Of a stretch of 42,420 nt of DNA, positions 1 to 42,420 are shown piece by piece. The DNA is taken from positions 1 to 42,420 of the forward strand of contig JAAYZX010000039.1 in the NCBI GenBank assembly GCA_012514635.1, read 5' to 3'. The notes under the pieces are model-generated. The model worked only from the letters and a program-made list of their open reading frames with translations. It was not told the origin of the DNA and did not search any database. Positions within the stretch are counted from its first letter, which is position 1. Every line of letters starts with the position of its first letter. Position numbers and translations under genes: made by a program. The stretch is from Actinomycetota bacterium. Lineage in GTDB: Bacteria; Actinomycetota; Thermoleophilia; RBG-16-64-13.

Positions 1-623
1 GCGATGGCCGCCCTCATCTTTTCTTCGAAACCATCGGGTATGTCCTTGGCTACTCCACCGATGCGGCAGTAGGAGTGGGTGAGGCGCGCGCCACAGAGCA
101 TCTCCCAGAGATCCATCATGTATTCCCGTTCACGGAAGCAGATCTGTTGGAAGGTTATGGCGCCGAAGTCCATGATGTGAATACCCAACCACAATAGGTG
201 GTTGGCGATGCGGCACATCTCGTGCCCCATGGAGCGGATGAAGCGGGCCCGAGGCGGCACCTCGATACCCATGAGCTTCTCGACCGCTTCACAGAAACCC
301 TCGTTCTGCGCGAAACTGGCTACGTAATGGAGGCGGTCGGTGAGCGGAATGATCTGGTGGTACGTACGGTGTTCGGCCAGCTTCTCCATGCCGCGGTGAA
401 GGTTGCCGATCTCCGGTCTAGTAGCGACGATGATCTCGCCGTCCAGGTCCAAGTCCACACGGAATACCCCGTGCGTTGACGGATGGTGCGGCCCCATGCT
501 GACGGTGAGAACCTCGGCGCTTTTGTCGATGCGCTGACGGCTCTTCTCTTTGCGCTCCTTGAGCTCTGCGAGTGTGGGCCGGGACACCGGCTGCTCAACG
601 TGTTCTTCCACAGGCGCGCTCAT
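1..623 (-). CDS. nuoD: NADH-quinone oxidoreductase subunit D, N-terminal half (3' end beyond window)
   Basis: This is the 49-kDa-type subunit of complex I, in the peripheral arm, which with NuoB forms the quinone-reducing site. About 207 residues are present; the family is near 400, so the C-terminal half lies beyond the left edge. The hallmark GPHHPSTHGV is at residues 44-53 and DRLHYVAS follows about 50 residues later. In characterised enzymes this His loop and this Tyr line the quinone head-group pocket. The ATG at 621-623 directly abuts the nuoC stop and has GGGAGAG upstream inside nuoC, so the two are translationally coupled. The N-terminal 38 residues are charged and variable, as is usual. 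The identification is secure. Confidence 0.96.
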   Translation of the reverse strand, partial: MSAPVEEHVEQPVSRPTLAELKERKEKSRQRIDKSAEVLTVSMGPHHPSTHGVFRVDLDLDGEIIVATRPEIGNLHRGMEKLAEHRTYHQIIPLTDRLHYVASFAQNEGFCEAVEKLMGIEVPPRARFIRSMGHEMCRIANHLLWLGIHIMDFGAITFQQICFREREYMMDLWEMLCGARLTHSYCRIGGVAKDIPDGFEEKMRAAI

Positions 624-1154
624 CTAGATCTCTCCCTTGAAGTCCCAACGGATGCGGCCACCCACAGTGCCCTGCAGTGGGAAATCCTTGCGGAGGGGGA
701 AGCCGTTGAAGTCGGGCACAGTGAGAAGACGAGTGAGGTTGGGGTTTCCCTCAAATCCGATTCCGTACATCTCCCAAGTCTCACGTTCATCAAAGCCGGC
801 CGACGGCCACAGATCGGTGACCGTGGGTAGCGACTGGTCCTCACTGAGGCGGGTCTTCACGCGAACTCGTGTGGTGTTCGGGATGGAAACCAGGTTCGCG
901 ATTACTTCAAACGGAGCCTCTTCACGTTCGGGAAAGTGGTTGCCGCATAGGCAGTCCAGCCGGTCAAACTGGAGTTCCTCCGTGTCGCGGCAGAACTCCA
1001 ATACTGCGTGCCAGTCTTCCGGTGCCACTACGTACGTGAGCTCTCCGCGGAAGGTGGACGATTCGGCAAACTTGCGTCCGAACTTGCTCTGCAATACGGA
1101 AGCGACCTGCTTATGGACCGCCGACAGTTCGTCTATGCTCTTTGCTTGCGCCAT
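624..1154 (-). CDS. nuoC: NADH-quinone oxidoreductase subunit C
   Basis: This is the 30-kDa subunit of complex I (176 residues), a peripheral-arm scaffold that packs against NuoD. The family signature is near the C-terminus: ERETWEMYGIGFEGNPNLTR, then a PLRKDFPL segment. I chose the ATG at 1152-1154 because GGGAGAGTGAG sits just upstream. An in-frame start further upstream would overlap nuoB by about 45 bases and add an unrelated leader. It is a separate polypeptide, not the NuoCD fusion of enterobacteria. The stop touches the nuoD start, and one base separates it from nuoB. Confidence 0.95.
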   Translation of the reverse strand: MAQAKSIDELSAVHKQVASVLQSKFGRKFAESSTFRGELTYVVAPEDWHAVLEFCRDTEELQFDRLDCLCGNHFPEREEAPFEVIANLVSIPNTTRVRVKTRLSEDQSLPTVTDLWPSAGFDERETWEMYGIGFEGNPNLTRLLTVPDFNGFPLRKDFPLQGTVGGRIRWDFKGEI

Positions 1155-1155
1155 C

Positions 1156-1761
1156 TCACTCTCCCATTGCCGCACGGATGGGGATGGTGTGCATGCCGTC
1201 ATAGCCGTGCTTGCCTTCGCGGATACGCTTACGGATCATCTCCAAGCCCTGCCATAGGGCTTCGGGGCGTGGTGGACAACCCGGTACGTATACGTCCACC
1301 GGCAGTAGCGCATCGACTCCCTGCACGATGTTGTACGTATCCCAGATGTTGCCGGAAGTAGCGCACGAACCCATCACCAGCACCCATTTAGGGTCGGGGA
1401 TTTGTTCGTAGAGACGGATCACACGCGGTGCCATCTTGAGGGAGACCCATCCGGCCACGATCATGCCATCTGCCTGGCGGGGAGACGCGCGCATGGCTTC
1501 CATGCCGAATCGCGATATATCCCAACGGGGGCCCGCACAGGCCATCATCTCAATAGCGCAACAGGCCAAACCGAACAGCAGGGGCCAATAGGAGACGGTG
1601 GCGCCAAAGTTGATGATCTTGTCCAGCGTAGTGGTCAGCACACCTGGTACATGCTCCTCATCTCCCTCTAGAGTCTGCGGTAGCTCAATAGGAGACGGTC
1701 TCTTGAAGGCAGCGCTGAGATCGCGGATTTCTCGGGGGTCTCTCGGATCAGCTATTCCCAC
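1156..1761 (-). CDS. nuoB: NADH-quinone oxidoreductase subunit B
   Basis: This is the PSST/NuoB subunit, which carries [4Fe-4S] cluster N2, the last electron carrier before quinone. Numbered from the GTG start, the ligands are the tandem cysteines C67-C68 (ACCAIEMM), C133 (MGSCATSG) and C162 (PGCPPRPE), all present. Start choice: the GTG at 1759-1761 is preceded by GGAGGAAGGGAG with a 7-base spacer. An in-frame ATG at 1780-1782 has no visible ribosome site. With the GTG start the protein has 201 residues and overlaps the 3' end of nuoA by 10 bases. The Shine-Dalgarno sequence therefore lies inside nuoA, which implies coupled translation. Confidence 0.95.
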   Translation of the reverse strand: MGIADPRDPREIRDLSAAFKRPSPIELPQTLEGDEEHVPGVLTTTLDKIINFGATVSYWPLLFGLACCAIEMMACAGPRWDISRFGMEAMRASPRQADGMIVAGWVSLKMAPRVIRLYEQIPDPKWVLVMGSCATSGNIWDTYNIVQGVDALLPVDVYVPGCPPRPEALWQGLEMIRKRIREGKHGYDGMHTIPIRAAMGE

Positions 1762-2120
1762 GAAAGCACTCCCTTCCTCCATACGTAGATGAAGCCTACA
1801 AGCAGGATAACCACAAAAACAATCATGTCCACAAAGGCCACTTTACCAAGCGTTCTCAGCGCGACTGCCCATGGATACATGAACACGGCTTCCAGATCGA
1901 ACAGAACGAAGAGGACGGCCACCAAGTAGTAGTGGACGTTGTAGGGTACCCGCGCGTCGGTAGAAGGGACCACCCCACATTCGTAGGGTATACCCTTGTT
2001 GGGGTTACGACTCGTAGGCATCAATCTGTGCACGATCCAGAGCATTGCGATGAACAGCCCTGCAGCGAGCACGACCATCAGGAAGAACTGGATAAAGAGA
2101 TCAACGGTTGGGTTTACCAC
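1752..2120 (-). CDS. nuoA: NADH-quinone oxidoreductase subunit A
   Basis: This is the small membrane subunit of complex I (122 residues) with three predicted transmembrane helices, at about residues 8-31, 63-87 and 92-112. The family loop YECGVVP, whose cysteine sits in the flexible TM1-TM2 loop near the quinone channel, is present, as is FDLEAVFMYPW at the start of helix 2. The start is GTG at 2118-2120 with AGAGGTG upstream. It is the first gene of the nuoABCD run, and later subunits presumably lie past the left edge. A candidate promoter lies about 60 bases upstream. Confidence 0.95.
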   Translation of the reverse strand: MVNPTVDLFIQFFLMVVLAAGLFIAMLWIVHRLMPTSRNPNKGIPYECGVVPSTDARVPYNVHYYLVAVLFVLFDLEAVFMYPWAVALRTLGKVAFVDMIVFVVILLVGFIYVWRKGVLSWE

Positions 2121-2177
2121 GGGCGCACCTCTGGGCTCGTTTGGCAGGACCGTGAAAACGCTTCCTCAGCGTTCGCC

Positions 2178-2207
2178 ACTGTAACAAGAAAGCCGGCCCC
2201 GGCGCAA
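2178..2207 (-). promoter_or_regulatory. candidate promoter of the nuo operon
   Basis: On the minus strand, TTGCGC (2202-2207) and TACAGT (2178-2183) are 18 bases apart. Initiation near 2171 would leave a leader of about 50 bases before nuoA. The spacer holds a GC-rich dyad (GCCGG/CCGGC). The -35 match is only moderate, so this is a prediction. Confidence 0.33.
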
Positions 2208-2253
2208 CACGATTGCCTGGCCGGACAGTTAATTCTGTCTACTCGAGCGATAA

Positions 2254-2865
2254 CTACTCGTTCAACCGCTGTACGAGTATGGGGGTTGGACTGAAGGCGT
2301 TGCATGGATTGCGATCCTGCGGACAATTAGATATTCCAACAACTAGATCCATTTCTGCTCGGAGATCGATGTAATCACCGGGTTTGGATAGTGGCTCGCT
2401 TAGGCTCATTGAGCCATCTGGGCCATAAACAAGGTTCATGTTGATATTGAAGCAACAATCGAAATCGAAATCAGATCGGACGATTCCGAAGGGACGCAGG
2501 GCTTCTGTAAGATTGGCGGCACAATTCGACGATTGCTCTACATTGTAGCGGACGCGGTTAATTTCCTCGGTACAGAAACCTCCGCCGGAATAGTGAAGAC
2601 CCACCGTGTCGGCGGTAATGGTGAATACAGGCCGTGCGAAGTTGGAGTAGAGGATGTGATCGGATGTGAGGAGCCACGTTCGGTTTAGCATGACGCTGTA
2701 TACGCAGGAGAGCTTCTCGCCGGAATCAGCCGCATTGAGTGCGACCAGGTCTACTACTTGTTTGCCTTCCAGATCCGTTATGCGCAGAGTCTGCCCTCGA
2801 TTGACAGGGAGTCCTATGAATCCCCCGGCAGGGATGGTGTGATCCAGAGTGTGGCGCTCGGTCAC
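2254..2865 (-). CDS. DUF1989 (urea carboxylase-associated family) protein
   Basis: This 203-residue soluble protein belongs to the DUF1989 family, often annotated as urea-carboxylase-associated or aminomethyltransferase-like. The recognisable blocks are an N-terminal IPAG...RGQTLRITDLEGKQVVD segment and a C-terminal ISNCPQDRNPCNAFSPTPI block. The C-terminal block has conserved Cys and Asn residues that are probably metal- or substrate-binding. The catalytic role of most members is not established. I chose the GTG at 2863-2865 because AAGGAGG lies 6 bases upstream; the longer open frame upstream is unlike the family. It sits between the fix genes and nuo on the same strand. No urea carboxylase is visible, so its link to acyl-CoA oxidation is unclear. 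Confidence 0.85.
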   Translation of the reverse strand: MTERHTLDHTIPAGGFIGLPVNRGQTLRITDLEGKQVVDLVALNAADSGEKLSCVYSVMLNRTWLLTSDHILYSNFARPVFTITADTVGLHYSGGGFCTEEINRVRYNVEQSSNCAANLTEALRPFGIVRSDFDFDCCFNINMNLVYGPDGSMSLSEPLSKPGDYIDLRAEMDLVVGISNCPQDRNPCNAFSPTPILVQRLNE

Positions 2866-2944
2866 CAGCAGCCTCCTTGTAGGCGAGTCTGTGCTCACGA
2901 TGTTACACCGGTTACCCGTGTACGGTGGATCGGGAATCAAGCGA

Positions 2945-2980
2945 GGAGCGGCGGCCTCGTTTGAACGAGGCCGCCGCTCC
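2945..2980 (-). terminator. GC-rich perfect hairpin downstream of fixB
   Basis: Two perfectly complementary 15-base arms (2945-2959 and 2966-2980) flank a 6-base loop, about 50 bases past the fixB stop. There is no T-run after either arm. It could be a T-less terminator, an RNA-stabilising end, or a repeated palindromic element like the others in this window. Confidence 0.55.
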
Positions 2981-3029
2981 AGGAGTGGATCCAGGCTCTC
3001 CAGCTCGATCCGGCGCTTAAGATTGGGGT

Positions 3030-3980
3030 CTACTTGCCCTTGACGGCCTCCGTAAGAACGGGAATCACATCGTAGATATCTCCAACGATGCCGTAGTCCG
3101 CGTGGTTGAAAATTAGCGCCTTGTCGTCTTTGTTGACTGCCACGATTACCTTGGATGAGCTGATGCCCACGGTATGCTGAACTTGACCGGAGATGCCGAG
3201 GCTGATGTACAGCGAGGGCTTGGTCTTGGCGCCGGAGAGGCCCACGAGACGGTTCTCGGCCAGCCATTCCCAATCGCACAGGCTCTTGGTGCACCCTAGT
3301 TCGCCGCCTAGAGCCGTGCAGAACGCCTCCACTATAGTAAGGTCATCTTTGGCACCGAGGCCGCGACCGATGCACACTAGGCGGTCGGCAGCGTCGAGGT
3401 TGACGGCTGCCCCTTCCTTGGGTTTGGTCTCGACGAGCTTCACGGCTGACGGCGTGAGGCTTAGGTCAGGAGTCACGACGGTGCCCGCGCCGGCCACCGG
3501 ATCTTCGATCTCGAAGGCCTTGGGCATTACGGCGAATACCTTGATGTCGGTGTCTACAGTTTCGCGGGCCACGGTAGCTCCGCCGAACTTGAAGCGGGCC
3601 GCAACAAGCTTACCGTCCTCCAATTCCACAGAGTTGACGTCGGTGACGGCTCCTGCTCCGAGTTTTTGAGCGAGGCGACCGGCCAGCTCTTTTCCGCGAC
3701 GGGTGGAACCGACCATGACGTACGTAGCATCGGCTTCCTTGGCAATCTTGGCCAGGGCGTCGGATACGACATCGGTCTGGAGTCCTTCGAGTGCGGCATC
3801 TTTGCTCACGAACACACGGTCGGCACCGAAGGCACCGAGTTGTGCGGCGGTTTCGTCGGCATCGGCGCCCAGCGCCGCAGCAGAGATCCCCATGCCCAGG
3901 GCGGCTGCAAATTCCTTGCCCTTGAAGGCGAGTTCTTTGGCGGTGTTGAGTGAATCGCTGTATACGAGGATATCTGCCAT
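3030..3980 (-). CDS. fixB: electron transfer flavoprotein alpha subunit, FixB type
   Basis: This is the large ETF subunit (316 residues). The N-terminal half is the ETF alpha/beta domain and the C-terminal half (about residues 190-316) is the FAD-binding domain. In the C-terminal part VCIGRGLGAKDD, LVGLSGAKTKP, YISLGISGQVQHTVGI and VNKDDKALIFNHADYGIVGD are typical FAD contacts. In FixABCX-type complexes FixB shuttles an electron from the bifurcating FAD of FixA to the quinone side. It is the last gene of the fixCXAB order. The ATG at 3978-3980 is 2 bases after the fixA stop, with GGAGG inside the fixA terminus. Confidence 0.95.
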   Translation of the reverse strand: MADILVYSDSLNTAKELAFKGKEFAAALGMGISAAALGADADETAAQLGAFGADRVFVSKDAALEGLQTDVVSDALAKIAKEADATYVMVGSTRRGKELAGRLAQKLGAGAVTDVNSVELEDGKLVAARFKFGGATVARETVDTDIKVFAVMPKAFEIEDPVAGAGTVVTPDLSLTPSAVKLVETKPKEGAAVNLDAADRLVCIGRGLGAKDDLTIVEAFCTALGGELGCTKSLCDWEWLAENRLVGLSGAKTKPSLYISLGISGQVQHTVGISSSKVIVAVNKDDKALIFNHADYGIVGDIYDVIPVLTEAVKGK

Positions 3981-3982
3981 GA

Positions 3983-4765
3983 TTACGCCTCCAGGACGCC
4001 TTCGCGGGTCAGGGCATCGATGAGCGCCGCGACCTGCGCGTTGACGTCCCCTTCCAGCATAATGTTCTTGCGATCCTGCTCCTCGGCCAGATTCGAGAGA
4101 ATCTTGTTCTTAGGAGCCACGTCCGCCGCTTCCAAGCCGAGGTCGGCCAAGGTCCAATCGGTGGAGGGCTTCTTGCCTGCCTTCATGATGTTCATGAGGG
4201 TGGGTATCCGGGGTTCATTAATCTCACTGGCAACAGTGATTACTATAGGCAGCGGGGCCTCGAGCACCTCTATGAAATCTCCCATGCTGCGCTCGGCCTG
4301 TATGCCGGGGCCGCCGGGGGTCAGCTTCCTAGCGAAGCCGATCTCGGGAACTCCGAGCAACTCCGCAACACGTGGACCCACTTGGCCGGAATAGCCGTCA
4401 TGGGAACCCTCTCCAAAGATTATGACGTCTGCGCCACCGATTGTTTCGATGGCCTTGGCGATGGCTAGGGCCTTGCCTGCCTGGTCTGTATCGACGAGCG
4501 CATCGTCAGTAACGATATAGGCTTCGTCGGCGCCCATGGCCAGAGCTTCCTTCATAGTGTCCTTGATCTTGCGGTTGCCCTGGTTCAAGGTCAACGCGAT
4601 TACCTGCGTATCGCCGGCCTCGGCCTGCAACTGAAGGGCGGCCTCCACGGCGTTCTTGTCTAGGTCCCCCAATATATAAGGGACGGCCTCGAGCACCGGC
4701 TGACGGTTCTTGATGCGGACCATTTGAAGGTCCGGATTTGTTTTGACGGGTACGATGATCTTCAA
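3983..4765 (-). CDS. fixA: electron transfer flavoprotein beta subunit, FixA type
   Basis: This is the ETF beta subunit (260 residues). It begins KIIVPVKTNPDLQMVRI, and VLGDLDKN-like and ALAMGADEAY segments follow, as usual for the family. The segment after residue 115 (GGADVIIFGEGSHDGYSGQVGPRVAELLG) is the nucleotide-binding part. In FixABCX and other bifurcating ETFs this subunit holds the bifurcating FAD and the NADH site. The start is TTG at 4763-4765, chosen because GAGGAG lies just upstream and the homologous N-terminus begins here. The longer open frame would run into fixX. It lies 11 bases after fixX and 2 bases before fixB. Confidence 0.94.
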   Translation of the reverse strand: MKIIVPVKTNPDLQMVRIKNRQPVLEAVPYILGDLDKNAVEAALQLQAEAGDTQVIALTLNQGNRKIKDTMKEALAMGADEAYIVTDDALVDTDQAGKALAIAKAIETIGGADVIIFGEGSHDGYSGQVGPRVAELLGVPEIGFARKLTPGGPGIQAERSMGDFIEVLEAPLPIVITVASEINEPRIPTLMNIMKAGKKPSTDWTLADLGLEAADVAPKNKILSNLAEEQDRKNIMLEGDVNAQVAALIDALTREGVLEA

Positions 4766-4776
4766 GGTTGGCTCCT

Positions 4777-5058
4777 CTAAGCACTCCGGTACTGGATGCC
4801 GAACTCGCCTCGTGGGTACTCCCACGAGAGCGCGTCGTGTTCACAGCAGATCAAGCAGGTGCCGCATTCCAGACAGCCCTCCCAGTCCACCGTGTTGTTG
4901 CCCTGGTCGTCCAGCTTGTAGAGGAACGCAGGGCAGATATAGAGGCAGGTCTTGTCCTTGCAGATCTTATTGCAGATCTCAGTATCAATGACAATGTGGC
5001 GCTCTTTGTCAATCTTGAATACGTTGTAACCGAGTTTGGCTTCGACTGTTGTTCCCAT
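4777..5058 (-). CDS. fixX: FixX ferredoxin-like protein
   Basis: This 93-residue iron-sulphur protein partners FixC, which itself lacks a cluster domain. Cysteines fall in two groups: C29, C33, C38 and C42 (ending ICPAF), and C62, C65, C68 and C71/C72 (EGCLECGTC), enough for two [4Fe-4S] clusters. In bifurcating FixABCX, FixX is the low-potential branch element next to ferredoxin or flavodoxin. I chose the ATG at 5056-5058 because AGGTGG is 5 bases upstream. A GTG three codons earlier has a poorly spaced site. Confidence 0.94.
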   Translation of the reverse strand: MGTTVEAKLGYNVFKIDKERHIVIDTEICNKICKDKTCLYICPAFLYKLDDQGNNTVDWEGCLECGTCLICCEHDALSWEYPRGEFGIQYRSA

Positions 5059-5072
5059 ATACGCCACCTACC

Positions 5073-6359
5073 TCATATCTTCCGCATGCCGAGCAGTTCT
5101 TTCGCCGTAGTGACGTTCATGAAGTCCTTCTTCACGCTACTCATCACTTTGGTGTAGATGCTGTCGGTCGGTTGGTCGTTCAATGTGAAGACCCGATCAA
5201 ACAACCGGCCCACGGCATTCGGGTAGTGGGAAAAAATGCGGGGATTCTCGATGAAGTGCAGTATGTTTTTCGCGGTTTCGAAGTCCTTGAGTACCCACGA
5301 TTCCTTCATCATCTTCTCGTATGCAGGTCCAACCGCGTCCAGATCGTTCTGCTTCTTGCCCTCGATAATAGCCTGCGCGGCGTAGTATCCGGAGGCTACC
5401 GCAAAGTCCATACCGCGAACCGTGTAAAGCTGGTTCAAAGCAAGGCCCGCAGCGTCGCCGGTCATGAGATAGCCGTCTCCCCATAGCTGAGGGATCCCGG
5501 ACAGACCGGCTTCAGAGATGACGTGGGCTGAATATTCCACTAGTTCACCATCCGCCACCAGCGGAGCGATGGTGGGGTTGGCCTTGAAATCGTCCAAGAG
5601 GGTATAGATATCGATCTTGTCAACCCTCTCCTTGGCGTCCTTCATCCCCAACACGATACCTAAGGATATGGACTCCTTGTTTGTGTAGAGGAAACCGCCG
5701 CCCAGCATGCCTTTAGTGACACCGCCCATGAATAGATGGGCCGCTCCCTCGTCGGGGGCGAGATGCCAGCGGTTATCAATGACTTCTTTTGGCAGTTCCA
5801 AGGTCTCTTTGAAACCTACTGCATGGTCCTTCCACGAGGGAAGTTCTCTGAGGCCCGCTTTGTTTGCCACAAGACCGAGTACGCCTTCAGCGATGATGGT
5901 GATATCAGCACCGATCTCGTCCTCGCCGGCCCGGATCCCTATGACTTTGTCACCTTCTTTGATCAGATCGTCAACACGTTGCTTGACGATGACCATGCCG
6001 CCCTTTTCCATGACCTGCTCAGACAGCCATAGATCGAACGTAGCCCGGAGGACCGTATAGGACTGGTACGGCTGGGCGGCGAATTTGTCGGCGGCAAATT
6101 CGATGGTAGTGCTGTTACCTTCCCCCATGAGTGTGATGAACTCCCGTGTTACCGGGCGCTCAAAGGGAGCGTCTTCCCACAGTTCGGGGTACATGTTACG
6201 GATTGGGCTTACGTAGAGGCGCCCTCCCGTGACGTTTTTGGCCCCGGAGTAATCGCCCCGCTCGATGAGGATGACCTCCAGACCCTCTGCCGCCAGCCCA
6301 TATGCAGCGGATAGCCCGGCCAGGCCACCACCAACAACAATGACATCGACCTTTTCCAT
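5073..6359 (-). CDS. fixC: FixC, ETF:quinone oxidoreductase-like flavoprotein
   Basis: This 428-residue FAD protein has exactly the length of E. coli FixC. The dinucleotide-binding fold is at the N-terminus (VVGGGLAGLSAAYGLA, then the ERG end of strand 2 near residue 35). A later GDGYLMTGDAAGL segment is the second FAD contact. It resembles ETF-ubiquinone oxidoreductase without the C-terminal cluster domain, which FixX supplies. Its role is to pass the high-potential electrons of FixAB to quinone at the membrane. It is preceded by a long hairpin (6377-6414) and followed by fixX after 14 bases. Confidence 0.95.
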   Translation of the reverse strand: MEKVDVIVVGGGLAGLSAAYGLAAEGLEVILIERGDYSGAKNVTGGRLYVSPIRNMYPELWEDAPFERPVTREFITLMGEGNSTTIEFAADKFAAQPYQSYTVLRATFDLWLSEQVMEKGGMVIVKQRVDDLIKEGDKVIGIRAGEDEIGADITIIAEGVLGLVANKAGLRELPSWKDHAVGFKETLELPKEVIDNRWHLAPDEGAAHLFMGGVTKGMLGGGFLYTNKESISLGIVLGMKDAKERVDKIDIYTLLDDFKANPTIAPLVADGELVEYSAHVISEAGLSGIPQLWGDGYLMTGDAAGLALNQLYTVRGMDFAVASGYYAAQAIIEGKKQNDLDAVGPAYEKMMKESWVLKDFETAKNILHFIENPRIFSHYPNAVGRLFDRVFTLNDQPTDSIYTKVMSSVKKDFMNVTTAKELLGMRKI

Positions 6360-6376
6360 ACGTCCTTCCTTGCCCG

Positions 6377-6414
6377 ACCGGCGCCGTCTTCGCTGTAGCG
6401 AAGACGGCGCCGGT
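6377..6414 (-). repeat. 17-bp perfect hairpin between acyl-CoA dehydrogenase and fixC
   Basis: Arms at 6377-6393 and 6398-6414 are fully complementary around a TGTA loop. Flanking GCCCGACC (6372-6379) and GGTCGGGC (6417-6424) sequences could extend the fold. It lies inside the operon, 18 bases upstream of the fixC ATG on the transcript, with no T-run. It could partly terminate transcription, or stabilise the upstream message so that dehydrogenase and fix levels differ. Confidence 0.6.
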
Positions 6415-6446
6415 GTGGTCGGGCTACATCACTTGTTTAGTCGAAC

Positions 6447-7673
6447 TCAGTCCTTGAACGAGTTGAACTCGTCGCCGAACTCATCGCGGCAGATGATTCC
6501 GCGCATGATGTTGAGACCGCCTTCAGCGCCCACTTCGTAGGACATGATGCCGCGGAGCATCATCTCCAGCGGGGTGTCCTTGGTGTAGCCGAAGCCGCCG
6601 TGGTAGATCATGCCGTGACGGGCAATATCGTGGCCCAGGGTTGGTGACAGGCACTTGCACGTAGCGACAACTTTGTTGAGTTCTCCACGGGAGAACGTGC
6701 CGGGGTTGGCATCATTGTAGCCGTACATCCAGGCGGCACGGGTCAGGTTCAGCCGGAGCATGTCGAGCTGCATCCAGTCGTTCGTCATCTCAAAGCTGAT
6801 GCCCTGGTTCTTGGAGATGGGCTTACCGAAGAGTACGCGCTGCTTGCAGTAGTCGCGGGAGATCTCCAGCGCCTTCTCAGCGCCACCCAGGCAGGCTGCT
6901 GCCACGATGATACGAGCGGCATTGAAGCCGTCCATATTCACGTAGAAGCCCTTGCCCTCTTCACCCAGCAGGCACCACTTCGGAACCTTGGCGTCCTTAT
7001 AGATGAAGCCGCCGGTGGAGAGCCCCATCCGGCCCATATCCTTGTAGAGGTGGTCGGAGATGCCGGGGATGTCACGCGGCACGTAGATGAAGCTGAAGCC
7101 CTGATAGCCGGCCTCGGGGTCGGTGCGGGAAAGCGTGCAGTGGCCTGACGGGTAGCCCCACTTAGCACATTCCTTGGGGCCGGAGATGTAGGCCTTCTCG
7201 CCGTTGAAGACGTAGTTATCGCCTTCGGGCAGGGAGATGGTGGTGATGTTGGCCAGGTCAGAGCCGCCACCGGGTTCAGTGGTATTGATACCGCAGAAGC
7301 ACCTGCCTTCGGCAACCTTGGGGAGAACCAGTTCCTTGAGCTGCTCAGTGCCGTACTTATTGATGATGTACGCCCAGCCGATGGTCAGCAGTGTGTAGAC
7401 CGGGGTGGACATGGACATGTCGGCACGCGCGATCTCGTGAATGGTGATCATCGCGTAGACCATGCGTTCTTCGTCCGGAATATCCAGACCGCCGAGGCGC
7501 TCGGGAATGGTCACGCCGAACATGCCAAGCGATGCCATACCTTCGGTGATGTCGGTGGGGATGCCGTCTTCAGCTTCGTCGATACCGCGTGCGCGGGGCT
7601 CCAGGTTGGCTTCGAGCCATTGGCGGATAGACTGACGGTAGAGATCCTGTTCGGGGGTAAACCTGAAATCCAT
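6447..7673 (-). CDS. acyl-CoA dehydrogenase
   Basis: This is a full-length acyl-CoA dehydrogenase family flavoenzyme (408 residues). The N-terminal helical domain begins at MDFRFTPEQ. The middle beta domain has GINTTEPGGGSDLANI, which contacts the FAD flavin. The C-terminal helical domain includes HGGFGYTKDTPLE. Aligning the end with the usual YEGTSEIQR places a Glu at residue 384 (AEGGLNIMR) as the likely catalytic base. Direct coupling to fixCXAB and to a CaiB-type transferase resembles CaiA of carnitine metabolism, but the substrate cannot be read from the sequence. TAGGAGGAG precedes the ATG. Confidence 0.93.
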   Translation of the reverse strand: MDFRFTPEQDLYRQSIRQWLEANLEPRARGIDEAEDGIPTDITEGMASLGMFGVTIPERLGGLDIPDEERMVYAMITIHEIARADMSMSTPVYTLLTIGWAYIINKYGTEQLKELVLPKVAEGRCFCGINTTEPGGGSDLANITTISLPEGDNYVFNGEKAYISGPKECAKWGYPSGHCTLSRTDPEAGYQGFSFIYVPRDIPGISDHLYKDMGRMGLSTGGFIYKDAKVPKWCLLGEEGKGFYVNMDGFNAARIIVAAACLGGAEKALEISRDYCKQRVLFGKPISKNQGISFEMTNDWMQLDMLRLNLTRAAWMYGYNDANPGTFSRGELNKVVATCKCLSPTLGHDIARHGMIYHGGFGYTKDTPLEMMLRGIMSYEVGAEGGLNIMRGIICRDEFGDEFNSFKD

Positions 7674-7778
7674 CTACTCCTCCTACTGCCTAGTGCGTTT
7701 TCCGGGTTGACGTTGACGTCCAACGATGCCCGGCTGATGCCTTGATAGTGGGCCTGGTTGCGACAAGTGCTTAGTTTC

Positions 7779-8966
7779 CTAGATCACCCCCTCTGAGCGC
7801 AAGACCCTTATTTCCTCTTTGGTATGGCCGAACTCGCCGAGCACCTCTTCCGTGTGTTCTCCTAGGAGCGGAGGGTGTCTTCGGTAGCTGACCGGGTTGT
7901 CGCTGAGTTTGATGGCGTTGCCCGCCATGCGTACTTCACCAAGTGTGGGGTGCGGCATGGTGACAAGCATCTCCCGCGCAAGGATCTGCGGGTCCGAGAA
8001 CACTTGGTCAATGCTCTGTATAGGGTCCGTCGGCACTTTGGCCTGGCTGAGGATTTGCAGCCACTCAGCTGTTGGCCGAGTGCGGAATTTCTCGGTAAGA
8101 GCGGCGACCAGAGCGTCGCGGTTCTGGATGCGCAGATCATTGGTGGCGTAGCGAGGATCTTCCGCGAGCAGTGGAGCGCCAATAGCATCACATAAGCGGG
8201 CAAACTGGTCGTTGTTGCCTACTGCCACGTTGAACCACCCGTCCATAGACCGGAAGGTCTGGTATGGCACGACGTTGGGGTTGGCATTGCCCCATCGTTG
8301 CGGCACCATGCCGCCCATCAGCCAGTTGCTTCCCTGATTCACCAGAGCTGAGACCTCTGCATCCAGCAACGATACGTCCACAAGTTGACCCCGCCCCGTG
8401 GCTTCGCGCACGCGCAACGCGCTGAAGACGCCGACTGCGGCATTGAGTGCGGCCAGCACATCGATGACGGGAAGACCCACTTTGGTGGGCGGCCCGTCGG
8501 GTTGTCCGGTGATGCTCATGTAGCCCCCGCGGCCCTGGATGGCAAAATCGTATCCCGGCTTGTTTTTGTCGGGCCCGGTGCGACCGTAGCCGCTTATAGA
8601 GCAGTAGATCAAGGCGGGATTCTCCCGACTCAAGTCCTCATATCCCAACCCGGCCCGCTCGAGGTCGCCGGTTTTGAAGTTCTCAATGATGACGTCTACC
8701 TCTCGTGCCATCCTCCGGAGTACTTGTTTGCCGGCCGGGCTCTTGAAGTTCAAAGACAGGGAGCGCTTGTTGCGATTCAACCCAAGGTAGTAGACGGACT
8801 CGGTACCTGCGTAAGGAGGGCCCCAGTGCCGTACCTCATCTCCGCTTCCGGGACGTTCCACCTTGATGATGTCTGCGCCGAGGTCGCCCAGGATCATGGC
8901 ACATGTAGGACCTGCAACTACTCGCGAAAGGTCGAGAACCTTTATGTCTTCCAGCACTCCCGGCAT
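7779..8966 (-). CDS. family III CoA-transferase (CaiB/BaiF type)
   Basis: This 395-residue family III acyl-CoA transferase moves CoA between carboxylic acids through an aspartyl-CoA anhydride. The N-terminal LEDIKVLDLSRVVAGP, ILGDLGADIIKVE and NRNKRSLSLN blocks are standard. The catalytic Asp is D140 in GYDFAIQGRGG. I chose the ATG at 8964-8966, where homology begins and GAGG lies upstream; a longer open frame adds about 53 unrelated residues. It is the first gene of the acyl-CoA block and probably activates the substrate of the following dehydrogenase. It could equally serve another acid (formyl-CoA, succinyl-CoA or carnitine type). Confidence 0.92.
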   Translation of the reverse strand: MPGVLEDIKVLDLSRVVAGPTCAMILGDLGADIIKVERPGSGDEVRHWGPPYAGTESVYYLGLNRNKRSLSLNFKSPAGKQVLRRMAREVDVIIENFKTGDLERAGLGYEDLSRENPALIYCSISGYGRTGPDKNKPGYDFAIQGRGGYMSITGQPDGPPTKVGLPVIDVLAALNAAVGVFSALRVREATGRGQLVDVSLLDAEVSALVNQGSNWLMGGMVPQRWGNANPNVVPYQTFRSMDGWFNVAVGNNDQFARLCDAIGAPLLAEDPRYATNDLRIQNRDALVAALTEKFRTRPTAEWLQILSQAKVPTDPIQSIDQVFSDPQILAREMLVTMPHPTLGEVRMAGNAIKLSDNPVSYRRHPPLLGEHTEEVLGEFGHTKEEIRVLRSEGVI

Positions 8967-9066
8967 GTCCAGAGCCTCAGCCGTGATGGGCGAACTGACA
9001 AGCCGTGCCGCCGGCTGCACCGATGGCGTGACGTGTCGTGCGCTGGGGGACCCATAGCTGTAGAAT

Positions 9067-9091
9067 GAACGGTAGGGTGAACTGACCGTTC
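9067..9091. promoter_or_regulatory. operator-like inverted repeat upstream of the CoA-transferase
   Basis: GAACGGT (9067-9073) and ACCGTTC (9085-9091) are perfect inverted half-sites separated by 11 bases, about 100 bases upstream of the transferase start. The geometry suits a dimeric helix-turn-helix protein. The FadR-type regulator encoded at 10781 is a natural candidate, but this is inference. Confidence 0.35.
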
Positions 9092-9147
9092 TCAAGCTAC
9101 GTGTGCAGCCATCCCATAATCTCACTGCACAAAGGCGAAATCAAGGC

Positions 9148-9489
9148 TCACGGAGCCTGTGTTTCGATAACGATAGGTGATTGGTCTACGGCCTCGAAGA
9201 CACGTCGTAAGGCGAAGATGAGCGCTCCCTGGGAATGCCCGCGATATCGCCGGCGTACAAGCGATTCCATTTCCTGCCTCTCGGTGATCACGGAGCGGCC
9301 GCACAGCAATCTGGCAAGGTAGTCACGGGCCAGTTCCGTAAGCAGTGTGGAGGAGACACCGACGATCATTCCGGTCTCATCTACTTCGAGCACCACACCC
9401 ACACGAGCGTTCACCGGCTGGTGCGATACGTCGTGCGGGAGGCGTGCGTAACCGGAGAAGAGATATGTATTGATGCAAACCGACTCCAT
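9148..9489 (-). CDS. DUF3870 domain protein
   Basis: This 113-residue protein is recognised as DUF3870: an N-terminal YLFSGYARLP strand, GVVLEVDETGMIV, a TLLTELARDYLARLL helix, then VRRRYRGHSQGALIFALR. The function of this family is unknown; members often sit near amidohydrolase, CoA or hydantoinase genes. There is no signal peptide or membrane segment. The ATG at 9487-9489 has no Shine-Dalgarno sequence. A TACAAT box lies 10 bases upstream, so the transcript may be leaderless. It is upstream of, and codirectional with, the CoA-transferase, with a 181-base gap. Confidence 0.8.
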   Translation of the reverse strand: MESVCINTYLFSGYARLPHDVSHQPVNARVGVVLEVDETGMIVGVSSTLLTELARDYLARLLCGRSVITERQEMESLVRRRYRGHSQGALIFALRRVFEAVDQSPIVIETQAP

Positions 9490-9499
9490 AGTAGCCAGT

Positions 9500-9505
9500 A
9501 TTGTA
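9500..9505 (-). promoter_or_regulatory. candidate -10 box giving a leaderless DUF3870 transcript
   Basis: TACAAT on the minus strand ends 10 bases before the ATG at 9489, so initiation would fall within about 3 bases of the start codon. No good -35 is seen. The absence of a ribosome site at this gene supports leaderless translation. Confidence 0.35.
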
Positions 9506-9564
9506 GCATCAGAACGCGTCTGCTCGGTCTCGTAGATTGTTGTCTTGGTAGATGCCGAGGTGAC

Positions 9565-9598
9565 GGGTCTGGCTACGCCTTGGGTCTGGCTACGCCTT
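9565..9598. repeat. 17-bp perfect tandem duplication
   Basis: The unit GGGTCTGGCTACGCCTT occurs twice head to tail (9565-9581 and 9582-9598) in the 218-base gap between the DUF3870 gene and ychF. An 8-bp hairpin (9667-9674 with 9681-9688) follows closer to ychF. No gene is seen in this gap. Confidence 0.85.
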
Positions 9599-9707
9599 AT
9601 GTCTGCTGTGAGATGTGGACAGTGGTAAGACCATAGCGTATCATGCAGTTGGCCAAAACGAGCGCCCCGGGACGAGACGCCGTCCCGGCTACCCGGAGGT
9701 TCTCTAG

Positions 9708-10772
9708 TTGTCTTTATCCGTGGGCATTGTAGGCCTGCCGAATGTGGGCAAGTCGACTCTCTTTCGTGCCCTCACCCGCCAACAGGTTGCCGCTTCCAAC
9801 TACCCGTTCTGCACCATCGACCCCAATGTGGGAGTCGTCCCCGTACCGGATTCTCGACTGGACCGAATCAACGAGATTGTGAGACCTGAGCGATTGGTCC
9901 CCGCGGTGGTTGAGTTTGTGGACATCGCGGGCTTGGTGAAGGGAGCTAGTCGTGGTGAAGGGTTGGGCAACCAGTTTCTGGCGCACATCCGGGAGTGCGA
10001 CGCCATCTGTGAGGTGCTTCGTGCGTTTGGTGATCCTGATGTGGCCCATGTGGAGGGCCGGATTGACCCTGTCTCCGATGCGGATACCGTGCTGACAGAG
10101 CTCATTCTGGCAGACATGGCTACCGTAGAGAAAGCTTTGGGGCGCGCACGCAAAGAAGCTCAGGGTTCAAAAGAAATGCGCCCGTTCCTGGAAGCCCTGG
10201 AGTTGGTGGATGTCACCCTGGCGGAGGGTCGTCCGGTGCGGGAGGCGGGTTTGGACGCGCAACAGCTGTCCTTGGTGCGTGGACTTCATCTGCTGACACA
10301 GAAACCTCTCATCTACGTGCTCAACGTGGACGAGGAGCCCGTGGGCGTGACCGTGAATTTAGTCCCCGGTGTGGAAACTGTACCCATATGCGCCAAGCTC
10401 GAGGCGGAACTTGCCGATTTGGAGGAGTCGGATAGAGAAGAGTTTCTTCAGGAGCTCGGGATCGGTGCGTCCGGCTTGGATCGGCTGGTGAAGTCTTGCT
10501 ATCGGTTGCTTGGTCTTATCACGTTCTTTACCGCCCAAAGCAATGAGGCTCGCGCCTGGACGGTACGTGAAGGTACTAAAGCACCCCAGGCCGCAGGGAC
10601 TATTCATTCTGATTTCGAGCGCGGCTTCATCAAGGCTGAAGTAGTGGATTTTGAGACGTTGGACATCTTGGGCTCGGACCAAGCGGTGAAGGCGGCCGGG
10701 CGCATGAGGATCGAGGGCAAGGAGTATGTTGTTCGAGACGGTGACGTGATTCATTTCCGCTTCAATGTATAG
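9708..10772 (+). CDS. ychF: YchF/OLA1-family P-loop ATPase/GTPase
   Basis: This is the universally conserved ribosome-associated TRAFAC-class NTPase (354 residues). The P-loop GLPNVGKST is at residues 9-17, with switch elements NYPFCTIDPNVG and DIAGLVKGAS. In place of NKxD it has NVDE, the change that makes YchF prefer ATP. The C-terminal TGS domain runs through TIHSDFERGFIKAEVV. The start is TTG at 9708-9710 with GGAGG 8 bases upstream. It is followed 8 bases later by the FadR-HAD gene and is probably cotranscribed with it. Confidence 0.96.
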   Translation: MSLSVGIVGLPNVGKSTLFRALTRQQVAASNYPFCTIDPNVGVVPVPDSRLDRINEIVRPERLVPAVVEFVDIAGLVKGASRGEGLGNQFLAHIRECDAICEVLRAFGDPDVAHVEGRIDPVSDADTVLTELILADMATVEKALGRARKEAQGSKEMRPFLEALELVDVTLAEGRPVREAGLDAQQLSLVRGLHLLTQKPLIYVLNVDEEPVGVTVNLVPGVETVPICAKLEAELADLEESDREEFLQELGIGASGLDRLVKSCYRLLGLITFFTAQSNEARAWTVREGTKAPQAAGTIHSDFERGFIKAEVVDFETLDILGSDQAVKAAGRMRIEGKEYVVRDGDVIHFRFNV

Positions 10773-10780
10773 GGGGTTGT

Positions 10781-12355
10781 GTGGGCCGGGCCAGTGACCA
10801 CAAAGACGAGAAGTTCAAAATCAAGCCGGTTACCACCGAGACCGTCTCGAGCCAAGTAGCGCGTCAGTTAAAGAAGCTGCTGACGTCGGGAGAGGTTTCG
10901 CCCGGTGAACGCATACCATCTGAACGTGAGCTGGCGACCCGTTTTGGAGTAGGTCGCCCGGCGGTGCGCGAGGCACTGCGCGAGCTCAAAGCGCAGGGAT
11001 TGCTTATCAGCGGCCGAGGACCGCGCGGCACGATCGTGGCGGCTGTTCCCGGGGGAGAAGTGGGTGCCACATTGCGCAATCTGGCGGGCAGTGGTGCGGA
11101 GCGGCTGGTGGAGTTGATGGAACTGCGGGTGGCGGTGGAAGTACAGGCTGCCGGGTTGGCGGCTCGGCGCGCGACCCTCGATGAGATAAGGCGTATGGCG
11201 CGTATCCAGGTGGACCTTCGGGAGTCGGACCACGCTGAAAGTGACGTGGCGTTCCATCGTCTGGTTGCTGAGTCTGCTCACAACGTCCTTCTGAAAAGAC
11301 TGGCCATGGAGCTTGTTGGACTGCTTCACGAACATATGCCGCGCATTCTCGATGTTCTTTATACACAGCCGGGAGGTGCGGGAGCTGTACAGCGGCAGCA
11401 CGATGTGGTGTTGGAAGCCATACGACGTGGCGATGAATCGAGCGCCCGTCGCGCGATGCGTCAACACCTGGACTATGTGACGATCGGCCTTGCGCAGCTG
11501 GCCGGTTCTATTCCGCCAATCAGGTTGGTCATCGCCGATCTTGATGGCACCTTGTTGGCTGGGCCGCGGCATCTTTCGAGGCGTACCCGGAATGTGGTGG
11601 CCACCGTGAGGGAGGCGGGTGCGGAGGTGGTTCTGGCCTCGGCCCGCGCGCCGAGGCTGATGCGCCTGTATCACGAGGAGCTGCAGCTTTCGGCTCCGGT
11701 CATTGCATGCAACGGAGCTTTGCTCTGGGACATGCTGGCCAATGTTCCGATGAGTCGGATACCTCTCAGTCCCACTCTCGCGCGCGAGGCGGTGGCGGTG
11801 GCCAGGGAGGCGGGTGCCATCGCCAACGTGGAATGCGATGACGAATGGTTTGCCGACCGGATTACTGAGGCCGTCCTACATAACATCCAGCAGTATGGGA
11901 TCGCCCCGCCACATCAGGTGGGCGGAGTTGATGACGTCCTCACCGGCGACAGACCTATCGATAAGGTGTTCTTGGATATGCGGGAGTTGCCACCGGCAAC
12001 TCAGGAAACACTACGTACGGCGCTGAGTCGATCATTGGGAGCGCATGTCAATCTGAACGAGAGTGTGCGCGGCATGATAGATGTGACCTCTTTAGAGGCC
12101 AGCAAAGCGGCGATGGCTCAGCAACTGGCACGCATGCTCGGTGTACCGGCGGAGCAGGTTCTGGCCATAGGAGATGGCGACAACGATGTGGCGCTGTTGC
12201 GCTGGGCAGGCGTCGGTGTTGCTATGGGCAACGCCTCTCCAGCCGCCAAGGGGGCCGCCGATGCCGTCACCTCCTCCGATCTGCGCGATGGGGCGGCTGA
12301 AGCCATGCAGCGTTGGGTGCTGGAGCGTCCGGCCAACCGTCTCGAGCAGCATTAG
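10781..12355 (+). CDS. FadR/GntR-type regulator fused to a HAD (Cof-type) phosphatase
   Basis: One uninterrupted frame of 524 residues joins two families. Residues about 20-88 are a GntR winged helix-turn-helix (IPSERELATRFGVGRPAVREAL). Residues about 100-240 are the all-helical FCD effector domain of FadR-like regulators, with candidate metal ligands D155, H159, H207 and H229. Residues about 246-515 are a class IIB HAD hydrolase with all motifs: DLDGT (nucleophile D253, acid D255), S287, K442 and GDGDND at 464-469. GntR members normally end after the FCD. A sensor domain gating DNA binding, fused to a sugar-phosphate-type phosphatase, suggests a regulator that also removes its own effector or a related metabolite. 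The start is GTG, 8 bases after the ychF stop. The domain calls are firm; the combined role is inference. Confidence 0.9.
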   Translation: MGRASDHKDEKFKIKPVTTETVSSQVARQLKKLLTSGEVSPGERIPSERELATRFGVGRPAVREALRELKAQGLLISGRGPRGTIVAAVPGGEVGATLRNLAGSGAERLVELMELRVAVEVQAAGLAARRATLDEIRRMARIQVDLRESDHAESDVAFHRLVAESAHNVLLKRLAMELVGLLHEHMPRILDVLYTQPGGAGAVQRQHDVVLEAIRRGDESSARRAMRQHLDYVTIGLAQLAGSIPPIRLVIADLDGTLLAGPRHLSRRTRNVVATVREAGAEVVLASARAPRLMRLYHEELQLSAPVIACNGALLWDMLANVPMSRIPLSPTLAREAVAVAREAGAIANVECDDEWFADRITEAVLHNIQQYGIAPPHQVGGVDDVLTGDRPIDKVFLDMRELPPATQETLRTALSRSLGAHVNLNESVRGMIDVTSLEASKAAMAQQLARMLGVPAEQVLAIGDGDNDVALLRWAGVGVAMGNASPAAKGAADAVTSSDLRDGAAEAMQRWVLERPANRLEQH

Positions 12356-12370
12356 CAACCAGGGGTGGGG

Positions 12371-14827
12371 GTGAACCGGCGGCGCCTCGGTCTTGTGGAT
12401 AAGCTGTGGCGGGCGGCGGCCGCGGCCGCCGCCGACCGCGGCCGCCGCAGCCTTCCTCGCACCGACGGATCTTATATTGTGCGGGGGATCACGGCGCCGG
12501 TGGAGATTATCTGGGATAGGTGGGGCATTCCGCACATCTATGCCGGTTGTTTCGAAGACCTGATGTTTGCTCAGGGCTTCGTACATGCTCAGGACCGGCT
12601 CTGGCAGATGGACTTTCTGAGGCGTTTGGTGGCGGGTCGCTTGTCGGAGGTCTTTGGGCCGGTAACCGTGTCGCTCGATCGGTGGGTACGAATTGTAGGC
12701 CTTCGAGAGGCTGCAGAACGGCAGGAGCTGGAACTCGACGAGGGCTCTCTTTCCTATCTGCGCGCATACGCCGCCGGTGTCGATGCTTGGGTAGAGACCT
12801 CCGGCAGCCTGCCTTTGGAGTTCAGGTTGCTTCGTTACCAACCGCAGTCGTGGACTGTGGCGGACGGCTTGGGTTCAATCAAGCTCCTGGCGTGGCTTCT
12901 CTCCAGCAACTGGGAGGTTGAGTTGTTACGTGAGCAGCTGGTCCGGCGCCTGGGAGACGTAGCTGCAGAGTTGGAGCCGAGGGCGGCAGAGGACACCTGC
13001 ATCGTTGCCTTACCGGGCTCTCGTGCCGCCCTAGAACGTGCCCGCAAAGCGCGGAGGTTCCTTGGGCCTGGAGTCGCACAGGGTGTGGGGAGCAATAGCT
13101 GGGTGGTAGCGGGGCGGTATACGGTGGGCGGAGCTCCGCTTCTGGCCAACGATATGCACCTCAGCCTGTTGCTCCCGGCGATCTGGTACCAAGTGCACCT
13201 GGTTGCGCCGGATATTGATGCGGTGGGCGTCAGCCTTCCAGGTTTGCCGTGTCTGGTGTCAGGTTTTAACGGTCGCGTGGCCTGGGGCATTACGGCCGGC
13301 ATGGTGGACGTGCAGGATCTCTACCGCGAACGTATCCGGAGCCGGATGGTCGAGGGCAAGAAGCGGGTGGAATGGTTGCATCGAGGAGAATGGCTCCCGG
13401 CACGAGTTCGTCGTGAAGAGATTCGAGTCCGTGGGCTCCCGTGGCGTGTGGTGCAGGAGGTTGTACATACCGGGCATGGCCCCGTCATCAATTTGTTGGC
13501 TCCGCGCGAGATGGGGGAGCCGTTCATGGCTTTACGATGGACGGGAAGTGAAACTGACAACGTAACTAGACTGATGCGTCGGTTGTTGTTGGTTGGTTCC
13601 GCGGAGGAGTTCCGGGAGACGCTGCGGGATTGGGCTGTACCGGCTGTCAACATGGTCTATGCGGATATCAAAGGTTCCATTGGTTACCGGCTGGCAGGAC
13701 GCATTCCGCGCAGGGCTCCAGGTAGAGGGCGCGTGCCGTGCGTGGGCTGGACCGGCACCGACGAGTGGTGTGGGTTCATACCTTTTGAGGAGCTGCCTGC
13801 GGAGGACGACCCTGAAAGTGGTTATATAGTTACGGCCAACAACCGTGTGGCTTCCACCGATTACCCCTACTATTTGGGAAATGAGTATGCCACGGACGAT
13901 CGGGCACAACGCATCGAAGAACTCCTTCTCGCCGCAGTGGGAGCAGGTCGTCCGCTGGACAAAGAGACCATGCGTGCAATACAGCTCGACCAGGTTTCAC
14001 TCACCGGTAGGGAGGTGGCCGGTCATTTCGCTCGTTTGACCGGGTCGGCACATCTGCAGAGAGGCGGTCGTCTGGTGGCAGGCTTGGCCTCTATTCTTGC
14101 CGAATGGGATGGCTCTATGAGCGCGGATAGTACTGCGGCGGCACTGTCGGAGACGTTTGTGCAGGTTTCGTTGGCGCTTATGCTGCGGAGGAGGCTCGGT
14201 CGGCTGCTGCCGCGCTACTCGGGGCAAGGACCCACTCCACTGCTGGCGGAGTGGAGCGTTTTTGGCGAGCGTGCTCGCGAGTGGTTGATGCGCTGCCTAC
14301 GAGAGACTTCATCGCCGTGGTTTGGCGTGGGTGGAGAAAATAACCGCGACCGCTTTCTTGTGCGGGCGCTGATTGTCACCGCAGCTCGGCTTTCGCTGCA
14401 GCTGGGGCCGGATCCGCGTGGCTGGACTTGGGGCAGGTTGCACACTATGTATTTCAGTCACGCACTGGGAGCTTTGCCGGGGGTCAACCGTCTCCTGGGT
14501 CGGGGTCCATATCCCGTTGGTGGTGACGAGCACACTGTGTGGGCGGTCTCCAGTCGAGGCGGCGGTCACATCCAGGGCCGTGTAGGGCCTCCCTTTCGTT
14601 TTGTCTGTGACTTGGCTTGTGGGGGGAAGGCTTGGGGCATTCTGGCTCCCGGCCAATCCGGGTGGCCGGGCAGCCCTCATTTTGACGATGGGGTCGTTGG
14701 GTGGTTTGCGGGAAGACTGCGTCCCCTCGTCCGGGAGCGTCGTGATGTGCAGCGTCATGAAGAGAGCCGCATGGAGCTGCTGCCCACGTCTCCGTTGAGG
14801 GAAGGTGTCCGCGACCGTACTGCGTAA
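12371..14827 (+). CDS. penicillin acylase family (S45) Ntn hydrolase
   Basis: This roughly 818-residue proenzyme is cleaved autocatalytically into alpha and beta chains. The N-terminal region has WDRWGIPHIYA and AQGFVHAQDRLWQMDF, typical of the alpha chain. The beta chain would start at S241 in GVGSNSWVVAG, the N-terminal nucleophile, and the later VTANNRV segment supplies the conserved Asn. The family hydrolyses amides, including penicillins, acyl-homoserine lactones and N-acyl amino acids; which one is unknown here. No signal peptide is visible. Instead the N-terminus carries an Ala run and an RGRR stretch encoded by a GC palindrome, so it may stay cytoplasmic. I chose the GTG at 12371 for AGGGG spacing; a GTG at 12365 is possible. 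Confidence 0.9.
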   Translation: MNRRRLGLVDKLWRAAAAAAADRGRRSLPRTDGSYIVRGITAPVEIIWDRWGIPHIYAGCFEDLMFAQGFVHAQDRLWQMDFLRRLVAGRLSEVFGPVTVSLDRWVRIVGLREAAERQELELDEGSLSYLRAYAAGVDAWVETSGSLPLEFRLLRYQPQSWTVADGLGSIKLLAWLLSSNWEVELLREQLVRRLGDVAAELEPRAAEDTCIVALPGSRAALERARKARRFLGPGVAQGVGSNSWVVAGRYTVGGAPLLANDMHLSLLLPAIWYQVHLVAPDIDAVGVSLPGLPCLVSGFNGRVAWGITAGMVDVQDLYRERIRSRMVEGKKRVEWLHRGEWLPARVRREEIRVRGLPWRVVQEVVHTGHGPVINLLAPREMGEPFMALRWTGSETDNVTRLMRRLLLVGSAEEFRETLRDWAVPAVNMVYADIKGSIGYRLAGRIPRRAPGRGRVPCVGWTGTDEWCGFIPFEELPAEDDPESGYIVTANNRVASTDYPYYLGNEYATDDRAQRIEELLLAAVGAGRPLDKETMRAIQLDQVSLTGREVAGHFARLTGSAHLQRGGRLVAGLASILAEWDGSMSADSTAAALSETFVQVSLALMLRRRLGRLLPRYSGQGPTPLLAEWSVFGERAREWLMRCLRETSSPWFGVGGENNRDRFLVRALIVTAARLSLQLGPDPRGWTWGRLHTMYFSHALGALPGVNRLLGRGPYPVGGDEHTVWAVSSRGGGHIQGRVGPPFRFVCDLACGGKAWGILAPGQSGWPGSPHFDDGVVGWFAGRLRPLVRERRDVQRHEESRMELLPTSPLREGVRDRTA
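12412..12433. repeat. 22-bp perfect GC palindrome inside the acylase N-terminus
   Basis: A perfect palindrome of only G and C, with a second near-copy of the right arm (CGGCCGCCG) to about 12448. It encodes a run of seven alanines and the following Arg/Gly stretch, in place of a normal signal peptide. Confidence 0.8.
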
Positions 14828-14976
14828 CGGACCCGGCACACGTCGATCGTCTCACACGCAAGAGGGTCCGCATTCGCGGGTGCGGGGGCTTGACTCTGAA
14901 GGGGTAGGTCGTCTCTCGAGGGGTATGAGAAGAAGAAAGTATTCTCGTTGGGTGCTAAACTACACAGGGCGGGTCA

Positions 14977-14995
14977 AACGGCGCATCGCGCCGTT
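14977..14995 (+). promoter_or_regulatory. leader hairpin upstream of the MoxR gene
   Basis: AACGGCGC and GCGCCGTT pair around an ATC loop, 46 bases before the MoxR ATG. A flanking GGGCG/CGCCC pair could lengthen the stem. It lies in the 214-base gap after the acylase, which otherwise holds no gene or convincing promoter. It may be an attenuator or an end hairpin of the acylase message. Confidence 0.35.
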
Positions 14996-15041
14996 GCTCT
15001 CTCGCCCGCGACCAATCAGCTGCATCAGGAGTCCATCCGCC

Positions 15042-15887
15042 ATGACTGCTGCCCATGCCTATTCAGGCACTCATGACTACATAGCCTCCCCTGAGCTCAT
15101 GCAGACGGTCAACGTGGCCGTATCCTTAGCCCGTCCGCTTCTGATCAAAGGTGAACCTGGGACAGGCAAGACCATGCTGGCTCAGAGCATCGCAAAAGGC
15201 ATCAACCTAGACCTCATAGTGTGGAATATCAAGTCCACTACCAAGGCGCAAGACGGCCTTTATGTCTACGATACGGTCCAGCGTCTGTACGACAGCCAGT
15301 TCGGCGATCACGACGTCTCAAACATTGCGCAGTACATTAAGCTTGGCAAACTCGGAGAGGCCTTCTCGTGTGAAGAACGCGTGGTTCTTCTCATTGACGA
15401 GATAGACAAAGCAGATCTCGAGTTCCCCAATGATTTGTTGTGGGAGCTCGATCAGATGGAATTCTACATTCCGGAGACCAAGCAGACGGTCAAAGCGAGA
15501 CAGCGCCCCATTGTTATCATCACCAGCAATGCTGAGAAAGAGCTGCCCGACGCGTTCCTGCGGCGCTGCGTTTTCCACTACATTGAGTTTCCTCATGAAG
15601 AGATGATGAAGCAGATCGTGTTGGTTCACCAACCGCAGCTGCCGGAACGCCTCCTGGACCTGGCCACTGAAGCCTTCTACTGGCTGCGTGAAGTGCCTGG
15701 TCTTCAGAAGAAGCCTTCTACCAGCGAGCTGATTGATTGGGTCCAGGCGCTCGCTATGCATGGAGTGGATTCAGGTTCTGTGATCTCCCGCATGCCCTTC
15801 ATGGGGGTTCTGCTTAAGAAAGATACAGACGTGGAGACTGCAACCCGAGCCCTCAAAGGAAGGAAGGCGGGAGCAGGCAGGCGTTGA
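15042..15887 (+). CDS. MoxR-family AAA+ ATPase
   Basis: This 281-residue MoxR-type AAA+ ATPase is close to the CoxD kind. Walker A GEPGTGKT is at 37-44, Walker B VVLLIDEID at 114-122, sensor-1 region IVIITSNAEKELPDAF, then the Arg pair FLRRC. MoxR ATPases act as chaperones that activate or mature metal enzymes together with a VWA partner. The partner gene follows after one base. I chose the ATG at 15042 because AGGAG precedes it and homology begins there; a longer in-frame extension is unsupported. CoxD matures the copper-molybdenum site of CO dehydrogenase. The molybdenum hydroxylase at 37.7 kb is a possible but distant client. Confidence 0.92.
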   Translation: MTAAHAYSGTHDYIASPELMQTVNVAVSLARPLLIKGEPGTGKTMLAQSIAKGINLDLIVWNIKSTTKAQDGLYVYDTVQRLYDSQFGDHDVSNIAQYIKLGKLGEAFSCEERVVLLIDEIDKADLEFPNDLLWELDQMEFYIPETKQTVKARQRPIVIITSNAEKELPDAFLRRCVFHYIEFPHEEMMKQIVLVHQPQLPERLLDLATEAFYWLREVPGLQKKPSTSELIDWVQALAMHGVDSGSVISRMPFMGVLLKKDTDVETATRALKGRKAGAGRR

Positions 15888-15888
15888 T

Positions 15889-17097
15889 ATGTTCACGGGT
15901 TTCTTCTTCCTGCTCCGTACGTACGGAGTGCCGGTCACACTGACGGAGTGGTTGACCTTCATGCAGGCTCTGGCCAAGGGTCTGGCCTTTTCCAATCTCA
16001 CGGACTTTTACGCGCTGGCTCGTTCCGTGCTGGTGAAGTCAGAGACCCATTTCGATCAGTACGATCAGGCGTTCCAGGCGGCTTTCGAAGGCATCGAGAC
16101 ACCGCAAGAGATTGCTGAGCAAGTGTGGGACTGGCTGTCGGATCCGTTGGTCATAGCCGGCCTGAGCGAGGAAGAGCGCAGGCAATTGCGCGAGTGGCTC
16201 GGCGATACAGATCTCGACGAATTGAGAAGGATGTTTGAAGAACGCCTGCGGGAGCAGGCCGAGGCCCACCATGGCGGCAACTACTGGGTAGGAACTGGTG
16301 GGACGTCGGCATTTGGGCACTCGGGCTTCCATCCGGGTGGTATCCGGGTGGGCGGAGAGAGTCGCAATCGTTCGGCGGTTAAAGTTGCGGGCGAGCGTCG
16401 ATACCGTGCGTATCGTACTGATGTGTCTGTAGGAGTCCGGCAATTCGAGGTGGCGCTGCGTCGCCTGCGGCAACTCTCCTCCAAGAACGAGTCACTCCCT
16501 GATGAGCTGGATTTGGACGGGACCATCCAGGATACGGCTGATAACGCGGGGCTGCTCTCCCTGCGCTGGCAACGCAGCCGTAAAAACAATGTGCGCGTCC
16601 TTGTGCTGATGGATGTAGGAGGCTCGATGCGTCCGTACATCAAGGTATGCAGCCAGCTATTCTCAGCCGTTAATAGGTCCACGCACTTTAAAGATCTCCG
16701 CTTCTACTACTTTCACAATTGCGTCTACGATCATCTTTATCATGATGTGGTTTGCAGTACGAGTAACGCTTCTTATACCACCGGCGTCATGCACGAGTTC
16801 TCTCCCGAATACAAGCTCATTTTGGTAGGGGATGCCACCATGGCCCCTTCCGAGCTCATGTCCAAAGGCGGCATCATTTGGTGGGGGCACTACAACAAGG
16901 AGCCGGGTATCGAATGGTTGCGACGTCTTGCTAAGCATTTCACGCATTCCGTGTGGCTGACTCCGGTGCCGCGCGAGGAGTGGGAGTGGGTGTGGGGGCG
17001 ATACACGATGGAGCAGGTGCAGAAGGTGTTCCCCATGCATGAACTGACGGTGGATGGACTGACGCATGCCGTTCGCTCGCTCATGGTGAGGAAATAG
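15889..17097 (+). CDS. VWA-domain protein, CoxE-like partner of MoxR
   Basis: This 402-residue protein has an all-helical N-terminal half (to about residue 140), a Gly/His-rich linker (HHGGNYWVGTGGTSAFG), and a C-terminal von Willebrand A domain. The VWA domain carries the MIDAS motif DVGGSM (the DxSxS type with Gly in the third place) and the later GDATMAP segment. Proteins of this type form a two-component chaperone with MoxR ATPases. Only one base separates the genes, so they are surely cotranscribed. A hairpin terminator follows at 17124. The client is unknown. Confidence 0.9.
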   Translation: MFTGFFFLLRTYGVPVTLTEWLTFMQALAKGLAFSNLTDFYALARSVLVKSETHFDQYDQAFQAAFEGIETPQEIAEQVWDWLSDPLVIAGLSEEERRQLREWLGDTDLDELRRMFEERLREQAEAHHGGNYWVGTGGTSAFGHSGFHPGGIRVGGESRNRSAVKVAGERRYRAYRTDVSVGVRQFEVALRRLRQLSSKNESLPDELDLDGTIQDTADNAGLLSLRWQRSRKNNVRVLVLMDVGGSMRPYIKVCSQLFSAVNRSTHFKDLRFYYFHNCVYDHLYHDVVCSTSNASYTTGVMHEFSPEYKLILVGDATMAPSELMSKGGIIWWGHYNKEPGIEWLRRLAKHFTHSVWLTPVPREEWEWVWGRYTMEQVQKVFPMHELTVDGLTHAVRSLMVRK

Positions 17098-17123
17098 TGA
17101 AATAGGGCCGCATACAAAGTGGA

Positions 17124-17147
17124 ACCGGGCTCCATATCGAGCCCGGT
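17124..17147. terminator. hairpin between convergent genes
   Basis: ACCGGGCTC (17124-17132) and GAGCCCGGT (17139-17147) form a 9-bp stem with a 6-base loop. It lies 26 bases past the VWA stop and before the end of the convergent minus-strand gene. The position suits a bidirectional terminator, though no T-run is present. Confidence 0.6.
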
Positions 17148-17178
17148 CACCGCAGACGTAGGGAGCTATCTGTTGGTA

Positions 17179-17895
17179 TCAGTTCGCATCCGTATCGGAA
17201 GTCCCTTTCCTAGGCCCCGAATCTATGGGTTCGGTTGCAGGCGGAGCGGTCACAGGGGTAGTCTCCGGTTGGATGCCGGCGGTGGTTTGAGTGAGTTGTG
17301 TAGCGGAAGATTGCGTGGCATTGCCGACGGCGGCGGTGGACGTGGACGTTGTATCATTGTTGGACGCGGCGGAGGATGTGGCGGCGGCTACGACTACGGG
17401 GACTGTAACCGTCACCGTGTGTTGCTCTATGATCACGCGTTCCTGAACCACGGGCTGGGTCACAATGCGTTCAGTGACTACTTTGGGGCCCGGCTCTCCA
17501 TTGAGCAGGGCAGAGATGCTCAGCACCACCGCCACCATGCCCAAGAAGGCCGGTACCCAACGCAAAAGGTTGCGTCGTACGCGGATGGCCGTACCAACCT
17601 GAATTGGTCGTCTGCTCATATCGGTGGTTTGCCCGTCGCCCGCCGAAGACGGTTCAGTCACCATTGCTTCTTTGGCATTGCCGGGATCTTCTTTCTGATG
17701 GGCTTCGCGCCGCTTCAGCCAATCCTTGCCTGCGTCAATACCGTGAGTGAGTCCCTGGGAGGTTAGGTTGCACACAGTTCCGGCCACGGCGGCTCCCACC
17801 AGTGTGCCGGCTAAGCCTGAGCGCGTTAGCACGTAGAAAGAGCACGCTGAAGAGAGCGTGGCCGTTGCTATTGTGGCGATCCGAACAAGCTTCAT
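17179..17895 (-). CDS. hypothetical membrane protein with Thr/Ser-rich tail
   Basis: I do not recognise this 238-residue protein. From the ATG at 17893-17895 it has two closely spaced hydrophobic helices near residues 5-24 and 29-45, a charged KDWLKRREAHQKEDP segment, a third helix near 116-135 (WVPAFLGMVAVVLSISALL), then a long tail rich in Val, Thr, Ser and Ala. The tail looks extracytoplasmic and disordered. No catalytic motif is visible. The start is uncertain because no ribosome site is seen; the open frame continues upstream, but that would overlap the divergent gene at 17934. Confidence 0.6.
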   Translation of the reverse strand: MKLVRIATIATATLSSACSFYVLTRSGLAGTLVGAAVAGTVCNLTSQGLTHGIDAGKDWLKRREAHQKEDPGNAKEAMVTEPSSAGDGQTTDMSRRPIQVGTAIRVRRNLLRWVPAFLGMVAVVLSISALLNGEPGPKVVTERIVTQPVVQERVIIEQHTVTVTVPVVVAAATSSAASNNDTTSTSTAAVGNATQSSATQLTQTTAGIQPETTPVTAPPATEPIDSGPRKGTSDTDAN

Positions 17896-17933
17896 GACCA
17901 ATACGACGTCGACAGACGGGTCGGAGGTTCCCG

Positions 17934-18281
17934 ATGTTGCGTGCAGAGAAACTGAACGACGAGGAGCGCCCACCCATCCTGAGCGAGGACACGCTGGTGG
18001 GCCTGCTGGGATCGGAGAGCATCGTCGATCTGGGGAGTGGCACCGGATTCTACACGGCTCCGGGATCCAAGGGGTTGGAACGCGTCGCGCGGGCGCTCAA
18101 ACCAGGAGGACGTCTCGTGATAGTCGATTGGAAACATTCGCATACGGCTCTGGAGCATGGGCCCCCACTCGAGCTCAGGTCGACGTGGCGGGAGGTGGTG
18201 GAGGTGTTGGCGCCACACTTTTCGACCACAGAAGGCCATGATCTCGATAGATACTTCTTTGTCGCGATAGGAGTGAAGTGA
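17934..18281 (+). pseudogene. SAM-dependent methyltransferase with internal deletion
   Basis: This 115-residue protein has the two ends of a class I methyltransferase but not the middle. Motif I is intact (SIVDLGSGTGFYT, about residues 29-41). It is joined within a few residues to LERVARALKPGGRLVIVDW, which normally lies about 70 residues later, after the acidic strand-2 loop and motif IV. The deletion is in frame and the ending looks natural (YFFVAIGVK). The gene keeps a good GGAGG site 6-7 bases before the ATG and is tightly followed by fbp, so it is probably still translated. It is unlikely to bind SAM normally. It may be a remnant or a repurposed small protein. Confidence 0.65.
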
Positions 18282-18282
18282 T

Positions 18283-19311
18283 ATGACCGAGAATCCCATC
18301 GGCGTCAACCTTACCCGTCATATTCATCAGACCCAACAGGCACACCCGGAAGCAACGGGGGAGCTGAGCACCATTCTGAATCAGATTGCTTTGGCTGCCA
18401 AGATAGTATCACGCAAGGTCAACCGGGCCGGTCTCGCCGATGTGTTGGGCTATACGGGGACAGAAAACATACAGGGAGAGGAGGTCCGTCGCTTGGATGT
18501 CCTGGCCAACGATGTGTTTATCTCCGCCTTCGATCATCTCGGCAATTTCTGCGTCATGGCCTCCGAAGAGGTGGATGAAGCCATTCCCATCCCTGACGAG
18601 TATCTCTGCGGGGGTTACTCTGTTGCCTTCGATCCGCTCGATGGATCGTCCAACATCGACGCCAACGTTTCTGTGGGGACGATTTTCGCGGTGCATCGCA
18701 AAATCAGCTTCGGCCCGCGCGGAGACAATTCGGATCTTATGCAGCCGGGAAATCGCTTGGTGGCGGCGGGCTACGTGGTATACGGCAGCAGCACCATGTT
18801 GGTGATGAGCACCGGCAACGGTGTCCACGGGTTCACTCTCGATCCGGAGATCGGGGAATTCTTGGAATCGCACCGCGACATCAAGATCCCGGAGAAGGGC
18901 AAGATCTACTCCTGCAACGAGGGCAACTATGGGTACTGGACGGAAGGAGTTCGCAGGTACGTAGACCACATCAAAGAGTCCGATGAGGCAAGTGGACGCC
19001 CATACAGCACTAGATATATCGGCTCTATGGTGGCCGACATGCACCGCACATTGCTGTACGGCGGTATCTTCATGTACCCCGGAGATCTGAAAAAGGATCC
19101 CACCACGCCGCACGGAAAACTGCGACTACTTTACGAGTGTGCGCCCATGGCTTTCCTCTGTGAACACGCGGGTGGCGCCGCCAGCACGGGCCGCGGCAGA
19201 GTTCTTGATGTGATTCCGGAGTCACTGCATCAGCGGGTTCCCTTCTTCGCGGGCTCCACCAACGACGTGCGGGAATTGGAGTCCTTCGTCGCGAAGTACG
19301 AGGGAGCATAG
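18283..19311 (+). CDS. fbp: class I fructose-1,6-bisphosphatase
   Basis: This gluconeogenic phosphatase (342 residues) converts fructose 1,6-bisphosphate to fructose 6-phosphate. Metal and substrate motifs are present: SEEVDE from residue 94, FDPLDGSSNID at 116-126, YIGSMVADMHR, and GKLRLLYECAPMAF near residue 278. This is the Fbp type, not the GlpX type more common in actinobacteria. One base separates it from the preceding truncated methyltransferase gene, in whose end the site ATAGGAG lies. Two large palindromes follow its stop. Confidence 0.95.
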   Translation: MTENPIGVNLTRHIHQTQQAHPEATGELSTILNQIALAAKIVSRKVNRAGLADVLGYTGTENIQGEEVRRLDVLANDVFISAFDHLGNFCVMASEEVDEAIPIPDEYLCGGYSVAFDPLDGSSNIDANVSVGTIFAVHRKISFGPRGDNSDLMQPGNRLVAAGYVVYGSSTMLVMSTGNGVHGFTLDPEIGEFLESHRDIKIPEKGKIYSCNEGNYGYWTEGVRRYVDHIKESDEASGRPYSTRYIGSMVADMHRTLLYGGIFMYPGDLKKDPTTPHGKLRLLYECAPMAFLCEHAGGAASTGRGRVLDVIPESLHQRVPFFAGSTNDVRELESFVAKYEGA

Positions 19312-19342
19312 GCTGCGGGACCACGTGTGGTGCGGTGGGGCG

Positions 19343-19377
19343 GAGGTGACGGCGGGCCGGAGGCCCGCCGTCACCTC
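19343..19377. terminator. 16-bp perfect hairpin after fbp
   Basis: Arms 19343-19358 and 19362-19377 pair perfectly around a 3-base loop, 31 bases after the fbp stop and overlapping the stop of the convergent gene (19371-19373). There is no T-run. It probably ends transcription from both sides together with the palindrome that follows. Confidence 0.6.
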
Positions 19378-20057
19378 AACAGCCGCCGACCCCCGTCGGC
19401 GCCGACGGGGGTCGGCGCGCGTCGCAAGAGTCGTCGGGTGGAGGGCCATTCTCCCAGCGCAAAGGCTCCCAAAAGACCGAGAAGGAGAAGGCTCTTGCGT
19501 GTGGCGGGCATGGGGCTCCAGTGGTACTGAAGTCGCGTCCGTACGATCTCTCCTATGGGCAGGCGGTCGGGGAGTCCCCGTATCCAACCACCCTCCGATA
19601 TGGAAGCAATAGCGGTAGCGGGGTCCTCCATGGCCACAACGGCTCTGTTCGGGTAATCCACCCATACGTGGTCAAAGGAATAGTGGAGCGTATAAGGTAG
19701 GCCTTTGGCCTCCAAGATGCTGGCTGTCAAGAGGGCCTCAGCTTGGCAGTCACCTGCTCCCGCAGATAAGATCTCGCTCACTGTAGGGAAGTACCAGAAC
19801 AGCCCGTAGAGATCCCAGGCTGTGCAATAAGGAACATGGTTCTGACTGAAGGTTTCTACGGCCGCATACTCGGCGGGGAGGATGGCAGCCAGCTCATTCA
19901 CAGCTGCGGGTTCTACGGGTGGGTTGAACAGGCGATGCACCGATATCGCCAGCGGCCTTGGATCCGGGTACAGGACAAATCCAGTCCACAGCGCCAATGC
20001 TATCGCAGCCAGCGCGCGTCTTAAGACAGGTCGGTCAAGCAGCGCTCTTCTTCTCAT
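19371..20057 (-). CDS. transglutaminase-like membrane protein
   Basis: This roughly 228-residue protein has an N-terminal hydrophobic helix (about residues 14-30), a periplasm-like central domain, and a second helix near 189-202. The core matches transglutaminase or papain-like folds: C104 in AGAGDCQAEALL, H130 in FDHVWVDYP and D134 make a plausible Cys-His-Asp triad. The substrate is unknown. The last 17 residues are encoded by a perfect palindrome, so the original C-terminus may have been replaced or extended. Start choice is uncertain: the ATG at 20055-20057 leaves 80 bases to the divergent gene. An in-frame ATG at 20120 would leave almost none. Neither has a clear ribosome site. Confidence 0.7.
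   Translation of the reverse strand: MRRRALLDRPVLRRALAAIALALWTGFVLYPDPRPLAISVHRLFNPPVEPAAVNELAAILPAEYAAVETFSQNHVPYCTAWDLYGLFWYFPTVSEILSAGAGDCQAEALLTASILEAKGLPYTLHYSFDHVWVDYPNRAVVAMEDPATAIASISEGGWIRGLPDRLPIGEIVRTRLQYHWSPMPATRKSLLLLGLLGAFALGEWPSTRRLLRRAPTPVGADGGRRLLR
19384..19417. repeat. 34-bp perfect loopless palindrome
   Basis: The two 17-base arms meet at GGC|GCC with no spacer. It lies inside the 3' end of the transglutaminase-like gene, so it is translated as part of the last 17 residues. It begins 6 bases from the preceding hairpin. Confidence 0.75.
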
Positions 20058-20137
20058 ACACACATCATATAGAATAAGCGCCAGTGCGAGTATTACGGGT
20101 GGGCGGGCGCCCTCCTTCATATAAGCGAGGAGTACGG

Positions 20138-21481
20138 ATGATTTTCGAAGCCGATTGGGTATTGCCCATCGTCAACCCGCCCATCGAGCAGGGGGCGGTG
20201 CGGGTAGTCGACGGCCGGATCGAGGATGTGGGGTATGCGGAGGATCTTCGCAGTCGATATCCGGACGAGGTTTTCACCAACTTCCATCACAGCATCCTTC
20301 TGCCCGGCTTCGTGAATGTGCATACACACCTGGAGTACTCGGTATTCCGAGGGTTTCTGGACAACTTGGCCTTCCCTGAGTGGATGCTGGCTTTCATAGG
20401 TGCGCGCAAACGACTCAACACTGACGATTACGTTGCTTCGGCCATGCTGGGAGCCATGGAGTGTGTGGGGTCGGGGATCACCACAGTAGGTGACACCGTG
20501 TCTCACGGTCGGGCCACTTTGGAGGCAACTAAGGCATTCGGGATGAGGACCTGCGCCTTCGTCGAGGTGTTCGGCATGGACGATTCCAACATACCCGGCG
20601 TACTGAAGAATCTAGATCAACGCATGGAGCGCTTCCGGGGGATGGCAGGTCCGCTGGCCAGTCTGGGGGTGTCCCCACATGCGCCGTACACCGTTTCCGG
20701 TCCTCTTTACAGCGCGCTTATGGCCTACTCAATGGGTGCGGGTGTCAAGATGGCCACGCATGTGGCGGAATCCAAGGCCGAGGTGACGTTTGTTCGCAAC
20801 GGGGCCGGTGTCTTGGCGCATGATTTCCGAGAGCTCGTAGGATGGGACGAGGTTCCCTGGATGCCCACGGGTGCCAGTCCTGTGAAATATCTGGAGCAAT
20901 GGGGTGTCCTCAACGCGAACCTCCTTGCTATTCACTGCGTCCAGGTCTCACAGGCCGACATCGAAGTACTGAAGGCGAAGGATGTGGCGGTGGCTCACTG
21001 TCCCAAGTCCAATGCCAAACTGGCCTGTGGGATTGCGCCGGTGGGCGACTTCTTGGCGGCGGGGTTGCGTGTGGGTATTGGCTCAGATAGTTTAGCGTCG
21101 AACAATCTGTTGGATATGTTCGGGGAGATGCGGGTGGCCATTCTCCTGCATAGGGCCAGCCAGCTGCATACGCAGGCGTTGCAGGCGGAACAGGCGCTGC
21201 ATATCGCGACACTGGGCGGGGCGCAGGTGCTTGGTTTGGACAATATAGTTGGCAGCCTCGAGCCCGGCAAAAGGGCGGATATTATAGCGGTGGATATGGA
21301 GTACAGTCACTTCGCACCCATCGATGATCCCGTGTCGGCTCTGGTATACGGAGCCAATCAGGAAGACGTGTTTTTCGCCATGATCGATGGGGAAGTCGTC
21401 TACAGCCGTAAGAAGTTCCCTAATATCGACGTGGCGGAGATCACCGATAGAGCAATGGCTGCTCGGGCAAAGCTCTGGTGA
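20138..21481 (+). CDS. amidohydrolase, MTA/SAH or aminofutalosine deaminase type
   Basis: This 447-residue amidohydrolase-superfamily enzyme is of the purine-nucleoside deaminase kind. Metal ligands are visible: H62 and H64 (NVHTH), H208 with E211 (THVAESKAE), a conserved H266 (AIHC) and D317 (GSDS). SPHAPYTVS near residue 179 is typical of the MTA/SAH deaminase and aminodeoxyfutalosine deaminase groups. The second would place it in menaquinone synthesis, useful for the fix and nuo quinone pool, but the sequence alone does not decide. I chose the ATG at 20138 because GAGGAG lies 5 bases upstream. Confidence 0.85.
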   Translation: MIFEADWVLPIVNPPIEQGAVRVVDGRIEDVGYAEDLRSRYPDEVFTNFHHSILLPGFVNVHTHLEYSVFRGFLDNLAFPEWMLAFIGARKRLNTDDYVASAMLGAMECVGSGITTVGDTVSHGRATLEATKAFGMRTCAFVEVFGMDDSNIPGVLKNLDQRMERFRGMAGPLASLGVSPHAPYTVSGPLYSALMAYSMGAGVKMATHVAESKAEVTFVRNGAGVLAHDFRELVGWDEVPWMPTGASPVKYLEQWGVLNANLLAIHCVQVSQADIEVLKAKDVAVAHCPKSNAKLACGIAPVGDFLAAGLRVGIGSDSLASNNLLDMFGEMRVAILLHRASQLHTQALQAEQALHIATLGGAQVLGLDNIVGSLEPGKRADIIAVDMEYSHFAPIDDPVSALVYGANQEDVFFAMIDGEVVYSRKKFPNIDVAEITDRAMAARAKLW

Positions 21482-21537
21482 TCTGCCGTGCACCGGTTTT
21501 ATCCTAACTGCATACCATCTCCGAGGAGAGTGTAAGA

Positions 21538-22164
21538 GTGCTTCTTGACCGCAGACGGATCAACAAATGGGCGAAATGGGTGGCTCTTGCCCTCGTCATC
21601 GCTTTCGGGATCGGCTTCGTGGCTCTGGGCGTGGGCACAGGGAATTTCAGCATAGCCGATTTACTGCACGGTAATCGTGATCACAGCCAAGCTTCGGCAG
21701 GTTCATCTGAAGCCGCCATTGCGGCCTATGAGGCTACTTTGGCAGAGAACCCTGATGATACTGATGCTCTTCTTGGCATTGCCAACGAGTACCGGAAGCT
21801 GGGCCTGCCACTGAAGGAAGCAGAGTATGTGGAGCGTCTGGCAGTTCTTCAACCCGGCAAGGGCGAGTTTGATCAGCGACTGGCTGTTATCTATCTCAAC
21901 CAGGATTCTCTGAACTACCCGGCTGCGGTCAAGGCTCTGCAGCGCGCTACTGCGCTTGACCCTAACGACGCTGATGCATTTCTGCAGTTGGGGGTAGCAG
22001 AGCGAAGTATGGGCAACATCAACGGTGCGATATTGGCCTGGACGCGCTACTTGACGCTTGCTCCGGAAGGTGAAATGGCGTCCACAGTGCGCGATGCCAT
22101 CGAGGAGTTGAAGGCGTCGTCAACGACCCTCACCGAGGGTGAGCCCATCACTCCAACCACCTAA
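21538..22164 (+). CDS. membrane-anchored TPR protein
   Basis: This 208-residue protein has one N-terminal transmembrane helix (about residues 13-33, after a basic RRRINKWAKW). Three or so tetratricopeptide repeats then span roughly residues 57-175, with AAIAAYEATLAENPDD, AVKALQRATALDPNDADAF and AILAWTRYLTLAPEG as the clearest units. It is a scaffold for protein contacts on the outer face of the membrane; the partner is unknown. It ends in a Thr/Pro tail. The start is GTG at 21538 with GAGGAG 9 bases upstream, 56 bases after the deaminase gene. Confidence 0.82.
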   Translation: MLLDRRRINKWAKWVALALVIAFGIGFVALGVGTGNFSIADLLHGNRDHSQASAGSSEAAIAAYEATLAENPDDTDALLGIANEYRKLGLPLKEAEYVERLAVLQPGKGEFDQRLAVIYLNQDSLNYPAAVKALQRATALDPNDADAFLQLGVAERSMGNINGAILAWTRYLTLAPEGEMASTVRDAIEELKASSTTLTEGEPITPTT

Positions 22165-22244
22165 GCGAATGGTATGTGGTCGTCTGCGGAGGTTCGCACG
22201 TTGACGTGCACGCTGCCGCGGTGGATGGTAAGCTCAGGACACCC

Positions 22245-22598
22245 ATGGAGCTGGTCATCGACAAAACCACCACGGATGGAGCGCTTGTCATCCGTGTCAA
22301 CGGGGAGCTGGATGTCTATACGGCCCCGCAGCTGAAGAACGCTCTAAGCGAGGGTGCCTCGCAGGGCCACCACAGCTTGGTGATTGACCTGACATGTGTA
22401 GGTTTCCTCGATTCTACGGCGCTCGGGGTTTTGGTGGGAGGGCAGAAACAGATGGAGGCGGAAGCCGTACGGCTTAGCCTGGTAATCACAGATCCCAATC
22501 TCGCTAAGATCTTCCGTATCACCGGGCTCGACGGCCTCTTTGAGATTTACTCGTCAGTGTCTGAGGCCATCAATCGAGGGCAGGTGGCGGCCGACTGA
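22245..22598 (+). CDS. STAS-domain anti-sigma factor antagonist
   Basis: This 117-residue single-domain STAS protein is of the SpoIIAA/RsbV type. It has VIRVNGELDVYTAPQLKNAL at the N-terminus and the phospho-acceptor loop FLDSTALGVLV, with S57 the likely phosphorylated serine. Such proteins release an alternative sigma factor by binding its anti-sigma kinase. No kinase or sigma factor gene is nearby. I chose the ATG at 22245 because the fold begins there and AGGA precedes it. TTGACG at 22201-22206 and GATGGT at 22224-22229, 17 bases apart, are a weak possible promoter. Confidence 0.9.
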   Translation: MELVIDKTTTDGALVIRVNGELDVYTAPQLKNALSEGASQGHHSLVIDLTCVGFLDSTALGVLVGGQKQMEAEAVRLSLVITDPNLAKIFRITGLDGLFEIYSSVSEAINRGQVAAD

Positions 22599-22664
22599 CG
22601 CAGACCGGTTGCCCTCCGGCGTGTTCGTCGTGCCTCGTTTCATCATTTCCCGGGGTGTGCACGC

Positions 22665-24851
22665 GTGCGATTGATTATTACTGAGAAGAACGATGCTGCG
22701 GTCAAGATCGCCAAGATCTTGGCCGACGGCTCACCAAAACGAGAGACTTTCCTCAAAGTTCCATATTACATATTGGAAGATAGAGAGGGACAACCAACCA
22801 GGGTGATTGGCCTCAAAGGGCACGTGCTCCAGATCGAATTTCCTGAGGAGTACGCCGACTGGCGCAAGGTAGAGCCGTCCGATCTTATCTCGGCTCCGTT
22901 GGTCAAAGGCGTGACGGCCAAGTCGGTGGTGCGGGCCGTCAAGAAGTTGGCTGAGGATGCAGAGTCGCTGGTGATCGCCACTGACTACGATCGTGAGGGA
23001 GAGCTTATTGGCTTGGAGGCGCTTGAGATCGCTGCGGAGGCCAATCCTCATTTAGAGCGACACGTGCGACGGGCCCGTTTCTCGGCCCTCACTGAAGGTG
23101 ATATCCTGCGGGCCTTTACGCAGCTGGACCACCTCTCACATCCCTTGGCGCACGCCGGTGAAGCTCGTCAGGACATCGATCTCATCTGGGGGGCTACGCT
23201 GACGCGTTTTGTGTCGCTCTCCACCAGGCGTCTAGGCAATCAGTTTCTGAGCGTGGGCAGAGTGCAGAGTCCGACCCTGGCGCTGATCGTGGAGCGCGAG
23301 AAGGAGCGTCGTGCGTTTGAGCCGCAACCGTTCTGGGTGGTGACCGCGGATTTGGCCGCCGACTTGGCCGGACATGACACCTTCACCGTCGTGCACAAGG
23401 AGGAGCGTTTCTGGGAAGAGGTGCGGGCCAATGCAGTCTTCTCCAAGCTTGTTGGGCCGGGCGTAGTGAGTCAGGTGAAGGCGACATCCCGCAAGGTGGC
23501 ACGGCCGGCGCCGTTCAGTACTACCACCTATACCAGCGCTGCCACCAGTCTGGGTTTGAGTGCGGCCGCCGCTATGAGCATCGCCGAGGATCTTTACATG
23601 GGTGGGTACATCAGTTATCCGCGTACGGATAACACCGTTTATCCTTCGTCGCTGGACCTGCGGGAGATCCTTCACGCTCTGGCCACCGACCCGTTTGCGG
23701 ACCAGGCTCGTGAGTTGCTCGCTAAGCCCAAGCTGATCCCCAGTCGCGGCAAGAAGAAGACCACTGATCACCCCCCCATCCATCCCACCGAGGTGATTCC
23801 GCCTGCCGGCACTCTGGATGATCGCAGGCGACGCATCTATGAGTTGATCGTCCGGCGTTTCTTCGCCACTCTGGCCGACGATGCGGTCATGGAGTCCACG
23901 CGCATCGATCTTGACATCAACGACGAGCCGTTCTTTGTGCGTGGGCAACGTGTGGTGGATGCGGGTTGGATGGCCTATTACCCCTATACGCGTCAGAAGG
24001 ATTCTGAGGTACCGCATATCGCCAAAGGTGATTCCTGTCGCCTGGTCGACAAACACTTGGACGCGCGTGAGACTCAGCCCCCGTCGCGCTATGGACAGGG
24101 AACACTCATCGAGCTCATGGAAAAGCACAATTTGGGGACCAAGGCCACCCGACACAACATTATCCAGAATCTCTATGATCGCGGTTACATACGCAGTAAT
24201 CCCATTGAACCGTCGGAGATGGGTATCAAGATGGCGGAGGCACTGCAGGAGTATGCGCCCACCATCGCCTCGCCGGAGATGACGGCTCGGCTGGAGATGG
24301 ATATGGACGCCATAACCGAGCGATCGTTGACACGGGACGAGGTGGTGAACCACTCGCGGGAATTGCTGCGGAAGGCGTATGGCTCGCTGGAGGCCAACAA
24401 GGAGGCGGTGGCGCGCAGGATCATGGAAGGTATCGTGGAGGATCGCATCGTGGGCGATTGTCCGCGCTGCGGGGCTAAGCTGCGTATTATTCGCTCTAAG
24501 GCCACCAAGAAACGGTTCGTGGGCTGTGAAGCCTATCCCGGGTGCGATCAAACCTATCCACTGCCACAGCGGGGCGAAGTGGTGCCCACCTACGAGATCT
24601 GCGCAGAGTGCGGTAGTCCTCGTGTCAAGGTGATGGGTGGTCGGAGGCCGTGGGTATTGTGTCTGGATCCGGAGTGTCCCACCAAGGCTGAGTACAAGGC
24701 TAAGCGTGCGGCCAGGGAGGCCTCGGCCAAGGCGGCTTCAACCAAGAAACCGACCACGAAGAAGCCGGCAGCCAAGAAGTCCACGGTTAAAGCGACCGCT
24801 AAGGACAAGGCCTCGGCTGCGAATGTGGGGGAGGTGGAGGATGACGGCTGA
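22665..24851 (+). CDS. topA: type IA DNA topoisomerase I, archaeal-like
   Basis: This 728-residue type IA topoisomerase relaxes negative supercoils. The Toprim domain begins MRLIITEKNDAAVKIAKIL, the form found in archaeal TopA, not the VIVESPAKAKTI form usual in bacteria. It contains ATDYDREGE (acidic residues D107, D109, E111, E113). The catalytic tyrosine is Y318 in GYISYPRTDN. The C-terminus has two four-cysteine zinc modules at about 600-665 (CPRCG...GCEAYPGC and CAECG...CLDPEC) and then a Lys/Ala-rich basic tail like that of actinobacterial TopA. The start is GTG at 22665 with only a weak ribosome site. The last 11 bases overlap tmk. Confidence 0.93.
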   Translation: MRLIITEKNDAAVKIAKILADGSPKRETFLKVPYYILEDREGQPTRVIGLKGHVLQIEFPEEYADWRKVEPSDLISAPLVKGVTAKSVVRAVKKLAEDAESLVIATDYDREGELIGLEALEIAAEANPHLERHVRRARFSALTEGDILRAFTQLDHLSHPLAHAGEARQDIDLIWGATLTRFVSLSTRRLGNQFLSVGRVQSPTLALIVEREKERRAFEPQPFWVVTADLAADLAGHDTFTVVHKEERFWEEVRANAVFSKLVGPGVVSQVKATSRKVARPAPFSTTTYTSAATSLGLSAAAAMSIAEDLYMGGYISYPRTDNTVYPSSLDLREILHALATDPFADQARELLAKPKLIPSRGKKKTTDHPPIHPTEVIPPAGTLDDRRRRIYELIVRRFFATLADDAVMESTRIDLDINDEPFFVRGQRVVDAGWMAYYPYTRQKDSEVPHIAKGDSCRLVDKHLDARETQPPSRYGQGTLIELMEKHNLGTKATRHNIIQNLYDRGYIRSNPIEPSEMGIKMAEALQEYAPTIASPEMTARLEMDMDAITERSLTRDEVVNHSRELLRKAYGSLEANKEAVARRIMEGIVEDRIVGDCPRCGAKLRIIRSKATKKRFVGCEAYPGCDQTYPLPQRGEVVPTYEICAECGSPRVKVMGGRRPWVLCLDPECPTKAEYKAKRAAREASAKAASTKKPTTKKPAAKKSTVKATAKDKASAANVGEVEDDG

Positions 24852-25647
24852 GACGGGAAACGGTGCTCATCAGCCTGCCGACACGACCGTTCGGACGGAG
24901 GGCGCCGACCTCTTGGAGCCTGAAGATTACAGTTCCACCCCCGGTGTTTTGATTTCATTCGAAGGCCTTGATGGGAGCGGCAAGAGTACACAACTCGAAC
25001 TGCTGGCCGAGGAACTGCGTGCCGCCGGCGTGGTTGTAGTAACGACTAGAGAACCGGGAGGGACACAGGTGGGTGAGGCGGTGCGGACCATCCTGCTCAG
25101 CCCCGTGCATACAGAAATGGTGGCCCGGACGGAGGCGCTGCTGTACGCGGCTGCTCGGGCTCAGTTGGTGGAAGAGGTGATAAGACCGGCACTGGCGCGG
25201 GGAGCTGTGGTGCTGACCGACCGCTTCCTCGATTCCTCCATCGCCTATCAAGGTTTTGGTCGGGAACTGGGCCTCGATGATGTCATCACCCTTAGCGTGT
25301 GGGCCACCGAGTGTCTCTTTCCGGAGCTGACTCTCTACTACCATGTGTCGGAGGAGGAGCGCTTGGCTCGTAGTAGCGAAATAGTCGACCGGGTAGAGGC
25401 TGAAAGTAGCAAGTTCTTCGCGCGGGTGGAAGCGGGGTACGCGCACATGGCTGAGCTTCACAGCCACCGCTTCCGGGTGATCAACGCCACGGGAACGGTG
25501 GGTGAAGTGTACGAGCACACTCGTGCCGCCGTGAATGAGGAGTTTGGATGGCTGACTTCCGCGGTGGACGGTGGCGGGCGGGTTGTGACGGGATCGTCGG
25601 CGGCCTCCTCGGCCGAGGACCGGTTGGATGAGCACGGGACTATTTGA
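24841..25647 (+). CDS. tmk: thymidylate kinase
   Basis: This enzyme phosphorylates dTMP to dTDP (268 residues). The P-loop is FEGLDGSGKST near residues 40-50, REPGGTQVGEA follows, and the DR motif is LTDRFLDSSIAYQG at about 125-138. It has an unusual N-terminal extension of about 35 residues and a C-terminal Gly/Ser/Ala tail of about 30, both absent from typical 205-215-residue members. The ATG lies inside the end of topA with GGTGGAGG upstream. The 3' end overlaps holB by 20 bases, so the tail exists partly because of that overlap. Confidence 0.94.
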   Translation: MTAETGNGAHQPADTTVRTEGADLLEPEDYSSTPGVLISFEGLDGSGKSTQLELLAEELRAAGVVVVTTREPGGTQVGEAVRTILLSPVHTEMVARTEALLYAAARAQLVEEVIRPALARGAVVLTDRFLDSSIAYQGFGRELGLDDVITLSVWATECLFPELTLYYHVSEEERLARSSEIVDRVEAESSKFFARVEAGYAHMAELHSHRFRVINATGTVGEVYEHTRAAVNEEFGWLTSAVDGGGRVVTGSSAASSAEDRLDEHGTI

Positions 25648-26752
25648 TGGGGTAGTGGGGCAGCCGCTGGCCGTCGCCATCCTGAGCAGCGTTCTGCGTA
25701 AAGGTGTTGGACATGCGTACATGTTTGTAGGGCCGCGCGGGGTGGGCAAGACCGAGGCTGCGCTGGCTTTTGCCGCCGCCCTTCTGTGCCCCGAACGTGG
25801 ATGTGGCTGCTGCGAGGCCTGTAGGCGCGCGCGCGCGGGCGTGCATCCCGATCTTGTGACCATAGTGCCGGACGGCAACTTCATCCACATAGGTGCCATC
25901 AGAGAGATCAATGTCGACGCAGCCAAGCGTCCCTATCAGGCTGCGGTCAGGGTGTATCTGATATTGGATGCCGATGCCATGAACGCCGCCGCTGCTAATG
26001 CGTTTCTCAAGACGCTGGAGGAACCTCCAGGTCATGTCCGGTTCATTCTTGTCACCAACAATCCCGAACGTCTTCCACAGACGATTGTGTCACGCTGTCA
26101 GCGGGTTCCATTCTCTCGGATCCCGGTGGAGTCGCTCGCCGCTCATCTGCGGGATCTTTTTGGGCTCTCGGAGGATGATTGCCGGGCGTTGGCCCGTGTG
26201 TCGCAGGGCGATCTCAGATATGCGCGCGAGTTTGTTGAGTCCAAGAGCATGCAGGACGCACGAGTGCGTGTGTTGTCTCAGGCCTGTGCATTGCCGGGCG
26301 CCGACTTTGCACGCGAGACGGCGATGGTGGACGAGATGATGGACGTCTTGGAGGAACGACAGGCTCAGGCGGTGGCGGTGGTGGAAGCATCGCGGGAACG
26401 CGAGCTGGAGTGGGCGGGAGACGCCCGTACTCGTGCGTGGGTGGAGAAGACACTGAATCAGCGCTCCAAGCGTGAGAAGCGCGCTGCCATGCTGGCGGGG
26501 GTTGACGAGGTCATCCGCGGTTTTGCGGGTTGGTATAGGGATCTGGCCGTGGTGGCCGCCGGGGCGGAGGAGGTGGTTCACAACGTGGACTATCTCGACG
26601 ACCTCCGGCTCAACGCGATGCCCGGGTTGCTCAATGCTTATCTGGCAGTGGTGAGTGTTGCCGAAAGGACGCGGGAGCGCTTTCGATATAATGTCGATGC
26701 CCGCTGTGCTCTCGAAGACATGGTCTTCAGCATGAAGGAGGCGCTTCTCTGA
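25628..26752 (+). CDS. holB: DNA polymerase III delta' subunit
   Basis: This clamp-loader AAA+ subunit has 374 residues. Walker A GPRGVGKT is at 35-42. A zinc-module cysteine cluster follows (C54, C59, C61/C62, C65 in LLCPERGCGCCEAC), then LEEPPGHVRFILVTN and the TIVSRCQR motif. Delta' supports sliding-clamp loading at replication forks. The ATG at 25628 lies within the tmk 3' end. The stop shares one base with the ricT start. Confidence 0.93.
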   Translation: MSTGLFDGVVGQPLAVAILSSVLRKGVGHAYMFVGPRGVGKTEAALAFAAALLCPERGCGCCEACRRARAGVHPDLVTIVPDGNFIHIGAIREINVDAAKRPYQAAVRVYLILDADAMNAAAANAFLKTLEEPPGHVRFILVTNNPERLPQTIVSRCQRVPFSRIPVESLAAHLRDLFGLSEDDCRALARVSQGDLRYAREFVESKSMQDARVRVLSQACALPGADFARETAMVDEMMDVLEERQAQAVAVVEASRERELEWAGDARTRAWVEKTLNQRSKREKRAAMLAGVDEVIRGFAGWYRDLAVVAAGAEEVVHNVDYLDDLRLNAMPGLLNAYLAVVSVAERTRERFRYNVDARCALEDMVFSMKEALL

Positions 26753-28098
26753 TGCCCAACATTGTGGGTGTCGTGTTCAATAAAGGTGGCAAGGTTTACG
26801 ATTTCGACGCCGGCCTGCTCGAGCTTGTCCGCGGCGATCAAGTTGTCGTGGAAACTGTGCGTGGCACGGAACTTGGGGTCGTAGCGGTTGCGCCACATAT
26901 AACAGACGAGGCGGATCTCTCGATTCCATTGAAGACTGTACTCCGTCGTGCCACGGCCGAGGATTTGGAGACGGTGGCGACACACGCAGTGCTGCGAACT
27001 GAAGCGCTGGCTACTTGTCGCAAGTTGATCGTCAGGCACGGCCTGGGTATGAAGCTGGTGGACGCCGAGGTCATGTTCGGTGGTGGAAAGATCATCTTCA
27101 GTTTCTTCGCGGAAGAACGGATAGACTTCCGCGCGCTGGTGGTGGATCTAGCCAAGGCGCTCAAAATGCGTATCGAGCTGCGCCAGATCGGCGTGCGGGA
27201 CGAAGCACGCATGTTTGGAGGGCTGGGGCCGTGTGGGCGTCACTTGTGTTGCACGCTGTTTCAGGTGGACCAGGAACCGGTGTCTATCCGTATGGCCAAG
27301 GAGCAGAATCTGCCGCTGAACCCCATGAAGATCTCGGGTTTGTGTGGCCGCCTCATGTGCTGCCTTAAGTACGAGCAGGAACAGTATGTGGCTTTCCGCA
27401 AGGAGGCGCCACGCCGAGGTACTCCCGTCATGTGCTCTAAAGGCGAAGGTGTTGTGACCGGCTATCAGGTGCCCAAGGATGCCCTAGTGGTCAAGCTTTC
27501 CGATGGAACCATCGTAGAAGAGAAGATTGACTTGGTGCAGCTGGTTGGAGGCGGGCTATGCAGTTGCGGAGAGCCCTTGTCGGAGCGCGGTGGGCCGGAA
27601 GCCGGTGAGAAGGGCGGCGGGACAACGGTGGCCGGCGCGGAGGCTCCAGAGGTGGCGATGGCGGCGGGCCGAGACTTGGGGCCGGAGCCTGAAAATGCCG
27701 GACCGGCGGCAATTTCTGATGACGCCTGCGAGGTGGACGATAAAGGCGGCATCAAGGATGGAGACGGGTATCCAGGGAAGGGTCCGCAGCGGGACCGCAG
27801 TGAACGGGGCGGGGTGGATCGTGGCGGCGCGCAGGGCGAAAGCGTCGCTGCCGGCGGACGAGAGACCGGTTCGGCCGGTGCATCCAAGACGGGTGAAGAG
27901 GAGTTGTCTGAGCGCGGGTCCGCTGCGGAAGATCAGGTTGCCACCCCAGGCGAGAAGAAGAAGCCGCGCCGGAGGCGCCGGCGGCCGAGATCCAAGAAGC
28001 CAAGGGCCGCCTCAGAAGCCGCAGGCACCTCAGAGAAGGCCGGCGCGGACGCTGATCGACAGACACCGACATCCACTTCTGGGGAGCAACCGGTGTAG
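26752..28098 (+). CDS. ricT: PSP1/RicT-family regulator with long basic tail
   Basis: This is the PSP1 domain protein known as RicT (YaaT), an RNase Y-associated iron-sulphur protein in Bacillus. Residues 1 to about 270 are the conserved part. The six-cysteine pattern is C161, C166, C167 (GPCGRHLCC) and C198, C203, C204 (GLCGRLMCC). Residues about 280-448 form a low-complexity Gly/Ala/Glu tail ending in a KKKPRRRRRRPRSKK basic block, far longer than usual and probably RNA- or DNA-binding. It overlaps holB by one base, the common holB-ricT coupling. Confidence 0.92.
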   Translation: MPNIVGVVFNKGGKVYDFDAGLLELVRGDQVVVETVRGTELGVVAVAPHITDEADLSIPLKTVLRRATAEDLETVATHAVLRTEALATCRKLIVRHGLGMKLVDAEVMFGGGKIIFSFFAEERIDFRALVVDLAKALKMRIELRQIGVRDEARMFGGLGPCGRHLCCTLFQVDQEPVSIRMAKEQNLPLNPMKISGLCGRLMCCLKYEQEQYVAFRKEAPRRGTPVMCSKGEGVVTGYQVPKDALVVKLSDGTIVEEKIDLVQLVGGGLCSCGEPLSERGGPEAGEKGGGTTVAGAEAPEVAMAAGRDLGPEPENAGPAAISDDACEVDDKGGIKDGDGYPGKGPQRDRSERGGVDRGGAQGESVAAGGRETGSAGASKTGEEELSERGSAAEDQVATPGEKKKPRRRRRRPRSKKPRAASEAAGTSEKAGADADRQTPTSTSGEQPV

Positions 28099-28298
28099 CA
28101 TGTGGCCTGGTGGCGGCGGATGGTTGTTCATCGTTTGACACCGGGGGTGTTGTTGGTCCGAGATGGGTAGGGTGGGTTGGTCTTGAGCCGCGGAGCTCCG
28201 ATTGCCGCTGCGGTTTTGGTCGACTCTGCCCTGTACGCTCCAGCCCGGGCGCAGTCCTGCCTTGCACTTGATTATGTGGGGGAATGTAAGCCTTCCGG

Positions 28299-28327
28299 TT
28301 GCCAGGTTGAAGGTCAACCACTAAACT
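28299..28327 (+). promoter_or_regulatory. promoter of tRNA-Thr with dyad in spacer
   Basis: TTGCCA (28299-28304) and TAAACT (28322-28327) are exactly 17 bases apart, and initiation would fall about 12 bases before the tRNA. The spacer is nearly filled by the perfect dyad GGTTGA-AGG-TCAACC (28305-28319), which could be an operator. The rest of the 247-base gap after ricT holds no gene that I can support. Confidence 0.55.
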
Positions 28328-28345
28328 AACGCCGTCCGTACTCGA

Positions 28346-28418
28346 GCCGACGTAGCTCAGCTGGCAGAGCAGCTCACTCGTAATGAGCAGGTCTGGGGTT
28401 CGATTCCCCACGTCGGCT
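28346..28418 (+). tRNA. tRNA-Thr (anticodon CGT)
   Basis: A complete 73-base cloverleaf: acceptor GCCGACG/CGTCGGC, D-arm GCTC/GAGC, anticodon stem GCTCA/TGAGC with loop CTCGTAA (anticodon CGT, reads ACG), T-arm TGGGG/CCCCA with TTCGATT, and discriminator T. CCA is not encoded. Confidence 0.97.
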
Positions 28419-28573
28419 TTGTTCTTTCTCTGCGTTTGTCGAGATTCCTAACCACCCCACCGACACCACTGTTCTGCGTTTGGTCACGATCTTCACCGGG
28501 GAGATTTCTTTTGGAGGTTACCCCAGTTTGGTCTTCCCCAAGCACTTAGTGCTACAAGGAGAGGAGGGAAGAG

Positions 28574-28831
28574 ATGAGAGTGGATGATCTACATATCACC
28601 AACCTAAGCACTCAGGCTGAAGTTGAACAGGTCAAGGAAATCATCACGGGCATCACCGGCGCCGTTTTTCTCCGGGCGGACTTGGAGTCGCAGACGGTAG
28701 ACTTTGGATTGGAAGAGGATTTAGACGATCTCACGCTCACCGATGTCCAGTGCGCCCTCAGAGAACAGGGTTTTGAAGCGGGGGACGTCATCGAGGGTGT
28801 GACCTGCCGTGTGCGGTTCAAGAAACGTTGA
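28574..28831 (+). CDS. small HMA-like protein without metal cysteines
   Basis: This 85-residue protein has the length and beta-alpha-beta-beta-alpha-beta spacing of a heavy-metal-associated (CopZ/MerP) domain: strand DDLHITNL, helix AEVEQVKEIITGI, GAVFLRADLESQTVDFGL, helix DVQCALREQGFEAGD. Where HMA domains have CxxC it has STQAEV, so metal binding of the usual kind is absent. A good GGAGG site lies 6 bases before the ATG. It stands alone between tRNA-Thr and DUF488. It could be a structural or ligand-binding relative; the function is unknown. Confidence 0.72.
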   Translation: MRVDDLHITNLSTQAEVEQVKEIITGITGAVFLRADLESQTVDFGLEEDLDDLTLTDVQCALREQGFEAGDVIEGVTCRVRFKKR

Positions 28832-28874
28832 GAGAGTAGAGCCGGATAATCGAACTATAATCGTTTCCAGAGTG

Positions 28875-29429
28875 TTACGAGAGGGTCGGTTCAGGGGGTG
28901 GCGGGTAGATGATGAGCCCCTCCTCAACCACCGCCATGGGATGGAGGGTGTGGGTTCGGGTCGTGCCGGGACCCATTATGTGTTCTACGGGGAAGCCGCG
29001 CACCAGTAGGGCGTCGGCGATGAGGTAGCGATGGCATCGCCAGGGGACCGCTTCGGCGCACATGATCGCCGTGCGTCGTTCGGTTGCCAGTTCAATCAAT
29101 CTGTCCAACGCTTCCCAGAAGGCCGGAGTCTGCATGTAGTCGGCGAATCCACGGAAGGAGAGATTCCGCCAGCCCTGGTTGGGGGAATCGGCTCGGGCGT
29201 GACGTAGCCCTCCCAGGCCCTTAAGGTGGCGATAGCTCAGCCGGCGGTTGTGCAGGGCGGCGGCCAGAGTTTTTCTGTTGAACTGAGGATTGTGGCGGGA
29301 GCGGGGTATGGTGCGTACATCTACGACTCGTCGTATACCGAAACCGCGAAGCAGGGCCACGAGTTCATCGAGGGACCGCGTGGAGTGTCCTACAGTGTAG
29401 ATGATGGGTTGCTCAGGGTTCGGGATCAC
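28875..29429 (-). CDS. DUF488 family protein
   Basis: This 184-residue DUF488 protein has YTVGHSTRSLDELVALL at the N-terminus, VVDVRTIPRSRHNPQFN in the middle and CAEAVPWRCHR towards the end. These are the conserved His, Arg and Cys blocks of the family. The role is not established. The start is GTG at 29427-29429 with GGGAGTG upstream. It is convergent with the HMA-like gene and divergent from the thiolase-like gene across a 233-base gap in which I see no further gene. A TATGAT box at 29582 is a weak promoter hint for the plus side. Confidence 0.85.
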   Translation of the reverse strand: MIPNPEQPIIYTVGHSTRSLDELVALLRGFGIRRVVDVRTIPRSRHNPQFNRKTLAAALHNRRLSYRHLKGLGGLRHARADSPNQGWRNLSFRGFADYMQTPAFWEALDRLIELATERRTAIMCAEAVPWRCHRYLIADALLVRGFPVEHIMGPGTTRTHTLHPMAVVEEGLIIYPPPPEPTLS

Positions 29430-29662
29430 GAAATCGGCGCACTCCCAGAAGGTCGACGGGATGTATTCATAGATGTGGTTCGCGGTTGTTGCCCATTAGT
29501 GTACCCAAGAGATGGGTGCTCCAAGCGCCGAGACAGTGCGACATGATTCACTGCGACGGGTCCAGGAGTCCAAGCGTTCGGTATGATGCGATTACGATGG
29601 TAGCCGCGACACGAAGCCGCTATCGATGCGCGGCGAAAACTTGTTCGTGAGGGAGCCTTATC

Positions 29663-30844
29663 ATGGTGGACCGAACGCTTCGTGGGAAGACGGCCATCAT
29701 TGGTGTAGGAGAGACCCGCTACTACAAGCGCGGGGATGCGCCCGATCCAGAGTTCAAGATGGCACTCGAGGCGATTTTGCTGGCATGCGAGGATGCCGGC
29801 ATCGATGCTCGCGAAGTCGACGGTTTTGTATCGTACTCCAACGATCGCAACGATCCGCCGCGCATCGCAGCGGCGCTGGGTCTTCCAGACCTTCGCTGCA
29901 GCACTATGGTGTGGGGTGGGGGTGGGGGTGGGGGCTCGGGAGCTGTGGCCAATGCCGCAGCAGCGGTGGCCACAGGCCTGGCCGACACGGTAGTGGTATT
30001 CCGCGGGTTGGCCCAGGGACAGTTTCGGCGCTACGGCCAGGGGGCGCGCACCCAGACGGCGTCGGGTGCGGGAGCATTCACCGCTCCCTACGGATTGATG
30101 TCTCCGGCGCAGAGTTTCGCTATGCGCGTGCGTCGCTTCATTTGGGAGCACCACATTGGGCAGGAGGCGTTGCGGGCCATAGCGCTTACGAGTTACGCGC
30201 ACGCACAACGTAACCCGCGGGCGGTCATGTATGGGCGGCCTCTGACGTCTGAGGGCTATGACGACTCGCGTTGGATTGTGGAGCCGTTCCATCTGTATGA
30301 CTGCTGCCTAGAGAACGACGGGGCGGCTGCGGTGATCGTGACCTCGGCGGAGCGGGCCAAAGATATGAAACAGAAACCCGCGTACGTGCTGGCAGCTGTA
30401 CAGGGGTCCGCCTACCGCCAAGCGGCCACTGCGCACAACGCTCCGGATTACGCCACGTCCAACTTCAAGACGTTGGCGCCGCGGTTGTATGCCATGGCGG
30501 GCATAGAGCCCCAAGATGTGGACGTTCTGCAGTGCTATGAAAACTTCACCGGTGGGGTAATGATGTCGATTGTGGAGCATGGGTTCTGCAGACCCCAGGA
30601 AGTGAACGAGTTCTTCACGCCTGCGAATTTCTTCTTCGACGGCGGCAGACTGCCGTTGAACACCAGCGGCGGGAACTTGGCCGAGTGCTACATGCACGGG
30701 CTGGAGCTGGTGATCGAAGCGGTACGGCAAATCCGGGGCACGAGTTCCTGCCAAGTCCCCGATGTGAAGATATCCATGGTGGTTTCGGGTCCTATGGTGC
30801 AGCCGGTGTCCAGCTCTATCTACTGCGCGGAACCGAATCCATGA
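29663..30844 (+). CDS. thiolase-like protein without nucleophilic cysteine
   Basis: This 393-residue protein is of the SCP-x/lipid-transfer thiolase kind (AIIGVGETRYYKRGDAP at the N-terminus, DVLQCYENFTGGVM and LPLNTSGGNLAECYMHG near the C-terminus). At the place of the acyl-accepting Cys it has MVWGGGGGGGSGA, so classical thiolysis is unlikely. The related proteins with a DUF35 partner include Ltp2, a retro-aldolase acting on acyl-CoA side chains. The DUF35 gene follows with an ATGA overlap. GAGGGAG lies 7 bases before the ATG. The Gly run is encoded by a strong G-quadruplex-type tract. Confidence 0.85.
   Translation: MVDRTLRGKTAIIGVGETRYYKRGDAPDPEFKMALEAILLACEDAGIDAREVDGFVSYSNDRNDPPRIAAALGLPDLRCSTMVWGGGGGGGSGAVANAAAAVATGLADTVVVFRGLAQGQFRRYGQGARTQTASGAGAFTAPYGLMSPAQSFAMRVRRFIWEHHIGQEALRAIALTSYAHAQRNPRAVMYGRPLTSEGYDDSRWIVEPFHLYDCCLENDGAAAVIVTSAERAKDMKQKPAYVLAAVQGSAYRQAATAHNAPDYATSNFKTLAPRLYAMAGIEPQDVDVLQCYENFTGGVMMSIVEHGFCRPQEVNEFFTPANFFFDGGRLPLNTSGGNLAECYMHGLELVIEAVRQIRGTSSCQVPDVKISMVVSGPMVQPVSSSIYCAEPNP
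29913..29934 (+). repeat. G-tract (G4,G5,G5,G5) with single-T loops
   Basis: Four uninterrupted G runs of 4, 5, 5 and 5 are separated by single T residues, within the thiolase-like coding sequence. This is a textbook intramolecular G-quadruplex motif, and also an in-frame hexamer repeat (GGGGGT). Copy change would add or remove two glycines without a frameshift. Confidence 0.85.
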
Positions 30845-31326
30845 ACCGTCACAGCTACAACGATGACCGCACACACTACTTGCCCTCGGGACTTCCAGTG
30901 CCGGCGCCGTACGCGGACGGGCTGGCGCGCGAGTTCTGGGAAGCCGCCCGTTGTCACGAGCTTGTGGTCCAACGCTGTATCAGGTGTTTGACATGGCAGT
31001 GGGGACCCGAGCATATCTGCCACCACTGCCGGTCGTTCGCCCTGACGTACGAGCCGGTTGCGCCGCGTGGCGTCATCTACAGTTGGGAGCGAAGTTGGTA
31101 CCCGGTGCATCCCACTCTCAAAGACGCTGTTCCTTACCTGACGGTCCTGGTGGAATTGCCGCAGGCGGGCGGTGCGCGCATGGTGGGGAATTTGTTGGGC
31201 GATCGGCTGCAGGTAGTGACCATCGGAGCGGAAGTTGAGGCGGTGTTCGAAGATCACGACCACGCAAATCCGCCGTTCACGCTGGTGCAGTGGCGTGTCG
31301 TCGCCGACGTAGAAGCAGACTCCTAA
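30841..31326 (+). CDS. DUF35 OB-fold/zinc-ribbon acyl-CoA-associated protein
   Basis: This 161-residue protein has an N-terminal rubredoxin-like zinc ribbon (CIRC...CHHC, about residues 44-61), followed by an OB fold (RGVIYSWERSW, VLVELPQAGG, MVGNLLGD, VEAVFEDHD). This is the ChsH2/DUF35 architecture that partners thiolase-like proteins. The ATG overlaps the thiolase stop (ATGA), so the two are translationally coupled and probably form one complex. No acyl substrate can be assigned. Confidence 0.88.
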   Translation: MNRHSYNDDRTHYLPSGLPVPAPYADGLAREFWEAARCHELVVQRCIRCLTWQWGPEHICHHCRSFALTYEPVAPRGVIYSWERSWYPVHPTLKDAVPYLTVLVELPQAGGARMVGNLLGDRLQVVTIGAEVEAVFEDHDHANPPFTLVQWRVVADVEADS

Positions 31327-31333
31327 ATCCTTC

Positions 31334-32683
31334 TCAGAACTCGCGGCAGGCGGCCGATATCGACTTGCGTCGGAGGGGGAGCACTCCCAGGGTCCCTATT
31401 GCACCTATTGCGGCAGCGAGCCAGAAGGCGTTGTCGAAATTCCCGGAGGCGTCGGCCATGGCTCCGGCCACGGTTGGTCCTACGGCTTGGCCTACGCCGA
31501 AAAACAGTGTAATGAGACCCAGGGCAGCGGGAGCCATTCGCGGCCCAACAGCATCGGCGCAGGTTGCCGCCATGATGGCGGGCACGCTCCACGAACTGAG
31601 GCCGAACATTATGGCGCTCAGCACCACTGTCACTGTTGATCCGGTGGTCGCAAGGAGGGCTATGGATGTTGTCTGAATTAGATATACAGCGATGATTGCC
31701 GGCTTGCGTCCGAAGCGATCGGAGAACCAACCCCATAAGCCACCGCAGATGAGGCTGAGCCAACCCAGTAGCATGAATAGAGCTCCGGCCGCCTCCTTGG
31801 TGTAGTCCATGTCGGCCATTAATCGTTTAGTGAAAAAGGTGATGAAAATGATGTATGAGAAACCGTATGTAAGATAAACGAGTCCTAGATGCATCACCGG
31901 GCCCGAGCGGTAGACGAGTTTCCAGTTGAGAGTCGATTTATCGGAGGGAGCCGTACCGGATTCGTCCGTGGTGATCGCTTCCTTTGGGGAGCCGGACGCA
32001 GTGGTTTTGTCGGCAGCGACCGTGGTATCAGTGGCCGACTGCTCGCGTCGCAAGATCAGTCCTTTGCGCGTGAATGGATTGCGAAGCAGGGTTAGGCCTA
32101 TGATCGACGTGACCAATGTTAGGCCTCCCACTAGATACCAGCACATTCGCCAACCGTTGTCGCCTAGGTCCGTGAGGATTTTGGGAAACAGGACTCCCGA
32201 GACGATCAGGGCGGCGGCGTTTCCTCCCAGAAGTATGCCCACCGCCATGCCCCTGCGTTTATGGCTGAACCACGCCGACACCAAACCCATGGTAGGGACG
32301 TTGACCCCTCCCGTGCCCACTCCTGTCACGGCTCTCCATACGGCAGCGGTCAAGGGTCCGGCAGCGAACCCGGTTAGCACCATTCCTAAGCCGGATACCA
32401 GCACGCCCAAGCCTATGACGATACGGGGCCCAAATCGTGTGGCAAGAGCTCCTCCGAGGGCCGACATGGCCAAATACCCGATCAGGTTGGCTGTAGCGAG
32501 CGCTCCGGCTTCCGTGTTGCTCATGCCCAGGCTGGCCTGCATGGCAGGAATCAGCATGCCGTAACCGAAGCGGCCCATTCCCACTGCTCCGAATTCGCAC
32601 AGCGTGCCGATGGCCAGGACGACCCACGCATAGTTCCAGTTATCTCGAATGCGCGGCGCTCCGGATGCGTTCTTGTCGATCAC
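31334..32683 (-). CDS. MFS transporter
   Basis: This 449-residue major facilitator protein has about 12 hydrophobic helices and a long hydrophilic central loop rich in Thr, Ser and Glu (around residues 215-255). GMGRFGYGMLIP in helix 1 resembles the YbfB/YjiJ group. SAWFSHKRRGMAVGILLGG and WGWFSDRFGRKPAI are the family loop motifs. The substrate is unknown; a carboxylate or oxidised organic acid would suit the neighbourhood. The start is GTG at 32681-32683 with GGAGGGGGAG upstream. It ends 7 bases from the convergent DUF35 gene. Confidence 0.9.
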   Translation of the reverse strand: MIDKNASGAPRIRDNWNYAWVVLAIGTLCEFGAVGMGRFGYGMLIPAMQASLGMSNTEAGALATANLIGYLAMSALGGALATRFGPRIVIGLGVLVSGLGMVLTGFAAGPLTAAVWRAVTGVGTGGVNVPTMGLVSAWFSHKRRGMAVGILLGGNAAALIVSGVLFPKILTDLGDNGWRMCWYLVGGLTLVTSIIGLTLLRNPFTRKGLILRREQSATDTTVAADKTTASGSPKEAITTDESGTAPSDKSTLNWKLVYRSGPVMHLGLVYLTYGFSYIIFITFFTKRLMADMDYTKEAAGALFMLLGWLSLICGGLWGWFSDRFGRKPAIIAVYLIQTTSIALLATTGSTVTVVLSAIMFGLSSWSVPAIMAATCADAVGPRMAPAALGLITLFFGVGQAVGPTVAGAMADASGNFDNAFWLAAAIGAIGTLGVLPLRRKSISAACREF

Positions 32684-32703
32684 CAGCTCCCCCTCCGGCC
32701 TGT

Positions 32704-32718
32704 GCTCGATATACGAGC
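32704..32718. promoter_or_regulatory. small dyad overlapping the probable MFS promoter
   Basis: GCTCG-ATATA-CGAGC is a perfect 5-bp dyad, 20 bases upstream of the MFS start, with a TATATC box inside on the minus strand. It may be an operator, but it is short enough to be chance. The rest of the 165-base gap shows no gene. Confidence 0.25.
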
Positions 32719-32848
32719 GATGCGTTGTTTGAGAGGAACGCGTCGCTTTTGTAGGAAGAAGATGTCTCCCTTACATAAGTCTAAGTCTAAAACGTATTCT
32801 GTGCGAGTAGGCGATGCGCCACCGTGTAAGCGTCCGTGTGGCGGCAGT

Positions 32849-33298
32849 CTAGATTGGCAGAGCCGTAGCCTTTCCTTTGGCAAGTAGCCTGTTCGGCGCG
32901 GCAGTTACCTCGTACTCCACTACGATGACGCGTTTGCCCTGATGGATCATGCGGCATTTAGCAGTGATCCTCTCCCCTATCCTCGTGGAGCGAAATAAGG
33001 TGAGACTGTAGTCCACACCCACTGCGTCGATCACTGAGTTGACGGCGAGCGCAAAAGCCACATCGGCCAGTGCAAAGATAAGGGAACCGTGTGCGAGCTG
33101 GTGCGAGTTGAGAAAACCGTTGTGAACGGTGGCGGAGACCGTAGCGAATCCCTCACCTGCCTCCTCTATCTCCATGCCAAAAAGCCGGATCAGTTGGTCT
33201 TGGGTGGAAATTAATTCTATGCGCTGTTCGGTGGTAAGTTCTGTAGTCTCAATGGCGGGTGTTTGCTCCGGATGGTGACCACCGCTGCCTACATTCAT
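32849..33298 (-). CDS. PaaI-type hotdog thioesterase
   Basis: This 149-residue hotdog-fold acyl-CoA thioesterase has the core NSHQLAHGSLIFALADVAFA. It carries the conserved Asn, HG and catalytic Asp of the PaaI/YbgC-like group, which hydrolyses aryl- or hydroxyacyl-CoA. I chose the ATG at 33296-33298 because AAGGGGG is 6 bases upstream; an upstream in-frame extension lacks one. It probably serves CoA-ester turnover alongside the thiolase/DUF35 pair and the CoA-transferase. Confidence 0.88.
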   Translation of the reverse strand: MNVGSGGHHPEQTPAIETTELTTEQRIELISTQDQLIRLFGMEIEEAGEGFATVSATVHNGFLNSHQLAHGSLIFALADVAFALAVNSVIDAVGVDYSLTLFRSTRIGERITAKCRMIHQGKRVIVVEYEVTAAPNRLLAKGKATALPI

Positions 33299-33343
33299 CA
33301 GATACCCCCTTTGTGCAGCGCGATGATGCAAAATGATAACCAT

Positions 33344-33381
33344 GGTGGGGGCGCCGGGGCAAATGCCCCGGCGCCCCCACC
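33344..33381. repeat. 18-bp perfect hairpin between divergent genes
   Basis: Arms 33344-33361 and 33364-33381 are perfectly complementary, with a 2-base spacer. It lies 45 bases upstream of the thioesterase start and 180 bases upstream of the nuclease start, in a 263-base gap with no other gene. A TATAGT box at 33465 is a weak promoter hint for the plus side. Between divergent genes it cannot be an ordinary terminator. Confidence 0.7.
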
Positions 33382-33561
33382 CGGAGCTGCGGACATAGGC
33401 CGATCACAATGGGGACCGCAGCCGAAGCGATGAGGCTGCGCGCAATTGTGTCCGAATGGAGCGCTATAGTTGTGGTGTATGGGTGCCGGTGATGGAGCAT
33501 CACGGCGGGCAATGCGGCCGGAAATGGTACGGTGAAACTCGGTCGTCATGGGGAGGGTTGC

Positions 33562-34803
33562 GTGAGATTCATCCATACCGCGGATTGGCAGATTGGGAAA
33601 CCATTTGCGCGAATTGTTGACCAGCGGAAAAGGGTTCTAGCGCAACAGGCACGGTTCAGTGCGGTTGAGCGTATAGGTGAAGTAGCACGGGAAGCGGATG
33701 CGCACTTCGTCGTGGTGGCAGGCGACCTCTTCGATTCCCCACGCGTGGATAGGCCTACGGTGTCTGCCGCATGTGCTGCCATCGGACGGATCGAGATTCC
33801 GGTCATCGCTATTCCGGGTAATCACGACCACGCGGGTCCCGGTAGTATTTGGGAACAAGAATATTTTCTGTACGAACAAAAACAATTGTCCCCCAACCTG
33901 GTGGTACTAACCGAGCCGAGCGCATACCGGATGGAGTCTGCTCTAATCCTGGCCTGTCCGTTGCGGGTGCGTACCAGCTGGACGGATCCAACTGAATGGT
34001 TGTGGTCGGCCGGCGTGGCTCACGAGGAGTCGTCGGTGCCACGTATTGTGCTGGTTCACGGTAGCACCCAGGTGTTCACCGGCATCTGCGAGGATGAGGA
34101 CGAGCCTAATCGTGGCACCACGTCCGGCACCATAGATTTGGAAAAATTGGCGGCATCTTCAATTGACTATGTAGCGCTCGGTGATTGGCATGGGACCAAG
34201 CAAGTTGGACCGAATGCTTGGTATTCAGGCACTCCGGAACCTGATCGGTTCGCCAAGGCCGGTGAATATGATTCGGGGAATGTGCTCGTGGTTGATATTG
34301 AGCCGGGAGGACCCTGCCGGGTCAGACGGGTGGGCACAGGGAGATTGCGTTGGGCCAACTTGAACTTGAATGTGTCCGGGGACTCGGGCGCGCAAAGGGC
34401 TATCGGGCAGATTGCGGACGCTGTGGGTGGTGGAGTCGATGAGGCGCTGCTCAATCTGACCCTAACCGGGACTATTAGTATCGAAACGGCAGGACGGCTT
34501 AAGCAGGAGCTGGATTCGCAGGAAGCCCGTCTTCTGCGGCTGAAACTGGTCAATCAAACCGTAATTGAACCCACGAAAGATGAGTTGCAGTCGTTGTTGG
34601 CCTCCGAGCCCCATCCTCTGGTGGCCAGCGTCGCCGCTCGGCTGCTGGAGATGGCGGCTGGGAACGATGGCGATGCGCAGATTGCGCGCGTTGCGCTGCG
34701 GGACCTATATGTCTCGGTTGAACGGTCGGCCGCGGCGTGTAGTGGCGAGGTCGGTAGGCCGGCATGTGGCACGGCCGGCGGACTATTTGAGGTGTCGGCT
34801 TGA
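33562..34803 (+). CDS. SbcD/Mre11-like metallophosphoesterase with altered metal site
   Basis: This 413-residue calcineurin-like phosphoesterase is of the Mre11/SbcD type. Visible motifs are HTADWQIG (D8, Q10), AGDLFDS (D55), IPGNHDH (N88, H89), VLVHG (H166) and LGDWHG (D208, H210). In Mre11 the first motif is DxH and the last GHxH. Here Gln replaces the first His and Asp replaces the first His of GHxH, changing one ligand of each metal. It may still bind metal with altered specificity. The GTG at 33562 is preferred over one at 33532 because GGGAGG lies just upstream and the homologous N-terminus starts there. The TTG start of the ATPase partner overlaps its last bases. Confidence 0.85.
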   Translation: MRFIHTADWQIGKPFARIVDQRKRVLAQQARFSAVERIGEVAREADAHFVVVAGDLFDSPRVDRPTVSAACAAIGRIEIPVIAIPGNHDHAGPGSIWEQEYFLYEQKQLSPNLVVLTEPSAYRMESALILACPLRVRTSWTDPTEWLWSAGVAHEESSVPRIVLVHGSTQVFTGICEDEDEPNRGTTSGTIDLEKLAASSIDYVALGDWHGTKQVGPNAWYSGTPEPDRFAKAGEYDSGNVLVVDIEPGGPCRVRRVGTGRLRWANLNLNVSGDSGAQRAIGQIADAVGGGVDEALLNLTLTGTISIETAGRLKQELDSQEARLLRLKLVNQTVIEPTKDELQSLLASEPHPLVASVAARLLEMAAGNDGDAQIARVALRDLYVSVERSAAACSGEVGRPACGTAGGLFEVSA

Positions 34804-37538
34804 AGCTGATATCCGCTACGGTTCGCAGTTATCGCGTACATCGTGAGGTCACAGTGGATTTTGACCCCGGGCGTACGCTAATTGGCGGTCCTAACGAGTC
34901 CGGCAAGAGCACGCTGATCGAGGCCGTGCATCGGGCATTGTTCCTCAAGGCCCAGGTAACCGGAGAGCCTCAGCGCAGTATGGTTTCGCGCACGTATCCG
35001 GGTCATCCTGAAGTGGAGCTGGAATTCGAAGTGCAGGGTGTTCGCTACCATCTTCTTAAACGCTTCAGTGGCCAGACCGGTATAGCGCGGTTGACACGAG
35101 CGGGCGGCAGTACTTGGTATGCCGAAGAGGCGGAAACCGCCCTGCGAGACCTCTTGGGAGTTCCGGATGTGGGCGGCGGTCGTGGCGTCGGTGAGCGTGT
35201 TCGTCAGCAATGGGCGCACCTATGGGTATGGCAAGGCACCAGCACCCAGTCCCCTTGTCATTCTATTCGCGAACAGAATGATCGCCTTCTCCAGGAGTTG
35301 CAACGAAGGGGTGGGGCGGTGGTCATGCAGTCGGAGTTGGATGGTCGGGTTGCGGCAGAATTTGCAGAGAAAGCGACCGGCATGTTCGTGTCTGGTGGCC
35401 GCCCTCGTGCGGGCTCGGACTTGGATCGGGCGGCGCGAGAGAAGACTGAGGCTCAGACTGTATACCAAAGGTCGACAGAGACGCTGGATGCGCTGAGGCA
35501 AACGGTGGCCGAGCACGAAGAAGCCGACGCCACCATTTCCCGGACCACAAAGGATCTTGTTGAAATAGAAGCTCAGCTCAAAGCCGTCTCAGAGACGCTG
35601 GCATATGTTGAGTCTTTGCGGCGCCAAAAGGAGTTGCAGGAGAAGGCGGTGCAGGATTCCGCGAAAGCATTGGACCTGCTTGAGAAGGCGGAAGACAGCA
35701 TTCGAAGAGTGCAAGATGCGCTTGTGCAGAACCGGAGTCATTTGAGGCCCGAAGAAGGAAATCTTCGTGCATTGGAAGACAAGCGCAAAGACTTGGAGCA
35801 TGAACTCAACGAGGCGTGGCGGGCATACGAAGCCGCTATTGGAGTCTCGCGCAATGCCCGCCGAACACGCGATCTGGCACTGGCAAGAGTCACTTGGTTT
35901 GAGCAGGATGAAGCCTGCCGTCGCCTCAAAGAAACGAGCAGGCGTGTGAGCTCTTTGGAGGAGGAGATTGAGCAGGCCCGCAGGAAGTTGGCGAGAATTC
36001 CGGGTATCACGGAACAGGTGCTCAACGAGTTGCGTCGACTCGAGGCGGAAGCGGCCCAAGCCGAAGCCGCTCTGTCCGGTATGGCGGCGGAGATCGAAGC
36101 CGTGGATGTCGGTATTCCGGTGGTTGTGGCGGGTGAAGTGTTGGCGCCCGGCCGGTCGCGGACGGTTACCGAACCCACAGAAGTGCGTGTGGGGGATAGT
36201 GTTACGCTTCGTATACGGCCGGGCGGGGGGCTGGCCCTTGCCCAAGCTCGGGAACGCCTGCACCGTGCCGCTGCGGTCCTGCGTGATGCCTTAGAGACGG
36301 CAGATGTGGATTCGCCGGAGAAGGCGGCCGAGGCGTGGTCGCTCCGGCGTGCTCTCGAGAGCGACATCGGTGAAGCAGAGGCTACTCTTCGTGCGCTTCT
36401 GCCAGAAGGCCAAAGCCCGGCAACGGAGCTGCAGTCGGCCCAAGAAGGCCGTTCCTCCGCCGAAGCAGAGATCGAACGATTGACTGAACAGCTGGGAGAG
36501 GTAATTTCTCCGTCGACGCGGGTCGATGCACAGGCCGGGCTTCGGGAGCAGGAGAAGGTGTTACCGATAGCCGAAGATATGGAAGCTGAGACCGCAAGAC
36601 GGTGGGAAGACCTGAAGGTAGGTTTGGAACAGACCGACAAGCGCTACACGGAGTGTCGAGAAGCTGTGGCCCGATTGAAGAGCGGAATTGCCGTCTTAGA
36701 AGTCGAGGAACGGCTGCTTCTGGAGGCCCACGGCAATGAGCAGGTCAGGGGCCAAGAGTTGGCGGCGGCCCACGCGGTTAGAAGTCGGGCGCAGGCCATA
36801 CTGACTGATACACGCAGGGAGTTGGAGAGGTTGCAGCCTGCGCAACAGGAAGCCGATCATGATCGTTTGGAGCGGGCTCAAACAAAGACCAAAGCGCAGC
36901 ACTCCGATGCTGTGGTTGCCAAGGAGGTTGCTTGGCGGAGGCTCCGGACCGAGGGAGCTGAGGATCCGTATGCGGTGTTGGCTCTAGCCGAAGCCGATTT
37001 CGTCGCAGCATCTGAGCATCACGAGGCCGTGCGTCGTGATGCGGAAGCCGTACGACTACTCGATCGCCTGTTCTCTGAGGAACAACGGGCCTTGTCGGAA
37101 CGGCTGTCGCGGCCATTGGCCGAAGTGATTGAGTCCTACGTACAGTGCGTCTTTGGGCCCGACACGCAGGTGACGGTGGGACTCAATGAATCGGGCGTAA
37201 CCGGAATCGAGGTGATTCGTCCGGGAGAGCACGGCGCCACCGACTTCAACTCGTTGAGCGAAGGCGCTAAGGAGCAGGTAGCCGCCGCCGTGCGCCTGGC
37301 GATAGCGCAGCTTTTGGCGACGAATACTGATGAAGAGAAAGGATCCGAATCCGTGGGTTCGCTCCCCGTGGTTTTTGATGACGCGTTTGCCTACTCCGAC
37401 CCCGAGCGCGTACACACCCTTCAGCGTATGCTGGACTTGGCGGCCCTGCGCGGGTTGCAGGTGATCGTCTTAACCTGCAACCCCTCTGACTACGCGTCTC
37501 TGGGCGCTAAAGAAGTCGTGCTGCGGGCATCCGTTTGA
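34800..37538 (+). CDS. SbcC/Rad50-like SMC-family ATPase without zinc hook
   Basis: This 912-residue ABC/SMC ATPase has Walker A GPNESGKST at 30-38, long coiled coils at about 205-430 and 480-780, signature LSEGAKEQ at 819-826, and Walker B VVFDDAF at 857-863, with a second Asp where Glu is usual. Rad50 and SbcC have a CxxC zinc hook at the tip of the coiled coil. Here the middle holds a beta-rich segment (about 436-478, with VVVAGEVLAPGR and VRVGDSVTLRI) and no CxxC. The start is TTG, overlapping the nuclease stop, with GAGGTG upstream. It probably works with the preceding phosphoesterase on DNA ends or hairpins. Confidence 0.85.
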   Translation: MKLISATVRSYRVHREVTVDFDPGRTLIGGPNESGKSTLIEAVHRALFLKAQVTGEPQRSMVSRTYPGHPEVELEFEVQGVRYHLLKRFSGQTGIARLTRAGGSTWYAEEAETALRDLLGVPDVGGGRGVGERVRQQWAHLWVWQGTSTQSPCHSIREQNDRLLQELQRRGGAVVMQSELDGRVAAEFAEKATGMFVSGGRPRAGSDLDRAAREKTEAQTVYQRSTETLDALRQTVAEHEEADATISRTTKDLVEIEAQLKAVSETLAYVESLRRQKELQEKAVQDSAKALDLLEKAEDSIRRVQDALVQNRSHLRPEEGNLRALEDKRKDLEHELNEAWRAYEAAIGVSRNARRTRDLALARVTWFEQDEACRRLKETSRRVSSLEEEIEQARRKLARIPGITEQVLNELRRLEAEAAQAEAALSGMAAEIEAVDVGIPVVVAGEVLAPGRSRTVTEPTEVRVGDSVTLRIRPGGGLALAQARERLHRAAAVLRDALETADVDSPEKAAEAWSLRRALESDIGEAEATLRALLPEGQSPATELQSAQEGRSSAEAEIERLTEQLGEVISPSTRVDAQAGLREQEKVLPIAEDMEAETARRWEDLKVGLEQTDKRYTECREAVARLKSGIAVLEVEERLLLEAHGNEQVRGQELAAAHAVRSRAQAILTDTRRELERLQPAQQEADHDRLERAQTKTKAQHSDAVVAKEVAWRRLRTEGAEDPYAVLALAEADFVAASEHHEAVRRDAEAVRLLDRLFSEEQRALSERLSRPLAEVIESYVQCVFGPDTQVTVGLNESGVTGIEVIRPGEHGATDFNSLSEGAKEQVAAAVRLAIAQLLATNTDEEKGSESVGSLPVVFDDAFAYSDPERVHTLQRMLDLAALRGLQVIVLTCNPSDYASLGAKEVVLRASV

Positions 37539-37545
37539 TAAACAC

Positions 37546-37575
37546 TTGACACTATGCCCCCAATGGTGCGATATT
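37546..37575 (+). promoter_or_regulatory. promoter of the molybdenum hydroxylase operon
   Basis: TTGACA (37546-37551) is a perfect -35, and GATATT (37570-37575) lies 18 bases further on (CGATAT would give 17). Initiation would fall about 90 bases before the first start codon. Confidence 0.55.
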
Positions 37576-37674
37576 GAATCCATTAAAGGAATGATAATCG
37601 GCCCATAGGGCGGCCGGGCTCGATCCCCAAAATATTACTGTATGACACATTACCGGAGGCGGAGGACGACGCGC

Positions 37675-39195
37675 ATGAAACAGGCCATCTCGCTTAGGGT
37701 CAACAGCGACGAACACGTTGTCTCGGTTGATCTGGATCGTACGCTGGTTTCGGTGCTCCGCGAGGATCTGGGACTGACGGGAACTAAGGTGGGATGTGGG
37801 GGAGGCGACTGCGGGGCGTGCACCGTTCTAATCGATGGCAGAACGGTGACCTCGTGTCTGGTGCTTGCCGTGGAAGCCGAGGGCCGAGAGATTATGACGG
37901 TGGAGGGACTTGCTCGATCCGGCACAGAGCTGCATCCCATTCAGCAGGCCTTCGTAGAGAAGGGCGCCATCCAATGTGGGTTCTGCACGCCGGGCATGGA
38001 GATGTCCGCATATTCCCTCCTGTCGCGGGATAGAAGACCCACAGAGGCGGAGATCAGGATGGGGTTGTCCGGCAACTTGTGCAGATGCACAGGTTACAAT
38101 AAGATAGTTGAAGCAGTCGAGGTGGCTGCGATGACCAGGGGGGAGCCGGCCGGCGCGTCTGCGTCGGCCGGCAGCTTGCTTTCCGGGGCGGGAGCGGAGG
38201 ATCATGAGGGTGGTCCCGTGTCCCCGTTGGCCGGCGGCGGTTACACCGCGCCGGCCACAGTAGAAGAGGTGTGTCGCCTCCTGGCGGACGCGAACGGCAA
38301 CGCCGTGCTCATCGCCGGTGGTACGGACTTGATACCCAAACTCAAAGCCGCCGCGCCGCAGGCGCGGCCGACGGTCATTATTGGGCTCCGCCGCATCCCT
38401 GAGCTCGCTGAATTGGTCTGTGACATAACAACCGGTCTGCGCATTGGCGCGATGGTTCGGCTGGCGGATGTGGGGGACCACCCAGGTGTCCGGGCCCTAT
38501 ATCCGGCGGTGGCGGAGGCTGCTGCGACTATCGGCACTCCCCAGATCCGCAACATGGGCACCGTTATTGGCAACCTCTGCAATGCGGCACCCTCAGCTGA
38601 CAGCGCACCGGTGCTTCTGGCGCTCGATGCAGTTGTGCACGTAGCTGGCCCGACTGGTCGTCGGTCTCTTCGTCTTGCGGAGTTCTTCCGGGGACCTGGA
38701 GCTACGAGTTTGGGGCCGGCGGAGATAGTCACTGCGCTTGAGGTGCCTCCGCCCGCACCGCGGTCCGGACTCTCATACCAGCACATGTCGCAACGCGGTC
38801 GTGTTGATATAAGCGCCGTCGGTGTGGCCGCCTCTGTGATACTTGCCGACGACGGTTCCTGCAAGCAGGTGCGTATTGTTCTGGGTGGTGTGGGTCCTAC
38901 TCCGCTGCAGGTGCCCAGCGCCGAGACCTTGCTGGAGGGTGCGGCTCTTGATGCTGAGGTCATTGACAGTGCGGCCGAGGTTGCGGCCGACGCCGCGCGG
39001 CCCATCAGCGACGTTCGCGCGTCCGTCGGTTACCGTCTGCGCATGGTACGGGTGCTTGTCGCGCGGGCGTTGGCCGAAGCAATGGCGCGGGCTTCGGCCG
39101 ACGGCCCGAGCTGTTCCTCGTCGACCGGCGAGTCAATCTGTGGTGAGATATCGGCTGATCCCGACAGTCCCGCTGGAGAAGGGAGGCAGCCATGA
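37675..39195 (+). CDS. molybdenum hydroxylase, fused FeS and FAD subunits
   Basis: This 506-residue fusion combines a CoxS-type two-[2Fe-2S] subunit (residues 1 to about 155) and a CoxM-type FAD subunit (about 190-480). Cluster ligands are C41, C46, C49 and C61 (GCGGGDCGAC...SC) and C101, C104, C136 and C138 (QCGFC...CRC). The FAD motifs are LIAGGTDLIP near 212 and TIGTPQIRNMGTVIGNLCNA. It transfers electrons from the molybdenum subunit encoded next. The joint (about 155-185) is a Gly/Ala/Ser linker encoded partly by a palindrome. Separate genes are the norm in CoxMSL enzymes; XdhA-type fusions are known. The ATG at 37675 follows GGAGG. Confidence 0.92.
   Translation: MKQAISLRVNSDEHVVSVDLDRTLVSVLREDLGLTGTKVGCGGGDCGACTVLIDGRTVTSCLVLAVEAEGREIMTVEGLARSGTELHPIQQAFVEKGAIQCGFCTPGMEMSAYSLLSRDRRPTEAEIRMGLSGNLCRCTGYNKIVEAVEVAAMTRGEPAGASASAGSLLSGAGAEDHEGGPVSPLAGGGYTAPATVEEVCRLLADANGNAVLIAGGTDLIPKLKAAAPQARPTVIIGLRRIPELAELVCDITTGLRIGAMVRLADVGDHPGVRALYPAVAEAAATIGTPQIRNMGTVIGNLCNAAPSADSAPVLLALDAVVHVAGPTGRRSLRLAEFFRGPGATSLGPAEIVTALEVPPPAPRSGLSYQHMSQRGRVDISAVGVAASVILADDGSCKQVRIVLGGVGPTPLQVPSAETLLEGAALDAEVIDSAAEVAADAARPISDVRASVGYRLRMVRVLVARALAEAMARASADGPSCSSSTGESICGEISADPDSPAGEGRQP
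38145..38172. repeat. palindrome at the FeS-FAD fusion joint
   Basis: GCCGGCCG (38145-38152) and CGGCCGGC (38165-38172) pair, with an inner CGC/GCG after one mismatch and a GTCT loop. It encodes part of the linker between the two fused domains, where an intergenic region would lie in unfused relatives. Confidence 0.6.
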
Positions 39196-41636
39196 CCCGC
39201 ATTGAGCCTCGCGACGTCATCTCACGCCGCTACGATGCCGGCGCCGCCACCGAGCCCACTCTCATCGGGCGGGACCTGCCGCGGGTGGACGGCCCCGACA
39301 AGGCGGCCGGCGCCGCCCTCTACACCGACGATCTCCGCCTGCCCGGCATGCTCCACGGCCGGCTCCTGCGCAGCCCGCACGCTCACGCCCGCATCGTGAA
39401 CATCGACACCTCGCGCGCCGCTGCTCTCAACGGGGTCAGGTGCATAATTACCGGTCGTGACATCCCGCTGGTGCGGTTCGGCAACTGGCGCCTGATGCCG
39501 GACACGCAGGATCAGCATGCGTTGTGCATCGACAAGGTGCGGTACATCGGGGACGAGGTGGCTGCGGTGGTGGCCATTGACGTGGATACGGCCGAGGAGG
39601 CACTGTCACTCATCAAGGTCGAATATGAGTCCCTCGACGCGGTATTCGAGGTTCTCTCCTCCCTTTCTCCGGAAGCGCCGCTGCTCCACGAGGAACTCTC
39701 TGACAACGTGAGTGTCAACCGTCGCATCGAATACGGTGACCCCGAGCAGGGCCTCGCCGAATCTGATCTCATCTTGGACAACACCTTCACCGTTCACGCC
39801 GTGAGTGCTGCGTATCTGGAACCGTGCTCTGCGCTGGCTCGTTACGAACCTGGGGGCCGCTTCACCGTGTGGAGCTCCACTCAAGTGCCCTATATTCTGC
39901 AGTGCATGTTGGCCGCCACTTTGGGTGTGCGTGAGAACGATGTGCGTGTGATCAAACCGGCTGTGGGCGGTGGTTTCGGGGGCAAGATGGAGTTGCGGGC
40001 CTGGGAATTCTGTGCCGCGTTTGCCGCCCGCGAGACCGGCCGTCCCGTCAAGTTTACGCTTTCGCGCGAAGAGGAGCTTGCTTACGGGCGCCGTCGCCAC
40101 CCCATGACCATTCACTCTCGGGTTGGTTTTCGTAAGGATGGGACGTTGGTGGCCAAGGATCTTGAGATCCTCCTGGACGGGGGAGCATACAATGCCATGG
40201 GTCCCACCGCCACGTTCCTCTCAGGCAACTTCGGGGCCATGCTCTACCGTTATCCCAGCTACCGCTACTGGGGTAGGCACGTATACACGAACAAACCGCC
40301 GGCCAGCGCCATGCGAGGCTTTGGAGCGCCGCAGTCGCTCTTTGTCTCCGAGTCACAGATGAACATGGCGGCGAAGCAACTGGGGATCGATCCCATCGAG
40401 ATCCGCATAAAAAACGCCATGCGCACCGGCGACGTGATACCGGATGTGGCCACCATCTCCAGTTGCGGATTCATCGAGTCATTGGAGAAGGCGGCCGAGA
40501 TCAGCGGTTGGCACGAGAAGCGCCGCGCCTTCCGCGATAAACTTGCGGCCGGCTCCGCCGCGCCCACGGCGTCGGGAGCCGCGGCCGCCTTGGCTCCTCG
40601 CCGTCTAGTCCGAGGACTAGGCGTCGGTTGCTACAGCTTCATCTCCGGTGGGGTGTTCAACTGGTTCAATACGCAGTACCCGTTCTCAGCCGCTGAGGTA
40701 CGGGCTTTCAGTGACGGCACGGTCCACCTGTTGACCATGGCCGCCGATATCGGGCAGGGGTCGGACAGCGTGTTGGTGCAGATCCTGGCCGAGGAGTTGG
40801 GCCTCGACCCCGGCGACATCCGCCTCACCGCCGGAGACACAGCCATGACTCCGCAGGCCGACCTGGGCACGTGGGGCAGCCGGGTGACGCTGATGGCCGG
40901 CAATGCAGTGCTCGATGCCGCGCGCAAGATCAAAGAGGATCTGTTCGGGGCGCTATCGGCGCGGTTTGGGCTCAACGTCATCTATGATTTGGAGTGTCGC
41001 GATGGTCGCGTCCAGGTCAAAGGCCGGCCTGATCGCGGCCTGGCCTTCGGCGAGGCCGTCGCCATGGTCCAGAAGTCGCGCCGGGGGGAACCGCTCATCG
41101 CTCACGGGTACTACACGCCTCGCGGCAAGGGCCTGGTGACGCCGGCCTTCAGTTTCGGTACACAGGTAGCGGAAGTGGAAGTTGACCTTGATACCGGACA
41201 GGTCCAGGTCCAGAAAATGTGGACGGCCCACGATTGCGGCGTACCCCTCAACCCTATGGGAGTGGAAGGGCAGTTGGAGGGATCCATTCACATGGGTCTC
41301 GGCTACGCTCTGTACGAGCAGTTCGCCATGGAGGATGGGCGTACGCTCAACACCACTTTCCTAGACTACAAGATACCGACGGCCCTCGACATGCCCACGG
41401 GTGAGTCCGTTACCATCGAGACCTACGAACCCGAAGGCCCCTTCGGTGCCAAGGAGGCAGGCGAAGGGCTCGTATCACCTACAGCGCCGGCCATAGCCGA
41501 GGCGGTTTATCACGCCACAGAATATCGCTGCATGGACCTGCCTATCACACCGGAGAAGATCCTGGCCGGACTGGATGAGATCACATCACACGGTGACACC
41601 ACGAACCATCCGCCCACAGGGGGAAACCTCACATGA
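39192..41636 (+). CDS. molybdenum hydroxylase, molybdopterin-binding large subunit
   Basis: This 814-residue subunit of the xanthine dehydrogenase family has GRDLPRVDGPDKAAG at the N-terminus, GGGFGGKMELR from residue 259 and SAMRGFGAPQ, with no AYxCSFR copper loop of CO dehydrogenase. The ending FGAKEAGEG places the catalytic Glu near E758. The lack of the CO-type loop argues for a hydroxylase of an aromatic, purine or hydroxybenzoyl-CoA-type substrate. It overlaps the preceding gene by an ATGA junction and is followed the same way by a hydantoinase-B-type gene. The substrate is not readable from the sequence. Confidence 0.93.
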   Translation: MTRIEPRDVISRRYDAGAATEPTLIGRDLPRVDGPDKAAGAALYTDDLRLPGMLHGRLLRSPHAHARIVNIDTSRAAALNGVRCIITGRDIPLVRFGNWRLMPDTQDQHALCIDKVRYIGDEVAAVVAIDVDTAEEALSLIKVEYESLDAVFEVLSSLSPEAPLLHEELSDNVSVNRRIEYGDPEQGLAESDLILDNTFTVHAVSAAYLEPCSALARYEPGGRFTVWSSTQVPYILQCMLAATLGVRENDVRVIKPAVGGGFGGKMELRAWEFCAAFAARETGRPVKFTLSREEELAYGRRRHPMTIHSRVGFRKDGTLVAKDLEILLDGGAYNAMGPTATFLSGNFGAMLYRYPSYRYWGRHVYTNKPPASAMRGFGAPQSLFVSESQMNMAAKQLGIDPIEIRIKNAMRTGDVIPDVATISSCGFIESLEKAAEISGWHEKRRAFRDKLAAGSAAPTASGAAAALAPRRLVRGLGVGCYSFISGGVFNWFNTQYPFSAAEVRAFSDGTVHLLTMAADIGQGSDSVLVQILAEELGLDPGDIRLTAGDTAMTPQADLGTWGSRVTLMAGNAVLDAARKIKEDLFGALSARFGLNVIYDLECRDGRVQVKGRPDRGLAFGEAVAMVQKSRRGEPLIAHGYYTPRGKGLVTPAFSFGTQVAEVEVDLDTGQVQVQKMWTAHDCGVPLNPMGVEGQLEGSIHMGLGYALYEQFAMEDGRTLNTTFLDYKIPTALDMPTGESVTIETYEPEGPFGAKEAGEGLVSPTAPAIAEAVYHATEYRCMDLPITPEKILAGLDEITSHGDTTNHPPTGGNLT

Positions 41637-42420
41637 AGCAATATGAAGTGGACAAATCCATCCCCATCGACCGCATCCTGGTCTCCATTCTCCAGAAGCG
41701 GCTCAAGAGCATCACCGAAGAGATGAGTATCGCCATGTCCCGTACTACACGATCTCCCATTCTCTGTGAAGCCCAAGATTTCGTGACCGGTCTCTACGAC
41801 TACAAGGGCGATATGCTGGAGCAGAAGGAGAACCTGCCCATCCTTGCCTTCTCGCTGCAGCCGGTGTGCAAATACATCATCGACTATTACGGCGACGACA
41901 TCCATGACGGCGACGTCATCTTCCACAACGACGTCTTCTCCATGGGCAATCAGAACAACGACGTAGCCGCCTATAAGCCCATCTTTTGGGAGGGCGAGCT
42001 GGTGGCTTGGGCGGCTGTGAAGGGCCACCAGGCCGATGTGGGCGGCAATGTACGCGGATCATACAATCCGCGGGCCACGGAAGTGTGGCAGGAGACGCTG
42101 CGCATCCCACCCATCAAGGTGTACGAGAAGGGTAAGCTACGTAAGGACGTGTGGGACCTGATCTTTGCCAACGTGCGCCTGGATATCGTGGCCGAGGATA
42201 TGCGCGCCGAGATCGGCAGCTGCGTGGTGGGTGAGCGCGGTATTCATAAGATCCTGGAGCGCTACGGCCGCCCCGTCTTTGAAGCCCACAAGGAATTCCT
42301 CTTCGACTCTACCGAGCAGATGATGCGCAGCGAGCTGCGCTCCATCCCGGACGGCACTTACGTGGGTGAGTCTTACGCCTATTACGATGGGGTCACCCCC
42401 GGCTCCAAATACAAGATCAA
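41633..42420 (+). CDS. hydantoinase B/oxoprolinase-type subunit, N-terminal part
   Basis: The frame starts at the ATG at 41633-41635, overlapping the large-subunit stop (ATGA), and is still open at the right edge after 262 residues. It matches the HyuB/AcxB family: IDRILVSILQKRLKSITEEM, SPILCEAQDF, a metal-site-like FHNDVFSMGNQNNDV segment and KGHQADVGGNVRGSYNP. Members are ATP-dependent hydantoinases or carboxylase alpha subunits, and they normally pair with HyuA, which should lie just beyond the window. Coupling with a molybdenum hydroxylase suggests a ring-oxidation-then-opening route for a heterocycle, as inference. Confidence 0.93.
   Translation, partial: MKQYEVDKSIPIDRILVSILQKRLKSITEEMSIAMSRTTRSPILCEAQDFVTGLYDYKGDMLEQKENLPILAFSLQPVCKYIIDYYGDDIHDGDVIFHNDVFSMGNQNNDVAAYKPIFWEGELVAWAAVKGHQADVGGNVRGSYNPRATEVWQETLRIPPIKVYEKGKLRKDVWDLIFANVRLDIVAEDMRAEIGSCVVGERGIHKILERYGRPVFEAHKEFLFDSTEQMMRSELRSIPDGTYVGESYAYYDGVTPGSKYKI

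Follow-up and report, generated by a model that had tools for sequence, protein, structure and literature searches.

The GntR-FCD-HAD fusion protein described here combines a FadR-type transcription factor with a complete phosphatase domain, and across its family the phosphatase half has repeatedly lost catalytic residues while the remainder of its pocket was conserved. The protein is 524 residues long and is encoded on the forward strand at positions 10781 to 12355 of the window, the whole 42,420-nucleotide stretch of DNA that we analyzed. Full-length homologues occur in 14 of 18 genomes, representing 10 of 12 genera, of a single family of Thermoleophilia-like Actinomycetota. Our best model, which we hold with moderate confidence, is that the protein acts as a dual-input repressor that would sense a carboxylate through its FCD domain and a phosphorylated metabolite through its HAD domain, with catalysis being dispensable.

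Domain architecture of the fusion protein

The reading frame opens with a GTG codon at 10781, continues unbroken, and closes with TAG at 12353 to 12355. An earlier note on this DNA had read in this one frame a GntR winged helix, an FCD domain with the metal ligands D155, H159, H207, and H229, and a Cof-type HAD hydrolase with all of its motifs, a description that is borne out by Pfam, NCBIfam, and residue-level alignment. The winged helix (residues 23 to 80, positions 10847 to 11020, forward strand; PF00392, E value 6.5e-19) is followed by the FCD domain (residues 111 to 231, positions 11111 to 11473, forward strand; PF07729, E value 8.1e-21). Both matches exceed their cutoffs, and their combination is the one that characterizes GntR/FadR regulators. 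The four metal-site residues are unchanged in all 14 family members, as expected of this subfamily, and the histidine spacing of 48 and 22 equals that of LldR, for which the zinc site in C. glutamicum consists of H148, H196, and H218 (PMC4746285).

The Cof-type (HAD-IIB) domain spans residues 250 to 509 (positions 11528 to 12307, forward strand) and matches PF08282 (Hydrolase_3) with an E value of 1.3e-46 and 159.8 bits against a cutoff of 20.9. It also scores 141.3 bits against the NCBIfam Cof-subfamily model TIGR00099, for which the cutoff is 137. The residues that define motifs I to IV of Cof-type HAD-IIB proteins, D253, D255, S287, K442, D465, and D469, are all present in the window protein. 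On the forward strand, motif I (D253-L-D255-G-T) lies at 11537 to 11551, motif II (S287) at 11639 to 11641, motif III (K442) at 12104 to 12106, and motif IV (D465-G-D467-N468-D469) at 12173 to 12187.

Each half has well-characterized relatives. FadR/FCD regulators such as NanR, PdhR, and LldR share with the fusion the winged helix, an FCD domain with an Asp/three-His metal site, and an operator of the TGGTnnnACCA type, but they end after the FCD domain, whereas the fusion continues for about 280 residues that make up a complete HAD domain. Cof-type HAD-IIB phosphatases such as YidA, BT4131, and TM0651 correspond to the fusion over the whole domain, with all motifs in the window copy. However, these proteins are normally standalone, whereas the fused family shows repeated loss of motif I and of the motif IV Asn, along with a conserved cap motif, ExDDEWF. 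The closest solved sequence to the HAD half is YidA (1rkq; E value 1.8e-24), and those closest to the regulator half are NanR (6on4) and 9jpj, which is named pyruvate dehydrogenase complex repressor. Structural comparison gave a similar picture. An AlphaFold model of the fusion protein is of fair quality (mean pLDDT 74.8; pTM 0.53), with the mutual arrangement of the domains unsure. In Foldseek searches the HAD half retrieved HAD phosphatases, with TM-scores to the target mostly between 0.7 and 0.8, and the regulator half retrieved NanR/DhdR-type regulators; among the matches listed, no chain covered both halves and none was long enough to do so. In E. coli records, dgoR, which encodes an FCD regulator, and yidA, which encodes the nearest HAD relative, lie in one stretch of about 2.4 kb. 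These are separate genes, whereas the fusion is a single gene, and the closeness of dgoR and yidA may be coincidence.

Catalytic residues of the HAD half

Motif I (DxDGT), in which D253 is the nucleophile and D255 the acid-base residue, is intact, as DLD or DID, in eight of the 14 members, the window protein included, and damaged in the other six. It reads NLG in G007, the nearest relative of the window protein (72% identity), GLG in G010, GLD in G016, NLD in G003, and DLG in G005 and G017. Four species of genus g11 display four motif I states (DLD, DLG, GLD, and GLG), and on a tree built without the motif columns the intact state changes at least five times. The conservation of motif I that would be expected of a phosphatase is thus not seen in the fused family, in contrast to the standalone Cof HADs of the class, where the motif is intact in 22 of 22 proteins drawn from high-scoring matches (two belong to the window's family and 20 to other families of the class). 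Five other pocket positions, namely the phosphate/Mg residues S287, K442, D465, and D469 together with N484, are constant in all 14 members. Changed residues fill 8 of 28 cells at D253 and D255 versus 0 of 70 at these five positions (Fisher p = 2e-5, a value that ignores relatedness and uses comparison positions picked as invariant). Within motif IV the aspartates are invariant and N468 is variable, being lost in all six members with damaged motif I and in three with intact motif I (G001, G008, and G015). The N468 losses suggest that catalysis may have been given up gradually.

The remainder of the domain appears to be under strong constraint. Estimates of dN/dS for the HAD half range from about 0.04 to 0.15, comparable to those of the DNA-binding and FCD halves, and the comparison of G010 with G016, both without the nucleophile, gave 0.047, a sign of strong purifying selection; these values are rough because the synonymous sites are almost saturated. 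Members of both catalytic states share the cap motif E-x-D-D-E-W-F, with E351, D353, D354, W356, and F357 invariant and E355 nearly so. Based on these patterns, we infer that the HAD pocket is kept for binding, with catalysis optional. The fact that some relatives have lost catalytic residues yet kept the rest of the domain argues that the main role of the HAD half is probably to sense a phosphorylated metabolite, not to break it down. We give roughly even weight to a more specific proposal, namely that the fused HAD has become a noncatalytic phospho-metabolite sensor several times independently through loss of the nucleophile or acid-base residue and retention of the phosphate and Mg site, which would place family members along a graded series from enzyme-regulator to sensor. 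Changing the nucleophile of a HAD enzyme to Asn is a standard route to trapping its substrates, and the lineages with a changed motif I have made such substitutions naturally.

A bifunctional enzyme-regulator is a competing explanation that we regard as unlikely, though worth serious attention. Here the substrate hydrolyzed by the HAD domain would be a sugar phosphate, either the effector itself or a precursor of it, which would place a feedback loop within one protein, and the motif I losses would be secondary. Intact DxDGT is seen in the window protein as well as in the deepest branches (G002, G012, and G011), and five members retain the full DxD together with GDxxND. Moreover, at a threshold of E ≤ 1e-10, no PF08282 HAD other than the fused domain was detected in 12 of the 14 fusion genomes, so the fused domain could carry the YidA-like activity of these organisms. 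However, the rest of the domain has no sign of relaxed constraint in the six members that lost catalytic residues, in most of these members' genomes no other Cof HAD was seen that could supply the activity, and N468 is gone even from three members with intact DxD. The earlier note had suggested a regulator that hydrolyzes its own effector. Its two sensory halves stand, both being conserved with an operator in most relatives, whereas hydrolysis as a conserved function of the family is contradicted by the repeated loss of the catalytic aspartates in homologues. The window copy itself keeps every catalytic residue, which counts against the dual-input sensor model; because of this the window protein may be a true enzyme, and with its motifs intact, hydrolysis of the effector by this particular protein is possible.

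We consider it quite improbable that the HAD half is a structural or oligomerization module, or a decaying passenger, that binds no ligand. Such a role would suit the several lineages without catalytic Asp residues, but it is at odds with the invariance of the phosphate and Mg pocket residues and the cap motif, and with a dN/dS as low as that of the regulator half.

Distribution, operator, and gene neighborhood

The search for this architecture across genomes, which the earlier note had proposed, found both halves conserved in the 14 genomes. The other 13 homologues are 51 to 72% identical to the window protein and have the same domain order in a single frame without an internal stop. This excludes a frameshift or stop hidden near 11500, which the note had raised as a possible objection, and the shared single-frame order indicates that the fusion is old and retained. 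That two genes were joined by an error of assembly or sequencing is a negligible prospect and already refuted, since the sequences are MAG contigs but the 13 additional homologues come from separate genomes with identical frame and order. The other objection, that homologues might always be two separate genes, also fails; separate halves were seen only in genus g10, where G009 and G014 encode a lone GntR-FCD protein (43 to 44%) and G014 carries a HAD (35%) on a contig apart from its GntR-FCD gene. Outside the window's family, no full-length fusion was present in a sample of 397 actinobacterial genomes, and a pattern scan of GTDB returned full-length members of this family only; because the scan used two peptide patterns, distant fusions could have been missed. 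HAD matches in two long frames (L019 and L020) were rejected as fusions; both are standalone HADs of the usual kind, lying in open frames that are GC-rich. The half-by-half trees have long branches and recovered no firm pre-fusion sister, and it is the distribution rather than these trees that suggests a single fusion event.

A FadR/PdhR-type palindrome, TGGTnnTACC(A/T), lies over the promoter of 12 of the 14 fusion genes and conforms to the TKGT-N3-ACMA operator pattern. The palindrome is near-perfect, typically ATGGTGTTACCATC or GATGGTGTTACCATC, and mostly stands immediately before the start codon; in L012 a single base is changed, so that one arm reads ACCT. The right arm, TACCAT, is in most cases located about 7 nt ahead of the ATG and looks like the -10 element of a leaderless promoter. 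In G006, G002, and G012 the palindrome is followed by a longer leader that contains a stretch resembling a Shine-Dalgarno sequence. In G002 and G012 the fusion gene may start at a CTG behind the Shine-Dalgarno-like sequence AGGAGG (L035, about 9380 to 9420, and the same place in L036). The palindrome fits both the TKGT/ACMA boxes of the FadR subfamily (PMC4494728) and the PdhR site, ATTGGTnnnACCAAT (PMC7660256). The strict pattern WTGGTNTTACCAW gave 17 sites across 12 genomes, of which 10 are at the fusion gene, and a control pattern gave 6. With the palindrome over the promoter in 12 of 14 genes, autorepression of the fusion gene is likely and is the simplest reading.

The same scan did not reveal a wider regulon, the remaining strict sites being mostly chance-like or intragenic with two exceptions, in G003 and G006. 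These two sites share one extended motif, TGGTNTTACCATCCTACC, in L131 and L136 at about 1501 to 1520 (G006:C282 and G003:C222), between converging cobO-like and rlmN-like genes; no tRNA or Rfam family was found at these gap sites. No operator was found at the fusion gene of G007. In the window, a weak candidate operator, TGGTAAGACCA, at 9623 to 9633 between DUF3870 and ychF is plausibly positioned, but its score of 12.3 bits is at chance level and we rejected it as a clear site.

The gene directly 5' of the fusion gene is ychF (9708 to 10772, forward strand), which ends 8 nt before it. Apart from the window, only G007 has this arrangement, there with a brief overlap of the two genes, and cotranscription is probable in this lineage only. 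In both, ychF apparently takes the place of the fusion gene's own promoter and operator. Neighborhood comparison delineated a divergent block on the reverse strand (3030 to 9489) that encodes DUF3870, CoA-transferase III, acyl-CoA dehydrogenase, an ETF-QO-like protein, ETF beta, and ETF alpha. The earlier note had named this block a possible target, and as a candidate it stands in the four of 14 genomes in which it is linked to the fusion gene (G000, G007, G002, and G012; no CoA-transferase match in G007). As a general target it was rejected on the same count, and most other fusion genes adjoin nuo and tatC. The examined region contains nuoA in the window and ten other loci; at the nine that lack the acyl-CoA block, nuo genes are nearby, mostly with tatC between. 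The regulator may be linked to respiratory electron input, although this is no more than a reasonable guess. A penicillin-amidase family acylase (PF01804, E value 1e-201) lies immediately downstream of the fusion gene at 12365 to 14827. It was also proposed as a target, which we rejected because this neighbor is not conserved, none of the 13 homologous loci having a match to it.

Proposed mechanism and its meaning

In the dual-input model, a FadR-subfamily repressor in the ancestry of one actinobacterial family would have gained a YidA-like Cof-type HAD sugar phosphatase at its C terminus, which became its second sensory domain. Its winged helix is predicted to bind the TGGTnnnACCA palindrome (the TGGTGTTACCA site) over its own promoter in most relatives, by which the protein would repress its own synthesis. 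A carboxylate would be the ligand of the metal-containing FCD domain. The HAD domain would use its conserved Mg/phosphate pocket and its cap to bind a phosphorylated metabolite, and occupancy of the HAD site would modulate DNA binding. In some lineages with intact DxD, perhaps that of the window among them, the protein may hydrolyze its ligand and so reset the switch; other lineages, having lost the nucleophile, the acid-base Asp, or both, would keep binding only.

Enzymes recruited as sensors of transcription factors include the chorismate-lyase-like UTRA and ROK repressors. Such recruitment is also known for the MocR regulators GabR and PdxR, which join a GntR winged helix to an enzyme-derived sensor domain (PMC6917764, PMC6677901). 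The fusion follows similar logic, but MocR proteins carry a PLP aminotransferase fold after the winged helix, whereas in the fusion a complete FCD domain comes next and then a HAD phosphatase. Pfam detected no fold-type-I PLP aminotransferase domain in the fusion protein, so it is not a MocR member. The literature that we searched yielded nothing relevant on a GntR-FCD-HAD fusion or a HAD-based bacterial repressor, and no description of a HAD phosphatase acting as the sensor of a FadR-type regulator turned up in these papers. Each half is ordinary by itself; it is unusual for a phosphatase to have been turned in parallel into what is presumed to be a sensor inside one regulator family. Because intact and catalysis-lost members occur among close relatives, even within one genus, the origin of a sensor by switching off catalysis is directly testable.

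Follow-up and report, generated by a model that had tools for sequence, protein, structure and literature searches.

Results

A nuclease gene and an ATPase gene at the locus

The window, by which we mean the whole stretch of 42,420 nucleotides that was analysed, carries an Mre11/SbcD-like nuclease gene followed at once by the gene of a Rad50-like ATPase. The features are as follows.

33550 to 33557, forward strand: GGGGAGGG, read directly; probable ribosome-binding site, 4 bases 5' of the GTG at 33562
33562 to 34803, forward strand: Mre11/SbcD-like metallophosphoesterase, 413 aa, GTG start (PF00149, E 1e-10; AF2 pLDDT 91.2; Foldseek PDB)
33589 to 33591, forward strand: codon CAG of Gln10, replacing the His of DxH (translation, alignment, conservation in relatives)
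34183 to 34185, forward strand: codon of Asp208, replacing the first His of GHxH (translation, alignment, conservation in relatives)
34348 to 34566, forward strand: capping-type domain, residues ~263-335, strand-helix-strand-helix-strand (AF2 secondary structure; placement as the Mre11 capping domain suggested by the fold match)
34576 to 34743, forward strand: C-terminal helices, residues ~339-394, probable ATPase-binding part (AF2 secondary structure; role suggested by SbcD/Mre11 architecture)
34800 to 37538, forward strand: Rad50/SbcC/YhaN-like ATPase, 912 aa, TTG start, P-loop GPNESGKS, signature LSEGA, no CXXC (AAA_23, E 5e-13)
36087 to 36218, forward strand: hinge beta domain of the ATPase, residues ~430-473, at the place of the zinc hook (AF2 pLDDT 94.8; profile)

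We favour the nuclease start at GTG 33562 over the in-frame GTG at 33532 on the strength of GGGGAGGG just before it. At the junction of the two genes, the TTG of the ATPase overlaps the stop codon of the nuclease by 4 bases. Molybdenum hydroxylase genes (a FAD/2Fe-2S subunit and a MoCo-binding subunit) adjoin the pair at 37642-41636; they are metabolic and unrelated.

Active site and fold of the nuclease

Translated from GTG 33562, the nuclease carries the motifs HTAD8-W-Q10, GD55, GN87-H88-D89, VH166G and LGD208-W-H210-G. Two of the seven ligands in the full Mre11/SbcD set (DxH, GD, GNHD, H, GHxH) are thus replaced, the His of DxH by Gln10 and the first His of GHxH by Asp208, just as a first-pass annotation of this DNA had read them. 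Its numbering of the retained residues D55, H166 and H210 is also correct, while its N88 and H89 are off by one, since the Asn and His of GNHD are residues 87 and 88. As is established from Mre11 structures, the residue at the position of Gln10 is a metal 1 ligand in Mre11, and that at the position of Asp208 a metal 2 ligand. The usual histidines might have been found at displaced positions on alignment, as the annotation had itself pointed out, and none was: against SbcD/Mre11 structure chains (7dog) DWQ falls on DWH and GDWH on GHLH without gaps, and the alignment with T4 gp47, in which GDWH falls on GHFH, agrees. Shifted histidines are ruled out by these alignments, and T4 gp47 itself, having DxH and GHFH, is no precedent for GDxH.

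The AF2 model of the nuclease (pLDDT 91.2, pTM 0.87) consists of a phosphoesterase core, a capping-type domain and C-terminal helices, that is, the two-metal calcineurin-like fold with capping domain that marks the Mre11/SbcD superfamily. The best 50 Foldseek PDB matches listed for it are all Mre11/SbcD chains, with E values down to 2e-15 and target TM-scores up to 0.71. Against TIGR00619 (SbcD), where the cut-off is 77.65 bits, the window nuclease reaches 44.5 and 40.1 bits. It shares with SbcD/SbcC the Mre11 fold, the capping domain, the C-terminal helices, an adjoining long-coiled-coil ATPase, and five of seven metal ligands together with the catalytic His, but differs in having DxQ and GDxH and in scoring only 40-45 bits.

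Relatives, conservation and distribution

We sought relatives in 397 genomes of the phylum, in plasmids, in viral contigs and in genome contigs (494 candidates, 80 kept). They occur in records named Planctomycetota, Verrucomicrobiales, Prochlorococcus/Synechococcus, Chlorobium, many Proteobacteria, Actinomycetes and others, and the plasmid search gave 125 plasmid records that contain them. NCBI labels the relatives 'DNA repair exonuclease' and the neighbour 'AAA family ATPase'. The full pattern D,Q,D,N,H,H,D,H occupies the eight site positions in 101 of 146 extracted relatives, across phyla. Among 57 diverse relatives Q10 and D208 are each at least 90% conserved, and neither the remaining ligands nor the catalytic His88 vary; in a set of 92 family members from many phyla, 93% retain Q10 and 93% retain D208. 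The same 92 members conserve R31, P85, D142, R161, G167, E226, G239 and G303, at which SbcD and YhaO mostly differ. The annotation's view that the protein marks a separate subfamily and not a decaying one is borne out: the family is a single clade (SH-aLRT 96) in which the other ligands are invariant, and decay is ruled out by the conservation of both changes, and of those other ligands, among relatives. We found no paper describing a DxQ/GDxH Mre11 group among open-licence PMC papers, and this branch of Mre11/SbcD nucleases, which is widespread, is apparently undescribed.

Within the tree, the window protein groups with a protein from a Chromatiaceae MAG (53% identity) and with one genome of its own family (SH-aLRT 98), and the gene is carried by only 2 of the 18 genomes of the window's order. 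Given this cross-phylum grouping, the patchiness within the order and the many plasmid copies, horizontal transfer is the likeliest explanation for the scattered spread.

History of the two ligand changes

In a tree built with the two ligand columns (10 and 208) masked, all bacterial carriers of the Gln or the Asp form one clade (92 rows, SH-aLRT 96). The outgroup sequences closest to it are YhaO-like proteins and L048, an H/H protein with GHWHR. Six members (L020, L027, L080, L082, L095 and L103) combine Gln10 with the usual GHxH, in the form GHWHS or GHWHG, and others (L031/L037/L046, L084, L091 and L110) combine His10 with GDxH. The D208 rows form one group, with a support of only 69. Parsimony requires five steps at position 10 and one at position 208, and the most economical history, read from these sequences, is that Gln probably preceded Asp, which arose once, with Gln reverting to His four times and Asp never. 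Co-change is absent in five independent pairs. The annotation had seen in these replacements a coordinated alteration of both metal sites. It is right that two ligands of different metals are changed; that they changed together, in coordination, is what the Q/H and H/D members and the tree speak against. Since the tree gives this history and the independent pairs show no co-change, the co-occurrence of Gln10 and Asp208 reflects mainly shared ancestry and not repeated coupling. The four reversions to His10 suggest, moreover, that the exact ligand at position 10 may matter little.

Phage proteins offer a separate instance of the Asp. Several SbcD-like proteins on IMG/VR contigs (L131-L134, L140, L144 and L145) have GDxH with a normal DxH, a further one (L138) has DxQ with GDIH, and another (L136) has GGIH. 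They share with our family the Asp at the same place in GDxH, but they lie on other branches of the tree, and their GDxH appears to have been acquired separately from that of the bacterial clade, a placement made unsure by long branches.

The ATPase partner and its hinge

The annotation had overlooked both the ATPase partner directly downstream and its unusual hinge. The partner has the ABC-type ATPase head of SbcC/Rad50, with P-loop and signature, encoded next to the nuclease. The same arrangement holds in 70 of 70 relatives with a full-length partner, and in none of these 70 partners does the middle of the coiled coil contain a CXXC zinc hook, whereas canonical SbcC proteins of the same phylum have a CPVC or CLVC hook in 7 of 7. 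A profile of the family's ATPases scores YhaN at 68-111 bits versus 8-32 bits for SbcC. Where the hook would be, a six-stranded beta domain of ~45 residues is confidently predicted. A profile recovers it from 79 loci, which cover both main branches; in the Q/H members and in the basal H/H member L175, where the profile gives no score, a similar hinge stretch can be seen by eye. The domain has no match in Pfam, and its best Foldseek matches are mostly FHA domains, all of them weak (E 0.07 or worse). A hinge resembling half of an FHA domain is thus a lead suggested weakly by the predicted model, not a result.

Apart from the ATPase no neighbour recurs beside the nuclease, defence genes included, and a defence-island context was rejected for this reason. 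The sole repair neighbour is a RecC-like gene (exonuclease V gamma; named by eye), which lies directly downstream of the ATPase at four loci (L055, L081, L090 and L124, in Chlorobium and Variovorax).

Absence of canonical SbcD

In the window genome, which is 98% complete, no SbcD scores above the TIGR00619 cut-off, the best match being the window nuclease itself, below the cut-off. Across six taxonomic families of the phylum, canonical SbcD is present in 1 of 27 carriers versus 37 of 47 non-carriers (exact stratified P 4e-10 by genome) or, by genus, in 1 of 15 versus 26 of 33 (P 9e-6), a contrast which counts motif-verified carriers only, the 47 phylum genomes that match at E 1e-15 including YhaO-like genes (L180-L182), and which may be inflated, as some match-free non-carriers are unlisted; the genomes are, besides, related to one another, and the table was compiled by hand. 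One carrier, G186, has both the family nuclease and a canonical SbcD. Within a genus, a carrier and a genome with SbcD stand side by side in three cases (G303/G313, G157/G252 and G015/G014). Outside the six families none of 27 carriers has SbcD, but in the family of one of them, for which Variovorax was taken as the centre, SbcD is too rare anyway (15 of 151 genomes) for this to bear out the exclusion. The window nuclease and its relatives appear to take the place of the standard SbcCD complex in some bacteria and are a likely functional substitute for it.

Discussion

Our analysis identifies a real, conserved variant of Mre11-Rad50. We think it probable that the two proteins make up a distinct complex of this type, an ATP-driven DNA-end nuclease that replaces SbcCD and works with a two-metal site modified by Gln and Asp. 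How might such a complex operate? The first protein would be a metal-dependent DNA nuclease of Mre11 fold, and the second a Rad50-like ATPase with two long coiled-coil arms that meet, not in a zinc hook, but in the small FHA-like beta hinge. In SbcCD, binding of ATP by the heads closes off the nuclease until DNA ends cause the complex to open, whereupon the two-metal site cleaves (PMC6265447). By homology, the heads of our complex would close and open with ATP and so gate the access of DNA ends to the nuclease, going through the same sequence of closure, opening on DNA ends and cutting. Blocked, hairpin or broken DNA ends would be cleared in this way in the stead of SbcCD, which the window genome lacks. 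At the active site, metal 1 would be coordinated by the side-chain oxygen of Gln10 and metal 2 by Asp208, so that two metals are still bound, with one extra negative charge, while D8, D55, N87, H88, H166 and H210 would do their usual work.

Gln as a ligand of metal 1 has a precedent in another family. ADPRibase-Mn has a D[V/I]Q motif in which Gln replaces the His of motif I; in a docked model its Gln27 coordinates metal 1, and the Q27H mutation lowers efficiency about 11-27-fold (PMC4334965). The likeness is confined to the site: ADPRibase-Mn belongs to another subfamily, acts on ADP-ribose and CDP-alcohols, and has no Rad50-like partner.

It is possible, though we would not call it probable, that the ligand changes are neutral: Gln and Asp would serve adequately in place of His, having been inherited from an ancestor in which each became fixed once, and the enzyme would retain ordinary SbcD chemistry and metal use. 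Gln and His codons differ by one base, the Gln arose once and the Asp once in bacteria, four reversions to His at position 10 left D208 unchanged, with no co-change, and the phage proteins combine GDxH with DxH. Against such neutrality, the retention of both residues in 93% of 92 members, together with the residues found only in the family, argues for a site that has been re-tuned.

Re-tuning could be towards another metal pair (e.g. Mg2+, or a strict need for Mn2+) or towards another substrate, such as RNA ends or small nucleotides; the annotation had proposed a change of this kind, and we regard it as somewhat unlikely. Asp is a harder, charged ligand in comparison with His, additional family-specific residues lie close to the motifs, and ADPRibase-Mn, with its D[V/I]Q, strongly prefers Mn2+ over Mg2+ (PMC4334965). 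On the other hand, the Q27H mutation of ADPRibase-Mn left substrate preference unaltered (PMC4334965), and conservation of the Rad50-like partner favours DNA ends as the substrate.

A role of the pair in defence against phages or plasmids, as a module akin to Lamassu or another SMC-type system, would account for the scattered distribution, the copies in 125 plasmid records, the cross-phylum relative at 53% identity and a weak match of the ATPase, at its P-loop, to LmuB. We nevertheless consider it improbable: PADLOC has no match for the nuclease and matches the ATPase at the P-loop or coil only, defence genes do not recur beside the pair, and the way in which the pair and SbcCD exclude each other in several families speaks for a housekeeping function. 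That the nuclease has lost catalysis and serves the ATPase as a structural or DNA-binding subunit is very improbable even with two of seven metal ligands different from Mre11, because pseudo-enzymes normally lose residues of the kind that are invariant here in 57 diverse members, and because E. coli SbcCD H84Q is nuclease-deficient (PMC6265447), H84 corresponding by its motif to the window's H88, a residue that a dead enzyme would be unlikely to keep.

A distinct DNA-end nuclease complex remains our preferred reading, and it bears on how Mre11-Rad50 is understood more generally. The metal ligands of Mre11 are usually treated as fixed, and mutants of the active-site His serve as nuclease-dead controls. 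A natural family, spread over many bacterial phyla, in which two ligands have been replaced stepwise and the zinc hook dispensed with, offers a ready means of finding out which elements of the Mre11-Rad50 design are indispensable. In addition, many proteins now annotated as 'DNA repair exonuclease' and 'AAA family ATPase' could be distinguished from SbcCD.

The closest known system, both in the nuclease tree and by the ATPase profile, is YhaO/YhaN, for which our controls L167-L169 were so named from motif and architecture. YhaN likewise has no zinc hook and has the P-loop GPNE[AS]GKS or GENESGKS. YhaO, unlike our nuclease, keeps DxH and GHxH, and the hinge of YhaN consists of two hydrophobic, membrane-like stretches where our partner has a beta domain. 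One might go further and set the complex beside the zinc-hook SbcCD and the membrane-hinged YhaON as a third architecture among bacterial Mre11-Rad50 complexes, with half-FHA-like beta hinges possibly completing each other across the dimer, a Gln/Asp-modified site of different metal preference, and repeated replacement of SbcCD; we offer this only tentatively. As for the YhaO/YhaN-like pairs themselves, the ATPases of L167-L169, and also those of L017, L180 and L181, lack a zinc hook and have hydrophobic hinge stretches, which suggests a membrane-anchored Mre11-Rad50-like complex.
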